This document shows, piece after piece, positions 1-64,000 of a stretch of DNA of 64,000 nucleotides. The position numbers were made by a program, and so were the translations under genes. The notes beneath the pieces were generated by a model. That model saw only the letters and a list, made by a program, of their open reading frames with translations. It was not told where the DNA came from and did no database searches. Position 1 is the first letter of the stretch, and each line of letters starts with the position of its first letter. Location of the stretch: the NCBI RefSeq assembly GCF_008033235.1, contig NZ_CP042432.1, positions 3,782,001 to 3,846,000 of the forward strand, in the 5' to 3' direction. The stretch comes from Anseongella ginsenosidimutans (lineage in GTDB: Bacteria > Bacteroidota > Bacteroidia > Sphingobacteriales > Sphingobacteriaceae).

Positions 1-1
1 T

Positions 2-169
2 GCAACCAATACTGACGGGATCTATAACGACGACCGTTATGATTACATTGGAACCGGTTACCCGTTCATGGAACACCTGGGCAGGCTGATCTATGAATTT
101 GAACTTACCCGCAGCAGGGAGCGCCTTCCCAACCTGGAAGAGTTTAGAATTGATTACGGAATGCGCTGA
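2..169 (+). CDS. C-terminal fragment of an unidentified protein (cut by window edge)
   Basis: The reading frame is open from base 2 to a TGA at 167-169 and encodes the last 55 residues of a protein that begins outside the window. The peptide is acidic and aromatic in its first half (IYNDDRYDYIGTGYPF) and helical and charged in its second half (RLIYEFELTRSRERL). I do not recognise the family, and there is no membrane segment or motif. It lies upstream of, and in the same direction as, the radical SAM gene, but that gene has its own promoter-like palindrome, so a shared operon is not required. Confidence 0.6.
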   Translation, partial: ATNTDGIYNDDRYDYIGTGYPFMEHLGRLIYEFELTRSRERLPNLEEFRIDYGMR

Positions 170-180
170 ACCATCACAAG

Positions 181-206
181 ATTTACTAAAATTTTTAGTA
201 AATTTG
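181..206 (+). promoter_or_regulatory. Palindromic operator overlapping the -7 box of the radical SAM gene
   Basis: Bases 181-203 form a perfect palindrome with 11-base arms (ATTTACTAAAA / TTTTAGTAAAT) around one T. Its right end runs into TAAATTTG (199-206), which matches the Bacteroidota -7 consensus TAnnTTTG. The ATG at 211 follows after only four bases, so the transcript may be nearly leaderless. A repressor dimer on the palindrome would cover the promoter. That it is an operator is inferred from position and symmetry. Confidence 0.6.
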
Positions 207-210
207 TATT

Positions 211-1281
211 ATGAATGCAGGCGGAGAAGACAACACTTATTTTAAGGGGAGAGGCGCGCAGCTCAACACGAAAAACCCTTACCTGAATACAGAATACGTA
301 GCGGAACACCCGGAGGGAATTGACGAGGCGATGCTGGAAAACAGCGCCACGCAATATATTGAAGAGTCCCCAAAAAAGGTCGTCAATAAGGTGGACAGCC
401 CCGATCTTAACCTGATGTATTCGCTAAATCCCTACCAGGGCTGCGAACATGGATGCATTTACTGCTATGCGCGAAACTCGCATCAATATTGGGGATACAG
501 CGCGGGCCTGGATTTCGAAAGAAAAATTATTGTTAAGAAAAACGCCCCGGCCCTGCTGGAAGCTTGTTTTGAAAAGAAAACCTGGGCCGGGATACCCATT
601 GTCCTTTCCGGAAATACCGATTGTTATCAGCCTGTTGAACGGAAACTGAAGATCACCCGCCGCCTGCTGGAAGTTTTCCTGAAATACCGCAACCCCGTGA
701 GCATCATCACCAAAAACGCCCTGATACTCCGCGACCTGGATCTCCTCAGGGAACTCAACAGCCTTGACCTGGTGCATGTAAGCGTATCATTGACCAGCTT
801 GAATGAAGACCTCCGGCAAGCCCTGGAGCCCCGTACAGTCACAGCAAAAGGAAGATTAAAAGTGATCCAGAATCTTAGTGCGGAAGGCATCCCTGTGCGG
901 GTAATGACCGCTCCCATTATTCCCGGGCTTAATAGCGAAGAGATCCCGGCGCTTATTAAAGCGGCCGCAGAAGCGGGAGCCAGCGCGGCGGGTTATACCC
1001 TTGTCAGGCTGAACGGCGCTATTTCCCAGCTATTCGAAGACTGGGTACATAAAAGCTTCCCGGACCGTGCCCAAAAAGTGCTGCACCTGATCAGCGAATG
1101 CCACCAGGGAAAACTGAATGACAGCCGTTTCGGCACGCGCATGCGGGGCGACGGCAATATCGCGGACATGATCAGCAAATTATTCCATACTTCGGTAAAC
1201 AGGTATCTCAAAGGCCGGGAAATGCGGCCGCTGAACAGCCATGCATTTAAGCGGCCCTCCGATCAGTTAAGCCTTTTTTAG
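211..1281 (+). CDS. PA0069-family radical SAM protein (SPL-like)
   Basis: This 356-residue protein carries the radical SAM cysteine motif CEHGCIYC (C78, C82, C85) within the segment NPYQGCEHGCIYCYAR that typifies the PA0069 / Rv2578c-like branch. The branch is distantly related to spore photoproduct lyase and often annotated as a DNA-repair photolyase. The cysteines should hold a 4Fe-4S cluster that cleaves S-adenosylmethionine to make a radical. The true substrate of the family is not established. The ATG at 211 is chosen because it follows the -7 box directly. The length is normal for the family. The palindrome in the promoter suggests dedicated repression, perhaps within a DNA-damage regulon. 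Confidence 0.85.
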   Translation: MNAGGEDNTYFKGRGAQLNTKNPYLNTEYVAEHPEGIDEAMLENSATQYIEESPKKVVNKVDSPDLNLMYSLNPYQGCEHGCIYCYARNSHQYWGYSAGLDFERKIIVKKNAPALLEACFEKKTWAGIPIVLSGNTDCYQPVERKLKITRRLLEVFLKYRNPVSIITKNALILRDLDLLRELNSLDLVHVSVSLTSLNEDLRQALEPRTVTAKGRLKVIQNLSAEGIPVRVMTAPIIPGLNSEEIPALIKAAAEAGASAAGYTLVRLNGAISQLFEDWVHKSFPDRAQKVLHLISECHQGKLNDSRFGTRMRGDGNIADMISKLFHTSVNRYLKGREMRPLNSHAFKRPSDQLSLF

Positions 1282-1386
1282 ACCGCTGCCATTAACAGAG
1301 GGCCCGTATGGTAATTCCCGCGGATATCGCAATGCGGATGTCGCAATTAATAATTTCAGTTCAATCGCCTTCCGGAGTAAATTTCT

Positions 1387-1394
1387 TATTTTTG
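1387..1394 (+). promoter_or_regulatory. -7 box of nuoC
   Basis: TATTTTTG matches TAnnTTTG and ends eight bases before the nuoC ATG. I see no good -33 TTTG at the usual distance, so this rests on the -7 element alone. It implies that nuoCD is transcribed separately from the radical SAM gene. Confidence 0.4.
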
Positions 1395-1402
1395 AGCCTG
1401 CA

Positions 1403-1900
1403 ATGTTTGAAAAGATCAAATCCATCATCGGGGAAAAATTCGGCGAAGAGGTTATCCAGGCTGAAGAACCGGAAGCTCTTCAGCCTGCACTTACGGTAGA
1501 AGCCGCCCGCATTGCGGACATATGCCTTGAACTGCGGGACAATCCCGGCGCCTATTTTGATTTTCTTTCCTGTCTTTCAGGAGTTGACTACGGGCCGGAG
1601 AGCGGCGAATTTGGAGTGGTTTATCATCTCGCGTCTATTCCCTATAAAACTTCGTTCGTTCTAAAAGTGCGGGTAAAAGGCGGCCGGAATACAGAGGAGC
1701 TTCCCGCAGTACCCAGCGTTTCATCCGTTTGGCGCACCGCCGACTGGCATGAACGGGAAGCCTTTGATCTGGTAGGGATCAGCTTTACTGGTCATCCCGA
1801 CCTGAGGAGGATCCTCCTGCCGGACGACTGGGAGGGCTATCCCCTGCGCAAGGATTACAAAACGGCGGAAACCTATAAAGGCATTAAAATTGACTATTAA
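1403..1900 (+). CDS. nuoC: NADH-quinone oxidoreductase subunit C
   Basis: The 165-residue product matches the 30-kDa (NuoC) subunit of respiratory complex I. It ends with the family signature region [38 protein letters not shown]. NuoC belongs to the peripheral arm and packs against NuoD near the quinone site. The length fits a stand-alone NuoC rather than a NuoCD fusion. It sits 11 bases before nuoD with AAAGGAG as a plausible ribosome site for the latter. No nuoA or nuoB precedes it and no nuoE follows nuoD, so this pair is detached from the rest of complex I. Confidence 0.93.
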
Positions 1901-1911
1901 AGGAGAAGGCC

Positions 1912-3084
1912 ATGACAACCCGTTACGAAACGCTCAAGAACAGCCTTCAGACAGAGGAAATGGTGATCAATATGGGTCCTCAGCACCCTTCCACTCATGG
2001 TGTGCTGCGTCTTGAACTCATCACCAACGGGGAAGTCGTCAACGAATGCATCCCTCATATCGGCTACCTGCATCGCTGCTTTGAAAAGCATGCCGAAGCG
2101 CTTAGCTATCCCCAGATCATTCCCTTTACCGACCGGATGGACTACCTGGCGTCTATGAACAACAACCATATTTTTGCAATGGGTGTTGAAAGGATGATGG
2201 GCATTGAGGAAAATATCCCGAAGCGAATTGAATATATCCGGGTACTGGTAGCAGAGATGAACCGGATTGCCTCGCACCTGATCGCCGTGGGGACTTACGG
2301 AATCGATATAGGCGCTTTCACCCCCTTTCTCTGGTGCTTCCGGGACCGGGAACACATTATGGGCCTGCTGGAATGGGCTTCCGGCGCACGCATGCTTTAC
2401 AATTACATATGGGTAGGCGGCTTATTTTATGATCTGCCGGTAGGGTTCGAGGAACGCTGCATCGAATTTGTCGAATATTTCAAGCCCAAACTGAAAGAAC
2501 TCGACATCCTGCTCACGGACAACCAGATATTCATTAACCGCACCGCCGGTATCGGCGTCCTTCCCCTGGATGTTGCTATCAGTTACGGTTGTTCAGGCCC
2601 TATGCTTCGCGGCTCCGGCCTCAAATGGGACCTCCGCCGGGTTGATAATTATTCGGTCTATCCCGAGATAGAATTTGAAATACCCTATGGCAGCGGAGAA
2701 ATGGGAACTACCGGCGACTGCTGGGACCGCTTCAAGGTGCGCATAGACGAAATCAAGGAATCTGTGCTAATTATGGAACAATGCCTTGCCCGGCTTACAA
2801 AAGAACTTAAACGCAGCCCCGATTTTGACCCACGAGCCCTGGTTCCCAAAAAGTGCTTTCCAAAACATAAGGAATATTATATGCGGGGCGAAAGCCCCAA
2901 GGGAGAATTGGGCTTTTATTTCATTGCTCAGGAACGCAGCGAAATCCCCTTTCGCTGTAAAGCCCGCGGCCCCTCTTTCAATAACCTTTCCGTCATTTCC
3001 GAAATTACCCGAGGCGCCATGATCGCCGACGTCGTAGCCATTCTCGGCTCTATTGACATTGTGCTTGGGGAAGTTGACCGGTAA
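1912..3084 (+). CDS. nuoD: NADH-quinone oxidoreductase subunit D
   Basis: This 390-residue protein is the 49-kDa (NuoD) subunit of complex I. It begins with the conserved [17 protein letters not shown] segment, contains [11 protein letters not shown], and ends with the canonical LGEVDR C-terminus. The family derives from the [NiFe]-hydrogenase large subunit, and with NuoB it lines the quinone-binding cavity. The start ATG is preceded by AAAGGAGAAGG, a strong purine-rich site. No insertions or missing blocks are visible. The gene is followed by heptad-repeat DNA instead of nuoE. Confidence 0.95.
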
Positions 3085-3090
3085 TTCCTC

Positions 3091-3240
3091 GTTTTTAGTT
3101 TTTAGTTTATAGTTTTTAGTTTTTAGTTTCCAGTAGCTTGGGTTCTGGGTTGGCAGTTCTTGTTTATAGTTTATAGCTTTCAGGGGCTTGGTTTCAGGGT
3201 CTTCGTTCCTGGGTCGCAGTTCTCGTTTTTAGATTTTAGT
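3091..3240. repeat. GTTTNNA heptad repeat in the spacer after nuoD
   Basis: Six head-to-tail 7-base units occupy 3091-3132 (GTTTTTA, GTTTTTA, GTTTATA, GTTTTTA, GTTTTTA, GTTTCCA). More degenerate units continue around 3161-3177 (GTTTATAGTTTATAG) and 3224-3241. The rest of 3133-3370 holds no convincing gene. The same heptad recurs after ppc (30965 onward). Confidence 0.75.
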
Positions 3241-3370
3241 TTCTGGGGACTGGGGGCTTCTTCCCGTTCCCGGCGCGGGAAAAGCAGGAAACTTTCCTGG
3301 GGTTCCAACCAACGCCTTTTATTTGCACTCTTTATTGCAGCTATTCAAAAAGAAATCATGATCGAGTGGA

Positions 3371-3901
3371 ATGAAGGAAATTATACCGGAGAAGGTACTG
3401 GTTGAAAAGTGCCGGCAAAACAACAGTAATGCGCAGCGGGAGCTGTTCAACCGGTACAAAAATGCAATGTACACGCTTGCCTTCCGCATGCTCAATAACG
3501 AGGATGAGGCGCATGATGCCCTCCAGGAGGCCTTTATTTCGGTGTTCGTGAACATACGGAAATTCAGGGGGGAAAGCTCCCTGGGCGCGTGGATCAAAAC
3601 TATCCAGATCCGGGCCGCGCTCCGCATCATTCAAAAAAGAATGCAGTTTGAAACCCTGGACGAGCAGTGGGAAGACAAGGGGCAATCCTTAAACGGCTGG
3701 ATGGACGGTGAAATGCTGGATAAGAGCATCCGTTCCCTTCCCGCAGGCTGCCGAAGTGTCTTTGTCCTGGTGGAAATAGAAGGTTACCCGCACAGAGAAG
3801 CCGCAGCTTTACTGAACATCAGCGAGGGCACCTCCAAGTCACAACTTTCCTACGCAAAAAAATTACTGAGGGAAAAGCTAAACGAAACATTAAAGGTATG
3901 A
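3371..3901 (+). CDS. ECF-type RNA polymerase sigma-70 family factor
   Basis: The 176-residue protein has the two-domain layout of extracytoplasmic-function sigma factors. Region 2 spans roughly residues 20-90 (LFNRYKNAMYTLAFRML, then DALQEAFISVFVNI) and region 4 spans roughly 118-170, with the helix-turn-helix GYPHREAAALLNISEGTSKS. Such factors direct RNA polymerase to a small set of envelope- or stress-related promoters. The gene overlaps the next one by the ATGA junction at 3898-3901, so the two are translationally coupled, and the partner is a membrane protein with anti-sigma character. Confidence 0.92.
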   Translation: MKEIIPEKVLVEKCRQNNSNAQRELFNRYKNAMYTLAFRMLNNEDEAHDALQEAFISVFVNIRKFRGESSLGAWIKTIQIRAALRIIQKRMQFETLDEQWEDKGQSLNGWMDGEMLDKSIRSLPAGCRSVFVLVEIEGYPHREAAALLNISEGTSKSQLSYAKKLLREKLNETLKV

Positions 3902-4836
3902 CAAAGTGGAAAGATCAGTTACCGGAATATGAGCCCCGGAAAGATAGCTGGGATAACCTGGAAAGCAGCCTGGATTTCGAACAGCAACTCGGTCGTTCGC
4001 TGGCTGACCTTCCCCGGTATCAACCCCGGGAAGAAAGCTGGAACCGCATCGAGCGTGGTTTAGCACATAGGCGGCGACCTGTCATCCGCTATTTAACCGC
4101 TGCGGCAGCCGCCGCCATATTATTACTTGCCGGAATATTCTTGCTGCCGGAAAAAGACCGCCGGAAGGACAAACCCGGGAAGCAGATCGTACAGCAGCCC
4201 TTCACTCCGTCCTCTCCTGCAGGTAATGTTACGGCCCAACCGAAGGAGGGCGCTGCCGAAGAAACCGCAGGCAGCAACCCGCCCGAACATGAATGGAAGC
4301 CGAAAATGCCGCCGAAGTTCGAACCCGACAGCAGCACACCAGCGCCCCCAGGCAGCAACTCGCCCGAACATGAATGGAAGCCGGAAACCGGCAACACAAA
4401 ACTGGCAACAAGCAGCACACCAGCGCCCGCATCCGGAGATGCTCCAATATCCACCGGGAAGCTGGCAGCCAGAAACTCAAGGGAGCCGGCAACCGGCAGC
4501 GCGCGGGAGAGCGAAACTATTCTAAGCTCTGATGAAAAGACCGCCGAAGCAGCAGAAACACCTGAGCTGCTTGCCGGCTCCGGCATTCAGGGGGAAGTTT
4601 CCGTTTTACGGAATGCCAGCGAGGATCCCTCCGGGTTTCCGCCCATCGCTGCTGATGCAGGATCCAAAGAACAGGCACCCGCCAAAGGCCACCACAGGGT
4701 CATTCGCATACAATGGAAGAAGCAGAAAACCCAGGTAAGCCTTGCCAGCCTTCCGGGAAATTCCCGCCGCCCGCATGAATATTCAGCGGAACAGAAGCAA
4801 CACAACGGAACCACTCTTATCAAAATAGAACTTTAA
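3898..4836 (+). CDS. Putative membrane anti-sigma factor with low-complexity periplasmic region
   Basis: The 312-residue protein has a charged cytoplasmic N-terminus (1-60), one membrane segment at about 64-81 (YLTAAAAAAILLLAGIFLL) and a long Pro/Ser/Glu-rich outer part. The N-terminal part contains two copies of a short motif, YEPRKDSWDNLE (residues 10-21) and YQPREESWNRIE (residues 41-52), which may be the sigma-binding elements. The outer part includes an imperfect 27-residue duplication. It resembles no anti-sigma domain I can name, so the role is inferred from the coupled sigma factor and topology. The small secreted protein downstream may be its sensor or target. Confidence 0.65.
   Translation: MTKWKDQLPEYEPRKDSWDNLESSLDFEQQLGRSLADLPRYQPREESWNRIERGLAHRRRPVIRYLTAAAAAAILLLAGIFLLPEKDRRKDKPGKQIVQQPFTPSSPAGNVTAQPKEGAAEETAGSNPPEHEWKPKMPPKFEPDSSTPAPPGSNSPEHEWKPETGNTKLATSSTPAPASGDAPISTGKLAARNSREPATGSARESETILSSDEKTAEAAETPELLAGSGIQGEVSVLRNASEDPSGFPPIAADAGSKEQAPAKGHHRVIRIQWKKQKTQVSLASLPGNSRRPHEYSAEQKQHNGTTLIKIEL
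4270..4431 (+). repeat. 81-base tandem duplication inside the anti-sigma gene
   Basis: Copy 1 (4270-4350) and copy 2 (4351-4431) both begin GGCAGCAAC and encode 27-residue units starting GSNPPEHEWKP and GSNSPEHEWKP and ending in STPAP plus one or two residues. The copies are in frame and diverge in the middle, so the duplication is not very recent. Confidence 0.75.
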
Positions 4837-4841
4837 TACGC

Positions 4842-5618
4842 ATGAAATACAGGATTTTTATTTTTATTGCCGCCATCGGCACGGCGGCTTTTGGCCTGGC
4901 AGCTTCCGCCCAGGAAATCATCCCCCAGGAATTCCCCAAAAAATATTCCCCCTGGATGCAGGAAAGAGTTGATGAGCATGAGGTAACAGATACACTCTCC
5001 TATGAATTGCCCAACGACGGCATCATTACCATCCTTTATAATTCAGCAGAATATTCCGAAAAGGAAATCGACGATAAATTACGTAAACCCGCTTCCGAAG
5101 CTATTGGATTTCCGGCCGGCAAACAGCTGGTCTATCATTTAGTGGAACGCTATCCCGAAACGGATCTCCAGCATCTCTTTATGTTGCTGAGTACTAAATA
5201 TGCGGGTAAAATGAAAGGGCACATGCTCATGCTGGGATTGCCGGCAGGCATAGATTACATCGGCGGGCATTTTACCCCCGAAATTGGCCTTCGTGTGGAC
5301 TTCCATATTCCAAAATACAATCTCGGGGTATCCCTTAATGATGTAGTTTATTTTGAAGACAAAGAAACCGGCGGAGTGAAAGCCGAACATAATCCCTTTA
5401 TCAACCTCGATTTCGCCTATAGCGGCCGCAAATTATTTCCGGACAATTATTTCCAGATCGGCTACCTGCTAAAGAAAAACAGTACGCTATTTGAAGGCAC
5501 CACCTTAAAGGCGGTTTATAAATACCAGCTTAAAAAGATCGTATATCTCCAGGCAGGGGCCATTTCCACCGATAATTTCAAGCAGGTCTATCCTATATTC
5601 GGAATAACGATCTTCTAA
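4842..5618 (+). CDS. Secreted or outer-membrane hypothetical protein
   Basis: The 258-residue product has a clear signal peptide (residues about 1-23, ending AASAQ). The remainder is rich in alternating aromatic and polar residues (YFQIGYLLKKNSTLFEGTTLKAVYKYQL and similar) and ends in the hydrophobic stretch VYPIFGITIF. This suggests a small outer-membrane beta-barrel. I do not recognise the family. It starts five bases after the anti-sigma gene and is almost certainly co-transcribed with it, which makes it a candidate target or signal partner of the sigma system. It converges on the E2 gene with an 10-base spacer and no clear terminator. Confidence 0.65.
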   Translation: MKYRIFIFIAAIGTAAFGLAASAQEIIPQEFPKKYSPWMQERVDEHEVTDTLSYELPNDGIITILYNSAEYSEKEIDDKLRKPASEAIGFPAGKQLVYHLVERYPETDLQHLFMLLSTKYAGKMKGHMLMLGLPAGIDYIGGHFTPEIGLRVDFHIPKYNLGVSLNDVVYFEDKETGGVKAEHNPFINLDFAYSGRKLFPDNYFQIGYLLKKNSTLFEGTTLKAVYKYQLKKIVYLQAGAISTDNFKQVYPIFGITIF

Positions 5619-5628
5619 CAGTTGAACC

Positions 5629-7149
5629 TCATATTTTCCGGTCAGGATCAAATGCTTCCAGGTAATCAGCAATGCGGCGCAGGAAGCTCCCGCCCAGGAC
5701 ACCGTCTATGACACGGTGGTCATAGGACAACGACAGGAACATCATCTGGCGGATGGCTATCACATCTCCTTCCGGGGTTTCAAGCACGGCCGGTTTCTTG
5801 CGGATCGCCCCTAAGGCCAGGATGGCAGCCTGGGGCTGGTTAATAATGGGCGTTCCCATCACGTTGCCGAAAGTCCCTACGTTGGTTACCGTGAAGGTCC
5901 CTTCCCGTACTTCGTCGGGTTGCAGGTTATTCTCCCTCGCGCGGGAAGAAAGATCGTTCACCGCTTTGGTAAGGCCTACCAGGCTCATTTGATCGGCATT
6001 GCGGATCACCGGTACGATCAGGTTTCCGGAAGGAAGCGCGGTGGCCATACCTATATTTATCTGCTTCCGTTTAATGATCTGCGTACCCTTAACCGAAACG
6101 TTGATCATGGGAAAGTCCCGGATCGCCTTGGTAACCGCTTCAATAAATATCGGCGTGTAGGTGATCTTTTCGCCTTCCTGTTTTTCAAAAGCGCCCTTTA
6201 TCTTCTCCCGCCAGCGGACCAGGTTGGTAACATCCGCTTCCACGAAAGAACTTACATGCGGCGAAACCTGCTTGCTCATTACCATGTGGTCGGCGATCAG
6301 GCGGCGCATGCGGTCCATTTCAATGATCTCGTCGCCGGGAGAAACGTTTACCGGAGGAGGCGTAATGCCGCTACGGCGATCAGCCTGTCCCGAAGCGGAA
6401 ATACCGCCTTGCTTTTTTTGCTCCAGGTAAGCCAGGACGTCACTTTTTGTGAGTCGCCCGTCCGCACCGCTGCCTGGAATATTTTCCAGTTCTTCCGTCC
6501 CGATACCCTCGTTTTCAGCAATGCTTCTGACCAGGGGAGAATAAAAACGGCCGCTTTCACTACGGGGAGGCACGCCCGATGAAAATGGAGCGGTTTCCAG
6601 CAGCTCTATTCCGGGAATTGCGCGCTCATTTGCGTGTTCCGGCTCGTCACCGGATACATACGGGCCGCCTGGTCGTTCCGAAGTTTCCCCGGAAAGCGCT
6701 TCCCCTTTAGCCGGACCGTCAGCTTCAGCGCCTGGCTCCCGTATTTCGCTTTGCCGCACGGTTTCGCCTTGCTGCCCGCTTTTAGTTTCCTGCCCTGTTT
6801 CCGTTCCCTCCCCGGCCCGGCTTTGCTGCCCGGCTTCGCCTTCCTGCCCTGTTTCATCCGGCGTCCCGCCTTCGTCCACGTCCACGCTTTCCCCGGCTTC
6901 CAGGCTTTCTTCCGTGTCCAGGACAGCGATCACTTCGCCTACCTGTACTACGTCATTTTCTTTAAAACGCTGCTCCAGCAATTTGCCCGCAACCGGCGTT
7001 GGAACTTCCGAATCCACTTTATCAGTAGCGATCTCTAAAACCGCTTCGTCAGCTTCAATCATTTCCCCCACTTCTTTCACCCACCGGATAACAGTAGCTT
7101 CCGCCACGCTTTCGCCCATTTTAGGCATCAACAGTTCGTATCGTGCCAT
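5629..7149 (-). CDS. Dihydrolipoyllysine-residue acyltransferase (2-oxoacid dehydrogenase E2)
   Basis: This is the E2 core enzyme of a 2-oxoacid dehydrogenase complex, transferring an acyl group from lipoate to CoA. Domains in order are a lipoyl domain (residues 1-80, lipoylated lysine K44 in ATDKVDSEV), a Gln/Glu/Gly-rich linker (85-205), a peripheral subunit-binding domain (about 208-246, YSPLVRSIAENEGI) and the catalytic domain (about 275-506) with active-site DHRVIDG (H478, D482). The 506 residues include an unusually long repetitive linker. The domain set fits branched-chain or 2-oxoglutarate E2 enzymes and I cannot choose between them. No E1 or E3 gene is adjacent. Confidence 0.92.
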   Translation of the reverse strand: MARYELLMPKMGESVAEATVIRWVKEVGEMIEADEAVLEIATDKVDSEVPTPVAGKLLEQRFKENDVVQVGEVIAVLDTEESLEAGESVDVDEGGTPDETGQEGEAGQQSRAGEGTETGQETKSGQQGETVRQSEIREPGAEADGPAKGEALSGETSERPGGPYVSGDEPEHANERAIPGIELLETAPFSSGVPPRSESGRFYSPLVRSIAENEGIGTEELENIPGSGADGRLTKSDVLAYLEQKKQGGISASGQADRRSGITPPPVNVSPGDEIIEMDRMRRLIADHMVMSKQVSPHVSSFVEADVTNLVRWREKIKGAFEKQEGEKITYTPIFIEAVTKAIRDFPMINVSVKGTQIIKRKQINIGMATALPSGNLIVPVIRNADQMSLVGLTKAVNDLSSRARENNLQPDEVREGTFTVTNVGTFGNVMGTPIINQPQAAILALGAIRKKPAVLETPEGDVIAIRQMMFLSLSYDHRVIDGVLGGSFLRRIADYLEAFDPDRKI

Positions 7150-7185
7150 ATTTTAATGTGTTTACTTCATACTTGATTTGTCCCA

Positions 7186-7215
7186 CAAAGCTATGCATTT
7201 GCCTCAAAGTTCAAA
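7186..7215 (-). promoter_or_regulatory. Promoter of the E2 acyltransferase gene
   Basis: On the minus strand TAGCTTTG (7193-7186) matches TAnnTTTG, and TTTG (7215-7212) lies 18 bases upstream as the -33 element. Transcription would start near 7179, giving a leader of about 30 bases. Confidence 0.55.
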
Positions 7216-7306
7216 GCCGAACGCCGGGTACAGCCGGTTCGGTTCAACGAAGCCCCGGGGCCGGCCGGCTTTTTCGGCCGGAAGACCGCCCTCGCTTCCC
7301 TCCCTT

Positions 7307-8590
7307 CTATTCCACGAAATGAAATAACATGCCAAGCGCGGCAATCGCCGTACGTTCAATAAGCTGGGGGCGCCTGCCGGAAAAACTGAATTTCTCCGCC
7401 TGCACATGCTCCTTGTCTGCGACAGCGATCCATACTGTACCTACCGGTTTATCCGCCGAGCCGCCGCCGGGCCCCATAATGCCCGAACAGGCAATCGCAT
7501 AGTCAACCCCAAGCCTTTCAATAGCGCCGGCGGCCATTTCGCTCACCGTTTCGCGGCTCACAGCGCCGAAATGCGTCAGGGTAATATCATTCACGCCAAG
7601 CAGCGATGATTTTATTTTATTGGAATAGGCCACCACACTGCCCGAAAATACGTCCGATGCCCCTGGAATGGCCGTAATCAGGTGGGCAATGTACCCGCCG
7701 GTGCAGCTTTCAGCAGTTGCCAGGGTACGGCCGCGTTCCCTGAGGCGGTTTAAAATAATCTCAGGCACCGGGGTATCTTCAGTCGCGATGACGTATTTCT
7801 CCGCCAGTTCCATGATCCGGGAAGCATGAATATCCAATTCCTTTTCCAGCTGAAGCGCAGAGACAATCCCTTCCGCAGGCTTATTTCCGGAGGCGGTCAA
7901 CTCCTTTCCGTAGGCGCTTAGCCGGAGCCGGACCATTCCCGGCCGGGGCAGGTACGCAAGATGAATATAGGGAGGCAGGAAGTTTTCCGCAGGCGCAACC
8001 AGTTCAGCCAGGAAAGATTCCCCGATTCCTGTAGTCACCAGCGTTTTATGAAGCACCGGCTCAAGCCTGTCCCGGAAATATTCCTTCAGCATGGGAATGA
8101 CCTGTTCGCCGGCCAGTCCCATCATTTCAAAAGGCACTCCCGGAAGCGATATATATACCCTGCCCTCTTTTTCAAACCACATTCCGGGCGCCGTTCCCTG
8201 GCTGTTCAATAAAACCCTGCAGTTGTCCGGCACTTCGGCCTGCCGCATATTGCTGTCAAGCAGGGGGCGGTTCGACCGGGAGAAAATAGTTTTCACGTTT
8301 TCCAGAACCTTTTCATGAAGCACCAGTTTTCCGCCGAAATACCCGCAAAGGGTTTGCTTGGTCCTGTCGTCTTTGGTGGGGCCCAGCCCTCCGGTCATGA
8401 TAATGATGTCCGCCCGGCGGGAGGCTTCCTCCAGCGCATTTTCCAGGACCGCCGGATCATCGCCGATAGAAGTGATTTGCCCTACGGTTATGCCCACCTC
8501 GTTCAGCCGGCCAGCCAGCCAGGCCGAATTGCTGTCAATGACCTGCCCGATGAGAATTTCATCCCCGATGGTTATAATTTCTGCAAGCAT
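7307..8590 (-). CDS. cinA: CinA family nicotinamide-nucleotide amidohydrolase / competence-damage protein
   Basis: The protein is 427 residues from the ATG at 8590. Its N-terminal half is a molybdopterin-binding-like (MoCF) domain (IITIGDEILIGQ, MTGGLGPTKDD) and its C-terminal half is the CinA amidohydrolase domain (TAESCTGGYIAHLITAIPG; GIMGPGGG). The family deamidates nicotinamide mononucleotide for NAD recycling. The in-frame extension upstream of 8590 belongs to the lptD region, so the internal ATG, which begins the conserved MLAEIITIGDE, is chosen. The lptD stop and the cinA start share one base (TAATG), indicating translational coupling. A GC-rich hairpin follows at 7261-7281. Confidence 0.93.
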   Translation of the reverse strand: MLAEIITIGDEILIGQVIDSNSAWLAGRLNEVGITVGQITSIGDDPAVLENALEEASRRADIIIMTGGLGPTKDDRTKQTLCGYFGGKLVLHEKVLENVKTIFSRSNRPLLDSNMRQAEVPDNCRVLLNSQGTAPGMWFEKEGRVYISLPGVPFEMMGLAGEQVIPMLKEYFRDRLEPVLHKTLVTTGIGESFLAELVAPAENFLPPYIHLAYLPRPGMVRLRLSAYGKELTASGNKPAEGIVSALQLEKELDIHASRIMELAEKYVIATEDTPVPEIILNRLRERGRTLATAESCTGGYIAHLITAIPGASDVFSGSVVAYSNKIKSSLLGVNDITLTHFGAVSRETVSEMAAGAIERLGVDYAIACSGIMGPGGGSADKPVGTVWIAVADKEHVQAEKFSFSGRRPQLIERTAIAALGMLFHFVE

Positions 8591-11342
8591 TAATAATTGT
8601 AATAGTTCCGGCGTTTTGTCAGTTTGAGATCCTGCAGCACTGCCGCGTTCACCCGGAGGTCCATGCTGTAGCTCCTGTATGACCCGAATGGGATCCAGTT
8701 GAATGAAAGCGCCCAGCAATGAAGATCGCGGAAAATGGAAAAGCTGGTTGAACCTACTTCGCCTCTTTCAAAATCATAACTGGTCTGGAAACCGATCTTC
8801 CATTTGGGAGTAAGGCTGAAATCGCCGTTCATATCAAGCGCCTGGGTAGTTCGCTTAACCGGCCCGGCCGCCCTGGACGAATAAGTACCCGGATTGGAAT
8901 AGTTAAAGCTATAGCCAAAACTCAGGCTCCATAAAAGGTTAAAATCCACGAACGCCTCCGGATTGGGATCAACCAGGTACAGCTGTTCCTGCATCGACGG
9001 GTCCAGCCCCCCTACCGGGTTAACGGGCTGACCGGTGGTATTCCCTTCCCCCCGGGAGTTCAGGCTTCCCCGGACAGAAAAACTGAAACGGGTAAGGCGG
9101 GCGAGTTTATTGCTGTGTTTCAAGAGGTAAACCGGTTCGCGCCGGCCGTCAATCACGGCATAAGGGTCAAAAGAACCGTTAAAGCTCATGCTTATCTTTT
9201 CAAACAGCGTAGTCGACCCGGAAAAATTAATATTCGACAGGGGGAATAGTTCATCGGCAAAATTATAGCCTCCGTTGATACTCAGCCTGTCCAGCAGCTT
9301 TACCTTTTTCTCGCCATCCTCTTCACCATCCGTTGTATCGTTCTCGGCCCTAACCTTCATTTCAATGATATTATCGATCGAAAAGTTAAGGGATTTGGAA
9401 ACACCAGCTGAAGGGCCGCCGTAAAGCGTGCCTTCAAAAATGGAATAACGGGTGCGCTCCCCTTCAGCGTTGACGTAATACTGGTAATACCCGAATTTCT
9501 CAGCGCCGAAATCAGGCCGGTAACTGAACCCGATACTTGGTGTGATCACGTGGCGGATAGCCTTTATCTTACCCTTTCTAAAATTCAGCTCCCCGAATAT
9601 CCGGGTGTTCATTCCCAGCGAAAGGCTATAATCCCTGGATGCCTGGAAGCCTTTCACTGTATCGGTAATTACCCGGTCCACACCCGGGTCATAGTATTTC
9701 CGGAAGGATTTAAAAGACCAGCGTTCATTATAATTGAAGCTGGGAGAGACAAAGAAGTAATTGAATAAGTTGAAGGATGTGCTGACAGGAATGCTGTGGC
9801 GGATACCTGTCTGCAATCTATCCAGGGTCTGCGGAGAGAACAGGATGGAATCGCCGGTAGATACCCGGTTATCGGCTTGCAGGGAATAGCTCATACCAAT
9901 CCGGTGGTACCATTTCTGGGCCCCCACCCTGTTCTTTGAGTCAAATGGCGTTATCCGCGAAACATTAAAGGACAGCGTGGGCAAACCAATGCTCACCTGG
10001 CCGGTGGATACGTCCTGGCTATGATTGGCCGACGCAGAGAGGCTGAAAGGGCTGTTAAGCCAGGTCTTGGAATAATTAATACCCGAAGCCAGGGTATTAC
10101 GCGCCTTATCCTGGAGGTTAAAATCTGTGGTATTCTGGTAATACTTGCTGGAACCGGCGTTCACGTTTGCGCTGAAATTTGTCCCCGTGCCCCTGTTGGA
10201 CTGGCTGTGGCTCCAGCGGATATTAAACTGCTTTCCAAGGCTGTATCCCCCGGTAGCATCGTTAGGAAACTTCCGCCTGAGATAATCAAAGCTAAAATTT
10301 CCGTTGAACCGGTACCGCCAGGAATACCTTGAGGAAGCCCGGACGCCGTAACTGCCAAGGGAGTACATTTCGCCCAGCACCGACAGGTCAAAATGATCGC
10401 TCAGGCCCAGGTAATAACCGAAGTTTTCGGCCGAAAACCCCAGGGAAGCGTCTTCCCGGATGCTTGGAAAAATTATCCCGGAAGCACGTTTCTGGGTTTT
10501 CGGGAAAAAGCCGAAGGGTACGCCCAGGGGAAGCGGAATGCCTTCTATGAATAAATTAGCCGGCCCGGTAATTATCTGATTTTCTTTTACTTTCGTTTTA
10601 TAAAGGCGGATACCGAAGTGCGGATGAGCAGGGTTGGTACAGGTCGTGTAAATCCCGTCCTGGATATAAGCCACCCTGTGTTCATCCACTTTACTCTTAC
10701 CCCCCGGATATAGCCCTCCCCTTCTGCAGTAAGGCTGTTCCAGGCAAATGCACGGCGCGTTTCAAAATTGTATTTCAGGCTGTCGGCAGTGATCTCCTGC
10801 CCGCCCTGCACCATTTTCGGCCGCCCGTAATAGCGGCCCAGGCTGTCTTTCAAGCCGGTGGCGAATATTTCCTTTTTTACGTTATTGATCCGGATATATT
10901 CGGCATTCAGCGTAATATCCAGGTATTCTATGTAGGCATTCCCCCTCAGCACCGTATATTTGTCGTTCAGGTAATAGGTGATTGACTTCTCTGCCTTGGA
11001 AAGGATCTGCGCCTCCAGGCCGCCTTTGGTGGTATCTGCAGGGGCGCCGGAAGTGTCGGCAGCATTTTCCAGCCCGCCGGCTATAGGTACAATTCCTAGT
11101 GAATCCTGCGTTAAACTAATGGAGTCAGCGCTGAGTACCGCGGTACCGGGAAGACTGTCCGCAGACACGGGTGTCAGCAGCGGAATACTATCAGCGCCCG
11201 GCGCGCCTTTGGGAAGCGTATCGGCCGGAGGCCCGTCCTGCAGGGCAGAATATGGCCGAAGGCCGGAAGCAGCATACATTTCCCCCGCCAGGAAGCACAC
11301 GGTTATCAACAGAAGTGGAAAAATGCAGCTTTTTTGTTTCAA
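8590..11342 (-). CDS. lptD: LptD/OstA-like LPS-assembly outer membrane protein, split by a frameshift
   Basis: The gene encodes the large outer-membrane protein that inserts lipopolysaccharide into the outer leaflet. The first part (11342 to about 10690) gives a signal peptide, an Asp/Ser-rich linker and an OstA-like domain (LNDKYTVLRGNAYIEYLDITLNAEYI). The second part (about 10689 to 8590, roughly 700 residues) continues with VDEHRVAYIQDGIYTTCTNP and a beta-barrel rich in aromatic strands. The two are in different frames. Adding one base to the short A-run near 10690-10693 joins GVRVK to VDEHRVAYIQDG as in homologues. Because LptD is normally essential, a sequence error is likelier than a true pseudogene. 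It is coupled to cinA. Confidence 0.85.
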
Positions 11343-11387
11343 TGTATTGTTCGAATATTATTTTTGCAAGATAAATTTTAACCGGTC

Positions 11388-11395
11388 CAAAGTTA
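11388..11395 (-). promoter_or_regulatory. -7 box upstream of lptD
   Basis: TAACTTTG on the minus strand matches TAnnTTTG and would start a transcript near 11381, about 38 bases before the lptD ATG. On the other strand TATTTTTG at 11359-11366 may serve the divergent amidase gene. I see no clear -33 element for either. Confidence 0.4.
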
Positions 11396-11447
11396 AGAAA
11401 AGGCTTAGAAAAACTTGTTTTTTGTAAGAAAGGGAAAAAATAGAAAG

Positions 11448-12263
11448 ATGAAAAGGATTTTAGGCGCTTGCACCCTCATTACGTTATTGATATCTACCGC
11501 GGCCCTCGCCGGAACAATTGATACGACCAGTATTGGAAAAGAAGATAATTTTTCCGGCGGCTATGCCCTAAAAACAGTAGTACTTGACGCGGGGCACGGG
11601 GGGCACGACCCCGGAACCAACTGGGCAGGGGTTTACGAAAAGCACATTGCCCTGTCCATCACTCTGAAAGTGGGCAAGCTGATCAAAGAAAATATGCCGG
11701 ATGTAAAAGTGATCTACACCCGGGACGATGATACCTTCGTGGAATTATACGAGCGGGCGAATATTGCCAACAGAGCCCATGCAGACCTGTTTATTTCCAT
11801 TCATTGCAATGCTAATAACAGCACGAGCCCTTACGGAAGCGAAACCTATACACTTGGACTGCACCGTACCGAAGACAATTTCGAAGTCGCAAAGAGAGAG
11901 AACCAGGTAATTTACCTGGAAGAAAATTACAAAGAGAACTATCATGGCTTTGATCCCAATTCCCCGGAGTCCTACATTATTTTCTCTCTTTATCAAAGCC
12001 AGAACATGGCCAACAGCATTTCCCTGGCTGCCCGGATCCAGCAGGAATTCAAGAGCGCCGGCCGTCATAACCGCGGGGTAAAACAAGCTGGCTTCCTGGT
12101 GATCCGGGAAACCTCCATGCCTTCGGTACTGGTAGAAACAGGATTTGTATCCAATGCAAATGAACGAAAGTTCCTGAATTCCTATGAAGGGCAAATGAAG
12201 ATGGCACGCTCGATCTATAACGCGTTCAAGTCTTATAAGACAAGTGTGGAATCGGCCAATTAG
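11448..12263 (+). CDS. N-acetylmuramoyl-L-alanine amidase (Amidase_3)
   Basis: This is a zinc-dependent amidase that cuts the bond between muramic acid and the peptide stem of peptidoglycan. The protein has a signal peptide (MKRILGACTLITLLISTAALA) and one amidase-3 domain. It shows the zinc ligands in LDAGHGGHDPGT, the glutamate in YEKHIALSI, the histidine in ISIHCNAN and the catalytic glutamate in VLVETGFVSN. The ATG at 11448 is preferred to an in-frame ATG at 11415 because it begins the signal peptide and follows a purine-rich stretch. There is no SPOR or LysM domain. The 271 residues are compact for the family. Confidence 0.93.
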   Translation: MKRILGACTLITLLISTAALAGTIDTTSIGKEDNFSGGYALKTVVLDAGHGGHDPGTNWAGVYEKHIALSITLKVGKLIKENMPDVKVIYTRDDDTFVELYERANIANRAHADLFISIHCNANNSTSPYGSETYTLGLHRTEDNFEVAKRENQVIYLEENYKENYHGFDPNSPESYIIFSLYQSQNMANSISLAARIQQEFKSAGRHNRGVKQAGFLVIRETSMPSVLVETGFVSNANERKFLNSYEGQMKMARSIYNAFKSYKTSVESAN

Positions 12264-12338
12264 CCGGCCCGACTTGAAATATTTTTCCCGGAAGCAAGGT
12301 AAAAACCCTATTTTAGTACGGAATCTTGAATTTTACGT

Positions 12339-13286
12339 ATGAGAATAGCAAAGGAAACTAAAATAGGGATACTGGCGGCGGTGGCTATTGCCACATTGAT
12401 CATCGGCTATAACTTCCTGAAAGGAAACGATGTATTCTCATCCAGCCAGCAGTTTTATGCAATTTACGACCGCGTTGACGGGCTTACCGCGTCCAAACCA
12501 ATTTTTGTGAACGGCTTTCAGGTGGGAAGAGTGGCGAAACTGGAATTATTGCCCGGCAAACAGATCCGGGCTACCCTGGAAGTAAACGAGGACATTCCCA
12601 TTCCCGCCAATACGATCGCAGAGATCCAAAGCACCGACCTGCTCGGATCAAAAGCCATTTACTTCGTACTGGGCAATTCGGATCAAATGGCCGCCGACGG
12701 CGATACCCTGGCCTCTAATGTGGAAAAGAGCCTGGCCGAATCCGTCAACCCGGTTAAAGACAAGGCCGTGGTCATGCTTGACAAGATCGACTCTATTCTT
12801 ACGGCCCTGAACTCGATTATGAATCCACAATTCCAGGAAAACATCAATCAAAGCCTGGTAAGCATTAACAATACGCTGCAATCGCTGGAAAGCACTAGTA
12901 AGAAAGTCGATAATATCGTAGGCAGCGGGGCGCAGCGGCTGCAGACTATTCTTGCGAATGTAGAGTCCATCACCACGAATCTCCGCGAAAACAACGAGCA
13001 GATCACGGGCATCCTCGCCAATATCGAGCAGGTTACGGATCAGGTGGCCGCGGGCAAGCTCCGGGAAACATTAAACAATGCCAACCAGGCTACCGGACAG
13101 CTGGCAGCCATGATGGAAAAGATCCAGAACGGCGAAGGTTCGCTGGGGGCATTGTTGAATGACGAGGCGCTTTACAAGAATCTCAACAATTCCGCGGAAA
13201 GCCTCGACAAACTTATGATCGACCTGCGTGAAAACCCCAAAAGGTACGTCCATTTTTCTCTCATCGATTTCGGAAAAAATAAATAA
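12339..13286 (+). CDS. MlaD/MCE-domain family protein
   Basis: The 315-residue protein has one N-terminal membrane anchor (IGILAAVAIATLIIGYNFL) followed by an MCE domain (about residues 38-115: YAIYDRVDGLTASKPIFVNGFQVGRVAKLEL). The rest is a long helical coiled region with repeated NI..ITTNLREN-like segments. MCE proteins form hexameric rings that shuttle phospholipids across the envelope together with an MlaE permease and MlaF ATPase. Neither partner is adjacent here. It follows the amidase by 75 bases on the same strand and may share its transcript. Confidence 0.9.
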   Translation: MRIAKETKIGILAAVAIATLIIGYNFLKGNDVFSSSQQFYAIYDRVDGLTASKPIFVNGFQVGRVAKLELLPGKQIRATLEVNEDIPIPANTIAEIQSTDLLGSKAIYFVLGNSDQMAADGDTLASNVEKSLAESVNPVKDKAVVMLDKIDSILTALNSIMNPQFQENINQSLVSINNTLQSLESTSKKVDNIVGSGAQRLQTILANVESITTNLRENNEQITGILANIEQVTDQVAAGKLRETLNNANQATGQLAAMMEKIQNGEGSLGALLNDEALYKNLNNSAESLDKLMIDLRENPKRYVHFSLIDFGKNK

Positions 13287-13337
13287 ACGCTTTCTCAAAA
13301 GGGGGAACCGTATCACGCTCCCGGAAAGCATGCAGGT

Positions 13338-14630
13338 ATGTTAGCTGAAGTATTCATCATTCTTTTTCTGATCCTCCTGAACGGCATTTTCGCCGCTTCA
13401 GAGATCGCGCTTGTTTCCAGCCGGAAAACAAGACTGGAGCTATTTATAAAAAAGGGAAACCGTGCAGCAACGGAAGCCATGAAGCTGCACCGTTCGCCAA
13501 ACAAGTTCCTCTCAACCGTTCAGATCGGCATTACCTTAATCAGCATCCTGACGGGTCTGTACAGCGGGGCCGCCTTTGCGCCGTTTTTTAAACAGTTCTT
13601 CGTGGAAATTCCTCTTCTGGCTCCTTATAGCGAAAATATATCGGTGGCGCTGGTGGTTATCATCATTACTTTTTTAACCCTGGTTTTCGGCGAGCTGGTG
13701 CCTAAGCGGGTGGGGCTGATCATTCCTGAAAAATTTGCGATGGCGGTTGCCTGGCCAATGACCTTCCTGGGCCGGATGGTAGCGCCCTTTGTCTGGCTGC
13801 TCAGCACAACTACCGATCTCATAATCCGCCTTTTCAATATTCGCTCTGACAAAAACCAGGTGACCGAAGAAGAGATCAAAGCGCTTGTAGAAGAAGGTGT
13901 GAGCGCCGGCGCGATCGAAGAAATTGAACACCAGATCGTGGACCGGGTATTTAACCTGGGCGACAAGAGGGTGCTTAACCTTATGACTTACCGGAGTGAT
14001 ATTGTCTGGCTGGACATTAACGAAGATCCGGAATTGCATAAAAAGACCATCCTGGAAAGCAACCATAATGTGTACCCTGTCTGCGACGGGGAAATTGACA
14101 ATATCCTGGGCATCGTTACCGTTAAAAAGCTCCTGAATATTTACCTGGGCGGCGAAAACCCGGGGTTAAAATCACTGCTCAGCCCCGCCTCCTTCATCCA
14201 TGAGACAGCTTCCGCCTACCAGGTACTGCGGCAATTCAGGCAAAACAAGACACATCACGCCTTTATCATTGACGAATATGGTTCCCTGGAGGGTATGATT
14301 ACCCTGAATGACCTGCTTTATACGCTGGTAGGCACCATTTCGGGCGATGGCTTTTCAGGAAATGAAAAAGTACAGCGGGAAGACGGCAGCTGGCTGATCG
14401 ACGGGCAATACCCGCTGACCGACTTTCTGCAGGAGTTCGATCTTTCAGCCGCCGCCGATGAAATCAGGGGAGTAAACACATTAGCCGGCTTTATGATACT
14501 GCAGCTCCGGCGCCTGCCTCAAACCGGCGAAAAGCTTACCTGGAATGATCTCGAACTGGAGATAATGGACATGGACGGAAGGCGGATTGATAAAATACTG
14601 GTGAGGATCGTGAAAAAAGGAGAGGAATGA
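13338..14630 (+). CDS. Hemolysin-family CNNM/CorC transmembrane protein
   Basis: The 430-residue protein has the CNNM (DUF21) membrane domain (residues 1-190, with FILLNGIFAASEIALVSSRK), two CBS motifs (about 210-335, including MTYRSDIVWLDINED and FIIDEYGSLEGMITLNDLLY) and a CorC/HlyC C-terminal domain (about 350-425). Relatives are linked to magnesium or cobalt efflux. Some Bacteroidota members are named gliding motility protein GldE, but nothing here supports that name. The start at 13338 leads directly into the first membrane helix. Confidence 0.92.
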   Translation: MLAEVFIILFLILLNGIFAASEIALVSSRKTRLELFIKKGNRAATEAMKLHRSPNKFLSTVQIGITLISILTGLYSGAAFAPFFKQFFVEIPLLAPYSENISVALVVIIITFLTLVFGELVPKRVGLIIPEKFAMAVAWPMTFLGRMVAPFVWLLSTTTDLIIRLFNIRSDKNQVTEEEIKALVEEGVSAGAIEEIEHQIVDRVFNLGDKRVLNLMTYRSDIVWLDINEDPELHKKTILESNHNVYPVCDGEIDNILGIVTVKKLLNIYLGGENPGLKSLLSPASFIHETASAYQVLRQFRQNKTHHAFIIDEYGSLEGMITLNDLLYTLVGTISGDGFSGNEKVQREDGSWLIDGQYPLTDFLQEFDLSAAADEIRGVNTLAGFMILQLRRLPQTGEKLTWNDLELEIMDMDGRRIDKILVRIVKKGEE

Positions 14631-14663
14631 CAGGGGATCCTTTCATATTCCCTTGCGATTTTC

Positions 14664-14671
14664 TATCTTTG
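14664..14671 (+). promoter_or_regulatory. -7 box of the SRP RNA gene
   Basis: TATCTTTG matches TAnnTTTG and ends immediately before the first stem of the SRP RNA, placing the transcription start at about 14675-14678, as expected for a stable RNA. Confidence 0.6.
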
Positions 14672-14674
14672 TGC

Positions 14675-14772
14675 GGGGTAAGTCTTATACGGCCAGCTCC
14701 TGCTGAATCCCCCAGGTCCGGAAGGGAGCAAGGGTAGGCGGTTGAGCGGCGCGATATAAGTAGCTTACCCTT
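14675..14772 (+). ncRNA. ffs: Small (4.5S-type) signal recognition particle RNA
   Basis: The RNA contains the conserved SRP domain IV core (GGTCCGGAAGGGAGCAAGG at about 14715-14733), which binds Ffh. Its ends pair as GGGTAAG (14676-14682) with CTTACCC (14764-14770), closing one long hairpin of about 98 bases, the size of the small bacterial form without an Alu domain. It is followed by a run of seven T residues (14771-14777), which acts as the terminator tail. A -7 promoter box lies just upstream. Confidence 0.93.
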
Positions 14773-14817
14773 TTTTTATTTCTCTCTGTCAAGTCTGAAT
14801 AAACAACAAAAAAATAT

Positions 14818-15489
14818 ATGAAATTCTTTATAGATACCGCAAACCTTGATCAGATCCGGGAAGCGCAGGATCTCGGGGTACTGAACGGGGTGACCACCAA
14901 TCCTTCTCTCATGGCGAAAGAAGGGATCACCGGAGAAGAAAATGTCCGGGCGCATTATAAAGCTATTTGCGAAATCGTAGATGGGGATGTAAGCGCTGAA
15001 GTGATCGCAACCGACCTGGAAGGCATTATCAGGGAAGGCGAATCCCTTGCGGCGCTTCACCCAAAAATCGTCGTAAAAGTTCCTATGATCCGGGAAGGCG
15101 TAAAAGCGCTGAAGTATTTTTCCGGTAAAGGCATCCGCACCAACTGCACGCTGGTATTCTCAGCCGGACAGGCGCTGCTGGCAGCGAAAGCAGGAGCCAG
15201 CTATGTCTCCCCTTTCATTGGAAGGCTTGACGATATTTCTACCGACGGCTTGCAACTGATCGAAGATATCCGCCTTATTTACGATAATTACGGATTTGAA
15301 ACAGAAATACTTGCGGCTTCCGTGCGGCACCCTGTTCACATTCTTGAATGCGCCAAAATAGGCGCTGACGTAATGACGGGACCGCTGTCAGCCATTCTCG
15401 CCCTGCTCAATCATCCGTTAACGGATAAAGGGCTGGCCCAGTTCCTGGCGGATCATGCGAAGGCCAATAAACTGCAGGAAACCGCATAA
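14818..15489 (+). CDS. fsa: Fructose-6-phosphate aldolase / small transaldolase
   Basis: The 223-residue protein is a short class I aldolase of the TalC/MipB/FSA type. It shows the N-terminal [13 protein letters not shown], the GVTTNPSL motif, the Schiff-base lysine in KIVVKVPM and the [14 protein letters not shown] segment. Members cleave fructose 6-phosphate to dihydroxyacetone and glyceraldehyde 3-phosphate, or act as transaldolases. Sequence alone does not separate the two, and many Bacteroidota copies are annotated as transaldolase. The gene stands alone between the SRP RNA and a bidirectional terminator. Confidence 0.9.
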
Positions 15490-15672
15490 GGCCTCCGGCC
15501 GGGCAAAAATTCAGGCATACGGCGAATAAGGGCATTTGCGGCATTTCCTGAGATCTGGTGACCTTTGGAAAGTGACAAAGACCGGCCCTTATAGAAATTA
15601 TGCCGACCCGCCCGATACAGCAGCTGCAACACGGGCAGTACAGCAGCGACTCAAAACCAAGGGTACTAAAAC

Positions 15673-15705
15673 AAAAAAACTCAGAATTTATCTCTGAGTT
15701 TTTTT
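15673..15705. terminator. Bidirectional intrinsic terminator between fsa and the RRM gene
   Basis: The arms AAAAAAACTCAGA (15673-15685) and TCTGAGTTTTTTT (15693-15705) give a hairpin with A-runs and T-runs on both sides, so it can stop transcripts from both converging genes. The spacer 15490-15672 shows no gene. Confidence 0.85.
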
Positions 15706-15728
15706 GTTTCGGAATTATTTTAACCTGA

Positions 15729-16019
15729 TTAGTATCTTCTCGAACCAAAATTGCGCTGAGGCCTTGGAGCCCTCTCTTCGCGCGGACGAGCCTGGTTAAC
15801 CACCATGGTACGTTCACCAAGGGTTTGTTCATTGAGACTGTCAATGGCTTGTTGCGCCTCAGACTCTTCCGGCATTTCAAGGAATGCGTATCCTTTACTC
15901 CTGCCTGTGTCTCTGTCACGAACAATTTTAACAGAATCTACGCTTCCGTATTGTTCGAATACTTCCTTTAGCTCTTCTTCAGAGATTTTGTAACTTAAGT
16001 TACCTACATAAATGTTCAT
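15729..16019 (-). CDS. RRM-type RNA-binding protein
   Basis: The 96-residue protein is a single RNA-recognition motif, with RNP2 (IYVGNL, residues 3-8) and RNP1 (KGYAFLEM, about 42-49), followed by a basic Arg/Pro tail (RPREERAPRPQRNFGSRRY). Such small RRM proteins are abundant in Bacteroidota and bind single-stranded RNA, probably affecting mRNA stability or translation. The leader of about 50 bases contains a small hairpin (TGCCTGGAGGCA), and TACCTTTA (16078-16071) is a one-mismatch -7 box. The leader could give temperature or autogenous control, which is inference. Confidence 0.9.
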   Translation of the reverse strand: MNIYVGNLSYKISEEELKEVFEQYGSVDSVKIVRDRDTGRSKGYAFLEMPEESEAQQAIDSLNEQTLGERTMVVNQARPREERAPRPQRNFGSRRY

Positions 16020-16124
16020 AAAAAAAATTTAAATAACGCTGCTGCCTCCAGGCATGATCTACAACTTCTGTAAAGGTACAGAAATAAAAAACAAAAAACC
16101 TAATGTTGGTAAAAAATTAAATTT

Positions 16125-16610
16125 TTAATTTATTTCGTCCATAATACTCAGCAGGGACTGATCGCTTTCGATCAAAATTCCATGAATTCCCACTTTTTCA
16201 GCGGCCTCCACATCCCGCTCCCTGTCCCCGATCAAATAGGAACGCGAAGGATCAATATCAAACCTGGCCAGCGCTTTTTCCAGCATTAGCGAACCTGGTT
16301 TTCTGCAGAGCGAGTTCCCCGTATGCAGGGGATGCTGCGGAGAATAATAGATTTCGCTCAGCGTTACCCCTTCCCTGCTTAATTCTTCCCTGAGTTTTTC
16401 ATGCATGCGATGCAGCACTTCATGGCTGTACCAGCCTTTGGCGATCCCTCCCTGATTAGTTACCACGATCAACAGGAATCCTCTGTCCCGGAGTATCCTC
16501 AATGCCTTTGCTACGTCCGGCAATACCTCAAAATCTTCCAGCCGGCAAACGTAATCTCCCAGTTCCCGGTTCAAAACACCATCACGATCTAAAAAGACTG
16601 CTTTATTCAT
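16125..16610 (-). CDS. gmhB: HAD-IIIA phosphatase, GmhB-like (heptose bisphosphate 7-phosphatase)
   Basis: The 161-residue enzyme has the HAD nucleophile motif FLDRDGVLN (D8, D10), the second motif VVTNQGGIAKG and the acidic motif IGDRERDVEAA. This matches D-glycero-D-manno-heptose-1,7-bisphosphate 7-phosphatase, an ADP-heptose pathway enzyme for LPS cores. The zinc-binding loop of E. coli GmhB (CPHHP...CDCRKP) is largely lost here (SPQHP...SLCRKP), with one of the cysteines retained. It therefore probably folds without zinc, and its substrate may differ from heptose bisphosphate. No other heptose gene is adjacent, although a GT9 glycosyltransferase lies at 47705. Confidence 0.75.
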   Translation of the reverse strand: MNKAVFLDRDGVLNRELGDYVCRLEDFEVLPDVAKALRILRDRGFLLIVVTNQGGIAKGWYSHEVLHRMHEKLREELSREGVTLSEIYYSPQHPLHTGNSLCRKPGSLMLEKALARFDIDPSRSYLIGDRERDVEAAEKVGIHGILIESDQSLLSIMDEIN

Positions 16611-16687
16611 GGATGTAAAACAAGGAAATTAAATTTTATTTGCCAACTTACGGCATTTGAATATTTTTACAACCTAATCTTTCATAA

Positions 16688-18760
16688 ATGCCCCAGGAAA
16701 CGGAAAACCTAAAGCCCTATATTGCTGCCGAAACCCGTATTGCCGAGTTGACGGTTAAAGCCGTCCTCATCGGCGCCCTATTCGGCATTATCTTCGGGGC
16801 TTCCACAGTGTACCTGGCCCTGAAAGCCGGCCTGACCGTAACAGCTTCCATTCCCATTGCCGTGCTGGCCATTTCGCTGGGCAAAAAGATCTTCCGGACC
16901 ACCATCCTGGAAAACAATATCATTCAAACCACTGGTTCTGCCGGAGAATCAATAGCTGCCGGCGTGGTATTCACCCTGCCGGGATTCCTTTTTTTAACGG
17001 CAGGAACAGGCGGCGAAAGCATCGGGAGCCAGTATTTCGCGTACTGGACAATTTTCTCCCTGGCGGCGCTTGGCGGCGTATTGGGCACCCTGATGATGAT
17101 CCCCCTGCGCCGCTCCCTGATCGTCAGGGAACATCATGCACTTCCCTACCCGGAAGGAACGGCCTGCGCCTCGGTATTGATCGCCGGTGAAAAAGGCGGA
17201 GAATTCGCCCGCACCGCCTACCTGGGACTGGGAGTTGCCACTCTTTATGCCATTCTGCAAAAGATTTTCCAGGTAATTGCCGCAACGCCGGGCCTGGTCA
17301 GCCGCCAAACCAGTAAATTTTTCCCTTCCGCTACGCTGAATGCCGACATTACACCGGAATACCTGGGAGTAGGCTATATCATCGGACCCAGGATCGCGGG
17401 CGTTCTGGTGGCCGGCGGGGTTCTCGCCTGGCTGGGCCTGATCCCGCTTCTGGCCTCCGTGATGCCTATGGAAACGATCGCCGCCCAGCTGGTAAAGCTT
17501 GGCTATCTTTCAGATATCGCCACGCCGGGCGGAGCGGGAGGCTGGGATCCGCAAACCCGGACCTTTGCCGACACTCCCGGGGCCATTTACACGGCCTACA
17601 TCCGGCAGATAGGCGCCGGGGCGGTTGCCGCGGGAGGATTCATGACATTACTTAAAACCATTCCCACTATTATCAGCTCGTTCAGGGAAAGCCTTGGTTC
17701 CATTCGTGCCGGGGATACGGAAGGGAAAAAACGTACCCAGGATGATCTTTCCTTCAAAATAGTCATTTTCGGATCGCTGGCGCTGGTCGTCCTGATCATG
17801 CTGCTGCCCCAGATACCGGGCGGCACGTGGTATAACAAACTGCTGCTGGCCTTTCTCATCGTCGTATTCGGCTTCTTCTTCGTCACCGTTTCCAGCCGCA
17901 TCGTGGGCTTGATCGGCACCAGTTCCAACCCGGTATCCGGCATGACCATTGCCACCCTGATGGGAACCTGCCTGATCTTTATCGCATTTGGCCTTACCGG
18001 AAGCGCCTTTGAACCTATGGTGCTGGTAGTCGGCAGCATGATCTGTATTGCCGCGGCGAATGCGGGAAATACTTCCCAGGATCTGAAAACAGGATATATC
18101 CTGGGCGCGACTCCTAAGTTCCAGCAAATCGCGTTGTTTATCGGGGTACTTGTTTCGTCCGTAGCTGTTGGGGTGACCATCAATATTCTTGACCAGCCCA
18201 CACCGGATATGGCGGCAGCAGGCATTCAGCATGCGATCGGAACTACCGAATATCCCGCTCCCCAGGGCACCCTGATGGCGACCCTCATCAGGGGCCTGCT
18301 TTCGTTTAACCTGGATTGGCAATTTGTGCTGGTAGGCGTTTTCCTGGCGCTGACCATTGAACTTTGCGGGGTCAGCTCGCTGTCTTTTGCCGTAGGCGCT
18401 TACCTTCCCCTGTCCACTACCCTGCCGATCTTTGCGGGAGGGGCGGTGAGGGCGCTGGTGAATTTACGGACAAGGAATAAAAAGCAAAGCCTGGCGGAAG
18501 AGGAATTAGGCAAAGGAAACCTCTTTGCAACCGGGCTGGTAGCAGGCGGAGCCCTTGCCGGCGTACTCATTGCTTTGCTTAGTTCTTCCGATGCGGTTTA
18601 TATTTGGCTTGAAAACACGGGCCAGGCCGTTTCCTCGCGCCTTAGTGAATTCTTCGGCAATGGAGGATACCAGTTATTAGGCGTAGCGTTCTTTGCCCTC
18701 ATGGCAGGGATCCTGTATAAAACGGGTGTCCGGAAACAAGAGGTTGATCTAAAAAAATAA
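16688..18760 (+). CDS. OPT family oligopeptide transporter
   Basis: The 690-residue integral membrane protein has about 14-16 hydrophobic segments. It begins with the typical ELTVKAVLIGALFGIIFGASTVYLALKAGLTV-type first helix pair and contains the conserved NIIQTTGSAGESIAAGV segment. OPT transporters move oligopeptides or metal-chelates using proton symport. The cytoplasmic loop around residue 345 (GDTEGKKRTQDD) is charged. It lies seven bases before xylB on the same strand, so it could be co-transcribed with the sugar genes, although its substrate is unlikely to be a sugar. Confidence 0.92.
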   Translation: MPQETENLKPYIAAETRIAELTVKAVLIGALFGIIFGASTVYLALKAGLTVTASIPIAVLAISLGKKIFRTTILENNIIQTTGSAGESIAAGVVFTLPGFLFLTAGTGGESIGSQYFAYWTIFSLAALGGVLGTLMMIPLRRSLIVREHHALPYPEGTACASVLIAGEKGGEFARTAYLGLGVATLYAILQKIFQVIAATPGLVSRQTSKFFPSATLNADITPEYLGVGYIIGPRIAGVLVAGGVLAWLGLIPLLASVMPMETIAAQLVKLGYLSDIATPGGAGGWDPQTRTFADTPGAIYTAYIRQIGAGAVAAGGFMTLLKTIPTIISSFRESLGSIRAGDTEGKKRTQDDLSFKIVIFGSLALVVLIMLLPQIPGGTWYNKLLLAFLIVVFGFFFVTVSSRIVGLIGTSSNPVSGMTIATLMGTCLIFIAFGLTGSAFEPMVLVVGSMICIAAANAGNTSQDLKTGYILGATPKFQQIALFIGVLVSSVAVGVTINILDQPTPDMAAAGIQHAIGTTEYPAPQGTLMATLIRGLLSFNLDWQFVLVGVFLALTIELCGVSSLSFAVGAYLPLSTTLPIFAGGAVRALVNLRTRNKKQSLAEEELGKGNLFATGLVAGGALAGVLIALLSSSDAVYIWLENTGQAVSSRLSEFFGNGGYQLLGVAFFALMAGILYKTGVRKQEVDLKK

Positions 18761-18766
18761 GTAGTA

Positions 18767-20260
18767 ATGAAAAGGTACCTGTTAGGATTCGATATAGGCA
18801 GTTCGTCCATAAAAGCAGCTTTAGTGGATGCGGAGACGGGAAAGACTGCAGCCCATGCATTTTCGCCGGAAACGGAAATGCCCATCAGCAGCCCCCGCCC
18901 CGGCTGGGCCGAACAACACCCGGAAAGCTGGTGGCAGGAAGTTATCAGCGTAAGCGGCAAGCTGAGAAGGCAGCTGGATTTTAAGCCGGAAGAAATAGCG
19001 GCGATCGGAATTTCTTACCAGATGCACGGCCTGGTGCTTGTTGATAAAGATCAGCAGGTTTTGCGTCCTTCTATCATTTGGTGCGACAGCAGGGCAGTAG
19101 CAGCAGGAAACCAGGCTTTCGGAGACCTGGGAAAAAAGTTCTGCCTGGAGCATTTCCTTAATTCCCCGGGGAACTTCACGGCTTCCAAACTGAAATGGGT
19201 ACGGGAAAATGAGCCCCTGGTGTATGAAAAAACGGACAAGTTCATGCTTCCCGGTGATTTCATTGCCATGAAAATGTCCGGCGAAGCCTGTACCACTTAT
19301 TCTGGCCTTTCTGAAGGCATTCTCTGGGACTTCCTGGAAGAAAAACCCGCTCAATCTCTGCTCGATCATTATGGCATCGATGCCCGCCTGATCGCTACTC
19401 CCAAACCAACGTTTTCCATACAGGGGCACTTGCAGGAAGGACCTGCAGAACTCCTTGGCCTGAAAGCAGGCATTCCCATCGCCTACCGTGCGGGCGATCA
19501 GCCAAACAATGCATTCTCCCTGAACGTACTGGAACCCGGGGAAGTCGCCGCTACGGCCGGAACTTCCGGGGTAGTTTACAGCATCAGTGACAAAAACGTC
19601 CATGATAAACAGTCCCGTGTAAATCCTTTCGCCCATGTAAACCATACGCCGGCGCATAAACGTCTGGGTATCCTTTTATGTATAAACGGTACCGGTATTC
19701 TAAATTCATGGGTTCGGAAGAATTTCGGCAGCGATCTTAGTTACGAGGAAATGAACCTGCTGGCTTCCCGGGTTCCGCCGGGAGCGGATGGCGTCAGTAT
19801 TCTGCCCTTTGGCAACGGCGCCGAACGAATGCTTGAAAACCGCTATACCGGCTCCGTGATCAGCGGGCTCGATTTTAATAATCACGAGCGCGGCCACGTT
19901 TTCCGGGCCGCCCAGGAAGGCATTGCCTTCGCTTTCCGATACGGCATGGAACTCATGCAGCAATTGGGCACGGATACCCGCGTGATCCGCGCCGGCAACG
20001 CCAATATGTTCCTCAGCCCCGTGTTCCGGGAAACACTTTCCAGCCTCACCGGCGCTACGATTGAATTATATGACACGGACGGCGCCGCAGGCGCTGCCAG
20101 GGGCGCCGGTGTAGGCGCAGGAATTTACTCATCTCCTTCCGAAGCCGGCCGGTACCTTCAGCGCATTAACCTCGTAGCGCCGCAGCAATCACAGGCCGGG
20201 GCGCTGGAAGAAGCTTACCAGGCATGGAAATTACAATTGCTGGAAAAACTGCAGGCATAA
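18767..20260 (+). CDS. xylB: Xylulokinase (FGGY kinase)
   Basis: The 497-residue protein is an FGGY carbohydrate kinase with the ATP-binding N-terminal motif LLGFDIGSSSIKAALVD, the substrate segment SYQMHGLVLVDKDQQVLRPSIIWCDSRA and the catalytic aspartate in YRAGDQPNNAFSLN. The GTSGVVY motif follows. It phosphorylates D-xylulose to xylulose 5-phosphate for the pentose phosphate pathway. Its assignment as xylulokinase is supported by xylA two genes downstream on the same strand. The length is normal for the family. Confidence 0.92.
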   Translation: MKRYLLGFDIGSSSIKAALVDAETGKTAAHAFSPETEMPISSPRPGWAEQHPESWWQEVISVSGKLRRQLDFKPEEIAAIGISYQMHGLVLVDKDQQVLRPSIIWCDSRAVAAGNQAFGDLGKKFCLEHFLNSPGNFTASKLKWVRENEPLVYEKTDKFMLPGDFIAMKMSGEACTTYSGLSEGILWDFLEEKPAQSLLDHYGIDARLIATPKPTFSIQGHLQEGPAELLGLKAGIPIAYRAGDQPNNAFSLNVLEPGEVAATAGTSGVVYSISDKNVHDKQSRVNPFAHVNHTPAHKRLGILLCINGTGILNSWVRKNFGSDLSYEEMNLLASRVPPGADGVSILPFGNGAERMLENRYTGSVISGLDFNNHERGHVFRAAQEGIAFAFRYGMELMQQLGTDTRVIRAGNANMFLSPVFRETLSSLTGATIELYDTDGAAGAARGAGVGAGIYSSPSEAGRYLQRINLVAPQQSQAGALEEAYQAWKLQLLEKLQA

Positions 20261-20308
20261 GCAAGACATACAGCGGCCGGATCTTAGGAAAGTAAATTGT
20301 TAACAAGA

Positions 20309-22606
20309 ATGAACGGAACTTTCAGGGCATTTGCCCTTATATTTCTTTATATGGGCAGCTCCTGCAGCCAGGCGCAGCAAACCAAACAGGATTATACGCA
20401 ATACGTAAATACCTTCATTGGAACAGCTCCTCTTACCGATCCTGATTTCATAGGTTATACGCCCCCCGAAGGCTGGCGGGTTTGGGCGGGCCTTACCTAC
20501 CCCGGCTCTTCCCTGCCCAACGCCATGGTGCAGCTGAGCCCCGTTACCGAATACGGGACAGGCGCAGGCTACCAGTATGAGGACGGAGAGATAATTGGCT
20601 TTACCCATACAAACAAGGGCCACTGGAACCTGTGCAATATTCCTATTCTTCCCCTTTCCGGCGATGCCCGCTTTCCTTATGCATCCTCCTTTAGTCATGA
20701 CCAGGAAAGGGCATCCCCTGCATACTATGAAGTATTCCTGGAAGACTATAAGGTGAACGCAAGGCTCAGTTCCACGCTACGCTGCGGCATACATGAATAT
20801 ACCTGGGAAGACCCTGCCGCCGGCCGCCGGATCCTCTTCGACCTGGGTAAGGCGAACAACCGCGTATCAGACTGGGAAATAAATACGGTTTCAGCTAACG
20901 AGCTGGAGGGCTTCCAGCGCGTAGGCAATGATAAGATCCATTTTTATGTAAGGCTGAGCCAGCCTGTGGAAGACCTGGAAGTGGTCCGCATGGGTGAACG
21001 GGACGGTTATGCCATCGTAAAGCTGGCCGGCGGCGGGAAAGCGGCCGGTGAGGAAAACCAAGATACAGAAGACCCAGGTACGGAAGGCCCGGTTGAAGAA
21101 GCGGCAGGTGAGGAAACTGCTAATGAGAAAGACCTGGCCGGTAAAGAAGGATCCGGCGCGCAGAATGGGCCCGTTCTGCTAAAGATCGGCCTGTCCTATG
21201 TCAGCGCAGTCAATGCCGCCGAAAACCTCCGGGAAGAAATAGGATCGAAATCCTTTGAGGATATCCACAGCGAAGGCAGGGAGGCCTGGAATGCCCTGCT
21301 TTTGAAAATAGCTATAAAAGGAGGGACTGAAAAGCAGAAAGAGCTTTTTTACAGCTCGCTGTACCGATCATTTCTCTGGCCGGCCCTTAGAAGTGATATA
21401 AACGGGCAGTTCCGGGACGTAAAGGGAAAGGTACAACAGGAAGACTTTAATTATTATACCAACCCTTCGTTCTGGGATACCTACCGGAACAAGCTGGTAT
21501 TGCTCAGTATTGTTTCGCCCCGCGTCACGGAAGACGTGATCAAATCACTCATTGACAAAGGTGAAAAAACCGGCTTTATCCCTACCTTTTTCCACGGAGA
21601 TCATGCCGCAGCTTTCATTGCAGGCACTTACCTGCGCGGGTCCCGTGGCTTTGACGCGGAAAAGGCCTTCGGCCTGCTGCTGAATAACGCTTATAAGGAA
21701 GGCGGGAGCAGGCCTTATATCAGCGAGTATATAGAAAAGGGGTATATTTCGGACCCTGACGTGGAACATCCGCATGTAGAAACCAAAGGGAAGGCAGGTG
21801 TGAGCAAAACCCTGGAATATGCCTACGACGATTATTCCCTTGCCCTCCTGGCAGCGGCGCTGGACGATACCCTTCATTACCGGGAACTGATGGATCGCTC
21901 CGGGAATTACCGGAATGTATTCGATACAAGGGTCAATTTTATGAGAGGAAAGCTGGAGAACGGTGCGTGGATCCAGCCGTTCAACCCGGAATATCCTTAT
22001 TACGAATATATGTACCGGGAAGCCAGCGCCTGGCAGGTATCCTTTTACGTACCCCATGACATGCCCGGCCTGATTGAATTATACGGCGGCAAGGAGGCAT
22101 TTGAAGCTAAACTGGATTCCCTCTTCACACTTCCCTGGAACCCTGACTACATTGCGCGCAACGTTTCCAGCTTCCTGGGCCAGTACAGCCAGGGTAATCA
22201 GCCGGATCATGAAGCTCCCTTTGCCTATTATTTCATCGGGAAGCCCGCGAAATCCCAGAGAGTGATTGATACGCTCCTTGAAAATTACTATGGGGTCGGG
22301 GAAGAAGAGCTTGCCCTGCCCGGCATGGACGACGCGGGAGAAATGTCCTCCTGGTATGTGTTCGCTTCCCTGGGCCTCTACCCCTACTCCCCCGCTGATC
22401 CCGAATACCTTGTATCCGTGCCGGTGTTCGATGAAGTAGCATGGAAACTTGAGAACGGAAAATCAGTAATCATCCGCAAAAGCGGGAAAAGCAGGAAGAT
22501 GAGCCGGATCCTGGTGAATGGAAAAGAAAACGAGGGGTATTTCATTCCCCATGACCTGTTCCTCAAAGGCGGGACCATAGAAGTACAAACGGCGCCCCGG
22601 AACTAA
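20309..22606 (+). CDS. GH92 family glycoside hydrolase (alpha-mannosidase type)
   Basis: The 765-residue enzyme starts with a signal peptide (FRAFALIFLYMGSSC, possible lipoprotein cysteine) and then the GH92 opening VNTFIGTAP. GH92 family motifs include GFTHTNKGHWN and FWDTYRNKLVLLSIV near the middle and PGMDDAGEMSSWYVFASLGLYP near the end. GH92 enzymes are calcium-dependent exo-alpha-mannosidases. An acidic low-complexity insert (residues about 246-290, GEENQDTEDPGTEG) interrupts the N-terminal domain. The ATG at 20309 is preferred to an upstream TTG at 20297. It lies between xylB and xylA, an odd position for a mannosidase. Confidence 0.9.
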   Translation: MNGTFRAFALIFLYMGSSCSQAQQTKQDYTQYVNTFIGTAPLTDPDFIGYTPPEGWRVWAGLTYPGSSLPNAMVQLSPVTEYGTGAGYQYEDGEIIGFTHTNKGHWNLCNIPILPLSGDARFPYASSFSHDQERASPAYYEVFLEDYKVNARLSSTLRCGIHEYTWEDPAAGRRILFDLGKANNRVSDWEINTVSANELEGFQRVGNDKIHFYVRLSQPVEDLEVVRMGERDGYAIVKLAGGGKAAGEENQDTEDPGTEGPVEEAAGEETANEKDLAGKEGSGAQNGPVLLKIGLSYVSAVNAAENLREEIGSKSFEDIHSEGREAWNALLLKIAIKGGTEKQKELFYSSLYRSFLWPALRSDINGQFRDVKGKVQQEDFNYYTNPSFWDTYRNKLVLLSIVSPRVTEDVIKSLIDKGEKTGFIPTFFHGDHAAAFIAGTYLRGSRGFDAEKAFGLLLNNAYKEGGSRPYISEYIEKGYISDPDVEHPHVETKGKAGVSKTLEYAYDDYSLALLAAALDDTLHYRELMDRSGNYRNVFDTRVNFMRGKLENGAWIQPFNPEYPYYEYMYREASAWQVSFYVPHDMPGLIELYGGKEAFEAKLDSLFTLPWNPDYIARNVSSFLGQYSQGNQPDHEAPFAYYFIGKPAKSQRVIDTLLENYYGVGEEELALPGMDDAGEMSSWYVFASLGLYPYSPADPEYLVSVPVFDEVAWKLENGKSVIIRKSGKSRKMSRILVNGKENEGYFIPHDLFLKGGTIEVQTAPRN

Positions 22607-22752
22607 TCCCTGCGCGAAGGCAGCAAAGTTATTCACGCAAAGGCGATCATTTTTTCGAAATTAATTTTTAAATCGATTGCACAATTTTTATCTTGGGAAA
22701 AATTTATTACCGGGGATGGGTTTTGTAACTTGCAGAAAGAAAAACAAATTGT

Positions 22753-24068
22753 ATGATTGACACTAAGTATTTTACAGGAATCCAAAAGATTGGTTATGAA
22801 GGTCCGGAGTCAGATAATCCGTTGGCTTTCAAGCATTACGACGAGAACCGGGTAATTGCCGGAAAGTCTTTAAAAGAACACCTGCGGTTTGCAGTAGCCT
22901 ACTGGCATACCTTCTGTAATACCGGAGGGGACCCCTTCGGCCCTGGTACCAAAGCCTTCCCCTGGGATGCGAAGGCAGATGCGGTAGACCGCGCAAAAGA
23001 CAAGATGGATGCTGCTTTCGAGTTTATTTCCAAGATCGGCATTCCTTATTATTGCTTTCATGACATTGACCTGGTGGATGAAGGGTCCTCGGTGGCCGAA
23101 TATGAACGGCGCCTTCGCGCCATTGTGGATCATGCAAAGGAAAAACAGGCGCAAACCGGTATTAAACTCTTATGGGGCACGGCCAATGTTTTTTCCAATC
23201 CCCGCTATATGAACGGCGCGGCTACCAATCCGGATTTTTCAGCGGTAGCTTATGCAGGCGCGCAAGTTAAAAACGCCATAGACGCTACCATTGAGCTGGG
23301 AGGCGAAAATTATGTTTTCTGGGGCGGCCGCGAAGGTTATATGAGCCTGCTGAATACCAATATGAAAAGGGAACTGGAACATATGGGCCGTTTCCTGGGG
23401 ATGGCAAGGGATTATGCCCGCAAACAAGGGTTCAAGGGAACTTTTCTTGTGGAACCCAAGCCCTGCGAACCTACCAAACACCAATATGACTACGATTCAG
23501 CCACGGTGATCGGTTTCCTGAACCAGCATGGCCTCGAAAAGGATTTCCAGCTGAATATCGAAGTCAATCACGCTACCCTGGCCGGACATACGTTCCAGCA
23601 TGAATTACAGGTAGCAGCCGATGCAGGAATGCTGGGCAGCATTGACGCAAACCGGGGCGATTACCAGAACGGCTGGGATACGGACCAGTTCCCTACTGAC
23701 CTGAACGAACTGACCGAAGCAGCGCTGATCATCCTGGAAGCAGGCGGTTTCAAAACGGGCGGTGTTAACTTTGACGCCAAGACCCGCCGGAACTCGACCG
23801 ACCTCGAAGATATCTTCCATGCCCACATCGGCGGAATGGATGCCTTTGCGAGGGCTTTTATTACCGCTGACCGGATCCTTTCCGCTTCCCCCTCAAAAAA
23901 ATGAAACAGGAGCGCTATGCCTCTTTTGATTCTGGAAAAGGAAAAGCCTTTGAAGACGGGCAGCTGAGCCTGGAAGACCTTCGGAACCATGCGGCTGAAC
24001 AGGGAGAGCCCGCCCTTACGAGCGGCAGGCAGGAATTATATGAAAATATAATAAACCAATACATATAA
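22753..24068 (+). CDS. xylA: Xylose isomerase, C-terminus displaced by a frameshift at an A7 run
   Basis: The enzyme interconverts D-xylose and D-xylulose. The first 383 residues carry the conserved [31 protein letters not shown] and [16 protein letters not shown] blocks with the metal and substrate ligands. The frame then stops at TGA (23902-23904) straight after seven As (23895-23901). One extra A would continue as [19 protein letters not shown] and onward to a TAA at 24066-24068, giving the full length of about 438 residues expected for class II xylose isomerases. This is either a homopolymer error or possible transcript slippage on A7. An AT-rich leader of 146 bases separates it from the GH92 gene. 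Confidence 0.88.
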
Positions 24069-24081
24069 AAACTCTATTACA

Positions 24082-25482
24082 ATGTCCAAAAAACAGATAA
24101 AGCCCGTCCTGGCAACTATCCTGGCAGGAATGGGCCTGCTTGCAACAATGATCTCCTGCACCTCTTCTACGGGCGGCCAGAAAGACGACGGCTGGGTTGA
24201 CCTTTTTAACGGGAAGGACCTGAGCGGCTGGGAACAGGTGAACGGCACGGCGGAATACCGCGTGGAAAACGGGGAAATTGTAGGCACTACCGTTACGGGC
24301 AGTCCGAATAGCTTCCTGGCTACCGACCGGGAGTACGGGGACTTCATCCTGGAACTGGAATTCATGGTAGATTCCACGATCAATTCCGGCATCCAGTTCA
24401 GAAGCATTCACGATAGTTCGGTGATGAAGGGCCGGGTACACGGTTACCAGTTTGAACTGGATCCTTCAGACCGTGCCTGGTCCGCGGGGATTTATGACGA
24501 GGCCCGCCGCGGATGGCTTTACCCCCTTTCCCTGAATCCCGAAGCGCAGGGAGCTTTTAAGCAAGGGGAATGGAACAAAGCCCGCATCGAGTGCATTGGC
24601 AGTTCCATCCGTACCTGGCTGAACGGCGTACCGGCGGCTAACCTTCAGGATGACCTCACCCTGAGCGGCCTCATTTGCCTCCAGGTGCATTCCATTGGAA
24701 ACAATGAAAATGAAGTGGGTAAAGAGATCCGCTGGCGCAATATCCGGATCAAAACTGAAAACCTTCAGCCTTCGGCGCCCGATGATATTTTCGTAGTGAA
24801 TAACTTGCCGAACTCGATTTCCGAACAGGAAAAAGCGCAGGGATGGACGCTGCTCTGGGACGGCAAAACCACCGAAGGCTGGAGAGGCGCTCACAAGGAA
24901 ACATTTCCCGAATCTGGCTGGACCATTAAAGAAGGCGTACTTTGCGTGGAAGAATCCGATGGTGCCGAATCCCAGAACGGCGGTGATATTGTGACCACCG
25001 GCGAGTACAGTACTTTCGAACTCCAGCTTGATTTTAAACTTACCGAAGGCGCCAACAGCGGCATTAAATACTTTGTTACCGAAAATTACGACGTAAAAAA
25101 TGCCTCTGCCATCGGGCTGGAATACCAGCTGCTGGATGACAAGAATCATCCGGACGCGAAAATGGGACGCAACGGCAATCGCACGCTGGCTTCCCTGTAT
25201 GACCTGATCAAAGCCGACAAGGAAGGGCGCTTCGTACGCGGGCCGGGAGAATGGAACCATGCCCGCCTCGTCGTAAACCCCGACAATAAGGTGGAACACT
25301 GGCTCAACGGCAGGAAAGTAGTGGAATACGTACGCGGATCCCAGGAATTCCGCGACCTGGTCGCTATCAGCAAATACAAGGACTGGGAAAATTTCGGGGA
25401 AGCCGAAAAAGGGCATATCCTGATCCAGGACCACGGCAACAACGTTTGCTTTAAAAGCATTAAGATCAGGGAGCTGAAGTAA
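24082..25482 (+). CDS. Lipoprotein with two DUF1080 (3-keto-disaccharide hydrolase) domains
   Basis: The 466-residue protein has a lipoprotein signal (LATMISC, cysteine near residue 26) and two tandem concanavalin-like DUF1080 domains. The first starts DGWVDLFNGKDLSGWEQVNG (about residues 36-215) and the second GWTLLWDGKTTEGWRGAHKE (about 253-465). PF06439 members act in cleavage of 3-keto-glycosides produced by Gfo/Idh/MocA dehydrogenases. Two such dehydrogenases follow immediately downstream, and the context fits that pathway. The protein should face the periplasm or cell surface. Domain duplication in one chain is less usual. Confidence 0.9.
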   Translation: MSKKQIKPVLATILAGMGLLATMISCTSSTGGQKDDGWVDLFNGKDLSGWEQVNGTAEYRVENGEIVGTTVTGSPNSFLATDREYGDFILELEFMVDSTINSGIQFRSIHDSSVMKGRVHGYQFELDPSDRAWSAGIYDEARRGWLYPLSLNPEAQGAFKQGEWNKARIECIGSSIRTWLNGVPAANLQDDLTLSGLICLQVHSIGNNENEVGKEIRWRNIRIKTENLQPSAPDDIFVVNNLPNSISEQEKAQGWTLLWDGKTTEGWRGAHKETFPESGWTIKEGVLCVEESDGAESQNGGDIVTTGEYSTFELQLDFKLTEGANSGIKYFVTENYDVKNASAIGLEYQLLDDKNHPDAKMGRNGNRTLASLYDLIKADKEGRFVRGPGEWNHARLVVNPDNKVEHWLNGRKVVEYVRGSQEFRDLVAISKYKDWENFGEAEKGHILIQDHGNNVCFKSIKIRELK

Positions 25483-25492
25483 GAAAACCAAA

Positions 25493-26830
25493 ATGACAGT
25501 AAGAAGAAGAGATTTTATCAAAACCTCAGCGCTGGCGGGCGCCGGAATTGGCTTGGGCGCGCTTAATTTCCCGCTGTTTGGCAAAAACGCACCGAATGAA
25601 AAGCTGGTGGCCGGCATCATGGGAACCAACAGCCGCGGTGGCCACCTGGCCGGCGTGCTGGCCGGAATGGACGGAGTGGAAGTAGGTTATATTTGCGACG
25701 TGGAAGAAAAAGCACTAGCCAAAGGCGTAAAGGCGGTGACCGATAAAGGCGGCAAAGCTCCTAAAACCTTTTCCGACGTCCGGAAGCTGCTGGAAGAAAA
25801 GGCGCTGGACGTGCTGGTGATCGCCGCTCCCGACCATTGGCATGCACCTGCAGCTATTCTTGCCTGTCAGGCCGGGAAACACGTATATGTGGAAAAGCCC
25901 TGCTCGCAAAATCCTTTTGAAGGGGAACTACTTATTGAAGCTTCCCGTAAGTACGATAAGTTCGTGCAAATGGGAAACCAGCGCCGTTCCTGGGATAAAA
26001 TAATGGAAGCCATCGGGCTGGTCCACGAAGGGATTATCGGGAAAGCCTACTTTGCGCGCGGCTGGTATGCGAATAACCGGGGGCCCATTAACTTTGGCAA
26101 GGAGGTTCCGGCGCCACCCAATCTGGACTGGGACTTGTGGCAGGGGCCTGCCCCGCGTAAAAACTATCGCGATAACATCGTACACTATAACTGGCATTGG
26201 TTCTGGCACTGGGGTACCGGGGAAGCCTGCAATAACGGGACGCATGAAATAGATTGCATGCGCTGGGCCCTTGATGTAGATTATCCTACCAAGGTCGTAT
26301 CCGCCGGAGGGCGCTACCAGTACCGTGGCCAGGATGACTGGCAAACCACCGATACCCAGGTGATCAGCATTGAGTTCGGAGAAGAAAAAGCCCTTACCTG
26401 GGAAGGCCGCAGCTGCAATAAATTCCCCGTACAGGGAAGCGGCAGGGGTTTTATCGTTTACGGTGAAAAAGGCACGCTGGTAACCGACGGCGGAAACAGC
26501 TACGAATTCTATGACCAGGACAATAAACTGATCAAAAAGAAGGAATCATCCGACAAGGCCGATTCAACGAACGTGGTAAGCCCCGGCGGGGCAGGCCTGG
26601 ATGCCGTACATCTTAATAATTTCCTGGAAACCGTCCGCGGCAACGCCTCACTCCATTCTGATATTGAAGAAGGGCATAAAAGCGTGCTTCTATGCCACCT
26701 TGGCAATATTTCTCAGCGTGTGGGCCGCGCGCTTCACCTGGATCCGTCCAATGGCCATATTAAAGGAGACAAAGAAGCCATGAAGCTATGGCAGCGCTCT
26801 TACGAAAAAGGATGGAACCCGAATGTGTAA
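25493..26830 (+). CDS. Tat-exported Gfo/Idh/MocA family oxidoreductase (first of two)
   Basis: The 445-residue protein begins with a twin-arginine signal (RRRDFIKTSALAGAGIGLGAL). An NAD(P)-binding Rossmann domain follows (VAGIMGTNSRGGHLAGVL), then the EKPCSQNPFEG motif (EKP lysine) and the catalytic-region histidine in GTHEIDCMRWALD. It should oxidise a sugar or glycoside at C3 in the periplasm, with a tightly bound cofactor as in Tat-exported relatives. The start follows the DUF1080 stop by 10 bases, so the genes form an operon. The exact substrate cannot be deduced. Confidence 0.9.
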   Translation: MTVRRRDFIKTSALAGAGIGLGALNFPLFGKNAPNEKLVAGIMGTNSRGGHLAGVLAGMDGVEVGYICDVEEKALAKGVKAVTDKGGKAPKTFSDVRKLLEEKALDVLVIAAPDHWHAPAAILACQAGKHVYVEKPCSQNPFEGELLIEASRKYDKFVQMGNQRRSWDKIMEAIGLVHEGIIGKAYFARGWYANNRGPINFGKEVPAPPNLDWDLWQGPAPRKNYRDNIVHYNWHWFWHWGTGEACNNGTHEIDCMRWALDVDYPTKVVSAGGRYQYRGQDDWQTTDTQVISIEFGEEKALTWEGRSCNKFPVQGSGRGFIVYGEKGTLVTDGGNSYEFYDQDNKLIKKKESSDKADSTNVVSPGGAGLDAVHLNNFLETVRGNASLHSDIEEGHKSVLLCHLGNISQRVGRALHLDPSNGHIKGDKEAMKLWQRSYEKGWNPNV

Positions 26831-26848
26831 ACCCTAATCTTTATAATT

Positions 26849-28219
26849 ATGAATGCTAAGAATACCTCCAGGAGACAATTCATCAGGCTGTCGGCAGCCG
26901 GCGGCGCCGGCTTTATGATGGGCGCCATGGGTTTCTCCAAAAGCAGCTACGCACGCATCCTGGGCGCTAATGACCGGGTGAACGTAGGCGTTGTAGGCTT
27001 TTCAGACCGGTTCAGGTCTTCCCTCCTGCCCTCCTTCGTTTCATCCAGCAAGGAGCTGAACTTTGATATAATTGCGGTATCGGACATCTGGAACCGCAGA
27101 CGGGAAGAAGGGAAAGCGCAGATCGCCGAAAAGATCGGCCATTCCGTACAGGCCTGCGTAAACAATGAGGAATTATACAAAATAAAGGACCTGGACGCGG
27201 TAATCATTGCTACCGCGGACTTTCAGCATGCCTATCATACGGTAGAGGCCATAGAAAACAACTGCGATGTCTATTGCGAAAAACCTTTCGCCGAGACCAT
27301 GGCCGACGCCAAAGCAGCGTTGAAGGCGGTGAAGGGCTCTGACAGGGTATTCCAGGTAGGCACCCAGCGCCGTAGCGGCTCCAATTATCACGCAGCCGCC
27401 AATTTCATCCAGGATGGGAAGTTTGGCCCTATCACCATCGTGGAAATGTCCTGGAACGTAAACCAGCCCGGACGCTGGCGCCGCCCGGAACTGGTAGCTG
27501 CCATCAGGGAATCCGATACCGATTGGGGCAGGTACCTGGTGAGCCGTCCAAAAGATACATGGGATCCGCGAAAATACCTTGAGTATCGCCTTTTCTGGCC
27601 TTATTCCTCCGGGATCTTCGGGCAGTGGATGACACACCAGATAGATACCGTTCACTGGTTCAGCGGTTTGAAACATCCACGCAACGTGGTAGCCAACGGC
27701 GGTATTTACCAGTGGAAAGATGGGCGCAGCAATGCCGATACGCTCACAGCCGTATTTGAGTACGGCCCGGAAGACCAGCCTGACACCGGCTTCCAGGTTG
27801 TCTACAGCTCCCGTTTCCATAATTCGGCCGGGGGCATCAAGGAATTATATTATTCCAACGGCGGCATGATAGACATTGACAATAATAAGGTATCCCCCAA
27901 CGGAGGATTGCAGGAAAACCATGCAAGCGCTATGGGAATGAAACCAAATCTGCTCCCGGAAATAGAACTGGCCTCCGAGGCCCAGAAAGTGGAGACGGCC
28001 GCCAATACCGGCGGTGACTCTCTTACCTGGTCCCATGTACGGAACTGGATGGAATGCGTACGTGCCCGGGAAAAGGCCACCAACGCACCCATCGAAGCGG
28101 CATATTCGCATTCTATTGCGCTGATTATGGCCAATGCCGCTTACCGTACCGGCGAAAAAGCGACTTTCGACGAAAAGAAACAGGAAGTCATGGCCGGCAA
28201 CAAGCTATTCGTTTACTAG
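26849..28219 (+). CDS. Tat-exported Gfo/Idh/MocA family oxidoreductase (second of two)
   Basis: The 456-residue protein also has a twin-arginine signal (SRRQFIRLSAAGGAGFMMGAMG), a Rossmann fold (VNVGVVGFSDRFRSS), the CEKPFAETMADAK motif and the HQIDTVHWFSG catalytic segment. It is clearly paralogous in architecture to the gene before it but diverged in sequence, so the two probably handle different substrates or act at different steps. The 18-base spacing and shared strand place it last in the xylA-DUF1080-oxidoreductase run, which ends at the terminator at 28243. Confidence 0.9.
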   Translation: MNAKNTSRRQFIRLSAAGGAGFMMGAMGFSKSSYARILGANDRVNVGVVGFSDRFRSSLLPSFVSSSKELNFDIIAVSDIWNRRREEGKAQIAEKIGHSVQACVNNEELYKIKDLDAVIIATADFQHAYHTVEAIENNCDVYCEKPFAETMADAKAALKAVKGSDRVFQVGTQRRSGSNYHAAANFIQDGKFGPITIVEMSWNVNQPGRWRRPELVAAIRESDTDWGRYLVSRPKDTWDPRKYLEYRLFWPYSSGIFGQWMTHQIDTVHWFSGLKHPRNVVANGGIYQWKDGRSNADTLTAVFEYGPEDQPDTGFQVVYSSRFHNSAGGIKELYYSNGGMIDIDNNKVSPNGGLQENHASAMGMKPNLLPEIELASEAQKVETAANTGGDSLTWSHVRNWMECVRAREKATNAPIEAAYSHSIALIMANAAYRTGEKATFDEKKQEVMAGNKLFVY

Positions 28220-28242
28220 TACTTTCGGATAATTAAGAATTC

Positions 28243-28262
28243 AGCCCCGTTTGGGGCTTTTT
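28243..28262 (+). terminator. Intrinsic terminator after the sugar operon
   Basis: AGCCCC (28243-28248) and GGGGCT (28253-28258) form a 6-base-pair stem with a GTTT loop and a T-rich tail. Confidence 0.85.
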
Positions 28263-28351
28263 ATTGACATAAACTCAAAAAATTCAGCACTTTTTTGTTA
28301 CTTTGCAGGGCAGAATCGTGTTCGTTAACAAAATAAAAATCTCCCGACAAT

Positions 28352-30949
28352 ATGAACCCCAGTCAGGCTTTGGAAAATTTCAACCAGGATGTTGTTGCCA
28401 AGTACCAGATTTACAATAGCCTGTTCCTGACATTACCATTTAAGGATGTTGCCAATACGGCCGTTATATTACCCTTGCTTGCCAGTCATTGTGAGAATGG
28501 TTTTGAAAAGGGAAAAAATCCAAGGCAGATCATTGATGATTTTTTCAGCCAGCATACAGGGCTGAAAACCGAAAAAGAAAAAATTGACGTTCTCTTCCGT
28601 TTTATCCAGTTCATTGAACGGCAGGTGGTGCTTTTTGATTCCATCGAAGATGCCGCTTTTTCCAATGTGAATGACCTGGAAGGCGTAGGCAGCCTGCGCT
28701 ACCTTTTCACGGAAACCCAGCAAAAAAAACGCGTAGACCAGCTCAAGAATAAGATGGAGGACTTCAAAGTCCGCCTGGTGCTTACCGCTCATCCTACCCA
28801 GTTTTACCCTGGAGCTGTACTTGGCATCATTACCGACCTGGCGCAAGCCATCAAGGAAAATGACCTGACTTCTATTAACCTGCTCCTTCAGCAATTGGGC
28901 AAGACACCTTTTTTCAAAAAGGAACAGCCTACGCCCTATGATGAAGCGATAAGCCTTATTTGGTACCTGGAGAATATTTTTTACAAGGCGATCGGCAATA
29001 TTTACAGGGAAATAAAATCGCATATGCCCGAAGACGGCGAAAGCGTAACCGTGAACAATATTTTTGACCTTGGTTTCTGGCCGGGCGGCGACCGGGACGG
29101 CAATCCTTACGTGGACGCCGAAACCTCCCTGCGCGTAGCCGACAGCCTCCGCGTGGCCGTACTGAAATGCTATAGCCGCGATCTGCGCCGGCTCAGAAGA
29201 AGGCTGACCTTCAACCAGGTTGACAAAGTAATTGGCGAGCTGGAAGAAAAGATGTACGACATTTCTTTCCTGCAGAAAGACCCCTCCATCCTCCCGACAG
29301 ACGAGCTGTTTCAAAAGCTGCTGGAGATACGGGACATTGTCATAAGACAGCATAATTCCCTGTTCATAGATCAGCTGGACAGCCTCATCAGCAAAGTAAG
29401 GCTGTTCGGTTATCATTTTGCTACGCTGGATATACGCCAGGACAGCCGGGTACATCACCAGGTGTTGCTGAACATCATCCGGCAGTATAAAAAGAACACA
29501 GGCAATGACCTGCTGCCCCCGGATTTTGCCGAATTACCTTCGGGACAGCAAATTGAGTTACTGAGTAAGGTGGAAGGCAAACTGAATCCGGATATCTTTG
29601 ATGATAAGATCACCCGCGACACCCTTGAATCCATTTACGCGATCAAGACCATCCAGGAAAAGAACGGGGAGCGCGGGGCCAACCGGTACGTAATCAGCAA
29701 TTGCCAGAGTGTGCTGAATGTCATGGAGATATACGCCATGATCCGCTTATGCGGCTGGAGCCGGGAAGAAGTAAAAATTGATATTATCCCGCTGTTTGAA
29801 ACCATCGACGACCTGGTGAATGCGCCGGACATCATGGAAGAGTTATACCGGAATCCATACTATGCCGAACATCTTCGCCGCAGGGGTAACCGGCAAACGA
29901 TCATGCTCGGTTTTTCCGACGGCACCAAGGACGGCGGATACCTGATGGCCAACTGGTCTATTTATAAAGCGAAAGAGGCATTATCGGCGGTATCATACAA
30001 ATATGGCATTAAAGTGTCGTTTTTCGACGGACGGGGCGGCCCTCCTGCCCGCGGCGGCGGAAAAACTCATAAGTTTTACTCCTCGCTGGGTACGGAAATC
30101 GAAACCGCCGAGATCCAGCTCACCGTACAGGGGCAGACCATCAGCTCCAATTTCGGCACGATTGAATCGGCGCGCTTTAACATGGAACAGCTCCTTACCG
30201 CCGGTATCTCCAATGAATTATTCGCTGACACCAAGTACCAGCTTAGCGACGAAGACAAAAATCTGCTTCAGGAGCTGGGCGACCTGGCATACGACTCCTA
30301 TAAGGAACTAAAAGCTCATCCGAAATTCATCGAATACCTGGTAAGGGTAGGTACGCTGAAATACTATGGGAAAACCAATATCGGCAGCCGCCCTACCAGC
30401 CGCAAAAAATCAGACGTTTTCCGCTTCGAAGATCTGCGCGCCATTCCTTTCGTCGGCTCCTGGAGCCAGCTGAAACAAAATGTACCCGGCTTTTACGGGG
30501 TGGGCACCGCCTTGTCCCGGTTCGAGGAAATGGGGAAAATGGATGCAGCCAGGCGCTTGTACAAAAAATCCGAATTCTTCCGGACGCTCATTGATAACAG
30601 CATGATGTCCATGTCAAAATCCTATTTCCCCCTTACCCATTACCTGGAAAAGGATCCCGAGTTCGGCGAATTCTGGAAGAAATTGTACAGCGAATTTAAG
30701 CTCACGAAAAAATATCTGCTCGACGTTTCCGGCTCAGATGAATTAATGGACAGTTATCCCGTAGAAAGAGCGTCCATCAAAATCCGGGAAAGGATTGTGC
30801 TGCCCCTGCTCACTATTCAGCAGTATGCACTTAACCGTCTCCACGAACTCGAAAACAATGATCAGGACCCTGAATTACGGGCAACGTACGAGAAAATGGT
30901 AACCCGTTCGCTCTACGGCAATATCAACGCCGCGCGGAATTCAGCTTAA
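28352..30949 (+). CDS. ppc: Phosphoenolpyruvate carboxylase
   Basis: The 865-residue enzyme forms oxaloacetate from phosphoenolpyruvate and bicarbonate, refilling the citric acid cycle. Signature segments are VLTAHPTQFYPG (catalytic histidine near residue 149), GFWPGGDRDGNPYV, MLGFSDGTKDGGYL and the glycine-rich FFDGRGGPPARGGGKTH. The length is in the usual range. The start ATG at 28352 is followed at once by conserved sequence. No terminator is visible downstream; instead the spacer is filled with heptad repeats. The gene stands alone. Confidence 0.95.
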   Translation: MNPSQALENFNQDVVAKYQIYNSLFLTLPFKDVANTAVILPLLASHCENGFEKGKNPRQIIDDFFSQHTGLKTEKEKIDVLFRFIQFIERQVVLFDSIEDAAFSNVNDLEGVGSLRYLFTETQQKKRVDQLKNKMEDFKVRLVLTAHPTQFYPGAVLGIITDLAQAIKENDLTSINLLLQQLGKTPFFKKEQPTPYDEAISLIWYLENIFYKAIGNIYREIKSHMPEDGESVTVNNIFDLGFWPGGDRDGNPYVDAETSLRVADSLRVAVLKCYSRDLRRLRRRLTFNQVDKVIGELEEKMYDISFLQKDPSILPTDELFQKLLEIRDIVIRQHNSLFIDQLDSLISKVRLFGYHFATLDIRQDSRVHHQVLLNIIRQYKKNTGNDLLPPDFAELPSGQQIELLSKVEGKLNPDIFDDKITRDTLESIYAIKTIQEKNGERGANRYVISNCQSVLNVMEIYAMIRLCGWSREEVKIDIIPLFETIDDLVNAPDIMEELYRNPYYAEHLRRRGNRQTIMLGFSDGTKDGGYLMANWSIYKAKEALSAVSYKYGIKVSFFDGRGGPPARGGGKTHKFYSSLGTEIETAEIQLTVQGQTISSNFGTIESARFNMEQLLTAGISNELFADTKYQLSDEDKNLLQELGDLAYDSYKELKAHPKFIEYLVRVGTLKYYGKTNIGSRPTSRKKSDVFRFEDLRAIPFVGSWSQLKQNVPGFYGVGTALSRFEEMGKMDAARRLYKKSEFFRTLIDNSMMSMSKSYFPLTHYLEKDPEFGEFWKKLYSEFKLTKKYLLDVSGSDELMDSYPVERASIKIRERIVLPLLTIQQYALNRLHELENNDQDPELRATYEKMVTRSLYGNINAARNSA

Positions 30950-30964
30950 TGTTGCTTTGCAACG

Positions 30965-31602
30965 GTTTAAAGTTTATAGTTTAAGGTTTTTAGGTTATAG
31001 TCTCTAGTTTAGAAGTCACAGTTTATAGTTTGGGGTTTAAGTTTGTAGCTTCGAGTTTTTTATTAGCGCTTATAGTTTCGAGCTTAAAGCATCTACCTTA
31101 AGTCTTCTAGTTTGGACTTTTTAGCTTTAGGCTTAAATTTTTAATTATTGGTTCGTTGTTGATGGCCATAGTCATTAGCTCGGCCTTTTTAGTCATTGCT
31201 TCAAGTTTAGTTAGTTTCTGAAGTTTTGGCACTAGTATTCAACTCGCTTCTCGTTTGTCATTAATGGTTAGTTTGAGTTTTTGCTATTTCTTTTTTGGTG
31301 GTTTGCACAAGCTTGTTGGTGGTTTGCGCAGGCTTAGACAAAAGCCCAGGCATGCAATTTCGAAGGTTGAATCCGGAGAACTCCTAAACACCCGGTAAAC
31401 GTTAGGATTTGGTTCCAAAGGCAGAACCCAAAAACCCTTACAAACTACAAACTAAACAACCCAATAAAACAAATTCCGAAGGCAGAACCCAAAAACCCTA
31501 AAAACTACAAACTACAAACTACAAACTAAACAACCCAATAAAACAAATTCCGAAGGACGAACCCAAAAACCCTAAAAACTATAAACTACAAACTATAAAC
31601 TG
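30965..31602. repeat. Heptad-repeat spacer with opposite orientation at its two ends
   Basis: The left part (from 30965) is built of GTTTNNA units (GTTTAAA, GTTTATA, GTTTAAG, GTTTTTA and more) that decay towards 31250. The right part (to 31602) is built of the complementary unit (AAACTATAAACTACAAACTATAAAC). The spacer between ppc and the SAM riboswitch therefore has inverted ends and holds no convincing gene over more than 600 bases. Two near-copies of TTGGTGGTTTGC also occur near 31296-31326. Confidence 0.75.
31441..31588. repeat. Two tandem 74-base repeats
   Basis: Copy 1 (31441-31514) and copy 2 (31515-31588) both begin CAAACTACAAACTAAACAAC and contain AATTCCGAAGG and ACCCAAAAACCCTA. They differ at a few bases. 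A partial third copy (TTCCAAAGGCAGAACCC) precedes them at about 31413-31440. Function unknown. Confidence 0.8.
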
Positions 31603-31616
31603 ATTACATTAATTGA

Positions 31617-31648
31617 TTTGCAAAAGCTGGTAAAGGTCTGTACCTTTG
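31617..31648 (+). promoter_or_regulatory. Promoter of the SAM riboswitch / hom transcript
   Basis: TTTG (31617-31620), a 20-base spacer and TACCTTTG (31641-31648) make a near-ideal Bacteroidota promoter. Transcription should start around 31655, shortly before the riboswitch. Confidence 0.75.
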
Positions 31649-31671
31649 CGGCCAAAGAACGTTCTTTATTC

Positions 31672-31776
31672 CACTTATCCAGAAAGACCGAGGGACAGGC
31701 CCGTTGACGTCTTAGCAACCCTTCCAGGCGGCATAATAATGCCGGGGAAAAGGTGCTAACTCCTGACAGATAAGTT
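31672..31776 (+). promoter_or_regulatory. SAM-I (S-box) riboswitch aptamer
   Basis: The terminal P1 helix pairs ACTTATC (31673-31679) with GATAAGT (31769-31775). Between them are the S-box consensus blocks GAGGGACAGGCCC, TTAGCAACCC and AAAGGTGCTAACTCC. S-adenosylmethionine binding should stabilise P1 and allow the terminator at 31813 to form, turning hom off when SAM is plentiful. Confidence 0.92.
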
Positions 31777-31812
31777 GTAAGAGTTTAAGATAGATTAAAA
31801 TCATTATATCGA

Positions 31813-31848
31813 AACCTCTTCTGACAAGTCGGAAGAGGTTTTTTTATT
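31813..31848 (+). terminator. Riboswitch expression-platform terminator
   Basis: AACCTCTTC (31813-31821) and GAAGAGGTT (31832-31840) form a nine-base-pair stem, extended inward by GAC/GTC, followed by a T-run to 31845. It lies between the aptamer and the hom start codon, as expected for a transcriptional OFF switch. Confidence 0.88.
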
Positions 31849-31867
31849 TTAAGTTGACAAGGAAAGC

Positions 31868-33124
31868 ATGAGTGATAGTTCTAAAACAAGACTAGGCGTT
31901 TTCGGCTTTGGCTGCGTTGGCCAGGGATTGTATAATGTGCTGAGCCACAGCAAGGGTATAAAAGCCGAAATTCGGAAAATTTGTATTAAAAATGCAAGCA
32001 AAAAGCGCTCGCTGCCCGAACATTATTTCACTCTGGATAAGAACGAGCTGCTGTTTAACGATGATATCGATGTGATCGTCGAATTGATCGATGATCCGGT
32101 TGCTGCCTTCGAAATCGTAAAAACTGCCCTTCAAAACGGGAAAGCGGTGGTGACGGCCAACAAGAAAATGCTCGCGGACAACTTTGAAGAATTGTTCCGC
32201 CTGCAACTATCGTCTAATGTCCCCCTGCTATACGAAGCTTCCTGCTGCGGATGTATTCCCATCATCAGGAACCTTGAAGAATATTATGACAATGATCAGC
32301 TCAGCGCGGTAGAAGGAGTATTCAACGGTTCCACCAACTACATCCTCACCAAGATGTTCCGGGAAAACGTGAGCTTTGAAACCGCCCTTTCCGAAGCACA
32401 GGTAAACGGGTTTGCCGAATCGGATCCCAGCCTGGATATCGACGGCTATGACGCCAAGTACAAGCTGGGGATCATCCTTGCCCACTCTTTCGGGCTGTTT
32501 GTGAAACCCGGGCAGCTATTCAATTATGGAATCACCCATATTTCGGACTTTGACGCAAATTATGCGAAAGAAAAAGGGTATAAAATCAAACTGATCGCCT
32601 TCTGCCGAAAAATAGGCAACACCATTGCTGCCGGGGTACTTCCCAGGTTTATCACACCGGAAAGCAAGCTTTTCGGCATAGATTACGAATACAATGCCGT
32701 GATGGTGGAGAGCATTTTTTCGGAATATCAGTACTTTGTAGGAAAGGGCGCCGGCAGCAACCCTACCGGTTCGGCCGTGCTTTCCGATATTTCCGCCCTT
32801 ACGTATAATTACAAATACGAATACAAAAAATACCAGCTACACGAGAACCTTCAGGTGAGCAATGACTTTTTCATCAACCTCTATATCCGCTATAACCCGG
32901 CCAATCCCCTGCCCCCTGATATTTTCGAAGAAGTACATGAGCAATACGTAAGCCATAACAATGCGTATATGATAGGAAGCGTTCATTTTGACCGTTTGGT
33001 TAATTCCGGCATATGGGAACGGGAAGACGTAAATATCATTACCGCCGCTGAGCCTGGGATTCATGGTGCCGCCGCCGCCGCTGGCAAAAGCCAGGAAGCA
33101 GAATTGGCCATCAGTAACAAATAA
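31868..33124 (+). CDS. hom: Homoserine dehydrogenase
   Basis: The 418-residue enzyme reduces aspartate semialdehyde to homoserine, the branch point to methionine and threonine. It shows the Rossmann motif LGVFGFGCVGQGLYNVL, the TANKKMLADN segment, the EASCCGCIPIIRNL region and the signature GVFNGSTNYILTKM with FAESDPSLDIDGYDAKYKL. There is no fused aspartokinase and no clear ACT domain. Control by a SAM riboswitch means this copy serves methionine synthesis. metX and metY, which usually accompany a SAM-riboswitch hom in Bacteroidota, are absent here. Confidence 0.93.
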   Translation: MSDSSKTRLGVFGFGCVGQGLYNVLSHSKGIKAEIRKICIKNASKKRSLPEHYFTLDKNELLFNDDIDVIVELIDDPVAAFEIVKTALQNGKAVVTANKKMLADNFEELFRLQLSSNVPLLYEASCCGCIPIIRNLEEYYDNDQLSAVEGVFNGSTNYILTKMFRENVSFETALSEAQVNGFAESDPSLDIDGYDAKYKLGIILAHSFGLFVKPGQLFNYGITHISDFDANYAKEKGYKIKLIAFCRKIGNTIAAGVLPRFITPESKLFGIDYEYNAVMVESIFSEYQYFVGKGAGSNPTGSAVLSDISALTYNYKYEYKKYQLHENLQVSNDFFINLYIRYNPANPLPPDIFEEVHEQYVSHNNAYMIGSVHFDRLVNSGIWEREDVNIITAAEPGIHGAAAAAGKSQEAELAISNK

Positions 33125-33153
33125 GGAATAAGACTGAGTGACAGGCCCTGCGC

Positions 33154-33265
33154 GCGGTACGGGTTTAATATACCCGGACTCGCTAAGGCGATTCTCCGTT
33201 CGGGAGAATCAACATCGCTCGCTGCGTGTATATTAAACTCGTGTACCGCCCCCCCGCACGCGGGG
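33154..33265. repeat. Complex inverted-repeat structure between hom and the PspC gene
   Basis: An outer imperfect stem pairs GCGGTAC and GTTTAATATAC (33154-33173) with GTATATTAAAC and GTACCGC (33228-33249). Inside it lies a perfect hairpin, GATTCTCC (33190-33197) with GGAGAATC (33203-33210). A third hairpin, CCCCG/CGGGG, follows at about 33252-33265. The position between converging genes suits a termination role, but there is no T-tail and the size is unusual. Nothing coding is visible in 33125-33373. Confidence 0.75.
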
Positions 33266-33373
33266 CTTGCTTAATCTGATGCTTTATGCGGATTCCGGAA
33301 GGGGACGTGACTGACATTTTTTACCAGCAAAAAACAAGCAGATTTGGGGCGTACAAATTTAGTGATCGCTGCA

Positions 33374-33598
33374 CTAAAGTTCCCAAATGCTGCTTTTGCG
33401 GCGAAAGCTCACGTAACGGCGAATGTCCAGCACGATACCGGCAAGAAGATAGAAGATGATCGGGAAGCCCACAGCGAGAAAAGAGGAATAAATAAAGAAT
33501 AGACGAAGTTTTCCAAGGGAAATATTGAAGCGGTCGGCAAGGTAAGTACAAACACCGAACGACTGTCGTTCAACATAGCTTATCATCTGCTGTAGCAT
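33374..33598 (-). CDS. PspC domain-containing small membrane protein
   Basis: The 74-residue protein is essentially one PspC domain. It has an N-terminal amphipathic part (SYVERQSFGVCTYLADRFNISLGKLRLFFIY) and one or two membrane segments (SSFLAVGFPIIFYLLAGIVL), then a basic tail. PspC-like proteins act in envelope stress responses, but stand-alone Bacteroidota copies are mostly uncharacterised. The ATG at 33598 is preferred to a TTG two codons upstream. It follows pyrF by eight bases and is probably co-transcribed with it. Confidence 0.85.
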   Translation of the reverse strand: MLQQMISYVERQSFGVCTYLADRFNISLGKLRLFFIYSSFLAVGFPIIFYLLAGIVLDIRRYVSFRRKSSIWEL

Positions 33599-33606
33599 AG
33601 ACAAAT

Positions 33607-34428
33607 TTACATCTTTTCCAGCAAATGCTGCATTTCTTCCTGTAATTTCTTTGCTTGCATTCTTGCTTTATCGGCAAAATCTTCTGCGCCGGATGCATAA
33701 ATTATTCCTCGGGACGAATTTACGATCAACCCGCATTGGCCGTTCAGGCCGCACTCGGCAATTTCGCTCAAATTTCCACCTTGGGCGCCGATACCTGGAA
33801 CCAGCAGGAAATGATCAGGAGCAAGTTTACGAACATCTGCAAAGGCATCCGGCTGAGTGGCGCCTACTACGTACATCAGCCTGTCAGGGCCTGCCCATTC
33901 CCTGGAAGTAGTAATGACCTTTTCGAACAGGAAGTCATCCTCGGTTTCCAGGTATTGAAAATCCTTGTTGCCCTCATTAGAGGTTAATGCCAGCACAATT
34001 GCCCATTTGCCTTCAAACCCCAGGAAGGGGGCTACGCTGTCAATTCCCATATAAGGGGCAACAGTTACCGAATCAAAGTCCAGGCCGGAACTTTCCGGCT
34101 GGAAGAATGTCCGGGCGTACATCAGGGAAGTATTGCCGATATCGCCCCTTTTTGCATCTGCAATGGTAAATATTTCTTTAGGAATGTACTCCAGCGTTTT
34201 ACGCAGGCTCTCCCAGCCGACAACGCCGCGGCACTCATAAAAAGCGATATTGGGCTTATAGGCGATGCAAAGATCCTTGGTCGCGTCAATGATCTGCTTG
34301 TTGAATTCGAATACCGGATCTTCTTCCTTCAATAAATGGGAAGGTACTTTATCGATATCCGTATCGAGGCCTACGCATAAAAAGGAGCGCTTTTTTTTAA
34401 TTTCTTCAAAAAGTTCTTCACGTGTCAT
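33607..34428 (-). CDS. pyrF: Orotidine 5'-phosphate decarboxylase
   Basis: The 273-residue enzyme makes UMP from OMP, the last step of de novo pyrimidine synthesis. The N-terminal [14 protein letters not shown], the catalytic [14 protein letters not shown] and [11 protein letters not shown] identify the longer type-2 PyrF. A small hairpin (TGCAGG/CCTGCA at 34436-34451) lies in the leader just upstream of the start. The gene is divergent from rho across 253 bases that show no other gene. Confidence 0.94.
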
Positions 34429-34681
34429 TCTCTCTGCAGGTTTTCCTGCAAAATAAGCAAATATTTCCGTCCCTTCCCAAGCAGGGTGCGATCATCATAT
34501 TTTTTTAAAAAAATTTGAAAAACAAATTATAATCCCTACTATTGCAGTATAATCTCAAATGCCTCTTACAAGGAATCATTCGTCTTCAGATAACCCCGTG
34601 CATTCAAAATCAAATCCATCGTTTTTTCTATATACGTGTGCGGATGTCTGACGCCTATATCAGTTATTTAATATTATTTTC

Positions 34682-36289
34682 ATGTTTAACGAATCAGAAT
34701 TAAACGCTAAGCTCGTAGCTGAATTAAGGGAAATCGCAAAAACCCTGAACATCTCCGACTATGATGAGCTGCGTAAACAGCAATTAATCCGCAGCATAGT
34801 GGAAAAGCAAAAGAGCGAAAGCGAGCCTGCTGAACCTTCTGCCCCTTCTCCTGAAACAGCCGAAAAAACAAACGGCTCAAATTCAAATTCAAATACCAGC
34901 GCAAACGGCAATGATAAGGCTAAGCGCGGACGCAGGGCGCGTATAAGAAAAGGGGATGAAAAAGGAGAGGAAAAAGCCGAATCCCCCTTAATGGCCAGTG
35001 AAGAAAGGTATTCCGCTCCGAATAAAGAAGAAATAGTACAGAGATCAGCCGGCGGTTCTGCTTCTGAAGCCGAGAGGATCCCTTATTCCGAAAAAAGACC
35101 GGATAAAGGAAACGAAGAGAAGAAAGCGCAGCGCCCGCGTGTAGAACAGCCGGCCAGCACCTCTTCCCTGGATTTTGATAATGTAATCATTAATGAAGGC
35201 GCCCTGGAGATCATGCCGGACGGGTATGGCTTTCTGCGTTCAGCTGATTATAACTACCTTACCTCGCCCGACGATATTTATGTTTCGCAATCGCAGATAA
35301 AGCTTTTCGGACTAAAAACCGGTGATACGGTAAGGGGCAATATCCGCCCGCCAAAAGAAGGAGAAAAATACTTCCCGCTGGTAAGGATCGAGGCCATTAA
35401 CGGCCGCGGCCCGGCAGAAGTGCGGGATCGTGTGCCTTTCGATTACCTGACGCCGCTTTTCCCGTATGAAAAGTTCAACCTGGTCACTAAAATGGATAAT
35501 TATTCCACCAGGTTAATGGATCTCTTCACCCCCATCGGGAAAGGCCAGCGCGGTTTGATCGTCGCTCAGCCGAAAACCGGTAAAACCCAGCTACTGAAGG
35601 ATGTGGCCAATTCCATCGCGGCCAATCATCCGGAAGCATATTTGATCATCCTTCTGATAGATGAACGGCCGGAAGAAGTTACGGACATGGCACGAAGCGT
35701 CCGTGCTGAAGTAATCTCCTCCACCTTTGACGAACCGGCGGAAAGGCACGTGAAGATCGCGAATATCGTTCTGGAAAAAGCCAAGAGAATGGTCGAATGC
35801 GGACATGATGTGGTGATCCTGCTGGATTCCATTACCCGCCTTGCACGCGCCTACAACACCGTGGCTCCGGCTTCCGGAAAAATACTTTCAGGCGGTGTGG
35901 ATGCCAATGCCCTGCATAAGCCAAAACGTTTCTTTGGCGCTGCCCGTAAGATCGAGAACGGCGGATCGCTCACCATTCTTGCTACCGCCCTGATAGATAC
36001 CGGCTCCAAAATGGACGAAGTAATTTTTGAAGAGTTCAAGGGAACAGGTAACATGGAATTGCAGCTTGACCGGAAATTATCCAACAAGCGTCTCTTCCCT
36101 GCCATTGACATCACGGCTTCTTCTACCCGCCGCGATGAACTGTTGCTTGATAAGGAAGCGCTTCAAAGGGTATGGATTTTGCGGAACCATCTTGCGGATA
36201 TGAACTCCCAGGAAGCCATTGAATTCCTGCTTTCCCAGATGCGCGGAACCAAGGATAACGACGAGTTCCTGGTATCAATGAATAGTTAA
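34682..36289 (+). CDS. rho: Transcription termination factor Rho
   Basis: The 535-residue protein has a Rho-N SAP-like domain (residues 1-45, [19 protein letters not shown]) and a disordered Ser/Asn/Arg-rich insert (about 48-160), common in Bacteroidota Rho. Next come the RNA-binding cold-shock-like domain ([15 protein letters not shown]) and the hexameric ATPase, with the P-loop [11 protein letters not shown] and Walker [17 protein letters not shown]. It unwinds RNA-DNA hybrids to end transcription. pssA starts two bases after its stop. Confidence 0.95.
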
Positions 36290-36290
36290 C

Positions 36291-36979
36291 TTGCGACACT
36301 TACCAAATTTAATCACTTGTCTTAATCTTCTCTCCGGATGCGCTGCAGTAGTTTTTGTGATGAAGGGAGAAGTACAGACAGGCTGTTACCTGGTATTCCT
36401 CGCCGCCTTTTTTGATTTTTTCGACGGTTTGGCGGCAAGAGCGCTGAATGCATGGTCATCCATCGGCAAGGAGTTAGATTCCCTTGCCGATGTGATCAGT
36501 TTCGGCCTGGTGCCCGGCCTGATCATTTTTCGGCTGCTCCAACCCGGCGATTTCCCGGTTCCGGGTCAGGAATGGGCCTTCACAAGTTTTCTCGTCACGG
36601 TATTTTCTGCACTGAGGCTGGCCAGCTTTAATGTGGACGACCGGCAAAAGAACAGCTTTTTGGGCTTGCCTACGCCGGCCTGCGGACTCTTCATTGCTTC
36701 GCTGCCGTTTATTCCGGACCTTTTTCCGCAGGCGGGAACGTTCATTGGCCATCCCCTTTTCCTGCTTCCGCTCACCCTGATGCTTAGCTACCTCCTGGTA
36801 GCCCCTCTCCCCTGCCTTCCCTGAAATTCAGCCGGGAAGACAAGGCCGGGAACCGCTTTCGCTATATTTTCCTGGGAATATGCCTGCTGTTAATCCTTTT
36901 CCTTAAATTTGCCGCAGTCCCGGTAATCGTTGTGCTGTACCTGCTGTCGCCGGTGGTTCTTCGGGCAAACAAAGTTTAA
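36291..36979 (+). CDS. pssA: CDP-diacylglycerol-serine O-phosphatidyltransferase, split by a frameshift
   Basis: The enzyme makes phosphatidylserine, the precursor of phosphatidylethanolamine. The membrane protein shows the CDP-alcohol phosphotransferase motif (DFFDGLAARALNAWSSIGKELDSLADVISFG). The first frame ends after about 177 codons at TGA 36822-36824. The adjoining frame, from about 36812, reads LPSLKFSREDKAGNRF and two more membrane helices to TAA 36977-36979. One extra C in the C4 run at 36809-36812 would join them. A TTG start at 36291, two bases after the rho stop, is the only suitable start in frame. The true protein would be about 229 residues. Confidence 0.85.
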
Positions 36980-37007
36980 AGGAATTCAAATCTCATAGTT
37001 GGAAAAA

Positions 37008-37259
37008 ATGAAATTTATTGCCGAGATCAATGTAATGCCTCACAAGGAAATTCTGGACCCGCAGGGGAAAGCCGTAACTAAGAGTATGGTAAACCTGGGC
37101 CTGAATGAAATTCAAAACGTCCGTATTGGAAAGCACATTACCCTTGAGATTGAATCACCGGACCAGGAATCCGCCCGGGCAAAGGTAGATGAAGCCTGCC
37201 GGAAACTGCTGGCCAACCTGATCATGGAGTCTTACGATTTCACGCTTCGGCAGGCCTGA
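37008..37259 (+). CDS. purS: Phosphoribosylformylglycinamidine synthase subunit PurS
   Basis: The 83-residue protein matches PurS (MKFIAEINVMPHKEILDPQGKAV; GLNEIQNVRIGKHITLEI; EACRKLLANLIMESYDF). PurS bridges PurQ and PurL in the fourth step of purine synthesis in organisms with the small form of PurL. The ATG at 37008 is chosen over a TTG at 36999. No purQ or purL is adjacent. It follows pssA by 28 bases and may share its transcript. Confidence 0.9.
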   Translation: MKFIAEINVMPHKEILDPQGKAVTKSMVNLGLNEIQNVRIGKHITLEIESPDQESARAKVDEACRKLLANLIMESYDFTLRQA

Positions 37260-37281
37260 AAGAACGATAACCGGATAGCGT

Positions 37282-37773
37282 CTACGAATCAGCAATTTTC
37301 TCTGCTTCCAACCGGTCAGGGCAAATTTCCAGTAATTCACGTATTGTTTTATCCAAAACCGGATGCAGCAGATCCGGAGCAATTTCATTCAAGGGAACAA
37401 GCACGAAACGCCTCAGGTGAAGCCAGGGATGAGGCACGGTGAGCGTCTCTGTATTGATCACCTTTTCACCTGCTAAAAGAATATCTATATCAATCGCTCT
37501 TGCTTCCCACTTTTCCTTCCGCACCCTTCCCAAAGCCATTTCCGTTTCAAGGATACGCTGAAGCAGCCAGGTTTCCTGGCCGGGCTCCATATGGAAGGAA
37601 AGCACCTGGTTCAGGAAGCCCGGCTGATCCGTTTTCCCCCAGGCAGCAGTCCGGTAAATACCCGAAACTTTTACCGGCTTTCCCAGCAATACTTCCAGCT
37701 TCTTTAACGCAGCCTGCAGGTTTGCCTGCCTGTTTCCCTGGTTACTTCCCAGCGAGAGATAAACTTCACCCAT
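37282..37773 (-). CDS. folK: 2-amino-4-hydroxy-6-hydroxymethyldihydropteridine diphosphokinase
   Basis: The 163-residue enzyme (HPPK) transfers pyrophosphate from ATP to the pterin in folate synthesis. It carries the N-terminal LSLGSNQGNRQANL, the TAAWGKTDQPGFLNQV segment and the signature RAIDIDILL, followed by VPHPWLHLRRFVLVPLNEIAP. The gene is divergent from sppA with a 73-base spacer. No folB or folP is adjacent. Confidence 0.94.
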   Translation of the reverse strand: MGEVYLSLGSNQGNRQANLQAALKKLEVLLGKPVKVSGIYRTAAWGKTDQPGFLNQVLSFHMEPGQETWLLQRILETEMALGRVRKEKWEARAIDIDILLAGEKVINTETLTVPHPWLHLRRFVLVPLNEIAPDLLHPVLDKTIRELLEICPDRLEAEKIADS

Positions 37774-37846
37774 TCCTGCAATTTTAACATATTTTCAACA
37801 AACTGGCTTAAATTTTGGTACCATTGCATATAAATTCTACATTGCC

Positions 37847-39616
37847 ATGAAGCAATTCTTCAAATTCATGTTCGCCTCCATGCTGGGGGTATTTTTTTCT
37901 TTTCTTCTTTTGCTGGTGTTCTTTTTCATCTTCCTCGCTGCGCTGTTCAGCGCCGGAGCGGCGGACGAAACGATTACCCTTTCGGGGAACACACTGCTTG
38001 TCGCCTCCTTTAATCAGAATATTCCCGAAAGAACGCCGCAAAGCCCCTTCCCCGGGCTGGACCTGCCCGGCGTCCGGAATGTCACCGGCCTGAACGACAT
38101 CCTTGCCAATATCCGGAAAGCCGAAAGCGATAAAAACATAAAAGGCATTTACCTTGATCTGAGCTATGTCCCGGAAGGGCTGGCAACCATCGAAGAAATA
38201 CGCAATGCCCTGCAAAAGTTTCGCGAAAGCGGAAAATTCATTCTTGCCTATGGCGAAGTATATTCCCAAACGGCCTATTACCTGGCTTCGGTAGCCAATA
38301 AAATATACCTGCATCCGGAAGGCGCCCTGGATTTCAGCGGCCTGAGTACCGACGTGGTATTCTTCAAAGGTTTGCTTGAAAAGCTGGAAATTGAACCGCA
38401 GGTAATACGCGTCGGCGCTTATAAATCGGCTGTGGAACCCTTCACCGAAGAACAAATGAGCGAGGCCAGCCGGGAACAGATGAACTCTTATCTCCAGGAT
38501 CTTTACCAGCATTTTCTGGCGTCGGTTGCGACAAGCCGGGGAATCAGCAGGGACAGCCTGCACCTGATCGCAGACAGCTTGCTCGTGCGTCAGCCTTCGG
38601 ACGCCCTGGCCTACCGAATGATAGACGGGTTGAAATACAAAGACCAGGTAATTGCCGAACTAAAAAAAATGACCGGTACCCCTAAAGAAAACGACATGGA
38701 GACAGTTACCATGGGAGCATATACCCGCGCAGCCGGTGAAAGCAGCTCCAAACAAGGAATACCGGAGCGAATAGCTGTTATTTATGCGACCGGCGAAATA
38801 GTAAGCGGAGAAGGAAGTGATTTCCTGATCGGTTCGGAAAGGCTTTCAAGGGCCATCAGAGAAGCGCGGAGGGATGACGAAATAGAAGCCATTGTACTTC
38901 GCGTTAACTCTCCCGGAGGAAGCGCGCTTGCTTCCGACGTTATTTGGCGGGAAATGAGTCTTGCTAAAGAAGAAAAGCCTGTGGTAGTTTCTATGGGTAA
39001 TACGGCCGCCTCCGGAGGATACTATATTTCCTGCGCGGCCCATAAGATAGTAGCCCAGCCAAACACCCTTACCGGCTCCATTGGCGTATTTGCCGTTATT
39101 CCCAATATGCAGGGATTTTTTAACCATAAATTAGGACTCACCTTCGATGGCGTAAAAACCGGCGCATATTCAGACCTGGGAACCATTACCCGTCCCCTGA
39201 CTCCCGGTGAAAAAGCCATTGTCCAGGAGTACATCAATGATGTTTATGCGGACTTTACCGGCCATGTCGCCAAGGGCCGTGGAATGACGCTTCCCGAAGT
39301 GGACAGCGTTGCCCGGGGCAGGGTTTGGAGCGGCATAGGGGCGGTAGAAGCAGGCCTGGTTGATACTCTTGGCGGCATCCGGGACGCCCTGGAAATAGCA
39401 GCCGGCATGGCCGGCACAGAAAATTACCGGGTAATTGAGTATCCTTCCCAAAAAGGCCCCCTGGAAGAATTACTGAACAATATGGGCGGAAATATCCGCA
39501 CCTGGATGGTAAAACAGGAACTTGGTGAAAATTACCGGTATTTTGAAACGCTGAAGCAGCTCCCCCGCCTTTCCGGCGTCCAGGCCCTGCTCCCCTTTGA
39601 GATAGAGATCAGGTGA
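37847..39616 (+). CDS. sppA: Signal peptide peptidase SppA, 67K type
   Basis: The 589-residue membrane protease degrades cleaved signal peptides. It has an N-terminal membrane anchor (residues about 10-40, FFSFLLLLVFFFIFLAALF) and two tandem SppA domains. The catalytic lysine lies in the first domain (VGAYKSAVEPFTEEQMSE) and the nucleophilic serine in the second (NTAASGGYYISCAA), followed by NTLTGSIGVFAV. This is the two-domain arrangement of the E. coli-type enzyme. A terminator follows at 39649, shared with the converging tRNA gene. Confidence 0.93.
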   Translation: MKQFFKFMFASMLGVFFSFLLLLVFFFIFLAALFSAGAADETITLSGNTLLVASFNQNIPERTPQSPFPGLDLPGVRNVTGLNDILANIRKAESDKNIKGIYLDLSYVPEGLATIEEIRNALQKFRESGKFILAYGEVYSQTAYYLASVANKIYLHPEGALDFSGLSTDVVFFKGLLEKLEIEPQVIRVGAYKSAVEPFTEEQMSEASREQMNSYLQDLYQHFLASVATSRGISRDSLHLIADSLLVRQPSDALAYRMIDGLKYKDQVIAELKKMTGTPKENDMETVTMGAYTRAAGESSSKQGIPERIAVIYATGEIVSGEGSDFLIGSERLSRAIREARRDDEIEAIVLRVNSPGGSALASDVIWREMSLAKEEKPVVVSMGNTAASGGYYISCAAHKIVAQPNTLTGSIGVFAVIPNMQGFFNHKLGLTFDGVKTGAYSDLGTITRPLTPGEKAIVQEYINDVYADFTGHVAKGRGMTLPEVDSVARGRVWSGIGAVEAGLVDTLGGIRDALEIAAGMAGTENYRVIEYPSQKGPLEELLNNMGGNIRTWMVKQELGENYRYFETLKQLPRLSGVQALLPFEIEIR

Positions 39617-39648
39617 ACGTTAAGATATAGCGAACCGCCGCAAACAAC

Positions 39649-39671
39649 AAAAGCCCCATACCGGGGCTTTT
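39649..39671. terminator. Bidirectional terminator between sppA and tRNA-Val
   Basis: AAAAGCCCC (39649-39657) pairs with GGGGCTTTT (39663-39671) around a five-base loop, with A/T-runs that suit termination from both sides. Confidence 0.85.
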
Positions 39672-39675
39672 AGTG

Positions 39676-39750
39676 TGGAACGTACTGGGCTCGAACCAGT
39701 GACCCCTGCCCTGTCAAGGCAGTGCTCTGAACCAACTGAGCTAACGTTCC
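39676..39750 (-). tRNA. tRNA-Val (anticodon GAC)
   Basis: The minus strand folds as a standard cloverleaf. The acceptor stem pairs GGAACGT with ACGTTCC, and the D-arm contains AGCTCAGTTGGTTCAGAGC. The anticodon stem CTGCC/GGCAG encloses the loop TTGACAG (anticodon GAC), and the T-arm contains GGTTCGAGCC. The discriminator base is A and CCA is not encoded. Confidence 0.93.
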
Positions 39751-39906
39751 TTTTTCCGGCGCCTGCTATTCCTTGCGGGAATGCCCCTGACTTCAGGAAA
39801 GCTCCGCGCACCGGAGTACCTCGGGCCTGCCGGTTTACAGAGGGAAGATCCTGGCCCCGGCAGCAAATATAATAAAAACTGGCATGGAAGTAGCCTTGTA
39901 ATTTCC

Positions 39907-40686
39907 ATGGAGCCATTTGTTATTGCGGAAGGCAAATCACCGGTTATTACAGCAGCTATCCATGAGGGACATATGATAAGGGAGGAATTGCTCCCCTATA
40001 TGAACCTGGAAGAACATGAGCGCAGCAGGGAGGAAGATCCTTATACGGACTTTCTTTCGGAAATATCCGGCAGCCGGGTAATAGTGAATATTTCCCGGTT
40101 TGAAACGGATATGAACAGACCGCGTGAAAAAGCAGTGTACCTTCGGCCGGAGGATGCCTGGGGGCTGAATGTCTGGAAACAAGCGCTTCCCCCGGAGCTG
40201 ATAAACCGCTCCCTGGAAAGTTATGATGCTTTTTACACGGGCATGAAAACGCTTCTTAACAGTATCATTGACCGCTTCGGGCATTTCGTCGTACTGGACC
40301 TGCACACCTACAATTACCGGCGTGAAGGGACAGCTGCGGAAGCCAGCGAGGCCGACAACCCGGAGATCAACATAGGCACCGCTCATAACCATCCCCGCTG
40401 GAGCGAGCTTACCCGGCACTTCATCCAGACCCTTTCCGGCGCAAAGATCAATGGGCAAACACCCGATGTACGGGAAAATATCAAATTCAAAGGCGGGGAA
40501 TTTTCCAGGTGGATCAACCGGAACTACGGCGCGTTCGGCTTCGTACTATCCATCGAATTCAAAAAGACATTCATGGACGAATTCACGGGTATCGTGGATA
40601 TCTATCATCTTCGGGATATCCGGAGAGCCCTGAATTTCACGATGGATGAGCTGGCAGAACAACTGGAATTAACAGGGAGTAAATAA
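39907..40686 (+). CDS. N-formylglutamate amidohydrolase-like protein
   Basis: The 259-residue protein matches the FGase family (PF05013). Family-like segments are AAIHEGHMIREEL near the start, the SRFETDMNRPREKAVY motif and VVLDLHTYNYRR, which supply likely metal and carboxylate ligands. Known members hydrolyse N-formylglutamate in histidine breakdown. No hut gene is nearby, and the gene is the first of three tightly packed genes with a DUF1704 peptidase and an ATP-grasp ligase, so a different amide substrate is likely. The ATG at 39907 starts the conserved part; the in-frame region upstream overlaps tRNA-flanking DNA and is not protein-like. Confidence 0.85.
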   Translation: MEPFVIAEGKSPVITAAIHEGHMIREELLPYMNLEEHERSREEDPYTDFLSEISGSRVIVNISRFETDMNRPREKAVYLRPEDAWGLNVWKQALPPELINRSLESYDAFYTGMKTLLNSIIDRFGHFVVLDLHTYNYRREGTAAEASEADNPEINIGTAHNHPRWSELTRHFIQTLSGAKINGQTPDVRENIKFKGGEFSRWINRNYGAFGFVLSIEFKKTFMDEFTGIVDIYHLRDIRRALNFTMDELAEQLELTGSK

Positions 40687-40689
40687 ACG

Positions 40690-42525
40690 ATGGAGACAGG
40701 GCAGAAAAAAATAGGCGAACGCATTTTGAACAGGCTGAAAAAGGATAAACCGGTCCACGTGAAGCTGCCCGGGGGCGGTATCATCAATATGGACAGCCCC
40801 GTTCCTTTTTTGCTGGTCTACAGGATGCCGCCGGATGAAAAAGACCTGTTTACCCTGCAACTCGGAAAAACCGAATCTTCTTATCTTATGGCCGAAGGGT
40901 CCTCTGACCTTTCCGCCCTGGTAAACGAACTCAGCCAGGAGCTTGCCGACCGCTTCGGGGCCTTTATGCTGCTGGAAGTCTGGGTTACCGATAAAAAGGA
41001 CGCTGATGATTTCACCGTTCATTTTAATCACGAAGGAGCTAAGAGCATTGCCGAAAGCCTGCAGTCTGAACTGGATGCCATACGCATCGGAAGAACCCGT
41101 CTCAGCGCTTCTCTGAAGGAGGGCGGATCTCCGGCGCCGCCATATTTTTCACCGGTGCTGAATAAAAAGCAGGCTAAACGCTCAGAAATTATTATGGTAG
41201 GGCTTGAAATAAAGCCCATTTACATAAATCCCGACACCGGCAGGTCCTACCCGCTTTTCCTTCGCGAACTCAGGAAAGCGTTTGGAAAAGCCGTCCGGAA
41301 AACCTTTTTCGAATTTATCCGCCTCCACACTTCCCATAACGCTTCTCATTTTGAAATGCTGGGAAAAACGGTGATTGAAGACATTGTTTGGGATATCGAC
41401 AAGGAACTGGCAGGATACAGCAACCAGTTCAACTTCCTCTTCCTGGTCACTCCTGTGAATCTGGATGAAGCCTGGAAGGCGTTTGAAAAAAGTGATTTCC
41501 GGAAAAACCCGGTGTTTCACTACCGGCCAATGCCCATTGATCCGGAACTGATCAAGCGCAAGCTGTACAACCTGCCCATCGAAAAAATATCGGATCCAAC
41601 TATCGCATTCTTGTTCCGGGATAAACGCAAGGAGATTGACCGGATGCTGAACATGATGGCCGAACGGGAAAAGCCCGATTTCATGCATAGCAGCCTGCAA
41701 CTTTTCGGTAGAATTGACGATCACCTGGTAGAAACCGCACAAGCATTGCTGGTGGCGATTCCGCCTCCCGGAGACGACCCGAAAAAAAAGTTTCTGACAG
41801 CCGAGAAATTCGCAGCCATGGCGCGGGCGGAGCTAAAGTACCTTCAAAAGCAATGTCCCGATATGGCGAGCGAGGTACATATCCGCGAAGACATTGAAGG
41901 CATTCTCGTTTCCCGGGGGGTATTATGGATCAGCGATGAATTCAAAGTGAGCCGGGAACGCGCAAAGGGGCTTATCCAGCATGAAGTGGGGACACATATC
42001 GTGACCTATTACAACGGCAAGGCCCAGCCCTTCCGGCTTTTTTATACCGGGGTCCCGGGTTACGAGCAATTGCAGGAAGGCCTTGCCGTGCTGGCCGAAT
42101 ACATCATGGACGGCCTTACCAACCAGCGGTTAAGGACGCTCGCCGCCCGTGTAGTTGCCGTCGACTACATGGTGACGGGGCATTCCTTCGTAGAAACTTT
42201 TCACCTGCTGAGGGGCAAATACCACTTTCCGCCGAAAAACGCATTTACTACCACTATGCGCGCCTTCCGCGGAGGAGGGCTCACCAAAGACGCCGTGTAC
42301 CTGAAAGGTTTTCTCAACCTGCTCGAATATATCCGCGGAGGCCGGGAACTGGAACCGCTGCTGATCGGGAAAATACAGGAAGATTACCTGCCCATTGTCG
42401 AGGAACTCATTCACCGGAAGCTGCTGAAGCCTATCCCTGTTCGCCCGCGCTACCTGGAAAAGGAATTCCGTGAAAAGACCGAAATACTAAAAAAAGATAT
42501 CACCATATTTAATATGATCGGGTAA
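40690..42525 (+). CDS. DUF1704 / MATCAP-type putative metallopeptidase ('QEGLA' motif protein)
   Basis: The 611-residue protein has the zinc-peptidase motif HEVGTH (about residues 431-436) and, some 30 residues on, QEGLAVLAEY, the signature of the family sometimes called flavohemoglobin expression-modulating QEGLA protein. Eukaryotic relatives (MATCAP) remove C-terminal residues from tubulin, so a carboxypeptidase-like activity is plausible here. The first 300 residues form a separate domain without an obvious motif. It starts three bases after the amidohydrolase and overlaps the ATP-grasp gene by one base (TAATG), so all three should be made together. Confidence 0.85.
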   Translation: METGQKKIGERILNRLKKDKPVHVKLPGGGIINMDSPVPFLLVYRMPPDEKDLFTLQLGKTESSYLMAEGSSDLSALVNELSQELADRFGAFMLLEVWVTDKKDADDFTVHFNHEGAKSIAESLQSELDAIRIGRTRLSASLKEGGSPAPPYFSPVLNKKQAKRSEIIMVGLEIKPIYINPDTGRSYPLFLRELRKAFGKAVRKTFFEFIRLHTSHNASHFEMLGKTVIEDIVWDIDKELAGYSNQFNFLFLVTPVNLDEAWKAFEKSDFRKNPVFHYRPMPIDPELIKRKLYNLPIEKISDPTIAFLFRDKRKEIDRMLNMMAEREKPDFMHSSLQLFGRIDDHLVETAQALLVAIPPPGDDPKKKFLTAEKFAAMARAELKYLQKQCPDMASEVHIREDIEGILVSRGVLWISDEFKVSRERAKGLIQHEVGTHIVTYYNGKAQPFRLFYTGVPGYEQLQEGLAVLAEYIMDGLTNQRLRTLAARVVAVDYMVTGHSFVETFHLLRGKYHFPPKNAFTTTMRAFRGGGLTKDAVYLKGFLNLLEYIRGGRELEPLLIGKIQEDYLPIVEELIHRKLLKPIPVRPRYLEKEFREKTEILKKDITIFNMIG

Positions 42526-43565
42526 TGAAAATAGGATTCATCGTTAACCAGGTAAAAAAAGAAGACCCCAACTTTACCACTACAGGTTTAGCCTGGACTG
42601 CCCATAAGCGAGGTCATGAAGTGTATTACATGGGTGTGGGCGATCTGGCCTACTATTCTGACGAACAGGTAGGGGCTCATGCACGGAAGGTCCCTGACAA
42701 GAAATTCAATACGAGGGCCACTTTCATGGATGGGGTAAAAAGTGCCGCTAAGGAAAAGATCACTTCAGCGGGGCTGGATGTACTGATGTTACGGAACGAC
42801 CCTGCGGAAGATATAGAGAAACGCTCATGGGCGCAGAGCGCAGGCATGATATTCAGTCAAATGGCGGTCAAGCAGGGCGTCATTGTATTAAACGACCCGC
42901 AGGCCCTTTCCACGGCGATCAATAAAATGTATTTCCAGCATTTCCCGGAAATTGTCCGGCCAAAGACCATCATCAGCCGGAACGTCGAGGACATTAAAGC
43001 CTTCTTCGAAGAAACCAGGCACAAAATGGTGATGAAGCCCCTCCAGGGTTCCGGGGGGCGAAACGTATTCCTGGTCACTAAAAAAGAAGCGAGCAATATT
43101 AATCAAATGTTTGAAGCCATCAGCCGCGATGGTTATGTCGTTGGCCAGGAATACCTTGAAGAAGCAAAGCAGGGCGATATCCGCCTGTTCCTGATGAATG
43201 GTTCCCCTATTGAAGTAAAAGGCAAAATAGCCATGCTAAACCGGCTTCAGAAAGAAGGAGATATACGAAGCAATATACATCGCGGGGGAAAAGCGTTCAA
43301 AGGGCAGATTAGCGATACCATGCTGGAACTTGCCGAATCCGTGAAACCCAAGCTTATCAAGGACGGAATGTTTCTCGTTGGGATTGATATCGTGGGCAAT
43401 AAGCTGATGGAAATAAACGTCTTCAGCCCGGGCGGCCTCGGCAACGCTTCCGAGCTTCACAAGACGGATTTTATCACTCCCGTAATTGAAGCCATTGAAA
43501 AGAAAGTAGCCTACAAAAAGATCTATGGAGACAATATCTCCAACGTCCGGATCGCCACCATTTAA
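42525..43565 (+). CDS. Glutathione-synthetase-like ATP-grasp ligase
   Basis: The 346-residue protein has the ATP-grasp layout of glutathione synthetase and RimK. It has an N-terminal pre-ATP-grasp domain (MKIGFIVNQV; LRNDPAEDIEKRSWAQSAGM), then KMVMKPLQGSGGRNVFLV (ATP-binding lysine and Gly-rich loop), QEYLEEAKQGDIRLFLMNG, and the metal-binding end LVGIDIVGNKLMEINVFSPGG. It should join a carboxylate to an amine through an acyl-phosphate. A gamma-glutamylcysteine ligase is not adjacent, so true glutathione synthesis is unsupported. Its 3' end overlaps the converging GH43 gene by four bases. Confidence 0.87.
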   Translation: MKIGFIVNQVKKEDPNFTTTGLAWTAHKRGHEVYYMGVGDLAYYSDEQVGAHARKVPDKKFNTRATFMDGVKSAAKEKITSAGLDVLMLRNDPAEDIEKRSWAQSAGMIFSQMAVKQGVIVLNDPQALSTAINKMYFQHFPEIVRPKTIISRNVEDIKAFFEETRHKMVMKPLQGSGGRNVFLVTKKEASNINQMFEAISRDGYVVGQEYLEEAKQGDIRLFLMNGSPIEVKGKIAMLNRLQKEGDIRSNIHRGGKAFKGQISDTMLELAESVKPKLIKDGMFLVGIDIVGNKLMEINVFSPGGLGNASELHKTDFITPVIEAIEKKVAYKKIYGDNISNVRIATI

Positions 43566-44662
43566 AGGCCTGAAGGCGGCGGCTGGGGCGTCGTAACGGG
43601 GCCATGCACCACCAGGCTGCCGTCGTCCAGTATCTCCATCCGGTCAATGAACACCATTCGTTCGTTGCCCGTAGCGGCTGTCCTGCCGTGGTAAACGCAA
43701 AACATTTCCGTGCCGTCCGGCGAATAAGTAATGCTGTTATGGCCGGTCCCGGTCACATTCCCGCCGATGGCAGTATTCTTTTCCAGCACCGGGTTATTGG
43801 CTGCTTTTACGTAAGGGCCCAGCGGAGAGGTCGCAGTCGCATAGCCAACGGCATAATTCTGCCCGCCGAAATGGTTGGCAGAGTACATCATATAATAAGT
43901 ATCGCCCCGCTTGAACGTATAGGAGCCCTCGGTCCAGCGCCGGTTCACCTCATGAGAAGTCACCGAACGGCTTTCCCATTCCGCCTGTTTGTCGTCCATT
44001 TTTACCGGCGGCCGAAGCAATAAGCGGGGCTTCCCTTTTACCCCTTTGAAATCGGGACGAAGCTCTACCCCGTATACCCAGCTTTCTTCAATTTCGTCAT
44101 ACCAGCCCTTTTCCCTCGCCCAGTCAGCCACTTCGCTTTCCACCGCGTGTTTGTAGCAGCAGCGGGAGTAATACAGGTAAATTCTGCCATCATCGTCAAA
44201 AAATACGTTGGCATCAATGATCGGATATCCCGGGTCGAAAACCGGCTCGTTCCGGATGTCCTTAAAAGGGCCCGTGGGCTTATCGGCTACGGCCACCCCT
44301 ATCCGGAAATTTTCCAGCTCAGCAGTGGGATTATCCCGCCATTGCGCGCTGTAAAAGAGATAATATTTATTCTTCACTTTATACACTTCGGGCGCCCAGA
44401 AAGCGCCGATGCACCAGGAATCTTCCGTATTTCCATGATATACCTGCCCTTTATATTCCCAGTTGACCAGATCAGAAGAAGCATAGGCCGAAAAGCCGTC
44501 CTTTGCGCCGCCGCCAGTCCCGTACATATAATAATTTCCGTCGCTGGTATCATACAGAACGAAAGGATCGCCAAAGGCAACCGGGAGCGGATTTCTGTAG
44601 GTTTCCTGGGCGCATGCGCCGCTTATACTCAAAACCAGCCCAAAAAGGAGAAGCATTCTCAT
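43562..44662 (-). CDS. GH43 family glycoside hydrolase
   Basis: The 366-residue enzyme has a signal peptide ending near CAQE and the five-bladed beta-propeller pattern of GH43. Candidate catalytic residues are the aspartate in AFGDPFVLY, the aspartate in PIIDANVFFDDDGRIYLYYSR and the glutamate in RRWTEGSYTFKRGDTYYMMYSAN. GH43 enzymes remove arabinose or xylose from plant polysaccharides, so this may feed the xylose genes at 18767-24068. Its last bases overlap the ATP-grasp gene on the other strand. Confidence 0.9.
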   Translation of the reverse strand: MRMLLLFGLVLSISGACAQETYRNPLPVAFGDPFVLYDTSDGNYYMYGTGGGAKDGFSAYASSDLVNWEYKGQVYHGNTEDSWCIGAFWAPEVYKVKNKYYLFYSAQWRDNPTAELENFRIGVAVADKPTGPFKDIRNEPVFDPGYPIIDANVFFDDDGRIYLYYSRCCYKHAVESEVADWAREKGWYDEIEESWVYGVELRPDFKGVKGKPRLLLRPPVKMDDKQAEWESRSVTSHEVNRRWTEGSYTFKRGDTYYMMYSANHFGGQNYAVGYATATSPLGPYVKAANNPVLEKNTAIGGNVTGTGHNSITYSPDGTEMFCVYHGRTAATGNERMVFIDRMEILDDGSLVVHGPVTTPQPPPSGL

Positions 44663-44672
44663 TTTGCTTTAT

Positions 44673-44680
44673 TACTTTTG
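44673..44680 (+). promoter_or_regulatory. -7 box of the PolX-like gene
   Basis: TACTTTTG matches TAnnTTTG and ends five bases before the ATG at 44686, consistent with a leaderless transcript. Confidence 0.45.
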
Positions 44681-44685
44681 TGTTA

Positions 44686-46380
44686 ATGGAGAACAAGATC
44701 ATTGCACGGACCCTGCGCCTGCTTTCGCAACTTATGGAACTGCACGATGTCAATCCGTTCAAAGTGCGGTCCATGTCCAATGCAGCCCGAAAAATAGATA
44801 AATTTCCGCAAACAATCAGCAGCCTGAACCCAGACGAATTGGAAAAGATTGAAGGGATCGGAAAAAGCACCGCGGGGAAGGTCGTGGAATTGATCGAGAC
44901 CGGGAAGATCAGCGAGCTGGAAGACCTTCGGGCGGAAACACCTGAAGGAATTATTGAACTTCTTTCCATTAAAGGCCTGGGGCCAAAAAAATTACAAATC
45001 TTATGGAAGCAGCTGGGCATAGACAATGCCGGCGAGCTTTACTATGCCTGTAACGAAAACCGCCTGGTAGAAGCAAAAGGATTCGGAATTAAAACGCAGG
45101 AAGAGATCAAAAAGCTGCTCGAATTCACCATGAACAACCAGGGGAAATTCCATTACTCCGCTGCCGCCGCCTTCGGCCTGGAACTGGAGAACTGGCTTTG
45201 CGGCCAGGCAGCGCTGAAGCAGCTGAGCCCCACCGGGGAGTTCAGGCGTCGCAGCGAAGTACTGACCTGTGTGGAGTTCCTGGTTTCGGCAGCCGGTGGA
45301 GAAACCCTGCTAGCAGAGCGGCTTTTTACCAGCGGCCTGTTCAGGGAAACGCCCCCCGGCCTGGACGGTCAAACCTGGACCGGCTATTCACTCAGCGGCA
45401 TGAAGGTTTGTATACATTTTGTTCCCGAAGAAGAATTCCCCTACCGCTTATTGTGCAGCACCGGAAGTAACGTACACCTGGAACAGCTGCGACAGGTAAA
45501 TTCCCTCGAAAATTACCGCACAGCGGCAAGCGAACAGGAAATTTACCAGGGCCTGGGCCTTAATTATATTGTACCTGAATTACGGGAAGGTTTGCAGGAG
45601 GTGAGCTGGTCGGCCAGCCGGCAGCTTCCCCGCCTCGTGGAATACGAAGACCTGAAGGGCTGCCTTCATAACCATACGACCTACAGCGACGGCATTCATA
45701 CGTTGGAGGAGATGGCCCTGCAATGCATACAGAATGGCTACGATTACCTCGGCGTCTGCGATCACTCCAGGTCCGCTTTTTATGCCGGGGGGCTTTCCGA
45801 AGAAAGAGTAAAGCAGCAACAGACAGAGATTGACCTGCTGAACAGCAAGCTGGCTCCCTTCAGGATCTTCAAAGGGATTGAAAGCGATATCCTCTATGAC
45901 GGCAGCCTGGATTACAATGATGAGATTTTGGCCAGCTTTGATTTCGTCGTCGCCTCGGTGCATTCCCAGCTTAAAATGACCGAAGAAAAGGCCACCAGCC
46001 GCCTGATCAGCGCCATCGAAAACCCATATACTACCATCCTGGGGCACCCTACCGGCCGCCTTTTGCTGGGAAGGCAGGGCTATTATATTGACCACGAAAA
46101 AGTGATTGATGCCTGCGCCGCCAACCAGGTGGTGATCGAGCTGAACTCCAATCCTCTCCGCCTGGATCTCGACTGGCGCTGGATACAATACGCCCTGCAA
46201 AAGCAGGTAATGATCGCGATCAACCCTGACGCACACCGCAAGGAAGGTTTGAAAGATATGCAATACGGGGTTTTGGCGGCGAGAAAAGGCGGGCTCCCGA
46301 AAAGCGCCTGCTTTAATGCCCTGACGCTTGAACAGGCAGCGACATGGTTTAAACTCAAAAGAGAAAAGGCAATAAAATGA
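44686..46380 (+). CDS. polX: PolX-like protein: helix-hairpin-helix plus PHP exonuclease, polymerase site degenerate
   Basis: The 564-residue protein follows the bacterial PolX order. An 8-kDa-like N-terminal domain comes first (RTLRLLSQLMELHDVNPFKVRSM) with helix-hairpin-helix motifs (LEKIEGIGKSTAGKVVEL; LLSIKGLGPKKLQIL). A remnant of the polymerase palm follows, then a C-terminal PHP domain (from about 320). The palm motif normally reads GSFRRG...GDIDILI, but here it reads GEFRRRSEVLTCVEFLV, so the metal-binding DxD is missing. The PHP ligands are intact (CLHNHTTYSDG, CDHSRSAFY, GIESDIL, VASVHSQLKM, GHPTGRLL, INPDAHRKEG). It is probably a nuclease without polymerase activity. The start at 44686 follows a -7 box. 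Confidence 0.87.
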   Translation: MENKIIARTLRLLSQLMELHDVNPFKVRSMSNAARKIDKFPQTISSLNPDELEKIEGIGKSTAGKVVELIETGKISELEDLRAETPEGIIELLSIKGLGPKKLQILWKQLGIDNAGELYYACNENRLVEAKGFGIKTQEEIKKLLEFTMNNQGKFHYSAAAAFGLELENWLCGQAALKQLSPTGEFRRRSEVLTCVEFLVSAAGGETLLAERLFTSGLFRETPPGLDGQTWTGYSLSGMKVCIHFVPEEEFPYRLLCSTGSNVHLEQLRQVNSLENYRTAASEQEIYQGLGLNYIVPELREGLQEVSWSASRQLPRLVEYEDLKGCLHNHTTYSDGIHTLEEMALQCIQNGYDYLGVCDHSRSAFYAGGLSEERVKQQQTEIDLLNSKLAPFRIFKGIESDILYDGSLDYNDEILASFDFVVASVHSQLKMTEEKATSRLISAIENPYTTILGHPTGRLLLGRQGYYIDHEKVIDACAANQVVIELNSNPLRLDLDWRWIQYALQKQVMIAINPDAHRKEGLKDMQYGVLAARKGGLPKSACFNALTLEQAATWFKLKREKAIK

Positions 46381-47708
46381 AAGTATTCATCAACGGGCAG
46401 GTTTTCGATGGGAAAACATTTAGCGCAGATACCTGGGTATGGGTGGACAAGGGCGAAATAGTGCGTACAACGCCCGCCCGGACAGGCCTTCCGGGGGGCG
46501 CAGAACCGGCAGGCCGGGTTGATGCCAATGGCGGGCAGGGCGCTGCGGGCAGGGCCGGCGACGCAGAACCGGCAGGCCCGGTTGCCAATGGCGGACAGGG
46601 CGCTGCGGGCGGGGCCGGCGACGGTCATTCATATACAGCCGGTGATGTGCCGGGCGACGTCCCCGAAGTTATTGACCTGCAGGGAAATTACCTGGTTCCC
46701 GGGCTCATTGACCTTCATGTGATGGGCGGTTCCGGCATTTATTTTTCCAATGAACCTACTGCGGAGGCCGTTGAAAGTATTTCGGGCGCTCATTTAAGGT
46801 ACGGGGTCACTTCCTGGCTGCCAACGCTCATTACTGCGCCGCCGGAAACGATCTTTAAGTCTATTTCAGCTGTCCGGCAAGCCATGCAGCGCCTGCCGGG
46901 GAACGTACTGGGGATGCACCTGGAAGGCCCCTTCCTTCATCCGGAAAAACGCGGGGCGCACAAGGAAGTACTCCTGCGCAAACCGGATGACGCGCTCCTG
47001 GATGATATCATTTCGGAAGGAAAAGACGTCATACGCGTCATTACCATTGCCCCGGAGCTTTTCACCGAGCGCCAGCTGGAGAAACTGCTCGAAAGCGGCA
47101 TGCGGGTAGCGGTAGCGCACTCCATGGTCGGATGCCGGGAAGCCATGCACTATTTCGACAAAGGGATCGGACTGGTTACCCATCTTTATAATGCCATGCG
47201 GCAATTCAACAGCCGCGAACCCGGCCTTGTTGGCGCGGCGTTCACCCATCCTTCCATCAGGGCGGCCATTATCGCTGACGGGGTGCATGTGGATTTCGAA
47301 GCGGTAAAGATCGCCCAGCGCCTCCTGAAAGACCGCCTGTATCTTGTTTCGGACTGCACCTTCATCGATTACCCGTTTGATCATTTCGAATTTGAAGGAG
47401 TGACCGTATACAACAAGGATGGGAAGTTCATTAACGAAGAAGGAAAACTTGCCGGCTCCTCCATCACCGTCTATCATGCTATAAAGAATTGCGTAGAACA
47501 GGGTGTCTGTACCCTGGAAGAAGCGCTGGCTAAAGCCACTTCCATTCCCGCATCTATTATGCAGATGGAAACCCGCATAGGGGTCATACAGGAAGGAGCC
47601 AGGGCCAACCTGCTGGTACTGGACAAAGACCTTCAAAGGAAACAGCAGTGGCTCAACGGCCTGCCCGTAAACCAGGGCGACAACCTTCATGTAACTTCCG
47701 GGAATTGA
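46377..47708 (+). CDS. nagA: N-acetylglucosamine-6-phosphate deacetylase with a repeat insertion
   Basis: The 443-residue enzyme removes acetate from GlcNAc-6-phosphate in amino-sugar and cell-wall recycling. It shows the amidohydrolase entry VPGLIDLHVMGGSG, the metal site GMHLEGPFLHPEKRGAHK, and the histidines in VAVAHSMVGC and GLVTHLYNAM and DGVHVDF. A Gly/Ala-rich insertion of about 50 residues (residues 32-85) breaks the small N-terminal beta domain and contains a 20-21 residue tandem repeat. The core is otherwise complete. The start overlaps the PolX stop (ATGA) and its own stop overlaps the next start, so the three genes are coupled. Confidence 0.9.
   Translation: MKVFINGQVFDGKTFSADTWVWVDKGEIVRTTPARTGLPGGAEPAGRVDANGGQGAAGRAGDAEPAGPVANGGQGAAGGAGDGHSYTAGDVPGDVPEVIDLQGNYLVPGLIDLHVMGGSGIYFSNEPTAEAVESISGAHLRYGVTSWLPTLITAPPETIFKSISAVRQAMQRLPGNVLGMHLEGPFLHPEKRGAHKEVLLRKPDDALLDDIISEGKDVIRVITIAPELFTERQLEKLLESGMRVAVAHSMVGCREAMHYFDKGIGLVTHLYNAMRQFNSREPGLVGAAFTHPSIRAAIIADGVHVDFEAVKIAQRLLKDRLYLVSDCTFIDYPFDHFEFEGVTVYNKDGKFINEEGKLAGSSITVYHAIKNCVEQGVCTLEEALAKATSIPASIMQMETRIGVIQEGARANLLVLDKDLQRKQQWLNGLPVNQGDNLHVTSGN
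46500..46622 (+). repeat. In-frame tandem repeat (63 + 60 bases) inside nagA
   Basis: Copy 1 (46500-46562) and copy 2 (46563-46622) both start GCAGAACCGGCAGGCC and end GGGCCGGCGAC. They encode AEPAGRVDANGGQGAAGRAGD and a one-residue-shorter version. The GC content is far above the neighbouring DNA. Confidence 0.85.
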
Positions 47709-48724
47709 ACAAGCCAGCTAAGATCCTTATTATCCGCTTCAGCTCTATCGGCGATATCGTGCTGACCACGCCTGTCATCCGCTGTCTAAAACAACAGCTG
47801 TCCGGGGCCGAAATCCACTACGTCGTCAAAAAGAAGTTTCGGCAAGTACTGGAACATAACCCCTATATTGACCGCCTGCACTTCTTTGACGACAATCTAA
47901 AGGAGCTGATCCGCGTCTTCCGGGCCGAACGTTTCGACTATGTAATCGACCTTCACAAAACGATACGTTCCTACCTCCTCAGATGGGCCCTGCAACGGAA
48001 AACACTAACTTTCCGGAAGCTTTCCGTAGAAAAATGGCTGATGAATAATTTCCATATCGATCTCCTGCCTAAGGACCTTCACATTGTGGAAAGGAATCTG
48101 GCCTCCGTGCTGCCGCTGGGGGTGCTGAATGACGGAAAACCAGTAGACTATTTCGTGGGGCCTGAAGACGAGGTATTCTTAACCATACTGCCCGAAAGCC
48201 ACCGCAGCGGGTTTATTGCTTTTGTCATCGGCGGGCAACATTTTACCAAGCGTCTTCCTGTGGAAAAGATCATTACTATCTGCAGGGAAACTGCCCGGCC
48301 GATGGTGTTGTTAGGCGGGCCGGAAGATATGGTCGCTGCCGCGGAAGTATTGGAACATGCAGGCAGCCACGTGATTTCCTTATGCGGCAAGCTCAGCCTG
48401 AATCAATCAGTGTCGCTGCTCCGGCAATCCACGCTGGTAATGGCGCATGATACGGGCCTGATGCATATTTCAGGGGCATTTGACAAGCCGGTTATTTCTA
48501 TATGGGGCAGTACGTCCCACCGGCATTTCGGCGTATGGCCATACCTGAGTACCGACAGTTATATTGCCGAAATAAACGGGCTTCCCTGCCGGCCCTGCAC
48601 CAATTTCGGCCTTCCGGCTTGCCCGCAAAAACACTTCAAATGCATGCTGCTTCACAATGACCAGCTTATTGCGGAAACGGCAAAACAAAAATTCGACCGG
48701 CATTTCCTGCCGCCGGCGGGCTAG
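47705..48724 (+). CDS. Glycosyltransferase family 9 (heptosyltransferase-like)
   Basis: The 339-residue protein has the GT9 opening ILIIRFSSIGDIVLTTPVIRCLK, the central FDYVIDLHKTIRS and the C-terminal nucleotide-sugar site VMAHDTGLMHISGAFDKPVISIWGSTSHRHFGVWP. GT9 enzymes add heptose to lipid A core. The GmhB-like phosphatase at 16125 could supply part of that pathway. The start is taken as TTG at 47705, overlapping the nagA stop (TTGA), because the conserved region begins NKPAKILIIRF. A longer in-frame start inside nagA is unlikely. Confidence 0.88.
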   Translation: MNKPAKILIIRFSSIGDIVLTTPVIRCLKQQLSGAEIHYVVKKKFRQVLEHNPYIDRLHFFDDNLKELIRVFRAERFDYVIDLHKTIRSYLLRWALQRKTLTFRKLSVEKWLMNNFHIDLLPKDLHIVERNLASVLPLGVLNDGKPVDYFVGPEDEVFLTILPESHRSGFIAFVIGGQHFTKRLPVEKIITICRETARPMVLLGGPEDMVAAAEVLEHAGSHVISLCGKLSLNQSVSLLRQSTLVMAHDTGLMHISGAFDKPVISIWGSTSHRHFGVWPYLSTDSYIAEINGLPCRPCTNFGLPACPQKHFKCMLLHNDQLIAETAKQKFDRHFLPPAG

Positions 48725-48731
48725 TGTTAAG

Positions 48732-50000
48732 TTATCCCGCCGTTATTTCGTAGAATCCATCCGAAAACAAACTGCCGGCAAGTTCCCGCAGCCGTTCAGG
48801 CTTCACGTCGCGAATGGCCTCAAAATAACGATCGTAATACGTATAGTCCAGCCCTGAGAGCAGCAGGTTCTTCAGCTTGTCGGCATGAGAGAACACGTTT
48901 TCAAGGCTCCCTAAAAAGCTTCCCAGCAGGTAATTACGGACCAGGTCCAGTTCTTTTCCGGGTATCAGGTCATTCCTGAGCCGGTCCATTTCCAGGTAAA
49001 TCTCCTGCAGCGCCTTTTCGCGTACTTCTGCGCCTACTTCCGTGGCAATAAAGAACAAGCCGCTGTTCCTGAAGGAATGAAGCCCGGAGCCGATACCATA
49101 GGTATAGCCTTTATCTTCACGAATATTTGCCATAAGCCGCGAACCGAAATATCCTCCAAGCACCGTATTGAGTACCTGCAATTCCGCATAGTCGGGGTGA
49201 GCCTTGGTTATCGCCGGCTTCCCAATCCGGATAGCCGATTGCAGGGAGCCAGGTATTTCCACCGGATATTTCCCGGGAAGGCCGGGTTGTAAAACAGGCT
49301 CGTAAGCGGGCACCGGCATTGCAGGCCAGTCACCGTTTCCGAAAAGACGCTCTACTTCCGCGGGAACGGATGTCCCGGCTTTCCCCGAAACGATAATAAT
49401 ACAATTAGCCGGACTGAATTGCTCATGGTATCTCCTGATCAGCGCCTGGCGGTCTATCTTTTCAAAATCCGACGGTTCCACGGAATATCCATAAGGGCTG
49501 TTCCCGCCAAAAACCGCCGCATTAAACGCCCTTCGGGCCTGAAATTCATTCTTTTCAAGGCTAACCTGCAATTTCTGAAGGCTGTTCCGGCTAAATACCT
49601 CCAGCTCCGCCGCCGGGAATACTGCTTCCGTAAGCACTTCCTTTACAAGGGGAAGCGTATGCTGCAGTTGTTTGTTAAGGCTATGCAGGGTAACAATCGT
49701 ATGGTCCGCGCCGTTATCCGCGTTAAGAAAGGCGCCGTAAAAATCAATAGTCTCCGCTATCTCAGCGGCAGTATGTTTAGCGGTGCCTTCCAGCAGCATG
49801 CCGGCCAGCGCCCTGTTCACCAGGGGCTGTTCCGCTTCCCAGCCGGTATGCGGAAAAATGAATTCTATCCGTACCACATCCGCGTCCGCACCGTCAATAA
49901 CATACAAACGGGCGCCTCCCTTCAGTTCCGACCGGACGGGTTTTAATAATTGAATGGGTTTTAAGGGATTATTTTCAGGGGCAAGCGTCCTGTTGAGCAT
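48732..50000 (-). CDS. M16 family peptidase-like protein lacking the zinc site
   Basis: The 422-residue protein has the M16 (insulinase/MPP) fold pattern. However, the position of the HxxEH zinc motif reads ALAGMLLEGTAKHTAAEI, so it cannot bind the catalytic zinc. It keeps the substrate-gating end (SRLMANIREDKGYTYGIGSGLHSFRNSGLF) typical of the non-catalytic partner subunit. Such proteins pair with an active M16 subunit, which is encoded just upstream at 50083-51317 on the same strand. There is no signal peptide at the proposed ATG. Confidence 0.88.
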   Translation of the reverse strand: MLNRTLAPENNPLKPIQLLKPVRSELKGGARLYVIDGADADVVRIEFIFPHTGWEAEQPLVNRALAGMLLEGTAKHTAAEIAETIDFYGAFLNADNGADHTIVTLHSLNKQLQHTLPLVKEVLTEAVFPAAELEVFSRNSLQKLQVSLEKNEFQARRAFNAAVFGGNSPYGYSVEPSDFEKIDRQALIRRYHEQFSPANCIIIVSGKAGTSVPAEVERLFGNGDWPAMPVPAYEPVLQPGLPGKYPVEIPGSLQSAIRIGKPAITKAHPDYAELQVLNTVLGGYFGSRLMANIREDKGYTYGIGSGLHSFRNSGLFFIATEVGAEVREKALQEIYLEMDRLRNDLIPGKELDLVRNYLLGSFLGSLENVFSHADKLKNLLLSGLDYTYYDRYFEAIRDVKPERLRELAGSLFSDGFYEITAG

Positions 50001-50082
50001 TCTGTTTCTTTAATTAATTTACAAATTGATCTATCATGTTAATCATACCGGCCTCATTTGTACCGGCGCGCCTTGGCAAGCT

Positions 50083-51317
50083 TCAATTCGCCAGGTAGTA
50101 CAGTGTCGAAGAATTTTCGGGGCGGAACAATTCCGCCGCTTCTTCCCGGATGGCTTCCCGGGTCACGGCCGCATATTTCCGCATTTCATTATTGTATTCG
50201 CCGGCATCGCCAAGAAGCTCGAAAAACGCCAGGTTCATGGCCTTGTCCAGCAGGTTCATTTCAGAGAACACAAGCGTCGATTCGATCTTATTCTTTACCT
50301 TGATAAACTCCCGTTCCGGCACTTCTTCCCTGGCAAGCAATTCAAGTTCGGCAGCAATAGCTTCTTCGGCAGCTTCCATAGAGGTTCCTTTTATCAGCTT
50401 TCCTTCCACCACAAAAAGGCCCGGGTCCATGCTTCCCATCACGTAGGCGTTTATATCGCTGAATAATTGTTTTTCCTTCACCAGTTTCTGATAAAGGCGG
50501 GAAGAGGTACCCCTTGAAAGCACATCTGAAATAAGATCGGCCGTATAGAAACGTGCATCGTTCCGCCCGCTCATGTGCCAGGTTTTATAAATAGCGCTCA
50601 CAGGCACGTCCGCCCGGACGGTTTTGCTGCGGGCTTCCGCCTGTCTGGGTTCAGCTGGCAGCTCCCGCGCGGACAGGCCGCAAGAGGAGATCGGGCCGAA
50701 CCATTTTTCGGCCATTGCTTTTACCTGCGCAAGGCGTACATCCCCGCTACCACTAATATGGCGTTGGAGGGCTGGTAGTATTTTTTAAAAAAAGCTTTTA
50801 CGTCGGGCATGGAAGCATCGGAAATATGACTGATCTCTTTGCCGATGGTGGCCCAGCGATAGGGATGCTGCCGGTAAGCCAGCGGCCGGAGCTGCAGCCA
50901 GACATCTCCGTACGGTTGATTCAGGTAGCGTTGCTTGAATTCTTCAATAACCACGTTGCGCTGCACATGCAGGCTCTTTTCAGAAAATGCAAGACTCAGC
51001 ATCCGGTCCGATTCCAGCCAGAAGGCTGTTTCAAGATTCAGGGCCGGCACTTGTATATAATAATTGGTTATATCATTGGTCGTAAACGCATTATTCTCCC
51101 CTCCCACCCGCTGCAGCGGCTCATCGTAAGCCGGGATATTTACCGATCCGCCAAACATCAAATGCTCAAAAAGGTGCGCAAAACCTGTTCTCTCCGGATC
51201 TTCGTCACGCGCCCCTACATTATACAGGATATTCAATACAGCCATTGGAGTAGCCGGATCTTCATGCACCAGCACTTTTAATCCGTTGTCCAATATAAAA
51301 CGTTCAAAATGTATCAT
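50083..51317 (-). CDS. M16 family zinc metallopeptidase (catalytic subunit), split by a frameshift
   Basis: The N-terminal part (51317 to about 50745) carries the inverted zinc motif HLFEH (H48, E51, H52), the downstream EEFKQRYLNQPYG region and the fold up to QPSNAILVVAG. It then shifts out of frame. The second frame (to 50083) resumes with MAEKWFGPISS and the M16 C-terminal domain. Adding one base to the C4 run at 50742-50745 (G4 on the coding strand) reads on as VVAGDVRLAQVKAMAEKW and restores a protein of about 411 residues. With the zinc-less M16 protein it should form a heterodimeric processing peptidase. The ATG at 51317 follows a -7 box. Confidence 0.86.
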
Positions 51318-51322
51318 ATCAA

Positions 51323-51345
51323 CAAAAATAGAATTTTTATCTTTG
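51323..51345. promoter_or_regulatory. Back-to-back -7 boxes of the M16 and mqnC genes
   Basis: TATTTTTG on the minus strand (51330-51323) ends five bases before the M16 ATG, and TATCTTTG on the plus strand (51338-51345) ends five bases before the mqnC ATG. Only seven bases separate the boxes, so RNA polymerase probably cannot occupy both at once. Confidence 0.6.
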
Positions 51346-51350
51346 TACAC

Positions 51351-52478
51351 ATGGAAACCTCAAAACTTCTGGAGCGTGCGCTTAAGCTGGACTTTCTTTC
51401 GCTGGAAGAAGGTATGTGGCTTTATCATAACGCCCCTACGGCCGATCTTGTTTATACAGGGAACGCGCTCCGGGATATCCATAAGAAAAACAGCCGGCAC
51501 GTTACCTGGATCATTGACCGTAATCTGAATACGACCAATGTCTGCATTGCCAATTGCAAGTTCTGCAATTTTTTCCGGCGGCCCGGCCACGAAGAAAGCT
51601 ACATTACTGACATTGAAACCTATAAGCGGAAAATTGACGAAACCATCCGCTACGGAGGGGAACAGTTGCTGCTGCAGGGCGGCCATCATCCCGAACTGGG
51701 CCTCCGCTTTTATACCGGCCTTTTCCGGGAATTGAAACAACTTTATCCGCAGATCAAGCTGCATGCCCTGGGCCCGCCCGAAATTGCTCATATTGCCAAG
51801 CTGGACGGACTCTCCCATACCGAAGTACTTAGCGCACTAAAGGAAGCAGGGCTTGATTCTTTGCCTGGCGCCGGGGCGGAAATACTTAATGACCGCGTAC
51901 GCCGGCTGATATCCAAAGGAAAATGCAGCGGAAGGGAATGGCTGGATGTTATGCGCGCTGCTCATCAGCTGGACATTACCACGTCGGCTACCATGATGTT
52001 CGGCCACGTGGAAACCATCGAAGAGCGCTTCGAACACCTGGTATGGCTCCGTGAGGTACAGGCCGAAAAACCTGCTTCCGCCAAAGGATTTCTTGCGTTC
52101 ATTCCCTGGCCTTTCCAGGATGACGGCACCCTGCTCCGGAAGATCCGCGGCATTCGTAACACTATTTCAGGCGATGAATACATCCGGATGATCGCCCTGA
52201 GCCGCATCATGCTGCCGAATATTGAGAATATACAGGCTTCCTGGCTCACCATCGGCAAACAGGTGGCCCAGCTTTGCCTTCATGCGGGGGCCAATGATTT
52301 TGGTTCCATTATGATCGAGGAAAACGTAGTGTCCGCCGCCGGCGCGCCTCACCGCTTTACTTCCAGCGGCATACAGGAAGCCATCAGGGAAGCAGGATTC
52401 ATTCCGCAACTTCGCAATCAGCAGTACGAGTACCGGGAAATGCCCGCCCTCATGGAAGAACAAGTGATCGATTACTAA
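51351..52478 (+). CDS. mqnC: Cyclic dehypoxanthinyl futalosine synthase
   Basis: The 375-residue radical SAM enzyme has CIANCKFC (C65, C69, C72) and the MqnC-type segments LLLQGGHHPELGLRFY, LHALGPPEIAHIAK and FIPWPFQDDGT. It closes the ring of dehypoxanthine futalosine in the futalosine route to menaquinone, the quinone that complex I would reduce. The ATG at 51351 follows a -7 box by five bases, so an upstream in-frame ATG at 51309 is not used. Other mqn genes are not in the window. Confidence 0.93.
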   Translation: METSKLLERALKLDFLSLEEGMWLYHNAPTADLVYTGNALRDIHKKNSRHVTWIIDRNLNTTNVCIANCKFCNFFRRPGHEESYITDIETYKRKIDETIRYGGEQLLLQGGHHPELGLRFYTGLFRELKQLYPQIKLHALGPPEIAHIAKLDGLSHTEVLSALKEAGLDSLPGAGAEILNDRVRRLISKGKCSGREWLDVMRAAHQLDITTSATMMFGHVETIEERFEHLVWLREVQAEKPASAKGFLAFIPWPFQDDGTLLRKIRGIRNTISGDEYIRMIALSRIMLPNIENIQASWLTIGKQVAQLCLHAGANDFGSIMIEENVVSAAGAPHRFTSSGIQEAIREAGFIPQLRNQQYEYREMPALMEEQVIDY

Positions 52479-52597
52479 GTTGAATCGTGCAGAATTGAAC
52501 CCGCCCATGTATCCGCTGTCAACCCCGACTTTTCCACAAAAGTGGAATTATTCCCGGAGGTATTTTCCAAAGAAATTTAAATCTTGCAAAAAGAATC

Positions 52598-53161
52598 GTG
52601 GAGTACTTGCATCAACATATTGAAGCGCTTATTTTTGCATCAGAGCAAAGCATTACTGCTTCGGAGATAAGCACTTGCCTGAACATGATCTTTAACCAGG
52701 AATACGAGGCGGGGCAGATCGAAGAACAAATCGCATTGCTCAGGGAAAAGTACCGGAAAGACGAATTCTTTTTTGAGCTGGCCCGGATAGACAATGGTTA
52801 CCAGTTCCTTACAAAGAATAAATTTGCCGGTACCTTAAGTGTGTTATTTCAGCAAAACAATAAAAAGAAACTGTCGAACGCTGCGATGGAAACGCTTTCA
52901 ATCATTGCCTACCAGCAGCCTATCACCAAGGTAGGTGTGGAGCAGATACGCGGCGTCAACTGTGATTACAGTATTCAAAAGCTACTTGAAAAAGATCTGA
53001 TCACGATCGCAGGCAAAAGCGACGCACCAGGCCGTCCCATCCTGTATACCACCAGCCGGTTATTCATGGATTACTTCAAGCTCGGAAGCCTGGAAGACCT
53101 GCCCAAGTTAAAAGACATTCAACCCCAGGAAAACGAAATAGGAATTCAGGCAGAAAGCTAA
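52598..53161 (+). CDS. scpB: SMC-Scp complex subunit ScpB
   Basis: The 187-residue protein matches ScpB, with two winged-helix domains (HIEALIFASEQSITASEIS and AMETLSIIAYQQPITKVGVEQIRGVNCDYSIQKLLEKDLI). With ScpA and SMC it forms the bacterial condensin that organises the chromosome. The start is a GTG at 52598. scpA is not adjacent. The 120-base spacer after mqnC contains no other feature I can name. Confidence 0.93.
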   Translation: MEYLHQHIEALIFASEQSITASEISTCLNMIFNQEYEAGQIEEQIALLREKYRKDEFFFELARIDNGYQFLTKNKFAGTLSVLFQQNNKKKLSNAAMETLSIIAYQQPITKVGVEQIRGVNCDYSIQKLLEKDLITIAGKSDAPGRPILYTTSRLFMDYFKLGSLEDLPKLKDIQPQENEIGIQAES

Positions 53162-53262
53162 ACCTTCTACCCCCGCAACCTGAAAATTTTTGAAATTTTT
53201 ATTTGAATTAATACCCATAACATTTGTAACTTCATGTAAGCTAAAGCTAATTGAAAGAGGTA

Positions 53263-53481
53263 ATGAAAACGCCTAAAAAAAACGCCAGGAAGATCGTGAC
53301 CAAGGGACCCGCTTCTGGAGATAGCAAAAAATCAAAAATGAAACCTGTAACCAGCAAGGAAACGAAAAATTGGAAGAAACGGGCCCTTGATGATGACGAT
53401 GACGACTTCGATCTTGAGTTCGAAGAAGACTTTGATGAATTGGATAATTTTGATTCATACGATGACGATGATCGTTACTGA
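53263..53481 (+). CDS. Small hypothetical protein, basic N-terminus and highly acidic C-terminus
   Basis: The 72-residue protein starts with Lys-rich sequence (MKTPKKNARKIVTKGP) and ends in an almost pure Asp/Glu tail (LDDDDDDFDLEFEEDFDELD). It is probably disordered and may bind nucleic acid or basic proteins. I do not know the family. The ATG at 53263 is preferred because it is preceded by GAAAGAGG. A terminator follows. Confidence 0.65.
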   Translation: MKTPKKNARKIVTKGPASGDSKKSKMKPVTSKETKNWKKRALDDDDDDFDLEFEEDFDELDNFDSYDDDDRY

Positions 53482-53517
53482 TCACCGGTAACCCGCATAC
53501 GTGATACAAACCATAAT

Positions 53518-53552
53518 AAGCCCCTGGCAACAGCAGATTGCAGGGGCTTTTA
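53518..53552 (+). terminator. Intrinsic terminator before the GNAT-like gene
   Basis: AAGCCCCTG (53518-53526) and CAGGGGCTT (53541-53549) form a nine-base-pair stem followed by T residues. Confidence 0.85.
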
Positions 53553-53572
53553 TATCCCCATTCATTTTTTGC

Positions 53573-53580
53573 TATTTTTG
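53573..53580 (+). promoter_or_regulatory. -7 box of the GNAT-like gene
   Basis: TATTTTTG matches TAnnTTTG and lies 17 bases before the ATG at 53598. Confidence 0.45.
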
Positions 53581-53597
53581 GGGCTTAGTTAGCGAAT

Positions 53598-54725
53598 ATG
53601 CGAATAATCGAAGTAAAAGACGCCCGGTCAAAACGGGAATTCCTGGAAGTTGCCTCCCTGATCTATGCAAAGGACCCTGTTTGGGTACGCCCGCTGGATA
53701 CGGAGATCGAAGCCGTCTTTGACCCGGAAAAGAACAACTATCATTCGCATGGGATCGTGACCAGGTGGTTATTAAAGGACGACAAGAATAATCCCATAGG
53801 CCGCGTAGCGGCATTTATCAATGAAAAAAAGGCCTGGCTCCCGGCCCAGCCTACCGGAGGGACAGGCTTCTTTGAATGCATCAATGATCCGCAGGCCGCC
53901 CGTATGCTTTTTGACACCTGCAGAGACTGGCTCGCCGGCCACGGAATGAAAGCCATGGACGGACCTATCAACTTTGGCGAGAACGATAAATTCTGGGGCT
54001 TGCTTACCTGGGGTTTCACCCACCCGTCCTTCGGAATGAGCTATAATCCGCCCTATTACCAGGCGCTTTTCGAGGATTACGGCTTCAAAAAACTCTACGA
54101 CCAGGAAACCACCCATATTAATATCACCATTCCCTTCACCGACCGGTTCTCGAAGATCGCTAACTGGGTAATGAAGAAACCCGGCTACGAATTCGAATGC
54201 TTCAACCCCGCAAAGGCGGACAAGCACATCAGCGACATCGAGGAAATTTACAATGACGCCTGGCAGAACTTTGACAGTTTCTCCCCTATTTCAAAGGAAA
54301 CCCTCTACGAACAGTTCCACGAAATGAAGCCCATCATGGACCCCAACCTTGTATGGTTCGCTACCATCAAGAATGAACCGGCGGCCTTCATTATTTGTCT
54401 TCCCGACGTCAATCAGATCATCAAAAAGTTCAACGGAAAAATGGGCCTCTGGGAAAAACTCCGCTTCCTCTATTACAAACGAAAGGGCACGATGAACCGC
54501 ATCCGCATCATCGTTCTTGGCGTAAAGCAAAAATTCCAGAATCACGGCCTCGAGTCCGTATTGGTAAAAAAGCTCCAGGACTATACCATTCCCTCCCATA
54601 AGTACGTAGAAGCCGAGCTTTCCTGGGTAGGCGATTTCAACACCAAAATGCAGGCGCTGCACGTAGCAACCGGCGGGTCGCCCGGAAAAAAACACCGCAC
54701 CTATAGATATATTTTCCCTGATTAA
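53598..54725 (+). CDS. GNAT-like N-acetyltransferase superfamily protein
   Basis: The 375-residue protein resembles the large conserved hypothetical family with a degenerate GNAT fold. It begins EVKDARSKREFLEVASLIYAKDPVWVRPL and contains DGPINFGENDKFWGLL and FGMSYNPPYYQALFEDYGF, with a second GNAT-like half ending VEAELSWVGDFNTKMQALHVATGG. Its acyl acceptor is unknown. It stands alone between a terminator and the tRNA-Lys promoter. Confidence 0.75.
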   Translation: MRIIEVKDARSKREFLEVASLIYAKDPVWVRPLDTEIEAVFDPEKNNYHSHGIVTRWLLKDDKNNPIGRVAAFINEKKAWLPAQPTGGTGFFECINDPQAARMLFDTCRDWLAGHGMKAMDGPINFGENDKFWGLLTWGFTHPSFGMSYNPPYYQALFEDYGFKKLYDQETTHINITIPFTDRFSKIANWVMKKPGYEFECFNPAKADKHISDIEEIYNDAWQNFDSFSPISKETLYEQFHEMKPIMDPNLVWFATIKNEPAAFIICLPDVNQIIKKFNGKMGLWEKLRFLYYKRKGTMNRIRIIVLGVKQKFQNHGLESVLVKKLQDYTIPSHKYVEAELSWVGDFNTKMQALHVATGGSPGKKHRTYRYIFPD

Positions 54726-54768
54726 CAGTATCCTAAGGGCATTAACGAAAACAAAACCAGTAATTTTA

Positions 54769-54799
54769 TTGGTAAAATAAACAGAAGATCGTACCTTTG
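54769..54799 (+). promoter_or_regulatory. Promoter of tRNA-Lys
   Basis: TTG (54769-54771), a 20-base spacer and TACCTTTG (54792-54799) match the Bacteroidota consensus. Transcription should begin about 25 bases before the tRNA. Confidence 0.7.
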
Positions 54800-54832
54800 C
54801 AGTCCCCGACAAAAAAGGGGATATATTTTTAA

Positions 54833-54905
54833 GATTCCGTAGCTCAGCTGGTAGAGCAACGCCCTTTTAAGGCGTGGGTCCTGGGTTCGAGCCCCAGCGG
54901 GATCA
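54833..54905 (+). tRNA. tRNA-Lys (anticodon TTT)
   Basis: The 73-base cloverleaf has the acceptor stem GATTCCG/CGGGATC (one G-T pair), the D-arm AGCTCAGCTGGTAGAGC, the anticodon stem ACGCC/GGCGT with loop CTTTTAA (anticodon TTT), and a T-arm with GGTTCGAGCC. The discriminator is A and CCA is not encoded. Confidence 0.95.
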
Positions 54906-54930
54906 CTTACGGTACCGTCCAGTCCGCAAA

Positions 54931-54955
54931 GCCACTCATCATGAGTGGCTTTTTT
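54931..54955 (+). terminator. Intrinsic terminator after tRNA-Lys
   Basis: GCCACTCAT (54931-54939) and ATGAGTGGC (54941-54949) form a perfect stem with a run of T residues. A second hairpin (AAACCGTT/AACGGTTT, 54962-54984) follows. Confidence 0.88.
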
Positions 54956-55041
54956 CGTATAAAACCGTTCATTCTTAACGGTTTCCGCAAAAAAGCTTAC
55001 CAGATAAAAACAAAGTATTACAGCCAAAAAGGGTACCTATT

Positions 55042-55077
55042 GAGGGTACCTTTTATTTGGATAATTTTGGTACCCTC
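55042..55077. repeat. Inverted repeat around a -7-like box in the tRNA-Lys scar
   Basis: GAGGGTACC (55042-55050) and GGTACCCTC (55069-55077) are perfect inverted copies, and another GGGTACC lies at 55031-55037. TAATTTTG (55062-55069), a -7 match, sits between and touching them. This looks like a regulated promoter or recombinase-site remnant ahead of the integrase-like start at 55140. Confidence 0.6.
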
Positions 55078-55139
55078 GATTAACCCGAAGGTTTGTGTGT
55101 GTAGGGTTTTAGGCATTGTTCACCTAAAAATTGTGAGGT

Positions 55140-55181
55140 ATGAAGGTTAATGAAAAGCTCGCCATCCGGCGGGAAAAATAA
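55140..55181 (+). pseudogene. Possible N-terminal remnant of a tyrosine integrase
   Basis: The frame reads MKVNEKLAIRREK and then stops (TAA). MKVNEKLAI resembles the opening of the arm-DNA-binding domain of Bacteroidota tyrosine recombinases, which often integrate at tRNA genes, and tRNA-Lys lies 235 bases upstream. Thirteen codons are too few for certainty, and I could not pick up the rest of the domain in any frame. Confidence 0.3.
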
Positions 55182-55271
55182 TCGTAAACATAACGTGGGC
55201 GTACCGTTGTAGGTTCTATTTTATTTCGAAGCGCAACCCAAGCGCATACTTCACCCGTGTTTTGGGCTAGG

Positions 55272-55412
55272 TTACTTTTTTGCCTTTTCCGGAAACAACA
55301 GGGTATTGCCAAAAGGGTCATGGACCTGTATACAGGGCGCATTCCACGACGCCTGCTCAATTCCCTGTCTATTGTACTTGTACTTCCGGTTCTTCGTCAA
55401 TAATTTTAGATT
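55272..55412 (-). pseudogene. C-terminal remnant of a VOC/glyoxalase-family protein
   Basis: The minus strand encodes a tail ending in SWNAPCIQVHDPFGNTLLFP and then EKAKK plus stop, preceded by KYKYNRQGIEQA. This is typical of the last beta-strands of bleomycin-resistance/glyoxalase-fold proteins. The frame is closed upstream by TAG at 55413-55415 and has no start, so only about one third of the gene remains. Confidence 0.6.
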
Positions 55413-55509
55413 CTATTTTAGAAAGCAGTTCTCCGATTTGATCTTTACCAATCGAAGAACGATAAGACCCGCTTTTTAAGCCTTCGTTCCTTAAACGGCA
55501 ATATGTGTT
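55369..55509 (-). other. In-frame open stretch directly after the hydrolase stop codon
   Basis: Immediately past the hydrolase TAA the same frame stays open for 46 codons, with protein-like composition (SGSYRSSIGKDQIGELLSKI, then ESKIIDEEPEV), to a TAG at 55369-55371. It lacks its own start and overlaps the VOC remnant in another frame. It may be the tail of a lost gene. I do not recognise it. Confidence 0.3.
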
Positions 55510-56382
55510 TTAAGCACCTTGTCCTTCCAGAAAATCTCTTATCAGCGTCAGCACTTCATCAAAATGAGTGTCCAGCACGTCGTGCCCTCCGTCTAAAATG
55601 TGGATTTGTGCTTCGGGCAGGTCACGTTTATAACAGGGAGCTTCTTTTACGGAGAAAAATATTTCATATTTTCCCCAGATGACCAGGGCGGGTGGTTGGT
55701 GATTGCGGAAAAATTCCTGGTACACGGGGAACATTTCCAGGTGAGTTTTGAAATCACAATTTAATTCAAATTGCCTTTCGATATTGCCCGGCCTCTTCAG
55801 GAATTCCCAATCAAGCATCCACAGTTCCGGGCTGACCCTGGATACTACTTCTTCGGGGAGGCCGCCGAAATATTGATTCTTTATACCTTCTGCGCTTAAG
55901 AATTTAATCAGTTCTTTCTTTTTTTCAGTGGTTGGGTGGTACCAAAAGTCAATATATTCGTCCCATTCCGGGCCCATACCTTCACGATATGCATTGCCGC
56001 TCTGGACAATAATACCGGCAATCTTTTCGGGGTGATTTACGCATAATCGAAGCCCGATGGGTGCGCCGTAATCATGGAGGTAAATAAAGAATCTATTTAA
56101 GTTTATTGCCTCGGTTAGTTTGTTTATCAAAGAGGATATGCTCCCAAACGTATACTCAAAGCTATCTGGTACGGGAAATTCACTGAAGCCGAAACCCGGA
56201 TAATCCGGGGCGACTAGGTGATACTGATCGGACATAGCAATCATCAGGTTCTTGAAAGCTACTGATGAGGTGGGAAATCCATGTAAAAGCAGCAGAGATG
56301 GGTTCTTTTTATCGCCGGCCTCCCGGTAAAAAAGATCAATTCCATCAATTTTGATGGTCCTGTTGTAAATTTGCCTTGACAT
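55510..56382 (-). CDS. Alpha/beta hydrolase, haloalkane dehalogenase / epoxide hydrolase-like
   Basis: The 290-residue protein has the oxyanion motif LLLHGFPTSS (34-43) and the nucleophile elbow LHDYGAPIGLRL, with Asp104 rather than Ser as nucleophile, as in dehalogenases and epoxide hydrolases. The acidic residue is probably in the LVIWGKYEIFFS region, although the usual WGxxD aspartate reads E here. The catalytic histidine is in LDGGHDVLDTH (H267). A cap domain lies between (about 135-200). The substrate is unknown. It starts eight bases after the Arr gene stop and belongs to the same minus-strand cluster. Confidence 0.85.
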   Translation of the reverse strand: MSRQIYNRTIKIDGIDLFYREAGDKKNPSLLLLHGFPTSSVAFKNLMIAMSDQYHLVAPDYPGFGFSEFPVPDSFEYTFGSISSLINKLTEAINLNRFFIYLHDYGAPIGLRLCVNHPEKIAGIIVQSGNAYREGMGPEWDEYIDFWYHPTTEKKKELIKFLSAEGIKNQYFGGLPEEVVSRVSPELWMLDWEFLKRPGNIERQFELNCDFKTHLEMFPVYQEFFRNHQPPALVIWGKYEIFFSVKEAPCYKRDLPEAQIHILDGGHDVLDTHFDEVLTLIRDFLEGQGA

Positions 56383-56389
56383 TACCCGA

Positions 56390-57133
56390 CTAATTAATAA
56401 TTTCCCCCTTGTTATTTGCCAGTTTTTCCTGCCATTTTCGAATGTCTTCGGGTGTTTGTTTTATCCAGTCTGTAATTTCGCCGACGATCTTTAAAGGTTC
56501 CGGGCTGCGGTAAGAACGTGTCAGGTTGCCCGGAAATTTTTTGTTAGTCACGTTCGGGTCATTTTCAAAGCTTCCTGTCGGTTCAACAATATACACACGT
56601 TCAGGTCCGTCGCCTTTAGCTAATGACGCAGCGAGTCCGGCTCCGTTAAGCAGGGCCGTGAAATAAATATGGTTCATTATAAGTTCAGTCTTATAATTAG
56701 ACTTGCCCCCCGCTGTCAGCAAATCACCAACCTGCAAATCCGCTTTCGTTCCGTGAAAAAAGGGGCCCTTGTCAGACGGTTTGTCCCGGAATTCTTTTGC
56801 TAATTCCCGGTTCTTTTTTGCGCTGTCATGGTCACCTAATTCTTCATAGCATTTGGCTATGTTTGAATACAGCGCAGGAAATGCACCCTGAACCGCGTCA
56901 TCATTTATTTTCAATGCATAATGCAAATCTGTTTCGAGCCATTTTAATTGATCGGAAACACTTTTCTGATGTCGGGCCACATAATGAGCAGCAATAAATT
57001 TTTCAAAATCGTCGGTAGCTTCATTCCATGCTTGAAGAAAAAGCCGGCTTGCTTCTTCAGGTCTTCCATTTTCTTCCATGTTCATGCCCTGAATACACAG
57101 CTTAACAATACTATTGCCCGGGTTGAATTCCAT
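56390..57133 (-). CDS. arr: TPR-fused rifampin ADP-ribosyltransferase (Arr family)
   Basis: The 247-residue protein has an N-terminal helical region with tetratricopeptide character (residues 1-118, LYSNIAKCYEELGDHDSAKKNRELA). A C-terminal Arr domain follows (about 123-235). The Arr domain shows PFFHGTKADLQVGDLLTAGG, NHIYFTALLNGAGLAA and the EPTGSFENDPNVTNKKFPGN and TRSYRSPEP segments, which hold the histidine, tyrosine and aspartate used by Arr enzymes to ADP-ribosylate rifamycins. Stand-alone Arr is about 140 residues, so the N-terminal part is an addition. The ATG at 57133 is preferred; an upstream in-frame start would overlap the acetyltransferase gene. Confidence 0.87.
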   Translation of the reverse strand: MEFNPGNSIVKLCIQGMNMEENGRPEEASRLFLQAWNEATDDFEKFIAAHYVARHQKSVSDQLKWLETDLHYALKINDDAVQGAFPALYSNIAKCYEELGDHDSAKKNRELAKEFRDKPSDKGPFFHGTKADLQVGDLLTAGGKSNYKTELIMNHIYFTALLNGAGLAASLAKGDGPERVYIVEPTGSFENDPNVTNKKFPGNLTRSYRSPEPLKIVGEITDWIKQTPEDIRKWQEKLANNKGEIIN

Positions 57134-57177
57134 TTTCTTATGATTTATATGCAAAAAGTACGTCAGATATCTTCGTT

Positions 57178-57732
57178 TCAAATCGTTTTAATGATCTTGG
57201 CAGGTATCCCTCCCGCTACCGCGTTGTCCGGCACATCTTTTGAAACGACCGCGCCGGCTGCCACTACTGCATTCTCCCCGATTGTTACTCCTTGCAAGAT
57301 AGTTGCATTCGCACCTATCCAGGCGTTTTTCTTAACATGAATGGGCCTGGCAATCAGGGTTTGACGGTCACCGGCGGCTAAAGGATGCCCTTCGGTCAGC
57401 AAGCTTACGTTCGGAGCAAGCATCACGTTATCTTCGATAGTAATTCCTCCCAGATCAAGAAACGTGCAGTTAAAATTGATAAAGACGTTCTTTCCTATCC
57501 TGGTATTCTTTCCATAATTGATTTGAAAAGGCGTGAAAATCGTTGTGGAATCATCTATCGCCGAGCCGGTTATTTCCGCCAGTAAGCGCCTGCTCGCACT
57601 TGTCTCCACTACATTATTGAGCTTTATCAGAAGCTTTTTCGTTTCTGTGCAGGCTTCCCCGATTTTGTAATAATCGGGATTGTTAAACGGGATGGCTTCT
57701 CCGGCTAATATGCGTCTGAAAATATCTTTCAT
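57178..57732 (-). CDS. Sugar O-acetyltransferase (left-handed beta-helix, Maa/NodL type)
   Basis: The 184-residue protein has the hexapeptide-repeat beta-helix of the maltose/galactoside acetyltransferase family ([43 protein letters not shown] with the catalytic histidine; [32 protein letters not shown]). It transfers acetyl from acetyl-CoA to a sugar or similar acceptor. It precedes the Arr gene by 44 bases and follows the DinB-like gene by eight bases, forming one minus-strand cluster. Confidence 0.92.
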
Positions 57733-57740
57733 GCCGGCAC

Positions 57741-58244
57741 TTAACCTTTTTTACTGTCTTCATACGTGGGGCCGTACATACCCGGGACCTTATTCCCTGT
57801 TGCACGAAGGTAAACGATCATTTCACCGCGATGGTGATAAATATGGTTGAAAAGGAATCCGCGCGCCACGATGCCCCTGGGCATGGGGCCAAGAACCACC
57901 CTGTCCCCTACCTTCATGGTCCAGTTGTCTTTTAACTTTTCCTCGGTAAGCGAATTCAACGCAGTTCTGGCTTTTTCTACATTGCTTTCAAAGAGCGCCA
58001 GGGTAGCTTTGATGTCATTCGTATCGCCCCGTTCAAGATTATCAGCAGCCAAATCATAAACGTCCCGGGTGAGTGCGCCTACATACCAATAGTAAATAGT
58101 GGCAATATGCTGTGCCAGCTCACCCATCGTCCAGGAATGTTCCGAAGGTTTATAGCCCAGGTCCTTTTCCGGAATCGCCTGCAGCAGTTTGCGCGTGCTG
58201 TTTACTTCATGTTCAAATTCCTGGGTTAAATATTGGAGTATCAT
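57741..58244 (-). CDS. DinB/YfiT-like putative metal-dependent protein
   Basis: The 167-residue four-helix protein matches the DinB superfamily. It has [19 protein letters not shown] near the N-terminus and [27 protein letters not shown] near the C-terminus, giving the three-histidine metal site of the fold. Members include thiol transferases, but most are of unknown function. It heads the minus-strand run ending with the alpha/beta hydrolase. Confidence 0.88.
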
Positions 58245-58311
58245 ATCACAACGGTTTTGACTGAAAATAACAAAAATGGACGAGACTAAGTTTTAACGCA
58301 GTTATTGCAAA

Positions 58312-59613
58312 TTACCGCGAGACCTCTATTTTAATCTTCCGGCCTTTCATTTTTTCGTCTTTTACCAGCTTTGCCACACGTTCTATCTGGTCTCGCGCTA
58401 CAGCGGCGTAAGATGAATGGTCAAGTACTTCTATGAGGCCAAGGTCTTCTTTAGCCAGTTTGCCTTTTTTAAGCAACAGGCCTACGATGTCAACCTTGTT
58501 GATCTTGTCCTTTTTCCCGGCGGCAATATACAGCGTAGCCCAGGGAGAGGGGCTTGGTATAGCTGCTTTTTGGGGCAGGTCTTCAATTGCAGGCAATTCG
58601 CCTAAATAGTCCGGTTTTTCACCAGGGGCCAGCAAAAGATACGACGTGCCTTTGGCATGCATCCTGGCTGTGCGGCCGTTGCGGTGCAAAAAAGCCTCTT
58701 CAGTCTGCGGCAGCTGGTAATGAATTACATGCGCGATCTCAGGGATATCCAGGCCCCGGGAAGCCAGATCGGTAGTGATCAGGATTCGATGGCTTCCATT
58801 TCTGAACTTTATCAATGCCCGCTCGCGGTCGTCCTGATCCATGCCTCCGTGGAAAATATCATGCGGCAATCCCTTGTCCCACAGCAAATCGCTGATACGT
58901 TCAACGGCATCGCGATGATTGCAAAAGACCAGCGTGGGCTGATCGCCGATCTGGCAGACCAGCGCGAACAGGGCATCCAGCCGGCGGGCAGCATCTGTTA
59001 TCACTGCTTTCTGCTCAAGGTCCGGCGCGGATGCGGCATCGCTTAAATAATCAAGTGTTAACGGGTTGGATATGCCGGTAAAGGCCGGTATTTCGTCCAT
59101 CCGGGTGGCCGAAGTGAGCATGCGCTTCTTTACAAAAGGCAATTGCTTAATGATATAGGCCATGTCTTCCTGGAAACCGAATTCAAGCGCTTTATCAAAT
59201 TCATCAAGCACCAGCGTACTGACAGCAGCAGGATCAAAGCTTTTGCGGCGCAAGTGATGGGCTATGCGTCCGGGTGTGCCAATAAGGACCGCAGGCGGCT
59301 GCGACAGGTTGTTTATTTCCGTCTTAACCGCGTGGCCGCCATAACAGCAATTCACTTTAAACCCGCTGCCCAGGACCTTGAAAACCTGTTCTATTTGCAG
59401 GGCCAGTTCCCGTGAAGGCGCAAGTATCATTGCCTGAACGGTTGAAACGTTCGCGTCAAGTGAACTGAGCAAGGGCAATAAAAAGCCTAATGTTTTACCC
59501 GAGCCCGTGGGCGACAGCAATATAAGGTCACCTTTAGAGGCCGCGGCGATAGCAGTCTGCTGCATTTCGTTAAGGGCGTCGATCTTTAAATTATGAAGCG
59601 CTTGCTTTATCAT
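58312..59613 (-). CDS. DEAD-box RNA helicase, DbpA-like
   Basis: The 433-residue protein has the DEAD-box motifs: LSPTGSGKTLG (motif I), GTPGRI (Ib), LVLDEFDKAL (motif II, DEFD instead of DEAD), SAT (III) and HRNGRTAR (VI). A C-terminal DbpA RNA-binding domain follows (about 360-433). DbpA acts in 50S ribosome assembly by binding 23S rRNA helix 92. The DEFD variant keeps the acidic residues needed for ATP hydrolysis. Confidence 0.92.
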   Translation of the reverse strand: MIKQALHNLKIDALNEMQQTAIAAASKGDLILLSPTGSGKTLGFLLPLLSSLDANVSTVQAMILAPSRELALQIEQVFKVLGSGFKVNCCYGGHAVKTEINNLSQPPAVLIGTPGRIAHHLRRKSFDPAAVSTLVLDEFDKALEFGFQEDMAYIIKQLPFVKKRMLTSATRMDEIPAFTGISNPLTLDYLSDAASAPDLEQKAVITDAARRLDALFALVCQIGDQPTLVFCNHRDAVERISDLLWDKGLPHDIFHGGMDQDDRERALIKFRNGSHRILITTDLASRGLDIPEIAHVIHYQLPQTEEAFLHRNGRTARMHAKGTSYLLLAPGEKPDYLGELPAIEDLPQKAAIPSPSPWATLYIAAGKKDKINKVDIVGLLLKKGKLAKEDLGLIEVLDHSSYAAVARDQIERVAKLVKDEKMKGRKIKIEVSR

Positions 59614-59680
59614 GATACCTTGTGCAAGATAAGCATCATATAATAGAAATTTCTTTCAATTTTTTTTGATATTAGTCGAA

Positions 59681-60655
59681 ATGAAAAAGCAAAATCTTTC
59701 CAGAAGGCAGTTTCTTGGTACAACTGCCCTTACTGTGGCCGGCCTGGCGCTGGCTTCGAGGCCGGTATTGGGTATGCCGGCATATATCCGGAACCTGGGA
59801 AAACCAAACTCCTTGTTTAAAGGTGTCCAGATAGGTGTGATCACTTATTCTTTCAGAAGTATGCCGGGCAGCGCCGAGCAGCTCCTTCAATACTGTTTGG
59901 ATGCCAATGTGGGGGCAGTTGAGTTAATGGGGGATCCGGCTGAAGCTTTTGCAGGTGCCCCGCAGGCGCCTTCCGGCCCGCGGGAGTCGGATGAACAAAA
60001 GGCGGCACGTGCAGAATACCGTAAAAAACTGGCGGAATGGCGGGCAGCTGTTCCCATGAAACGGTTTGAACAGCTTAGAAAAATGTACAATAATGCCGGC
60101 GTGAAAATCTATGGATATAAACCAAGCGCCCTGGGAGTAAACAATACGGACGCAGAAATAGACTATGCGTTCCGCGCCGCCAAAGCGTTGGGAGCCAACC
60201 AGGCCAATGTGGAATTCCCCCGGGATCCGGGACAGACCAAACGGCTGGGAGCTATTGCTAAAAGGAATAAAATCTATGTCGGCTATCACGGCCATACGCA
60301 GCAAACCTTTGATATGTGGGATGGAGCCATTGCCGAATCCCCCTATAACGCGGCAAATTTTGATATGGGCCATTATGTAGCTGCGGGATTTGATCCTCTT
60401 GCCTTTATAAAAGCGAAGCATAAGCATATTGTGAGCATGCATACCAAAGACAGGAAATCAAAGGCCCATGGCGGTGCTAACCTCACCTGGGGGGAAGGCG
60501 ATACTCCTATTGTTGAAGCCTTGCGGCTAATGTCCCGGAATAACTATAAATTTCCGGCTACCATAGAACTGGAATATGAGATCCCTTCCGGCTCCGATGC
60601 GGTAAAGGAGGTGGCCAGGTGCCTGGAATACGCAAGAAAAGCTTTAGGCGCTTAA
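59681..60655 (+). CDS. Tat-exported sugar phosphate isomerase/epimerase-like TIM-barrel protein
   Basis: The 324-residue protein has a twin-arginine signal (SRRQFLGTTALTVAGLALAS) and an AP-endonuclease-2-like TIM barrel, with likely metal ligands in AVELMGDP, VGYHGHTQ, NFDMGHYVAAG and ATIELEYEIPSGSD. In Bacteroidota such exported isomerases often accompany Gfo/Idh/MocA oxidoreductases and DUF1080 proteins in keto-sugar metabolism, which matches the cluster 31-35 kb away. The ATG at 59681 is preferred to a TTG at 59666. It is divergent from the helicase gene. Confidence 0.87.
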   Translation: MKKQNLSRRQFLGTTALTVAGLALASRPVLGMPAYIRNLGKPNSLFKGVQIGVITYSFRSMPGSAEQLLQYCLDANVGAVELMGDPAEAFAGAPQAPSGPRESDEQKAARAEYRKKLAEWRAAVPMKRFEQLRKMYNNAGVKIYGYKPSALGVNNTDAEIDYAFRAAKALGANQANVEFPRDPGQTKRLGAIAKRNKIYVGYHGHTQQTFDMWDGAIAESPYNAANFDMGHYVAAGFDPLAFIKAKHKHIVSMHTKDRKSKAHGGANLTWGEGDTPIVEALRLMSRNNYKFPATIELEYEIPSGSDAVKEVARCLEYARKALGA

Positions 60656-60702
60656 CAGGCCCGGTGCCCGCCGAACGTACGTACAGCAGCGGATACTTTC
60701 TT

Positions 60703-61581
60703 TCAGGTGCCGCTGGCGGCAAACTTCTTTGAACCGGCAACGCAAAGAATAACGCCAAGGGTAATACCCAGCATGCCAATACTTACTTGTTCCCCCAGTA
60801 AGGTGGCGGCTAAGGCCAATCCGAAAAACGGTTGAAGGAGTTGCAGCTGGCCTACCGCTGCGATACCACCCTGGGCTAATCCCCGGTACCAAAAAATGAA
60901 GCCGATAAACATACTGAACAGGGAAACATAAGCAAGCCCTATCCAGGCGGATACGCTAACTGCTGCGAGCGAGGATGGCAGCAGGAAGAAGGCCAAAGGC
61001 GCCATAAACGGCAATGACAAGACGAGCGCCCAGGAAATTACCTGCCAGCCTCCGAGCGCCTTTGAAAGCCTGGCGCCTTCTGCATAACCCAGGGCGCATA
61101 ATATAATTGCCAGCAACATATAGATATTACCAGCGGGAGCCACGGAAAGGCCCTGGGCAACCGCATAAGCGATGACAAGCAAGCTTCCTGTTGCGGAAAA
61201 TATCCAGAATACCGGGCCGGGGCGCTCCCCTCCGCGGATTACACCGAATATAGCGGTTGTAAGCGGCAGCATCCCAAGGAAAACAATGGAATGGGCCGAA
61301 GTAATGTGCTGCAATGCCAACGCACTAAGCAGGGGAAAACCAGCTACCACGCCCAGCGCCACTACCGCCAAAGAAAAAAGCTGTTTTCCCGCAGGGCGTT
61401 TTTCCCTGAAAATCCACAGGAAACAAAGTGCAAGAAGGCCTGCAATGCTCGCCCGGGCCACGGTTAAAAAAAATGGCGGCAAGGCCAGGACAGCGACCCT
61501 TGTTGCGGGAAGTGACCCGCTAAATATCAGTACACCTATGAACCCATTGATCCAACCGCTGGTGGTATTTTTCGTTTCCAT
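60703..61581 (-). CDS. EamA/DMT-family transporter
   Basis: The 292-residue protein has about ten membrane segments in two EamA repeats (first half GFIGVLIFSGSLPATRVAVL; second half YMLLAIILCALGYAEGARLS). DMT carriers export metabolites or amino acids, and the substrate cannot be predicted. The ATG at 61581 is preferred because it follows TACTTTTG by seven bases. Confidence 0.9.
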   Translation of the reverse strand: METKNTTSGWINGFIGVLIFSGSLPATRVAVLALPPFFLTVARASIAGLLALCFLWIFREKRPAGKQLFSLAVVALGVVAGFPLLSALALQHITSAHSIVFLGMLPLTTAIFGVIRGGERPGPVFWIFSATGSLLVIAYAVAQGLSVAPAGNIYMLLAIILCALGYAEGARLSKALGGWQVISWALVLSLPFMAPLAFFLLPSSLAAVSVSAWIGLAYVSLFSMFIGFIFWYRGLAQGGIAAVGQLQLLQPFFGLALAATLLGEQVSIGMLGITLGVILCVAGSKKFAASGT

Positions 61582-61588
61582 TTCGGCA

Positions 61589-61596
61589 CAAAAGTA
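61589..61596 (-). promoter_or_regulatory. -7 box of the EamA transporter gene
   Basis: TACTTTTG on the minus strand (61596-61589) matches TAnnTTTG and ends seven bases before the ATG at 61581. Confidence 0.45.
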
Positions 61597-61674
61597 AACA
61601 TGAACGGACATAGTCCCAATTGCCGGGACGCCTCAATTTCATATCTTTACCGGGTTAACTCATTTACACAAGAA

Positions 61675-62037
61675 ATGACCGCAATTCATTCAGAAAACAA
61701 GTTAAAGCACGAGCAGGTACAATACCTCGAATTCCTCTCAAGGGATCTTGCAAGGGCCAAAACCTTTTACACGAAAGCCTTTGGCTGGAAATTTACCGAC
61801 TACGGCCCCGGCTACACGGCTTTTGAAGGCGAGTATGTTGACGGAGGTTTCACTACAGGAGACCCGGTCAAGGGAAGCATCCTGGTTATTCTCTATTCAA
61901 ACGACATTGAAGCAACAAAAAACAAAGTAATAGAAGCCGGTGGCGTCATCGTAAAGGATACCTTCGCATTCCTTGGCGGCAAACGCTTCCATTTTGCAGA
62001 TCAGGACGGCTATGAACTGGCCGTTTGGTCAGAATAG
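61675..62037 (+). CDS. VOC family protein (glyoxalase/bleomycin-resistance fold)
   Basis: The 120-residue single-module protein shows the VOC pattern YLEFLSRDLARAKTFYTKAFGWKFTDYGPGYTAF at the start and a final strand pair KRFHFADQDGYELAVWSE. Members bind metals, antibiotics or small carbonyl compounds, and the ligand is unknown. The ATG at 61675 starts the conserved part. It converges with the ABC-F gene, one base separating their ends. Confidence 0.88.
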   Translation: MTAIHSENKLKHEQVQYLEFLSRDLARAKTFYTKAFGWKFTDYGPGYTAFEGEYVDGGFTTGDPVKGSILVILYSNDIEATKNKVIEAGGVIVKDTFAFLGGKRFHFADQDGYELAVWSE

Positions 62038-62038
62038 G

Positions 62039-63640
62039 CTAACGGGATATCTTATCAAGCGCAATATTTGCGCTGATCCCGATCTGTTCAATGAAGTTCC
62101 TGTCATGCGAAATTACCAGCAGTGTACCCTTATAATCTTTTATCGCCAGGGTTAACACCTCCAGGCTCTGGATATCCAGGTTATTCGTTGGTTCGTCCAG
62201 TATGAGCATATCGGGCATGTTATTACTGATCCCTAAACAGCAAAGCGTCAGTTTCATTTTTTCTCCGCCGCTTAAGCCGGCGCACTTCCTGTCCCATACT
62301 TCCGGTGAAAACTGGGAATAATGCAGCAGCGATTTCAAATCATGTTCCTCCAGGTTGCCGGTATTATATTTTTGAACCTGCTCAAACAGGCTCAGTTGTT
62401 CATCAATCAGCGTATAGTCCTGGTCCAGGTATAAATAGCTGAATTCCGCCTTAAATATCTCCCCAATAGCAGGCTGAAAGCGGCCCATTATGAGTTGAAG
62501 GAGCGTCGTTTTACCAGAGCCGTTTTCGCCTTCGATCCTTATCCTGTCGCCAGACCGGACCTGGAAGGAGAGCGGCGGCCAAAGGTTCTTTTTCTCGTAA
62601 GAAAAACCGATCTTCCTCGCATCAACCAGGACTTTTCCCTGATGGAGGCCGGATTCCTTTAGATTGATCCTTAGCGCCTGGGATTGGCGGATCTGTAACC
62701 TGGTCTGCCGGAGGCTATCGGCAATATCATGCACTTTCTCCTGGTGGGCACCCTGCAGCCTGGCTGTACTCTGTTCGGCTTTTCTTTTAAGATTTCCGGC
62801 CACGATACGCGGCAGTGAATGACTTTTGCTCAGGGATTTCCCCTTCGCCTCCATTTTCTGTCTTTGCGCCGTCATATCCCGGGCTTTTTGCTTCGCCTGT
62901 TTAAGCATTTTAGCTTGTTCATCCAATTGAGACTGAAGGGCATTCAACTTGCTTTCCTTTTGCTCCCTGTAAAAGTCATAATTACCGCCAAACAATTCGA
63001 CGCCGGCCGCGCTCAGCTCAAGGGTGCTGTCCGGCGGGCTTAACAGCGCCTTGTCGTGACTGACCACCAATATCGTTGCCTTGCTTTTCCCGATAAAATC
63101 ATAAAGCAAGTCGCGGCTTGATGCGTCCATGTGATTGGATGGTTCGTCCAGCAGGATGACTCCCGGAGCGTGGACCAGCAAACCGGCCAGGAAGACCTTG
63201 GTTTTCTCACCCCCGCTGAGGCTTTTCATCCTTTGCCATAAATCAAGGTGTTCAAGACGCCAAAATAAAAGCGCAGCCTGAACCCTCTCTCCTATTTCCC
63301 AGTCATCCTCCAGATCGGCAAAATTGCCGGCGGCGGCATCACCTTCCAATATAGCCCGCAAAGCGTTCAATTTTCTTTCCACCATTAACGCTTCAGCTAC
63401 GGAAAGATGATCGTATTGCCCCAGGTGCTGCGGCACGTAATAAGCCTTTTCGGAAAGAATAACTTGCCCGGCCGAAGGAGGAAGCCATCCGGCGATGACC
63501 TGTAAAAGAGTTGATTTTCCTGTGCCGTTATTACCGACTAACGCAACCTTACCCCCTTTTGGAATAGTAAAATCCAGATTTTCGAACAAAGTTTCCCTGT
63601 CGGGATGCAAATAGCTAAGCGATTTGATCGTGACGCTCAT
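62039..63640 (-). CDS. ABC-F family ATP-binding protein
   Basis: The 533-residue protein has two ABC ATPase domains and no membrane domain. Walker A motifs are GNNGTGKST and GENGSGKTT, the signature motifs LSGGEKTKVFL and LSGGEKMKLTL, and the Walker B motifs VILLDEPSNHMD and MLILDEPTNNLD. A charged helical linker of about 80-100 residues (KQAKQKARDMTAQRQKMEAK) separates them. ABC-F proteins bind the ribosomal E site and act in translation or protect against ribosome-targeting antibiotics. I cannot assign this one to a resistance subgroup. With the Arr gene nearby a resistance role is possible but unproven. Confidence 0.92.
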   Translation of the reverse strand: MSVTIKSLSYLHPDRETLFENLDFTIPKGGKVALVGNNGTGKSTLLQVIAGWLPPSAGQVILSEKAYYVPQHLGQYDHLSVAEALMVERKLNALRAILEGDAAAGNFADLEDDWEIGERVQAALLFWRLEHLDLWQRMKSLSGGEKTKVFLAGLLVHAPGVILLDEPSNHMDASSRDLLYDFIGKSKATILVVSHDKALLSPPDSTLELSAAGVELFGGNYDFYREQKESKLNALQSQLDEQAKMLKQAKQKARDMTAQRQKMEAKGKSLSKSHSLPRIVAGNLKRKAEQSTARLQGAHQEKVHDIADSLRQTRLQIRQSQALRINLKESGLHQGKVLVDARKIGFSYEKKNLWPPLSFQVRSGDRIRIEGENGSGKTTLLQLIMGRFQPAIGEIFKAEFSYLYLDQDYTLIDEQLSLFEQVQKYNTGNLEEHDLKSLLHYSQFSPEVWDRKCAGLSGGEKMKLTLCCLGISNNMPDMLILDEPTNNLDIQSLEVLTLAIKDYKGTLLVISHDRNFIEQIGISANIALDKISR

Positions 63641-63782
63641 AACAAAATGAAAAGAATAAAATAATAGCTAAGTATTGCTTTCAACAGCAATTATTCCGTT
63701 GGGTTGGAATTCATGACGGCTTAACCGCCTGTTTACTTAGTTATTTTCATTGGTGCAGCTTTTCGTTTACGACAGGCAAATA

Positions 63783-63806
63783 TAGCCAAATTTTTGGCTA
63801 ATTTTG
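63783..63806 (+). promoter_or_regulatory. Palindromic operator overlapping the -7 box of the last gene
   Basis: TAGCCAAA (63783-63790) and TTTGGCTA (63793-63800) form a perfect palindrome around TT. The final TA begins TAATTTTG (63799-63806), a -7 match, and the ATG follows six bases later. The arrangement copies that at 181-206. The spacer 63641-63782 shows no other gene. Confidence 0.6.
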
Positions 63807-63812
63807 AAAAGC

Positions 63813-64000
63813 ATGGATCACGTCTATACGATTCCCGGGTTCGATATATCAGCGCTCAATGAAATTTTTGTACAACGGCATAGCGGAGAATCGCTGCCTG
63901 TTGAACAAAAAGGATTCCGGGACCTGAATATAGAAAGCATTGGAATTAATTCCGCATTATTCTCGCATTTGGAAGAAGCCGGCAGCATCGAAACCTGGCT
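63813..64000 (+). CDS. N-terminal part of an unidentified protein (cut by window edge)
   Basis: An ATG at 63813 opens a frame that runs without a stop to the window end, giving 62 complete residues beginning MDHVYTIPGFDISALNEIFV. There is no signal peptide or recognisable motif in this part. The start is supported by the -7 box and palindrome immediately upstream. The family cannot be named from the fragment. Confidence 0.6.
   Translation, partial: MDHVYTIPGFDISALNEIFVQRHSGESLPVEQKGFRDLNIESIGINSALFSHLEEAGSIETW

What the first reader, a model, noticed from the sequence alone, without database searches (positions are those of the whole stretch)
30965..31602. Heptad arrays in opposite orientation flank a 600-base spacer containing 74-base tandem repeats
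The left end is GTTTNNA and the right end is its complement, so the spacer has long imperfect inverted termini. Inside are two and a partial third copy of a 74-base unit. This resembles a degenerate mobile or structural element, yet no transposase is present.
Basis: seen in the sequence. Interest (0 to 1): 0.55.

Follow-up and report, generated by a model that had tools for sequence, protein, structure and literature searches.

The report
Head-to-head heptad repeats filling gene gaps
This stretch is one of at least 45 gaps between genes in this Bacteroidota genome that have filled with 7-letter repeats pointing inward from the neighbouring genes; a sister species lacks the ones that could be compared, and how such one-way repeats arise is unknown.

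Summary
GTTTNNA heptads on the left and complementary TNNAAAC heptads on the right fill the gap between the PEP carboxylase stop codon (30949) and the promoter and SAM riboswitch of homoserine dehydrogenase; tandem units of 61, 74 and 53 bp form the right part. It is not a lone mobile element: I found 45 such gaps in the genome. In all 26 with runs on both sides, GTTT runs lie left and AAAC runs right (177 of 177 run pairs), whatever the gene directions; none of the 45 is divergent. A same-genus relative has 4-71 bp where this genome has 87-1233 bp, at 16 of 16 gaps where both flanks aligned. No shared core, matched arms or target duplications were found, and no Y1 transposase. Rehm et al. 2015 described this architecture for G-rich heptads in Xanthomonas and Nostoc; here the heptads are AT-rich without G-runs, so quadruplexes cannot be its general cause. 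Best reading: a lineage-specific heptad satellite growing inward from gene edges, stopped by selection at stop codons and promoters. The growth mechanism is inferred; 3'-end extension fits the polarity. New variant of a known kind.

The parts
28352..30949 (+). Phosphoenolpyruvate carboxylase gene; its stop codon (TAA) is the left boundary
   Evidence: PF00311, E 7e-145; ends at the same residue in L119
30951..30963 (+). Hairpin unit GTTGCTTTGCAAC, two heptads long and in register with the array
   Evidence: GTTGCTTYGCAACNGTTT occurs 22+34 times in the genome, reversed control 0/0
30965..31031 (+). Left heptad array (GTTTNNA), clear part
   Evidence: TRF, heptad scan
31032..31250 (+). Decaying heptads; period-7 signal significant over 30960-31250 as a whole, not over 31130-31250 alone
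31251..31412 (.). Centre with no listed match elsewhere in the genome; contains a 21-bp tandem duplication at 31295-31335
31413..31473 (-). Tandem unit 1 (61 bp)
31474..31547 (-). Tandem unit 2 (74 bp), with TNNAAAC heptads at 31499-31526
31548..31600 (-). Tandem unit 3 (53 bp, partial), ends in TNNAAAC heptads at 31573-31600
31617..31648 (+). Match to the Bacteroidota promoter consensus TTTG...TAnnTTTG (consensus recalled); homology with the relative resumes here
   Evidence: sequence; conserved in L119
31672..31776 (+). SAM riboswitch (RF00162)
   Evidence: 67.9 bits; also in L119
31868..33124 (+). Homoserine dehydrogenase gene
   Evidence: PF00742, E 2e-48
3091..3132 (+). Second member in the window: one-sided GTTTNNA array 6 bases after the stop codon at 3084

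Best explanation
The spacer is one member of a lineage-specific, genome-wide family of intergenic heptad arrays (heptameric simple sequence repeats). Shown here: GTTTNNA heptads start at or overlap the edge of a gene and point inward from both sides of the gap; they are most decayed toward the middle; the blocks are absent from a same-genus relative at every gap where both flanks could be aligned. Inferred: the arrays grow in 7-nt steps (and by local tandem duplication, which made the 61/74/53-bp units) on the strand whose 3' end faces the gap, each side independently, and purifying selection stops them at stop codons and promoters. Effects on neighbouring genes, if any, are secondary. What makes growth one-directional is the least supported step; extension of 3' ends exposed at breaks or gaps, followed by joining, is the mechanism I think most likely.
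For: Polarity 26 of 26 two-sided gaps, 177 of 177 run pairs. Arms independent, as separate growth from each side predicts. 16 of 16 comparable gaps are compact in the relative and its 234-kb sample has no arrays of period 4-15 in gaps; the heptad pattern is near absent from 35 other genomes of the family. Heptad coverage falls from 0.56 at the edge to about 0.1 at 240-300 nt (the first bin is inflated because it starts at a unit). Arrays overlap stop codons: TAG at 31 of 63 array edges against 47 of 197 in a 240-kb sample (p 2e-4), and at L069, L070, L076 and L081 the array or its hairpin encodes the last residues or the stop of the called ORF, as expected if growth is limited by selection. 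The same polarity in G037, another family (4 of 4 two-sided gaps, 16 runs against 2), and in print for Xanthomonas and Nostoc (PMC4692102).
Against: No growth event was observed. G026, a genome of the same family with many heptad arrays, shows no polarity by G-skew (16 inward, 13 outward, 6 without skew). That crude measure is also weak in the 240-kb sample of the own genome (4 inward, 2 outward, 4 without skew, all from one gap). Hairpins near stop edges (12 of 63) but not start edges (0 of 27; though at L092 gap 2444 a hairpin sits just upstream of the start codon in the alignment) hint at a function at 3' ends. Gain here rather than loss in the relative is parsimony only; no outgroup has this gene pair among the 80 loci fetched.
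Confidence: 0.5

Rival explanations
1. Selected insulators or terminators: the arrays end transcription between tightly packed genes. U-rich trailers with the GTTGCTTCGCAAC hairpin act after stop codons, head-to-head arrays fold in RNA read either way, and A-rich, G-poor leaders suit translation on the start side; polarity would be the sum of two constraints.
For: Hairpin within about 25 nt at 12 of 63 stop edges and 0 of 27 start edges. The window RNA folds better than all 20 shuffles (z -3.35). In Xanthomonas, transcripts start or stop more often at quadruplex-forming heptads than at control repeats (PMC4692102, section 15).
Against: Arms are not matched within a locus (p 0.78; p 0.87). Canonical terminators are not commoner at array edges (5 of 63) than at array-free edges (16 of 123). 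One-sided arrays in tandem gaps lie on the stop side in 10 of 14 cases here but on the start side in 6 of 7 in G037 (my tally), so the function would have to differ between genomes. Rehm et al. found no role in gene regulation.
Confidence: 0.25
2. Neutral replication slippage with no polar cause of growth: heptads arise in either orientation and outward-pointing ones are lost because they harm leaders or trailers.
For: Heptads are the commonest long simple repeats in many bacteria and a 7-nt polymerase footprint was proposed to favour slippage (Mrazek et al. 2007, not read; as reported in PMC4679880 and PMC4692102, passages read). Period 7 and its double 14 are nearly the only periods in gaps of G026 (18 of 203) and G037 (16 of 180).
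Against: Not one of 177 run pairs is outward, in convergent as in tandem gaps; I know of no trailer constraint that strict.
Confidence: 0.15
3. A degenerate mobile element (MITE, or REP-like palindrome moved by a RAYT) with inverted heptad ends.
For: Sharp presence/absence boundaries; inverted arrangement; small palindromes repeated over the genome; a 7-bp word TTTGCAA flanks the window block, but its left copy is part of the hairpin unit.
Against: No shared core in the listed matches, lengths 67-2218 bp, one-sided members (19 of 45), arms not matched, no excess of flanking duplications (p 0.51), no Y1 transposase. Other transposase families were not searched.
Confidence: 0.05
4. RNA-templated, telomerase-like addition by a dedicated reverse transcriptase.
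For: The inward strand is the 3'-ended strand on both sides, as at telomeres. Bacterial RTs that synthesise tandem-repeat DNA exist (DRT10, PMC12632851, abstract, first part of the text and passages).
Against: The RVT_1 matches in the genome are five equal-scoring copies of a group II intron RT and one retron-VI-like RT; no UG17 RT seen. G026 and G037 carry several unrelated heptads per genome, not one template.
Confidence: 0.05

Closest known systems
G-rich heptameric repeats GGGAATC (Xanthomonas) and GGGGA(C/T)T (Nostoc), Rehm et al. 2015, PMC4692102 (abstract, sections 15 and 16, passages of others read)
   Same: 7-nt unit, mostly intergenic; sense strand just after stop codons and antisense strand just before ORFs, that is, inward from gene edges; some overlap the stop codon; convergent pairs in Xanthomonas; few in divergent gaps; function unknown
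   Different: Here the unit is AT-rich, with no run of two or more G in the consensus, so no quadruplex; two-sided blocks of up to about 2 kb; palindromic hairpin units in heptad register; absent at the compared sites of a same-genus relative, whereas 83% of Xcc repeats were shared with Xac
TAACTGA direct repeats of Beggiatoaceae, cyanobacteria and some Bacteroidetes, MacGregor 2015, PMC4679880 (passages read)
   Same: Intergenic heptamers, lineage-specific; some Bacteroidetes gaps also hold other heptamers and are shorter without repeats in a close relative
   Different: Fixed sequence, mostly just upstream of start codons; no head-to-head pairs described in the passages read
REP/BIME elements with RAYT (recalled)
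   Same: Small palindromes near 3' ends of genes, often inverted
   Different: No Y1 transposase in the genome; the bulk of each block is heptads
DRT10, a telomerase-like defence reverse transcriptase, PMC12632851 (first part and passages read)
   Same: Adds short tandem DNA repeats
   Different: No UG17 RT among the RVT_1 matches; no template RNA was sought

Membership tests
Intergenic heptameric repeats with gene-edge polarity (Rehm et al. kind) | 7-nt unit in tandem, mainly between genes | tested here: met
Intergenic heptameric repeats with gene-edge polarity (Rehm et al. kind) | Inward polarity from gene edges, independent of gene direction | tested here: met
   26 of 26 two-sided gaps, 177 of 177 pairs
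Intergenic heptameric repeats with gene-edge polarity (Rehm et al. kind) | Under-represented in divergent gaps; overlap with stop codons | tested here: met
   0 of 45 divergent against 36 of 162 gaps; TAG overlap
Intergenic heptameric repeats with gene-edge polarity (Rehm et al. kind) | G-quadruplex-forming unit (runs of at least 3 G) | tested here: not met
   Unit GTTTNNA has no G-run; hence a variant of the kind, not the same family
Intergenic heptameric repeats with gene-edge polarity (Rehm et al. kind) | Preference for four units | not tested
   Unit-number histogram not made
MITE / element with terminal inverted repeats | Matched terminal inverted repeats | tested here: not met
   Same-locus arms no more alike than cross-locus arms
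MITE / element with terminal inverted repeats | Target-site duplications | tested here: not met
   16 junctions, mean shared word 4.8 same-locus and 4.8 cross-locus, p 0.51
MITE / element with terminal inverted repeats | Shared core sequence and size | tested here: not met
   (capped list)
REP with RAYT | RAYT (Y1) transposase in the genome | tested here: not met
   PF01797: no match in the genome, control rings in 5 of 14 genomes
DRT10 / telomerase-like RT | UG17-type RT in the genome | tested here: not met
   Six RVT_1 matches: five equal-scoring, the one examined (L201) a group II intron RT (TIGR04416 405.7 bits, over its cut-off; PADLOC UG17 model only 151 bits), one retron-VI-like
DRT10 / telomerase-like RT | ncRNA with complementary repeat template | not tested
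   No search made

The most novel reading that the evidence does not exclude
Bacteria have a polar repeat-adding activity that extends 3' ends exposed at breaks between genes with 7-nt repeats, as telomerase does at chromosome ends, before the ends are rejoined; inward heptad arrays in Bacteroidota, Xanthomonas and Nostoc would be its scars, with the unit sequence set by the lineage.
Probability: 0.1. Interest if true: 0.85.

Novelty: new variant of a known kind. Interest (0 to 1): 0.5.

Why it matters
In Xanthomonas and Nostoc the inward polarity of heptad repeats has been discussed in terms of G-quadruplexes. Here the same architecture appears in another phylum with AT-rich heptads that have no G-runs, so its cause must be more general: either a polar way of making repeats or a constraint common to gene edges. 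A complete genome with at least 45 such gaps beside a same-genus relative without them gives base-precise before/after junctions, which makes the question of how these repeats are born directly testable.

Tried and rejected
Rejected or disfavoured: a MITE with terminal inverted repeats; REP/RAYT; foldback copying of one arm (arms independent); canonical terminators as the point of the arrays (5 of 63 array edges, 16 of 123 others, 10 of 315 shuffled); a purely 3'-UTR feature (the stop/start bias reverses in G037, my tally). Led nowhere: outgroup polarity at this locus (PEPC lies beside homoserine dehydrogenase only in L119 of the 80 loci fetched); G-skew polarity in G026; literature on Bacteroidota heptads (searches listed no paper on GTTTNNA arrays; only titles and abstract starts were seen for most hits, and the library lacks most subscription journals).

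Dropped or incomplete: of the 43 own-genome stretches fetched, five (L061, L074, L079, L100, L103) gave no gap with at least 4 in-array heptads and are not among the 45. One search lists only about the first 100 of its 157 places and one search scored 40 of 78 candidates, so 45 is a lower bound. Gene edges come from my own ORF caller, which mis-calls some starts and misses some genes. Of 20 flank pairs queried in G001, L086 (two gaps), L087 and L099 gave no match and L092 gap 7210 aligned on one side only. At L071 the own gap of 951 bp includes a called 172-aa ORF with no match in the relative's locus. One search did not include G001.

Full report
What is there. The gap between the phosphoenolpyruvate carboxylase gene (stop at 30949) and the homoserine dehydrogenase gene (31868) begins one base after the stop codon with a hairpin, GTTGCTTTGCAAC, and runs on as GTTTNNA heptads that lose register toward the middle. 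On the right, tandem units of 61, 74 and 53 bp (31413-31600) carry TNNAAAC heptads, the complement. About 15 bases further lies a match to the Bacteroidota promoter consensus (recalled), then a SAM riboswitch at 31672-31776.

It is a genome-wide family. The window is part of a 4.32-Mb single-contig genome. Three consecutive GTTTNNA occur 157 times against 10 for the reversed pattern. The hairpin followed by NGTTT occurs 56 times against 0; the hairpin followed by a heptad and a further GTT was found in 1 of 295 genomes of the class, this one. I fetched 43 stretches round arrays; with the window they hold 45 gaps with at least 4 in-array heptads, a lower bound because one search lists only part of its places.

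Strict polarity. In the 26 gaps with runs of at least three relaxed heptads on both sides, every GTTT run lies left of every AAAC run, 177 of 177 pairs; 13 of these gaps are convergent and 13 tandem. None of the 45 gaps is divergent, against 36 of 162 gaps of at least 20 bp in a contiguous 240-kb sample plus the window (p about 1e-5). Left and right arms of one gap are no more alike than arms of different gaps, by alignment (p 0.78) or duplex energy (p 0.87). That argues against transposon ends, foldback copying and selection for a matched stem. The window RNA does fold better than 20 of 20 shuffles (z -3.35), as a head-to-head array would.

Before and after. The closest named relative found is a metagenome-assembled genome labelled Anseongella ginsenosidimutans (L119, 87% identical homoserine dehydrogenase; genus in Sphingobacteriaceae), so the organism is probably an Anseongella (inference). 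In L119 the PEPC stop is followed at once by the homoserine dehydrogenase promoter: 4 bp between aligned flanks where the window has 667. Three array-free gaps near by are of similar length in both (132 and 169, 482 and 336, 253 and 178 bp; from the ORFs). I queried 20 pairs of flanks in the same-genus genome G001 (probably the same MAG; not verified). Sixteen loci matched; at 15 both flanks aligned to one place. These 15 and the window locus have 4-71 bp between aligned flanks in the relative and 87-1233 bp here. A 234-kb sample of G001 has no array of any period from 4 to 15 in its 92 gaps. The pattern is near absent from the 35 other genomes of the family searched (at most 1 forward and 5 reverse places), so gain in this lineage is likelier than loss in the relative, although no outgroup settles it at this locus.

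Where arrays stop. Arrays often begin inside the stop codon: TAG makes up 31 of 63 array edges against 47 of 197 stops in the 240-kb sample (Fisher p 2e-4). Of 24 edges compared with the relative, 6 have TAG here and not there and 3 the reverse; the relative itself has TAG at 9 of 24, against 35 of 165 in its sample. At L069, L070, L076 and L081 the array or its hairpin encodes the last residues or the stop of the called ORF. I read this as growth up to a limit set by selection rather than recognition of stop codons. Heptad coverage falls from 0.56 at the first unit to about 0.1 at 240-300 nt (the first bin is inflated because it starts at a unit). Hairpins lie within about 25 nt of 12 of 63 stop edges and 0 of 27 called start edges, with one near a real start at L092.

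Beyond this genome. Period 7 and its double are nearly the only array periods in gaps of samples of G026 (period 7 in 18 of 203 gaps) and G037 (16 of 180). In G037, another family of the class, GTTT-type runs show the same polarity: 4 of 4 two-sided gaps, 16 runs in the expected half and 2 not; by G-skew, 15 segments inward and 3 outward. In G026 the motifs are mixed and G-skew shows no polarity (16 inward, 13 outward, 6 without skew); at least one of its gaps contains a missed gene. One-sided arrays in tandem gaps lie on the stop side in 10 of 14 cases here but on the start side in 6 of 7 in G037 (my tally), so what is constant is position in the gap, not transcription.

What is known. Rehm et al. 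2015 (PMC4692102; abstract, sections 15 and 16, and passages of other sections read) describe G-rich heptads in Xanthomonas and Nostoc with the same placement and orientation, convergent pairs in Xanthomonas and rarity in divergent gaps; function was left open. MacGregor 2015 (PMC4679880, passages read) describes TAACTGA heptamers and reports the proposal that 7 nt reflects a polymerase footprint. The arrays here are of that kind, but AT-rich and without G-runs. My searches listed no paper on GTTTNNA arrays, in a library that lacks many journals.

Mechanism. Growth in one direction from each gap edge, independent on the two sides, is what extension of the 3' end on each side of a break, followed by joining, would leave: the inward strand is the 3'-ended strand on both sides, as at telomeres. 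Bacterial RTs that add tandem repeats exist (DRT10, PMC12632851, first part and passages read), but the RVT_1 matches here are five equal-scoring copies of a group II intron RT and one retron-VI-like RT, so slippage by an ordinary polymerase is the simpler agent. The rival that polarity reflects selection on leaders and trailers, with the arrays as insulators, remains open; canonical terminators do not decide it (5 of 63 array edges, 16 of 123 others).

Verdict. Real, recurrent, probably gained since the split from the relative, and strictly polar: a new variant of a known but unexplained kind of bacterial repeat.

Noticed in passing
31672-31776: SAM riboswitch (RF00162) leading the homoserine dehydrogenase gene, kept in the relative (L119 4807-4911).
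   Followed up: partly
L201-L205 (own genome, about 0.807, 1.489, 1.990, 3.899 and 3.984 Mb): Five equal-scoring copies of a group II intron reverse transcriptase (490-aa frame); intron RNA domains confirmed by Rfam in L201 only.
   Followed up: partly
L206 1339-2488: Retron-VI-like reverse transcriptase beside an XRE-type regulator gene, next to an integrase-like ORF (integrase label from reading the ORF, not tested).
   Followed up: partly
4268-4428 and 46499-46623: Tandem duplications of 81 and 60 bp lying inside called ORFs.
   Followed up: no
L093 2466-4683 (own genome about 3,269,765-3,271,982): The longest array gap seen, 2.2 kb with 31 in-array TNNAAAC heptads; one search places an ORF or two inside it, so it may be more than one gap.
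   Followed up: no
L219-L238 (G026): A genome of the same family whose gaps hold several unrelated heptads (TGGACAG, AAAGTCA, GGCTGAT, GAGATGT) without clear polarity.
   Followed up: partly
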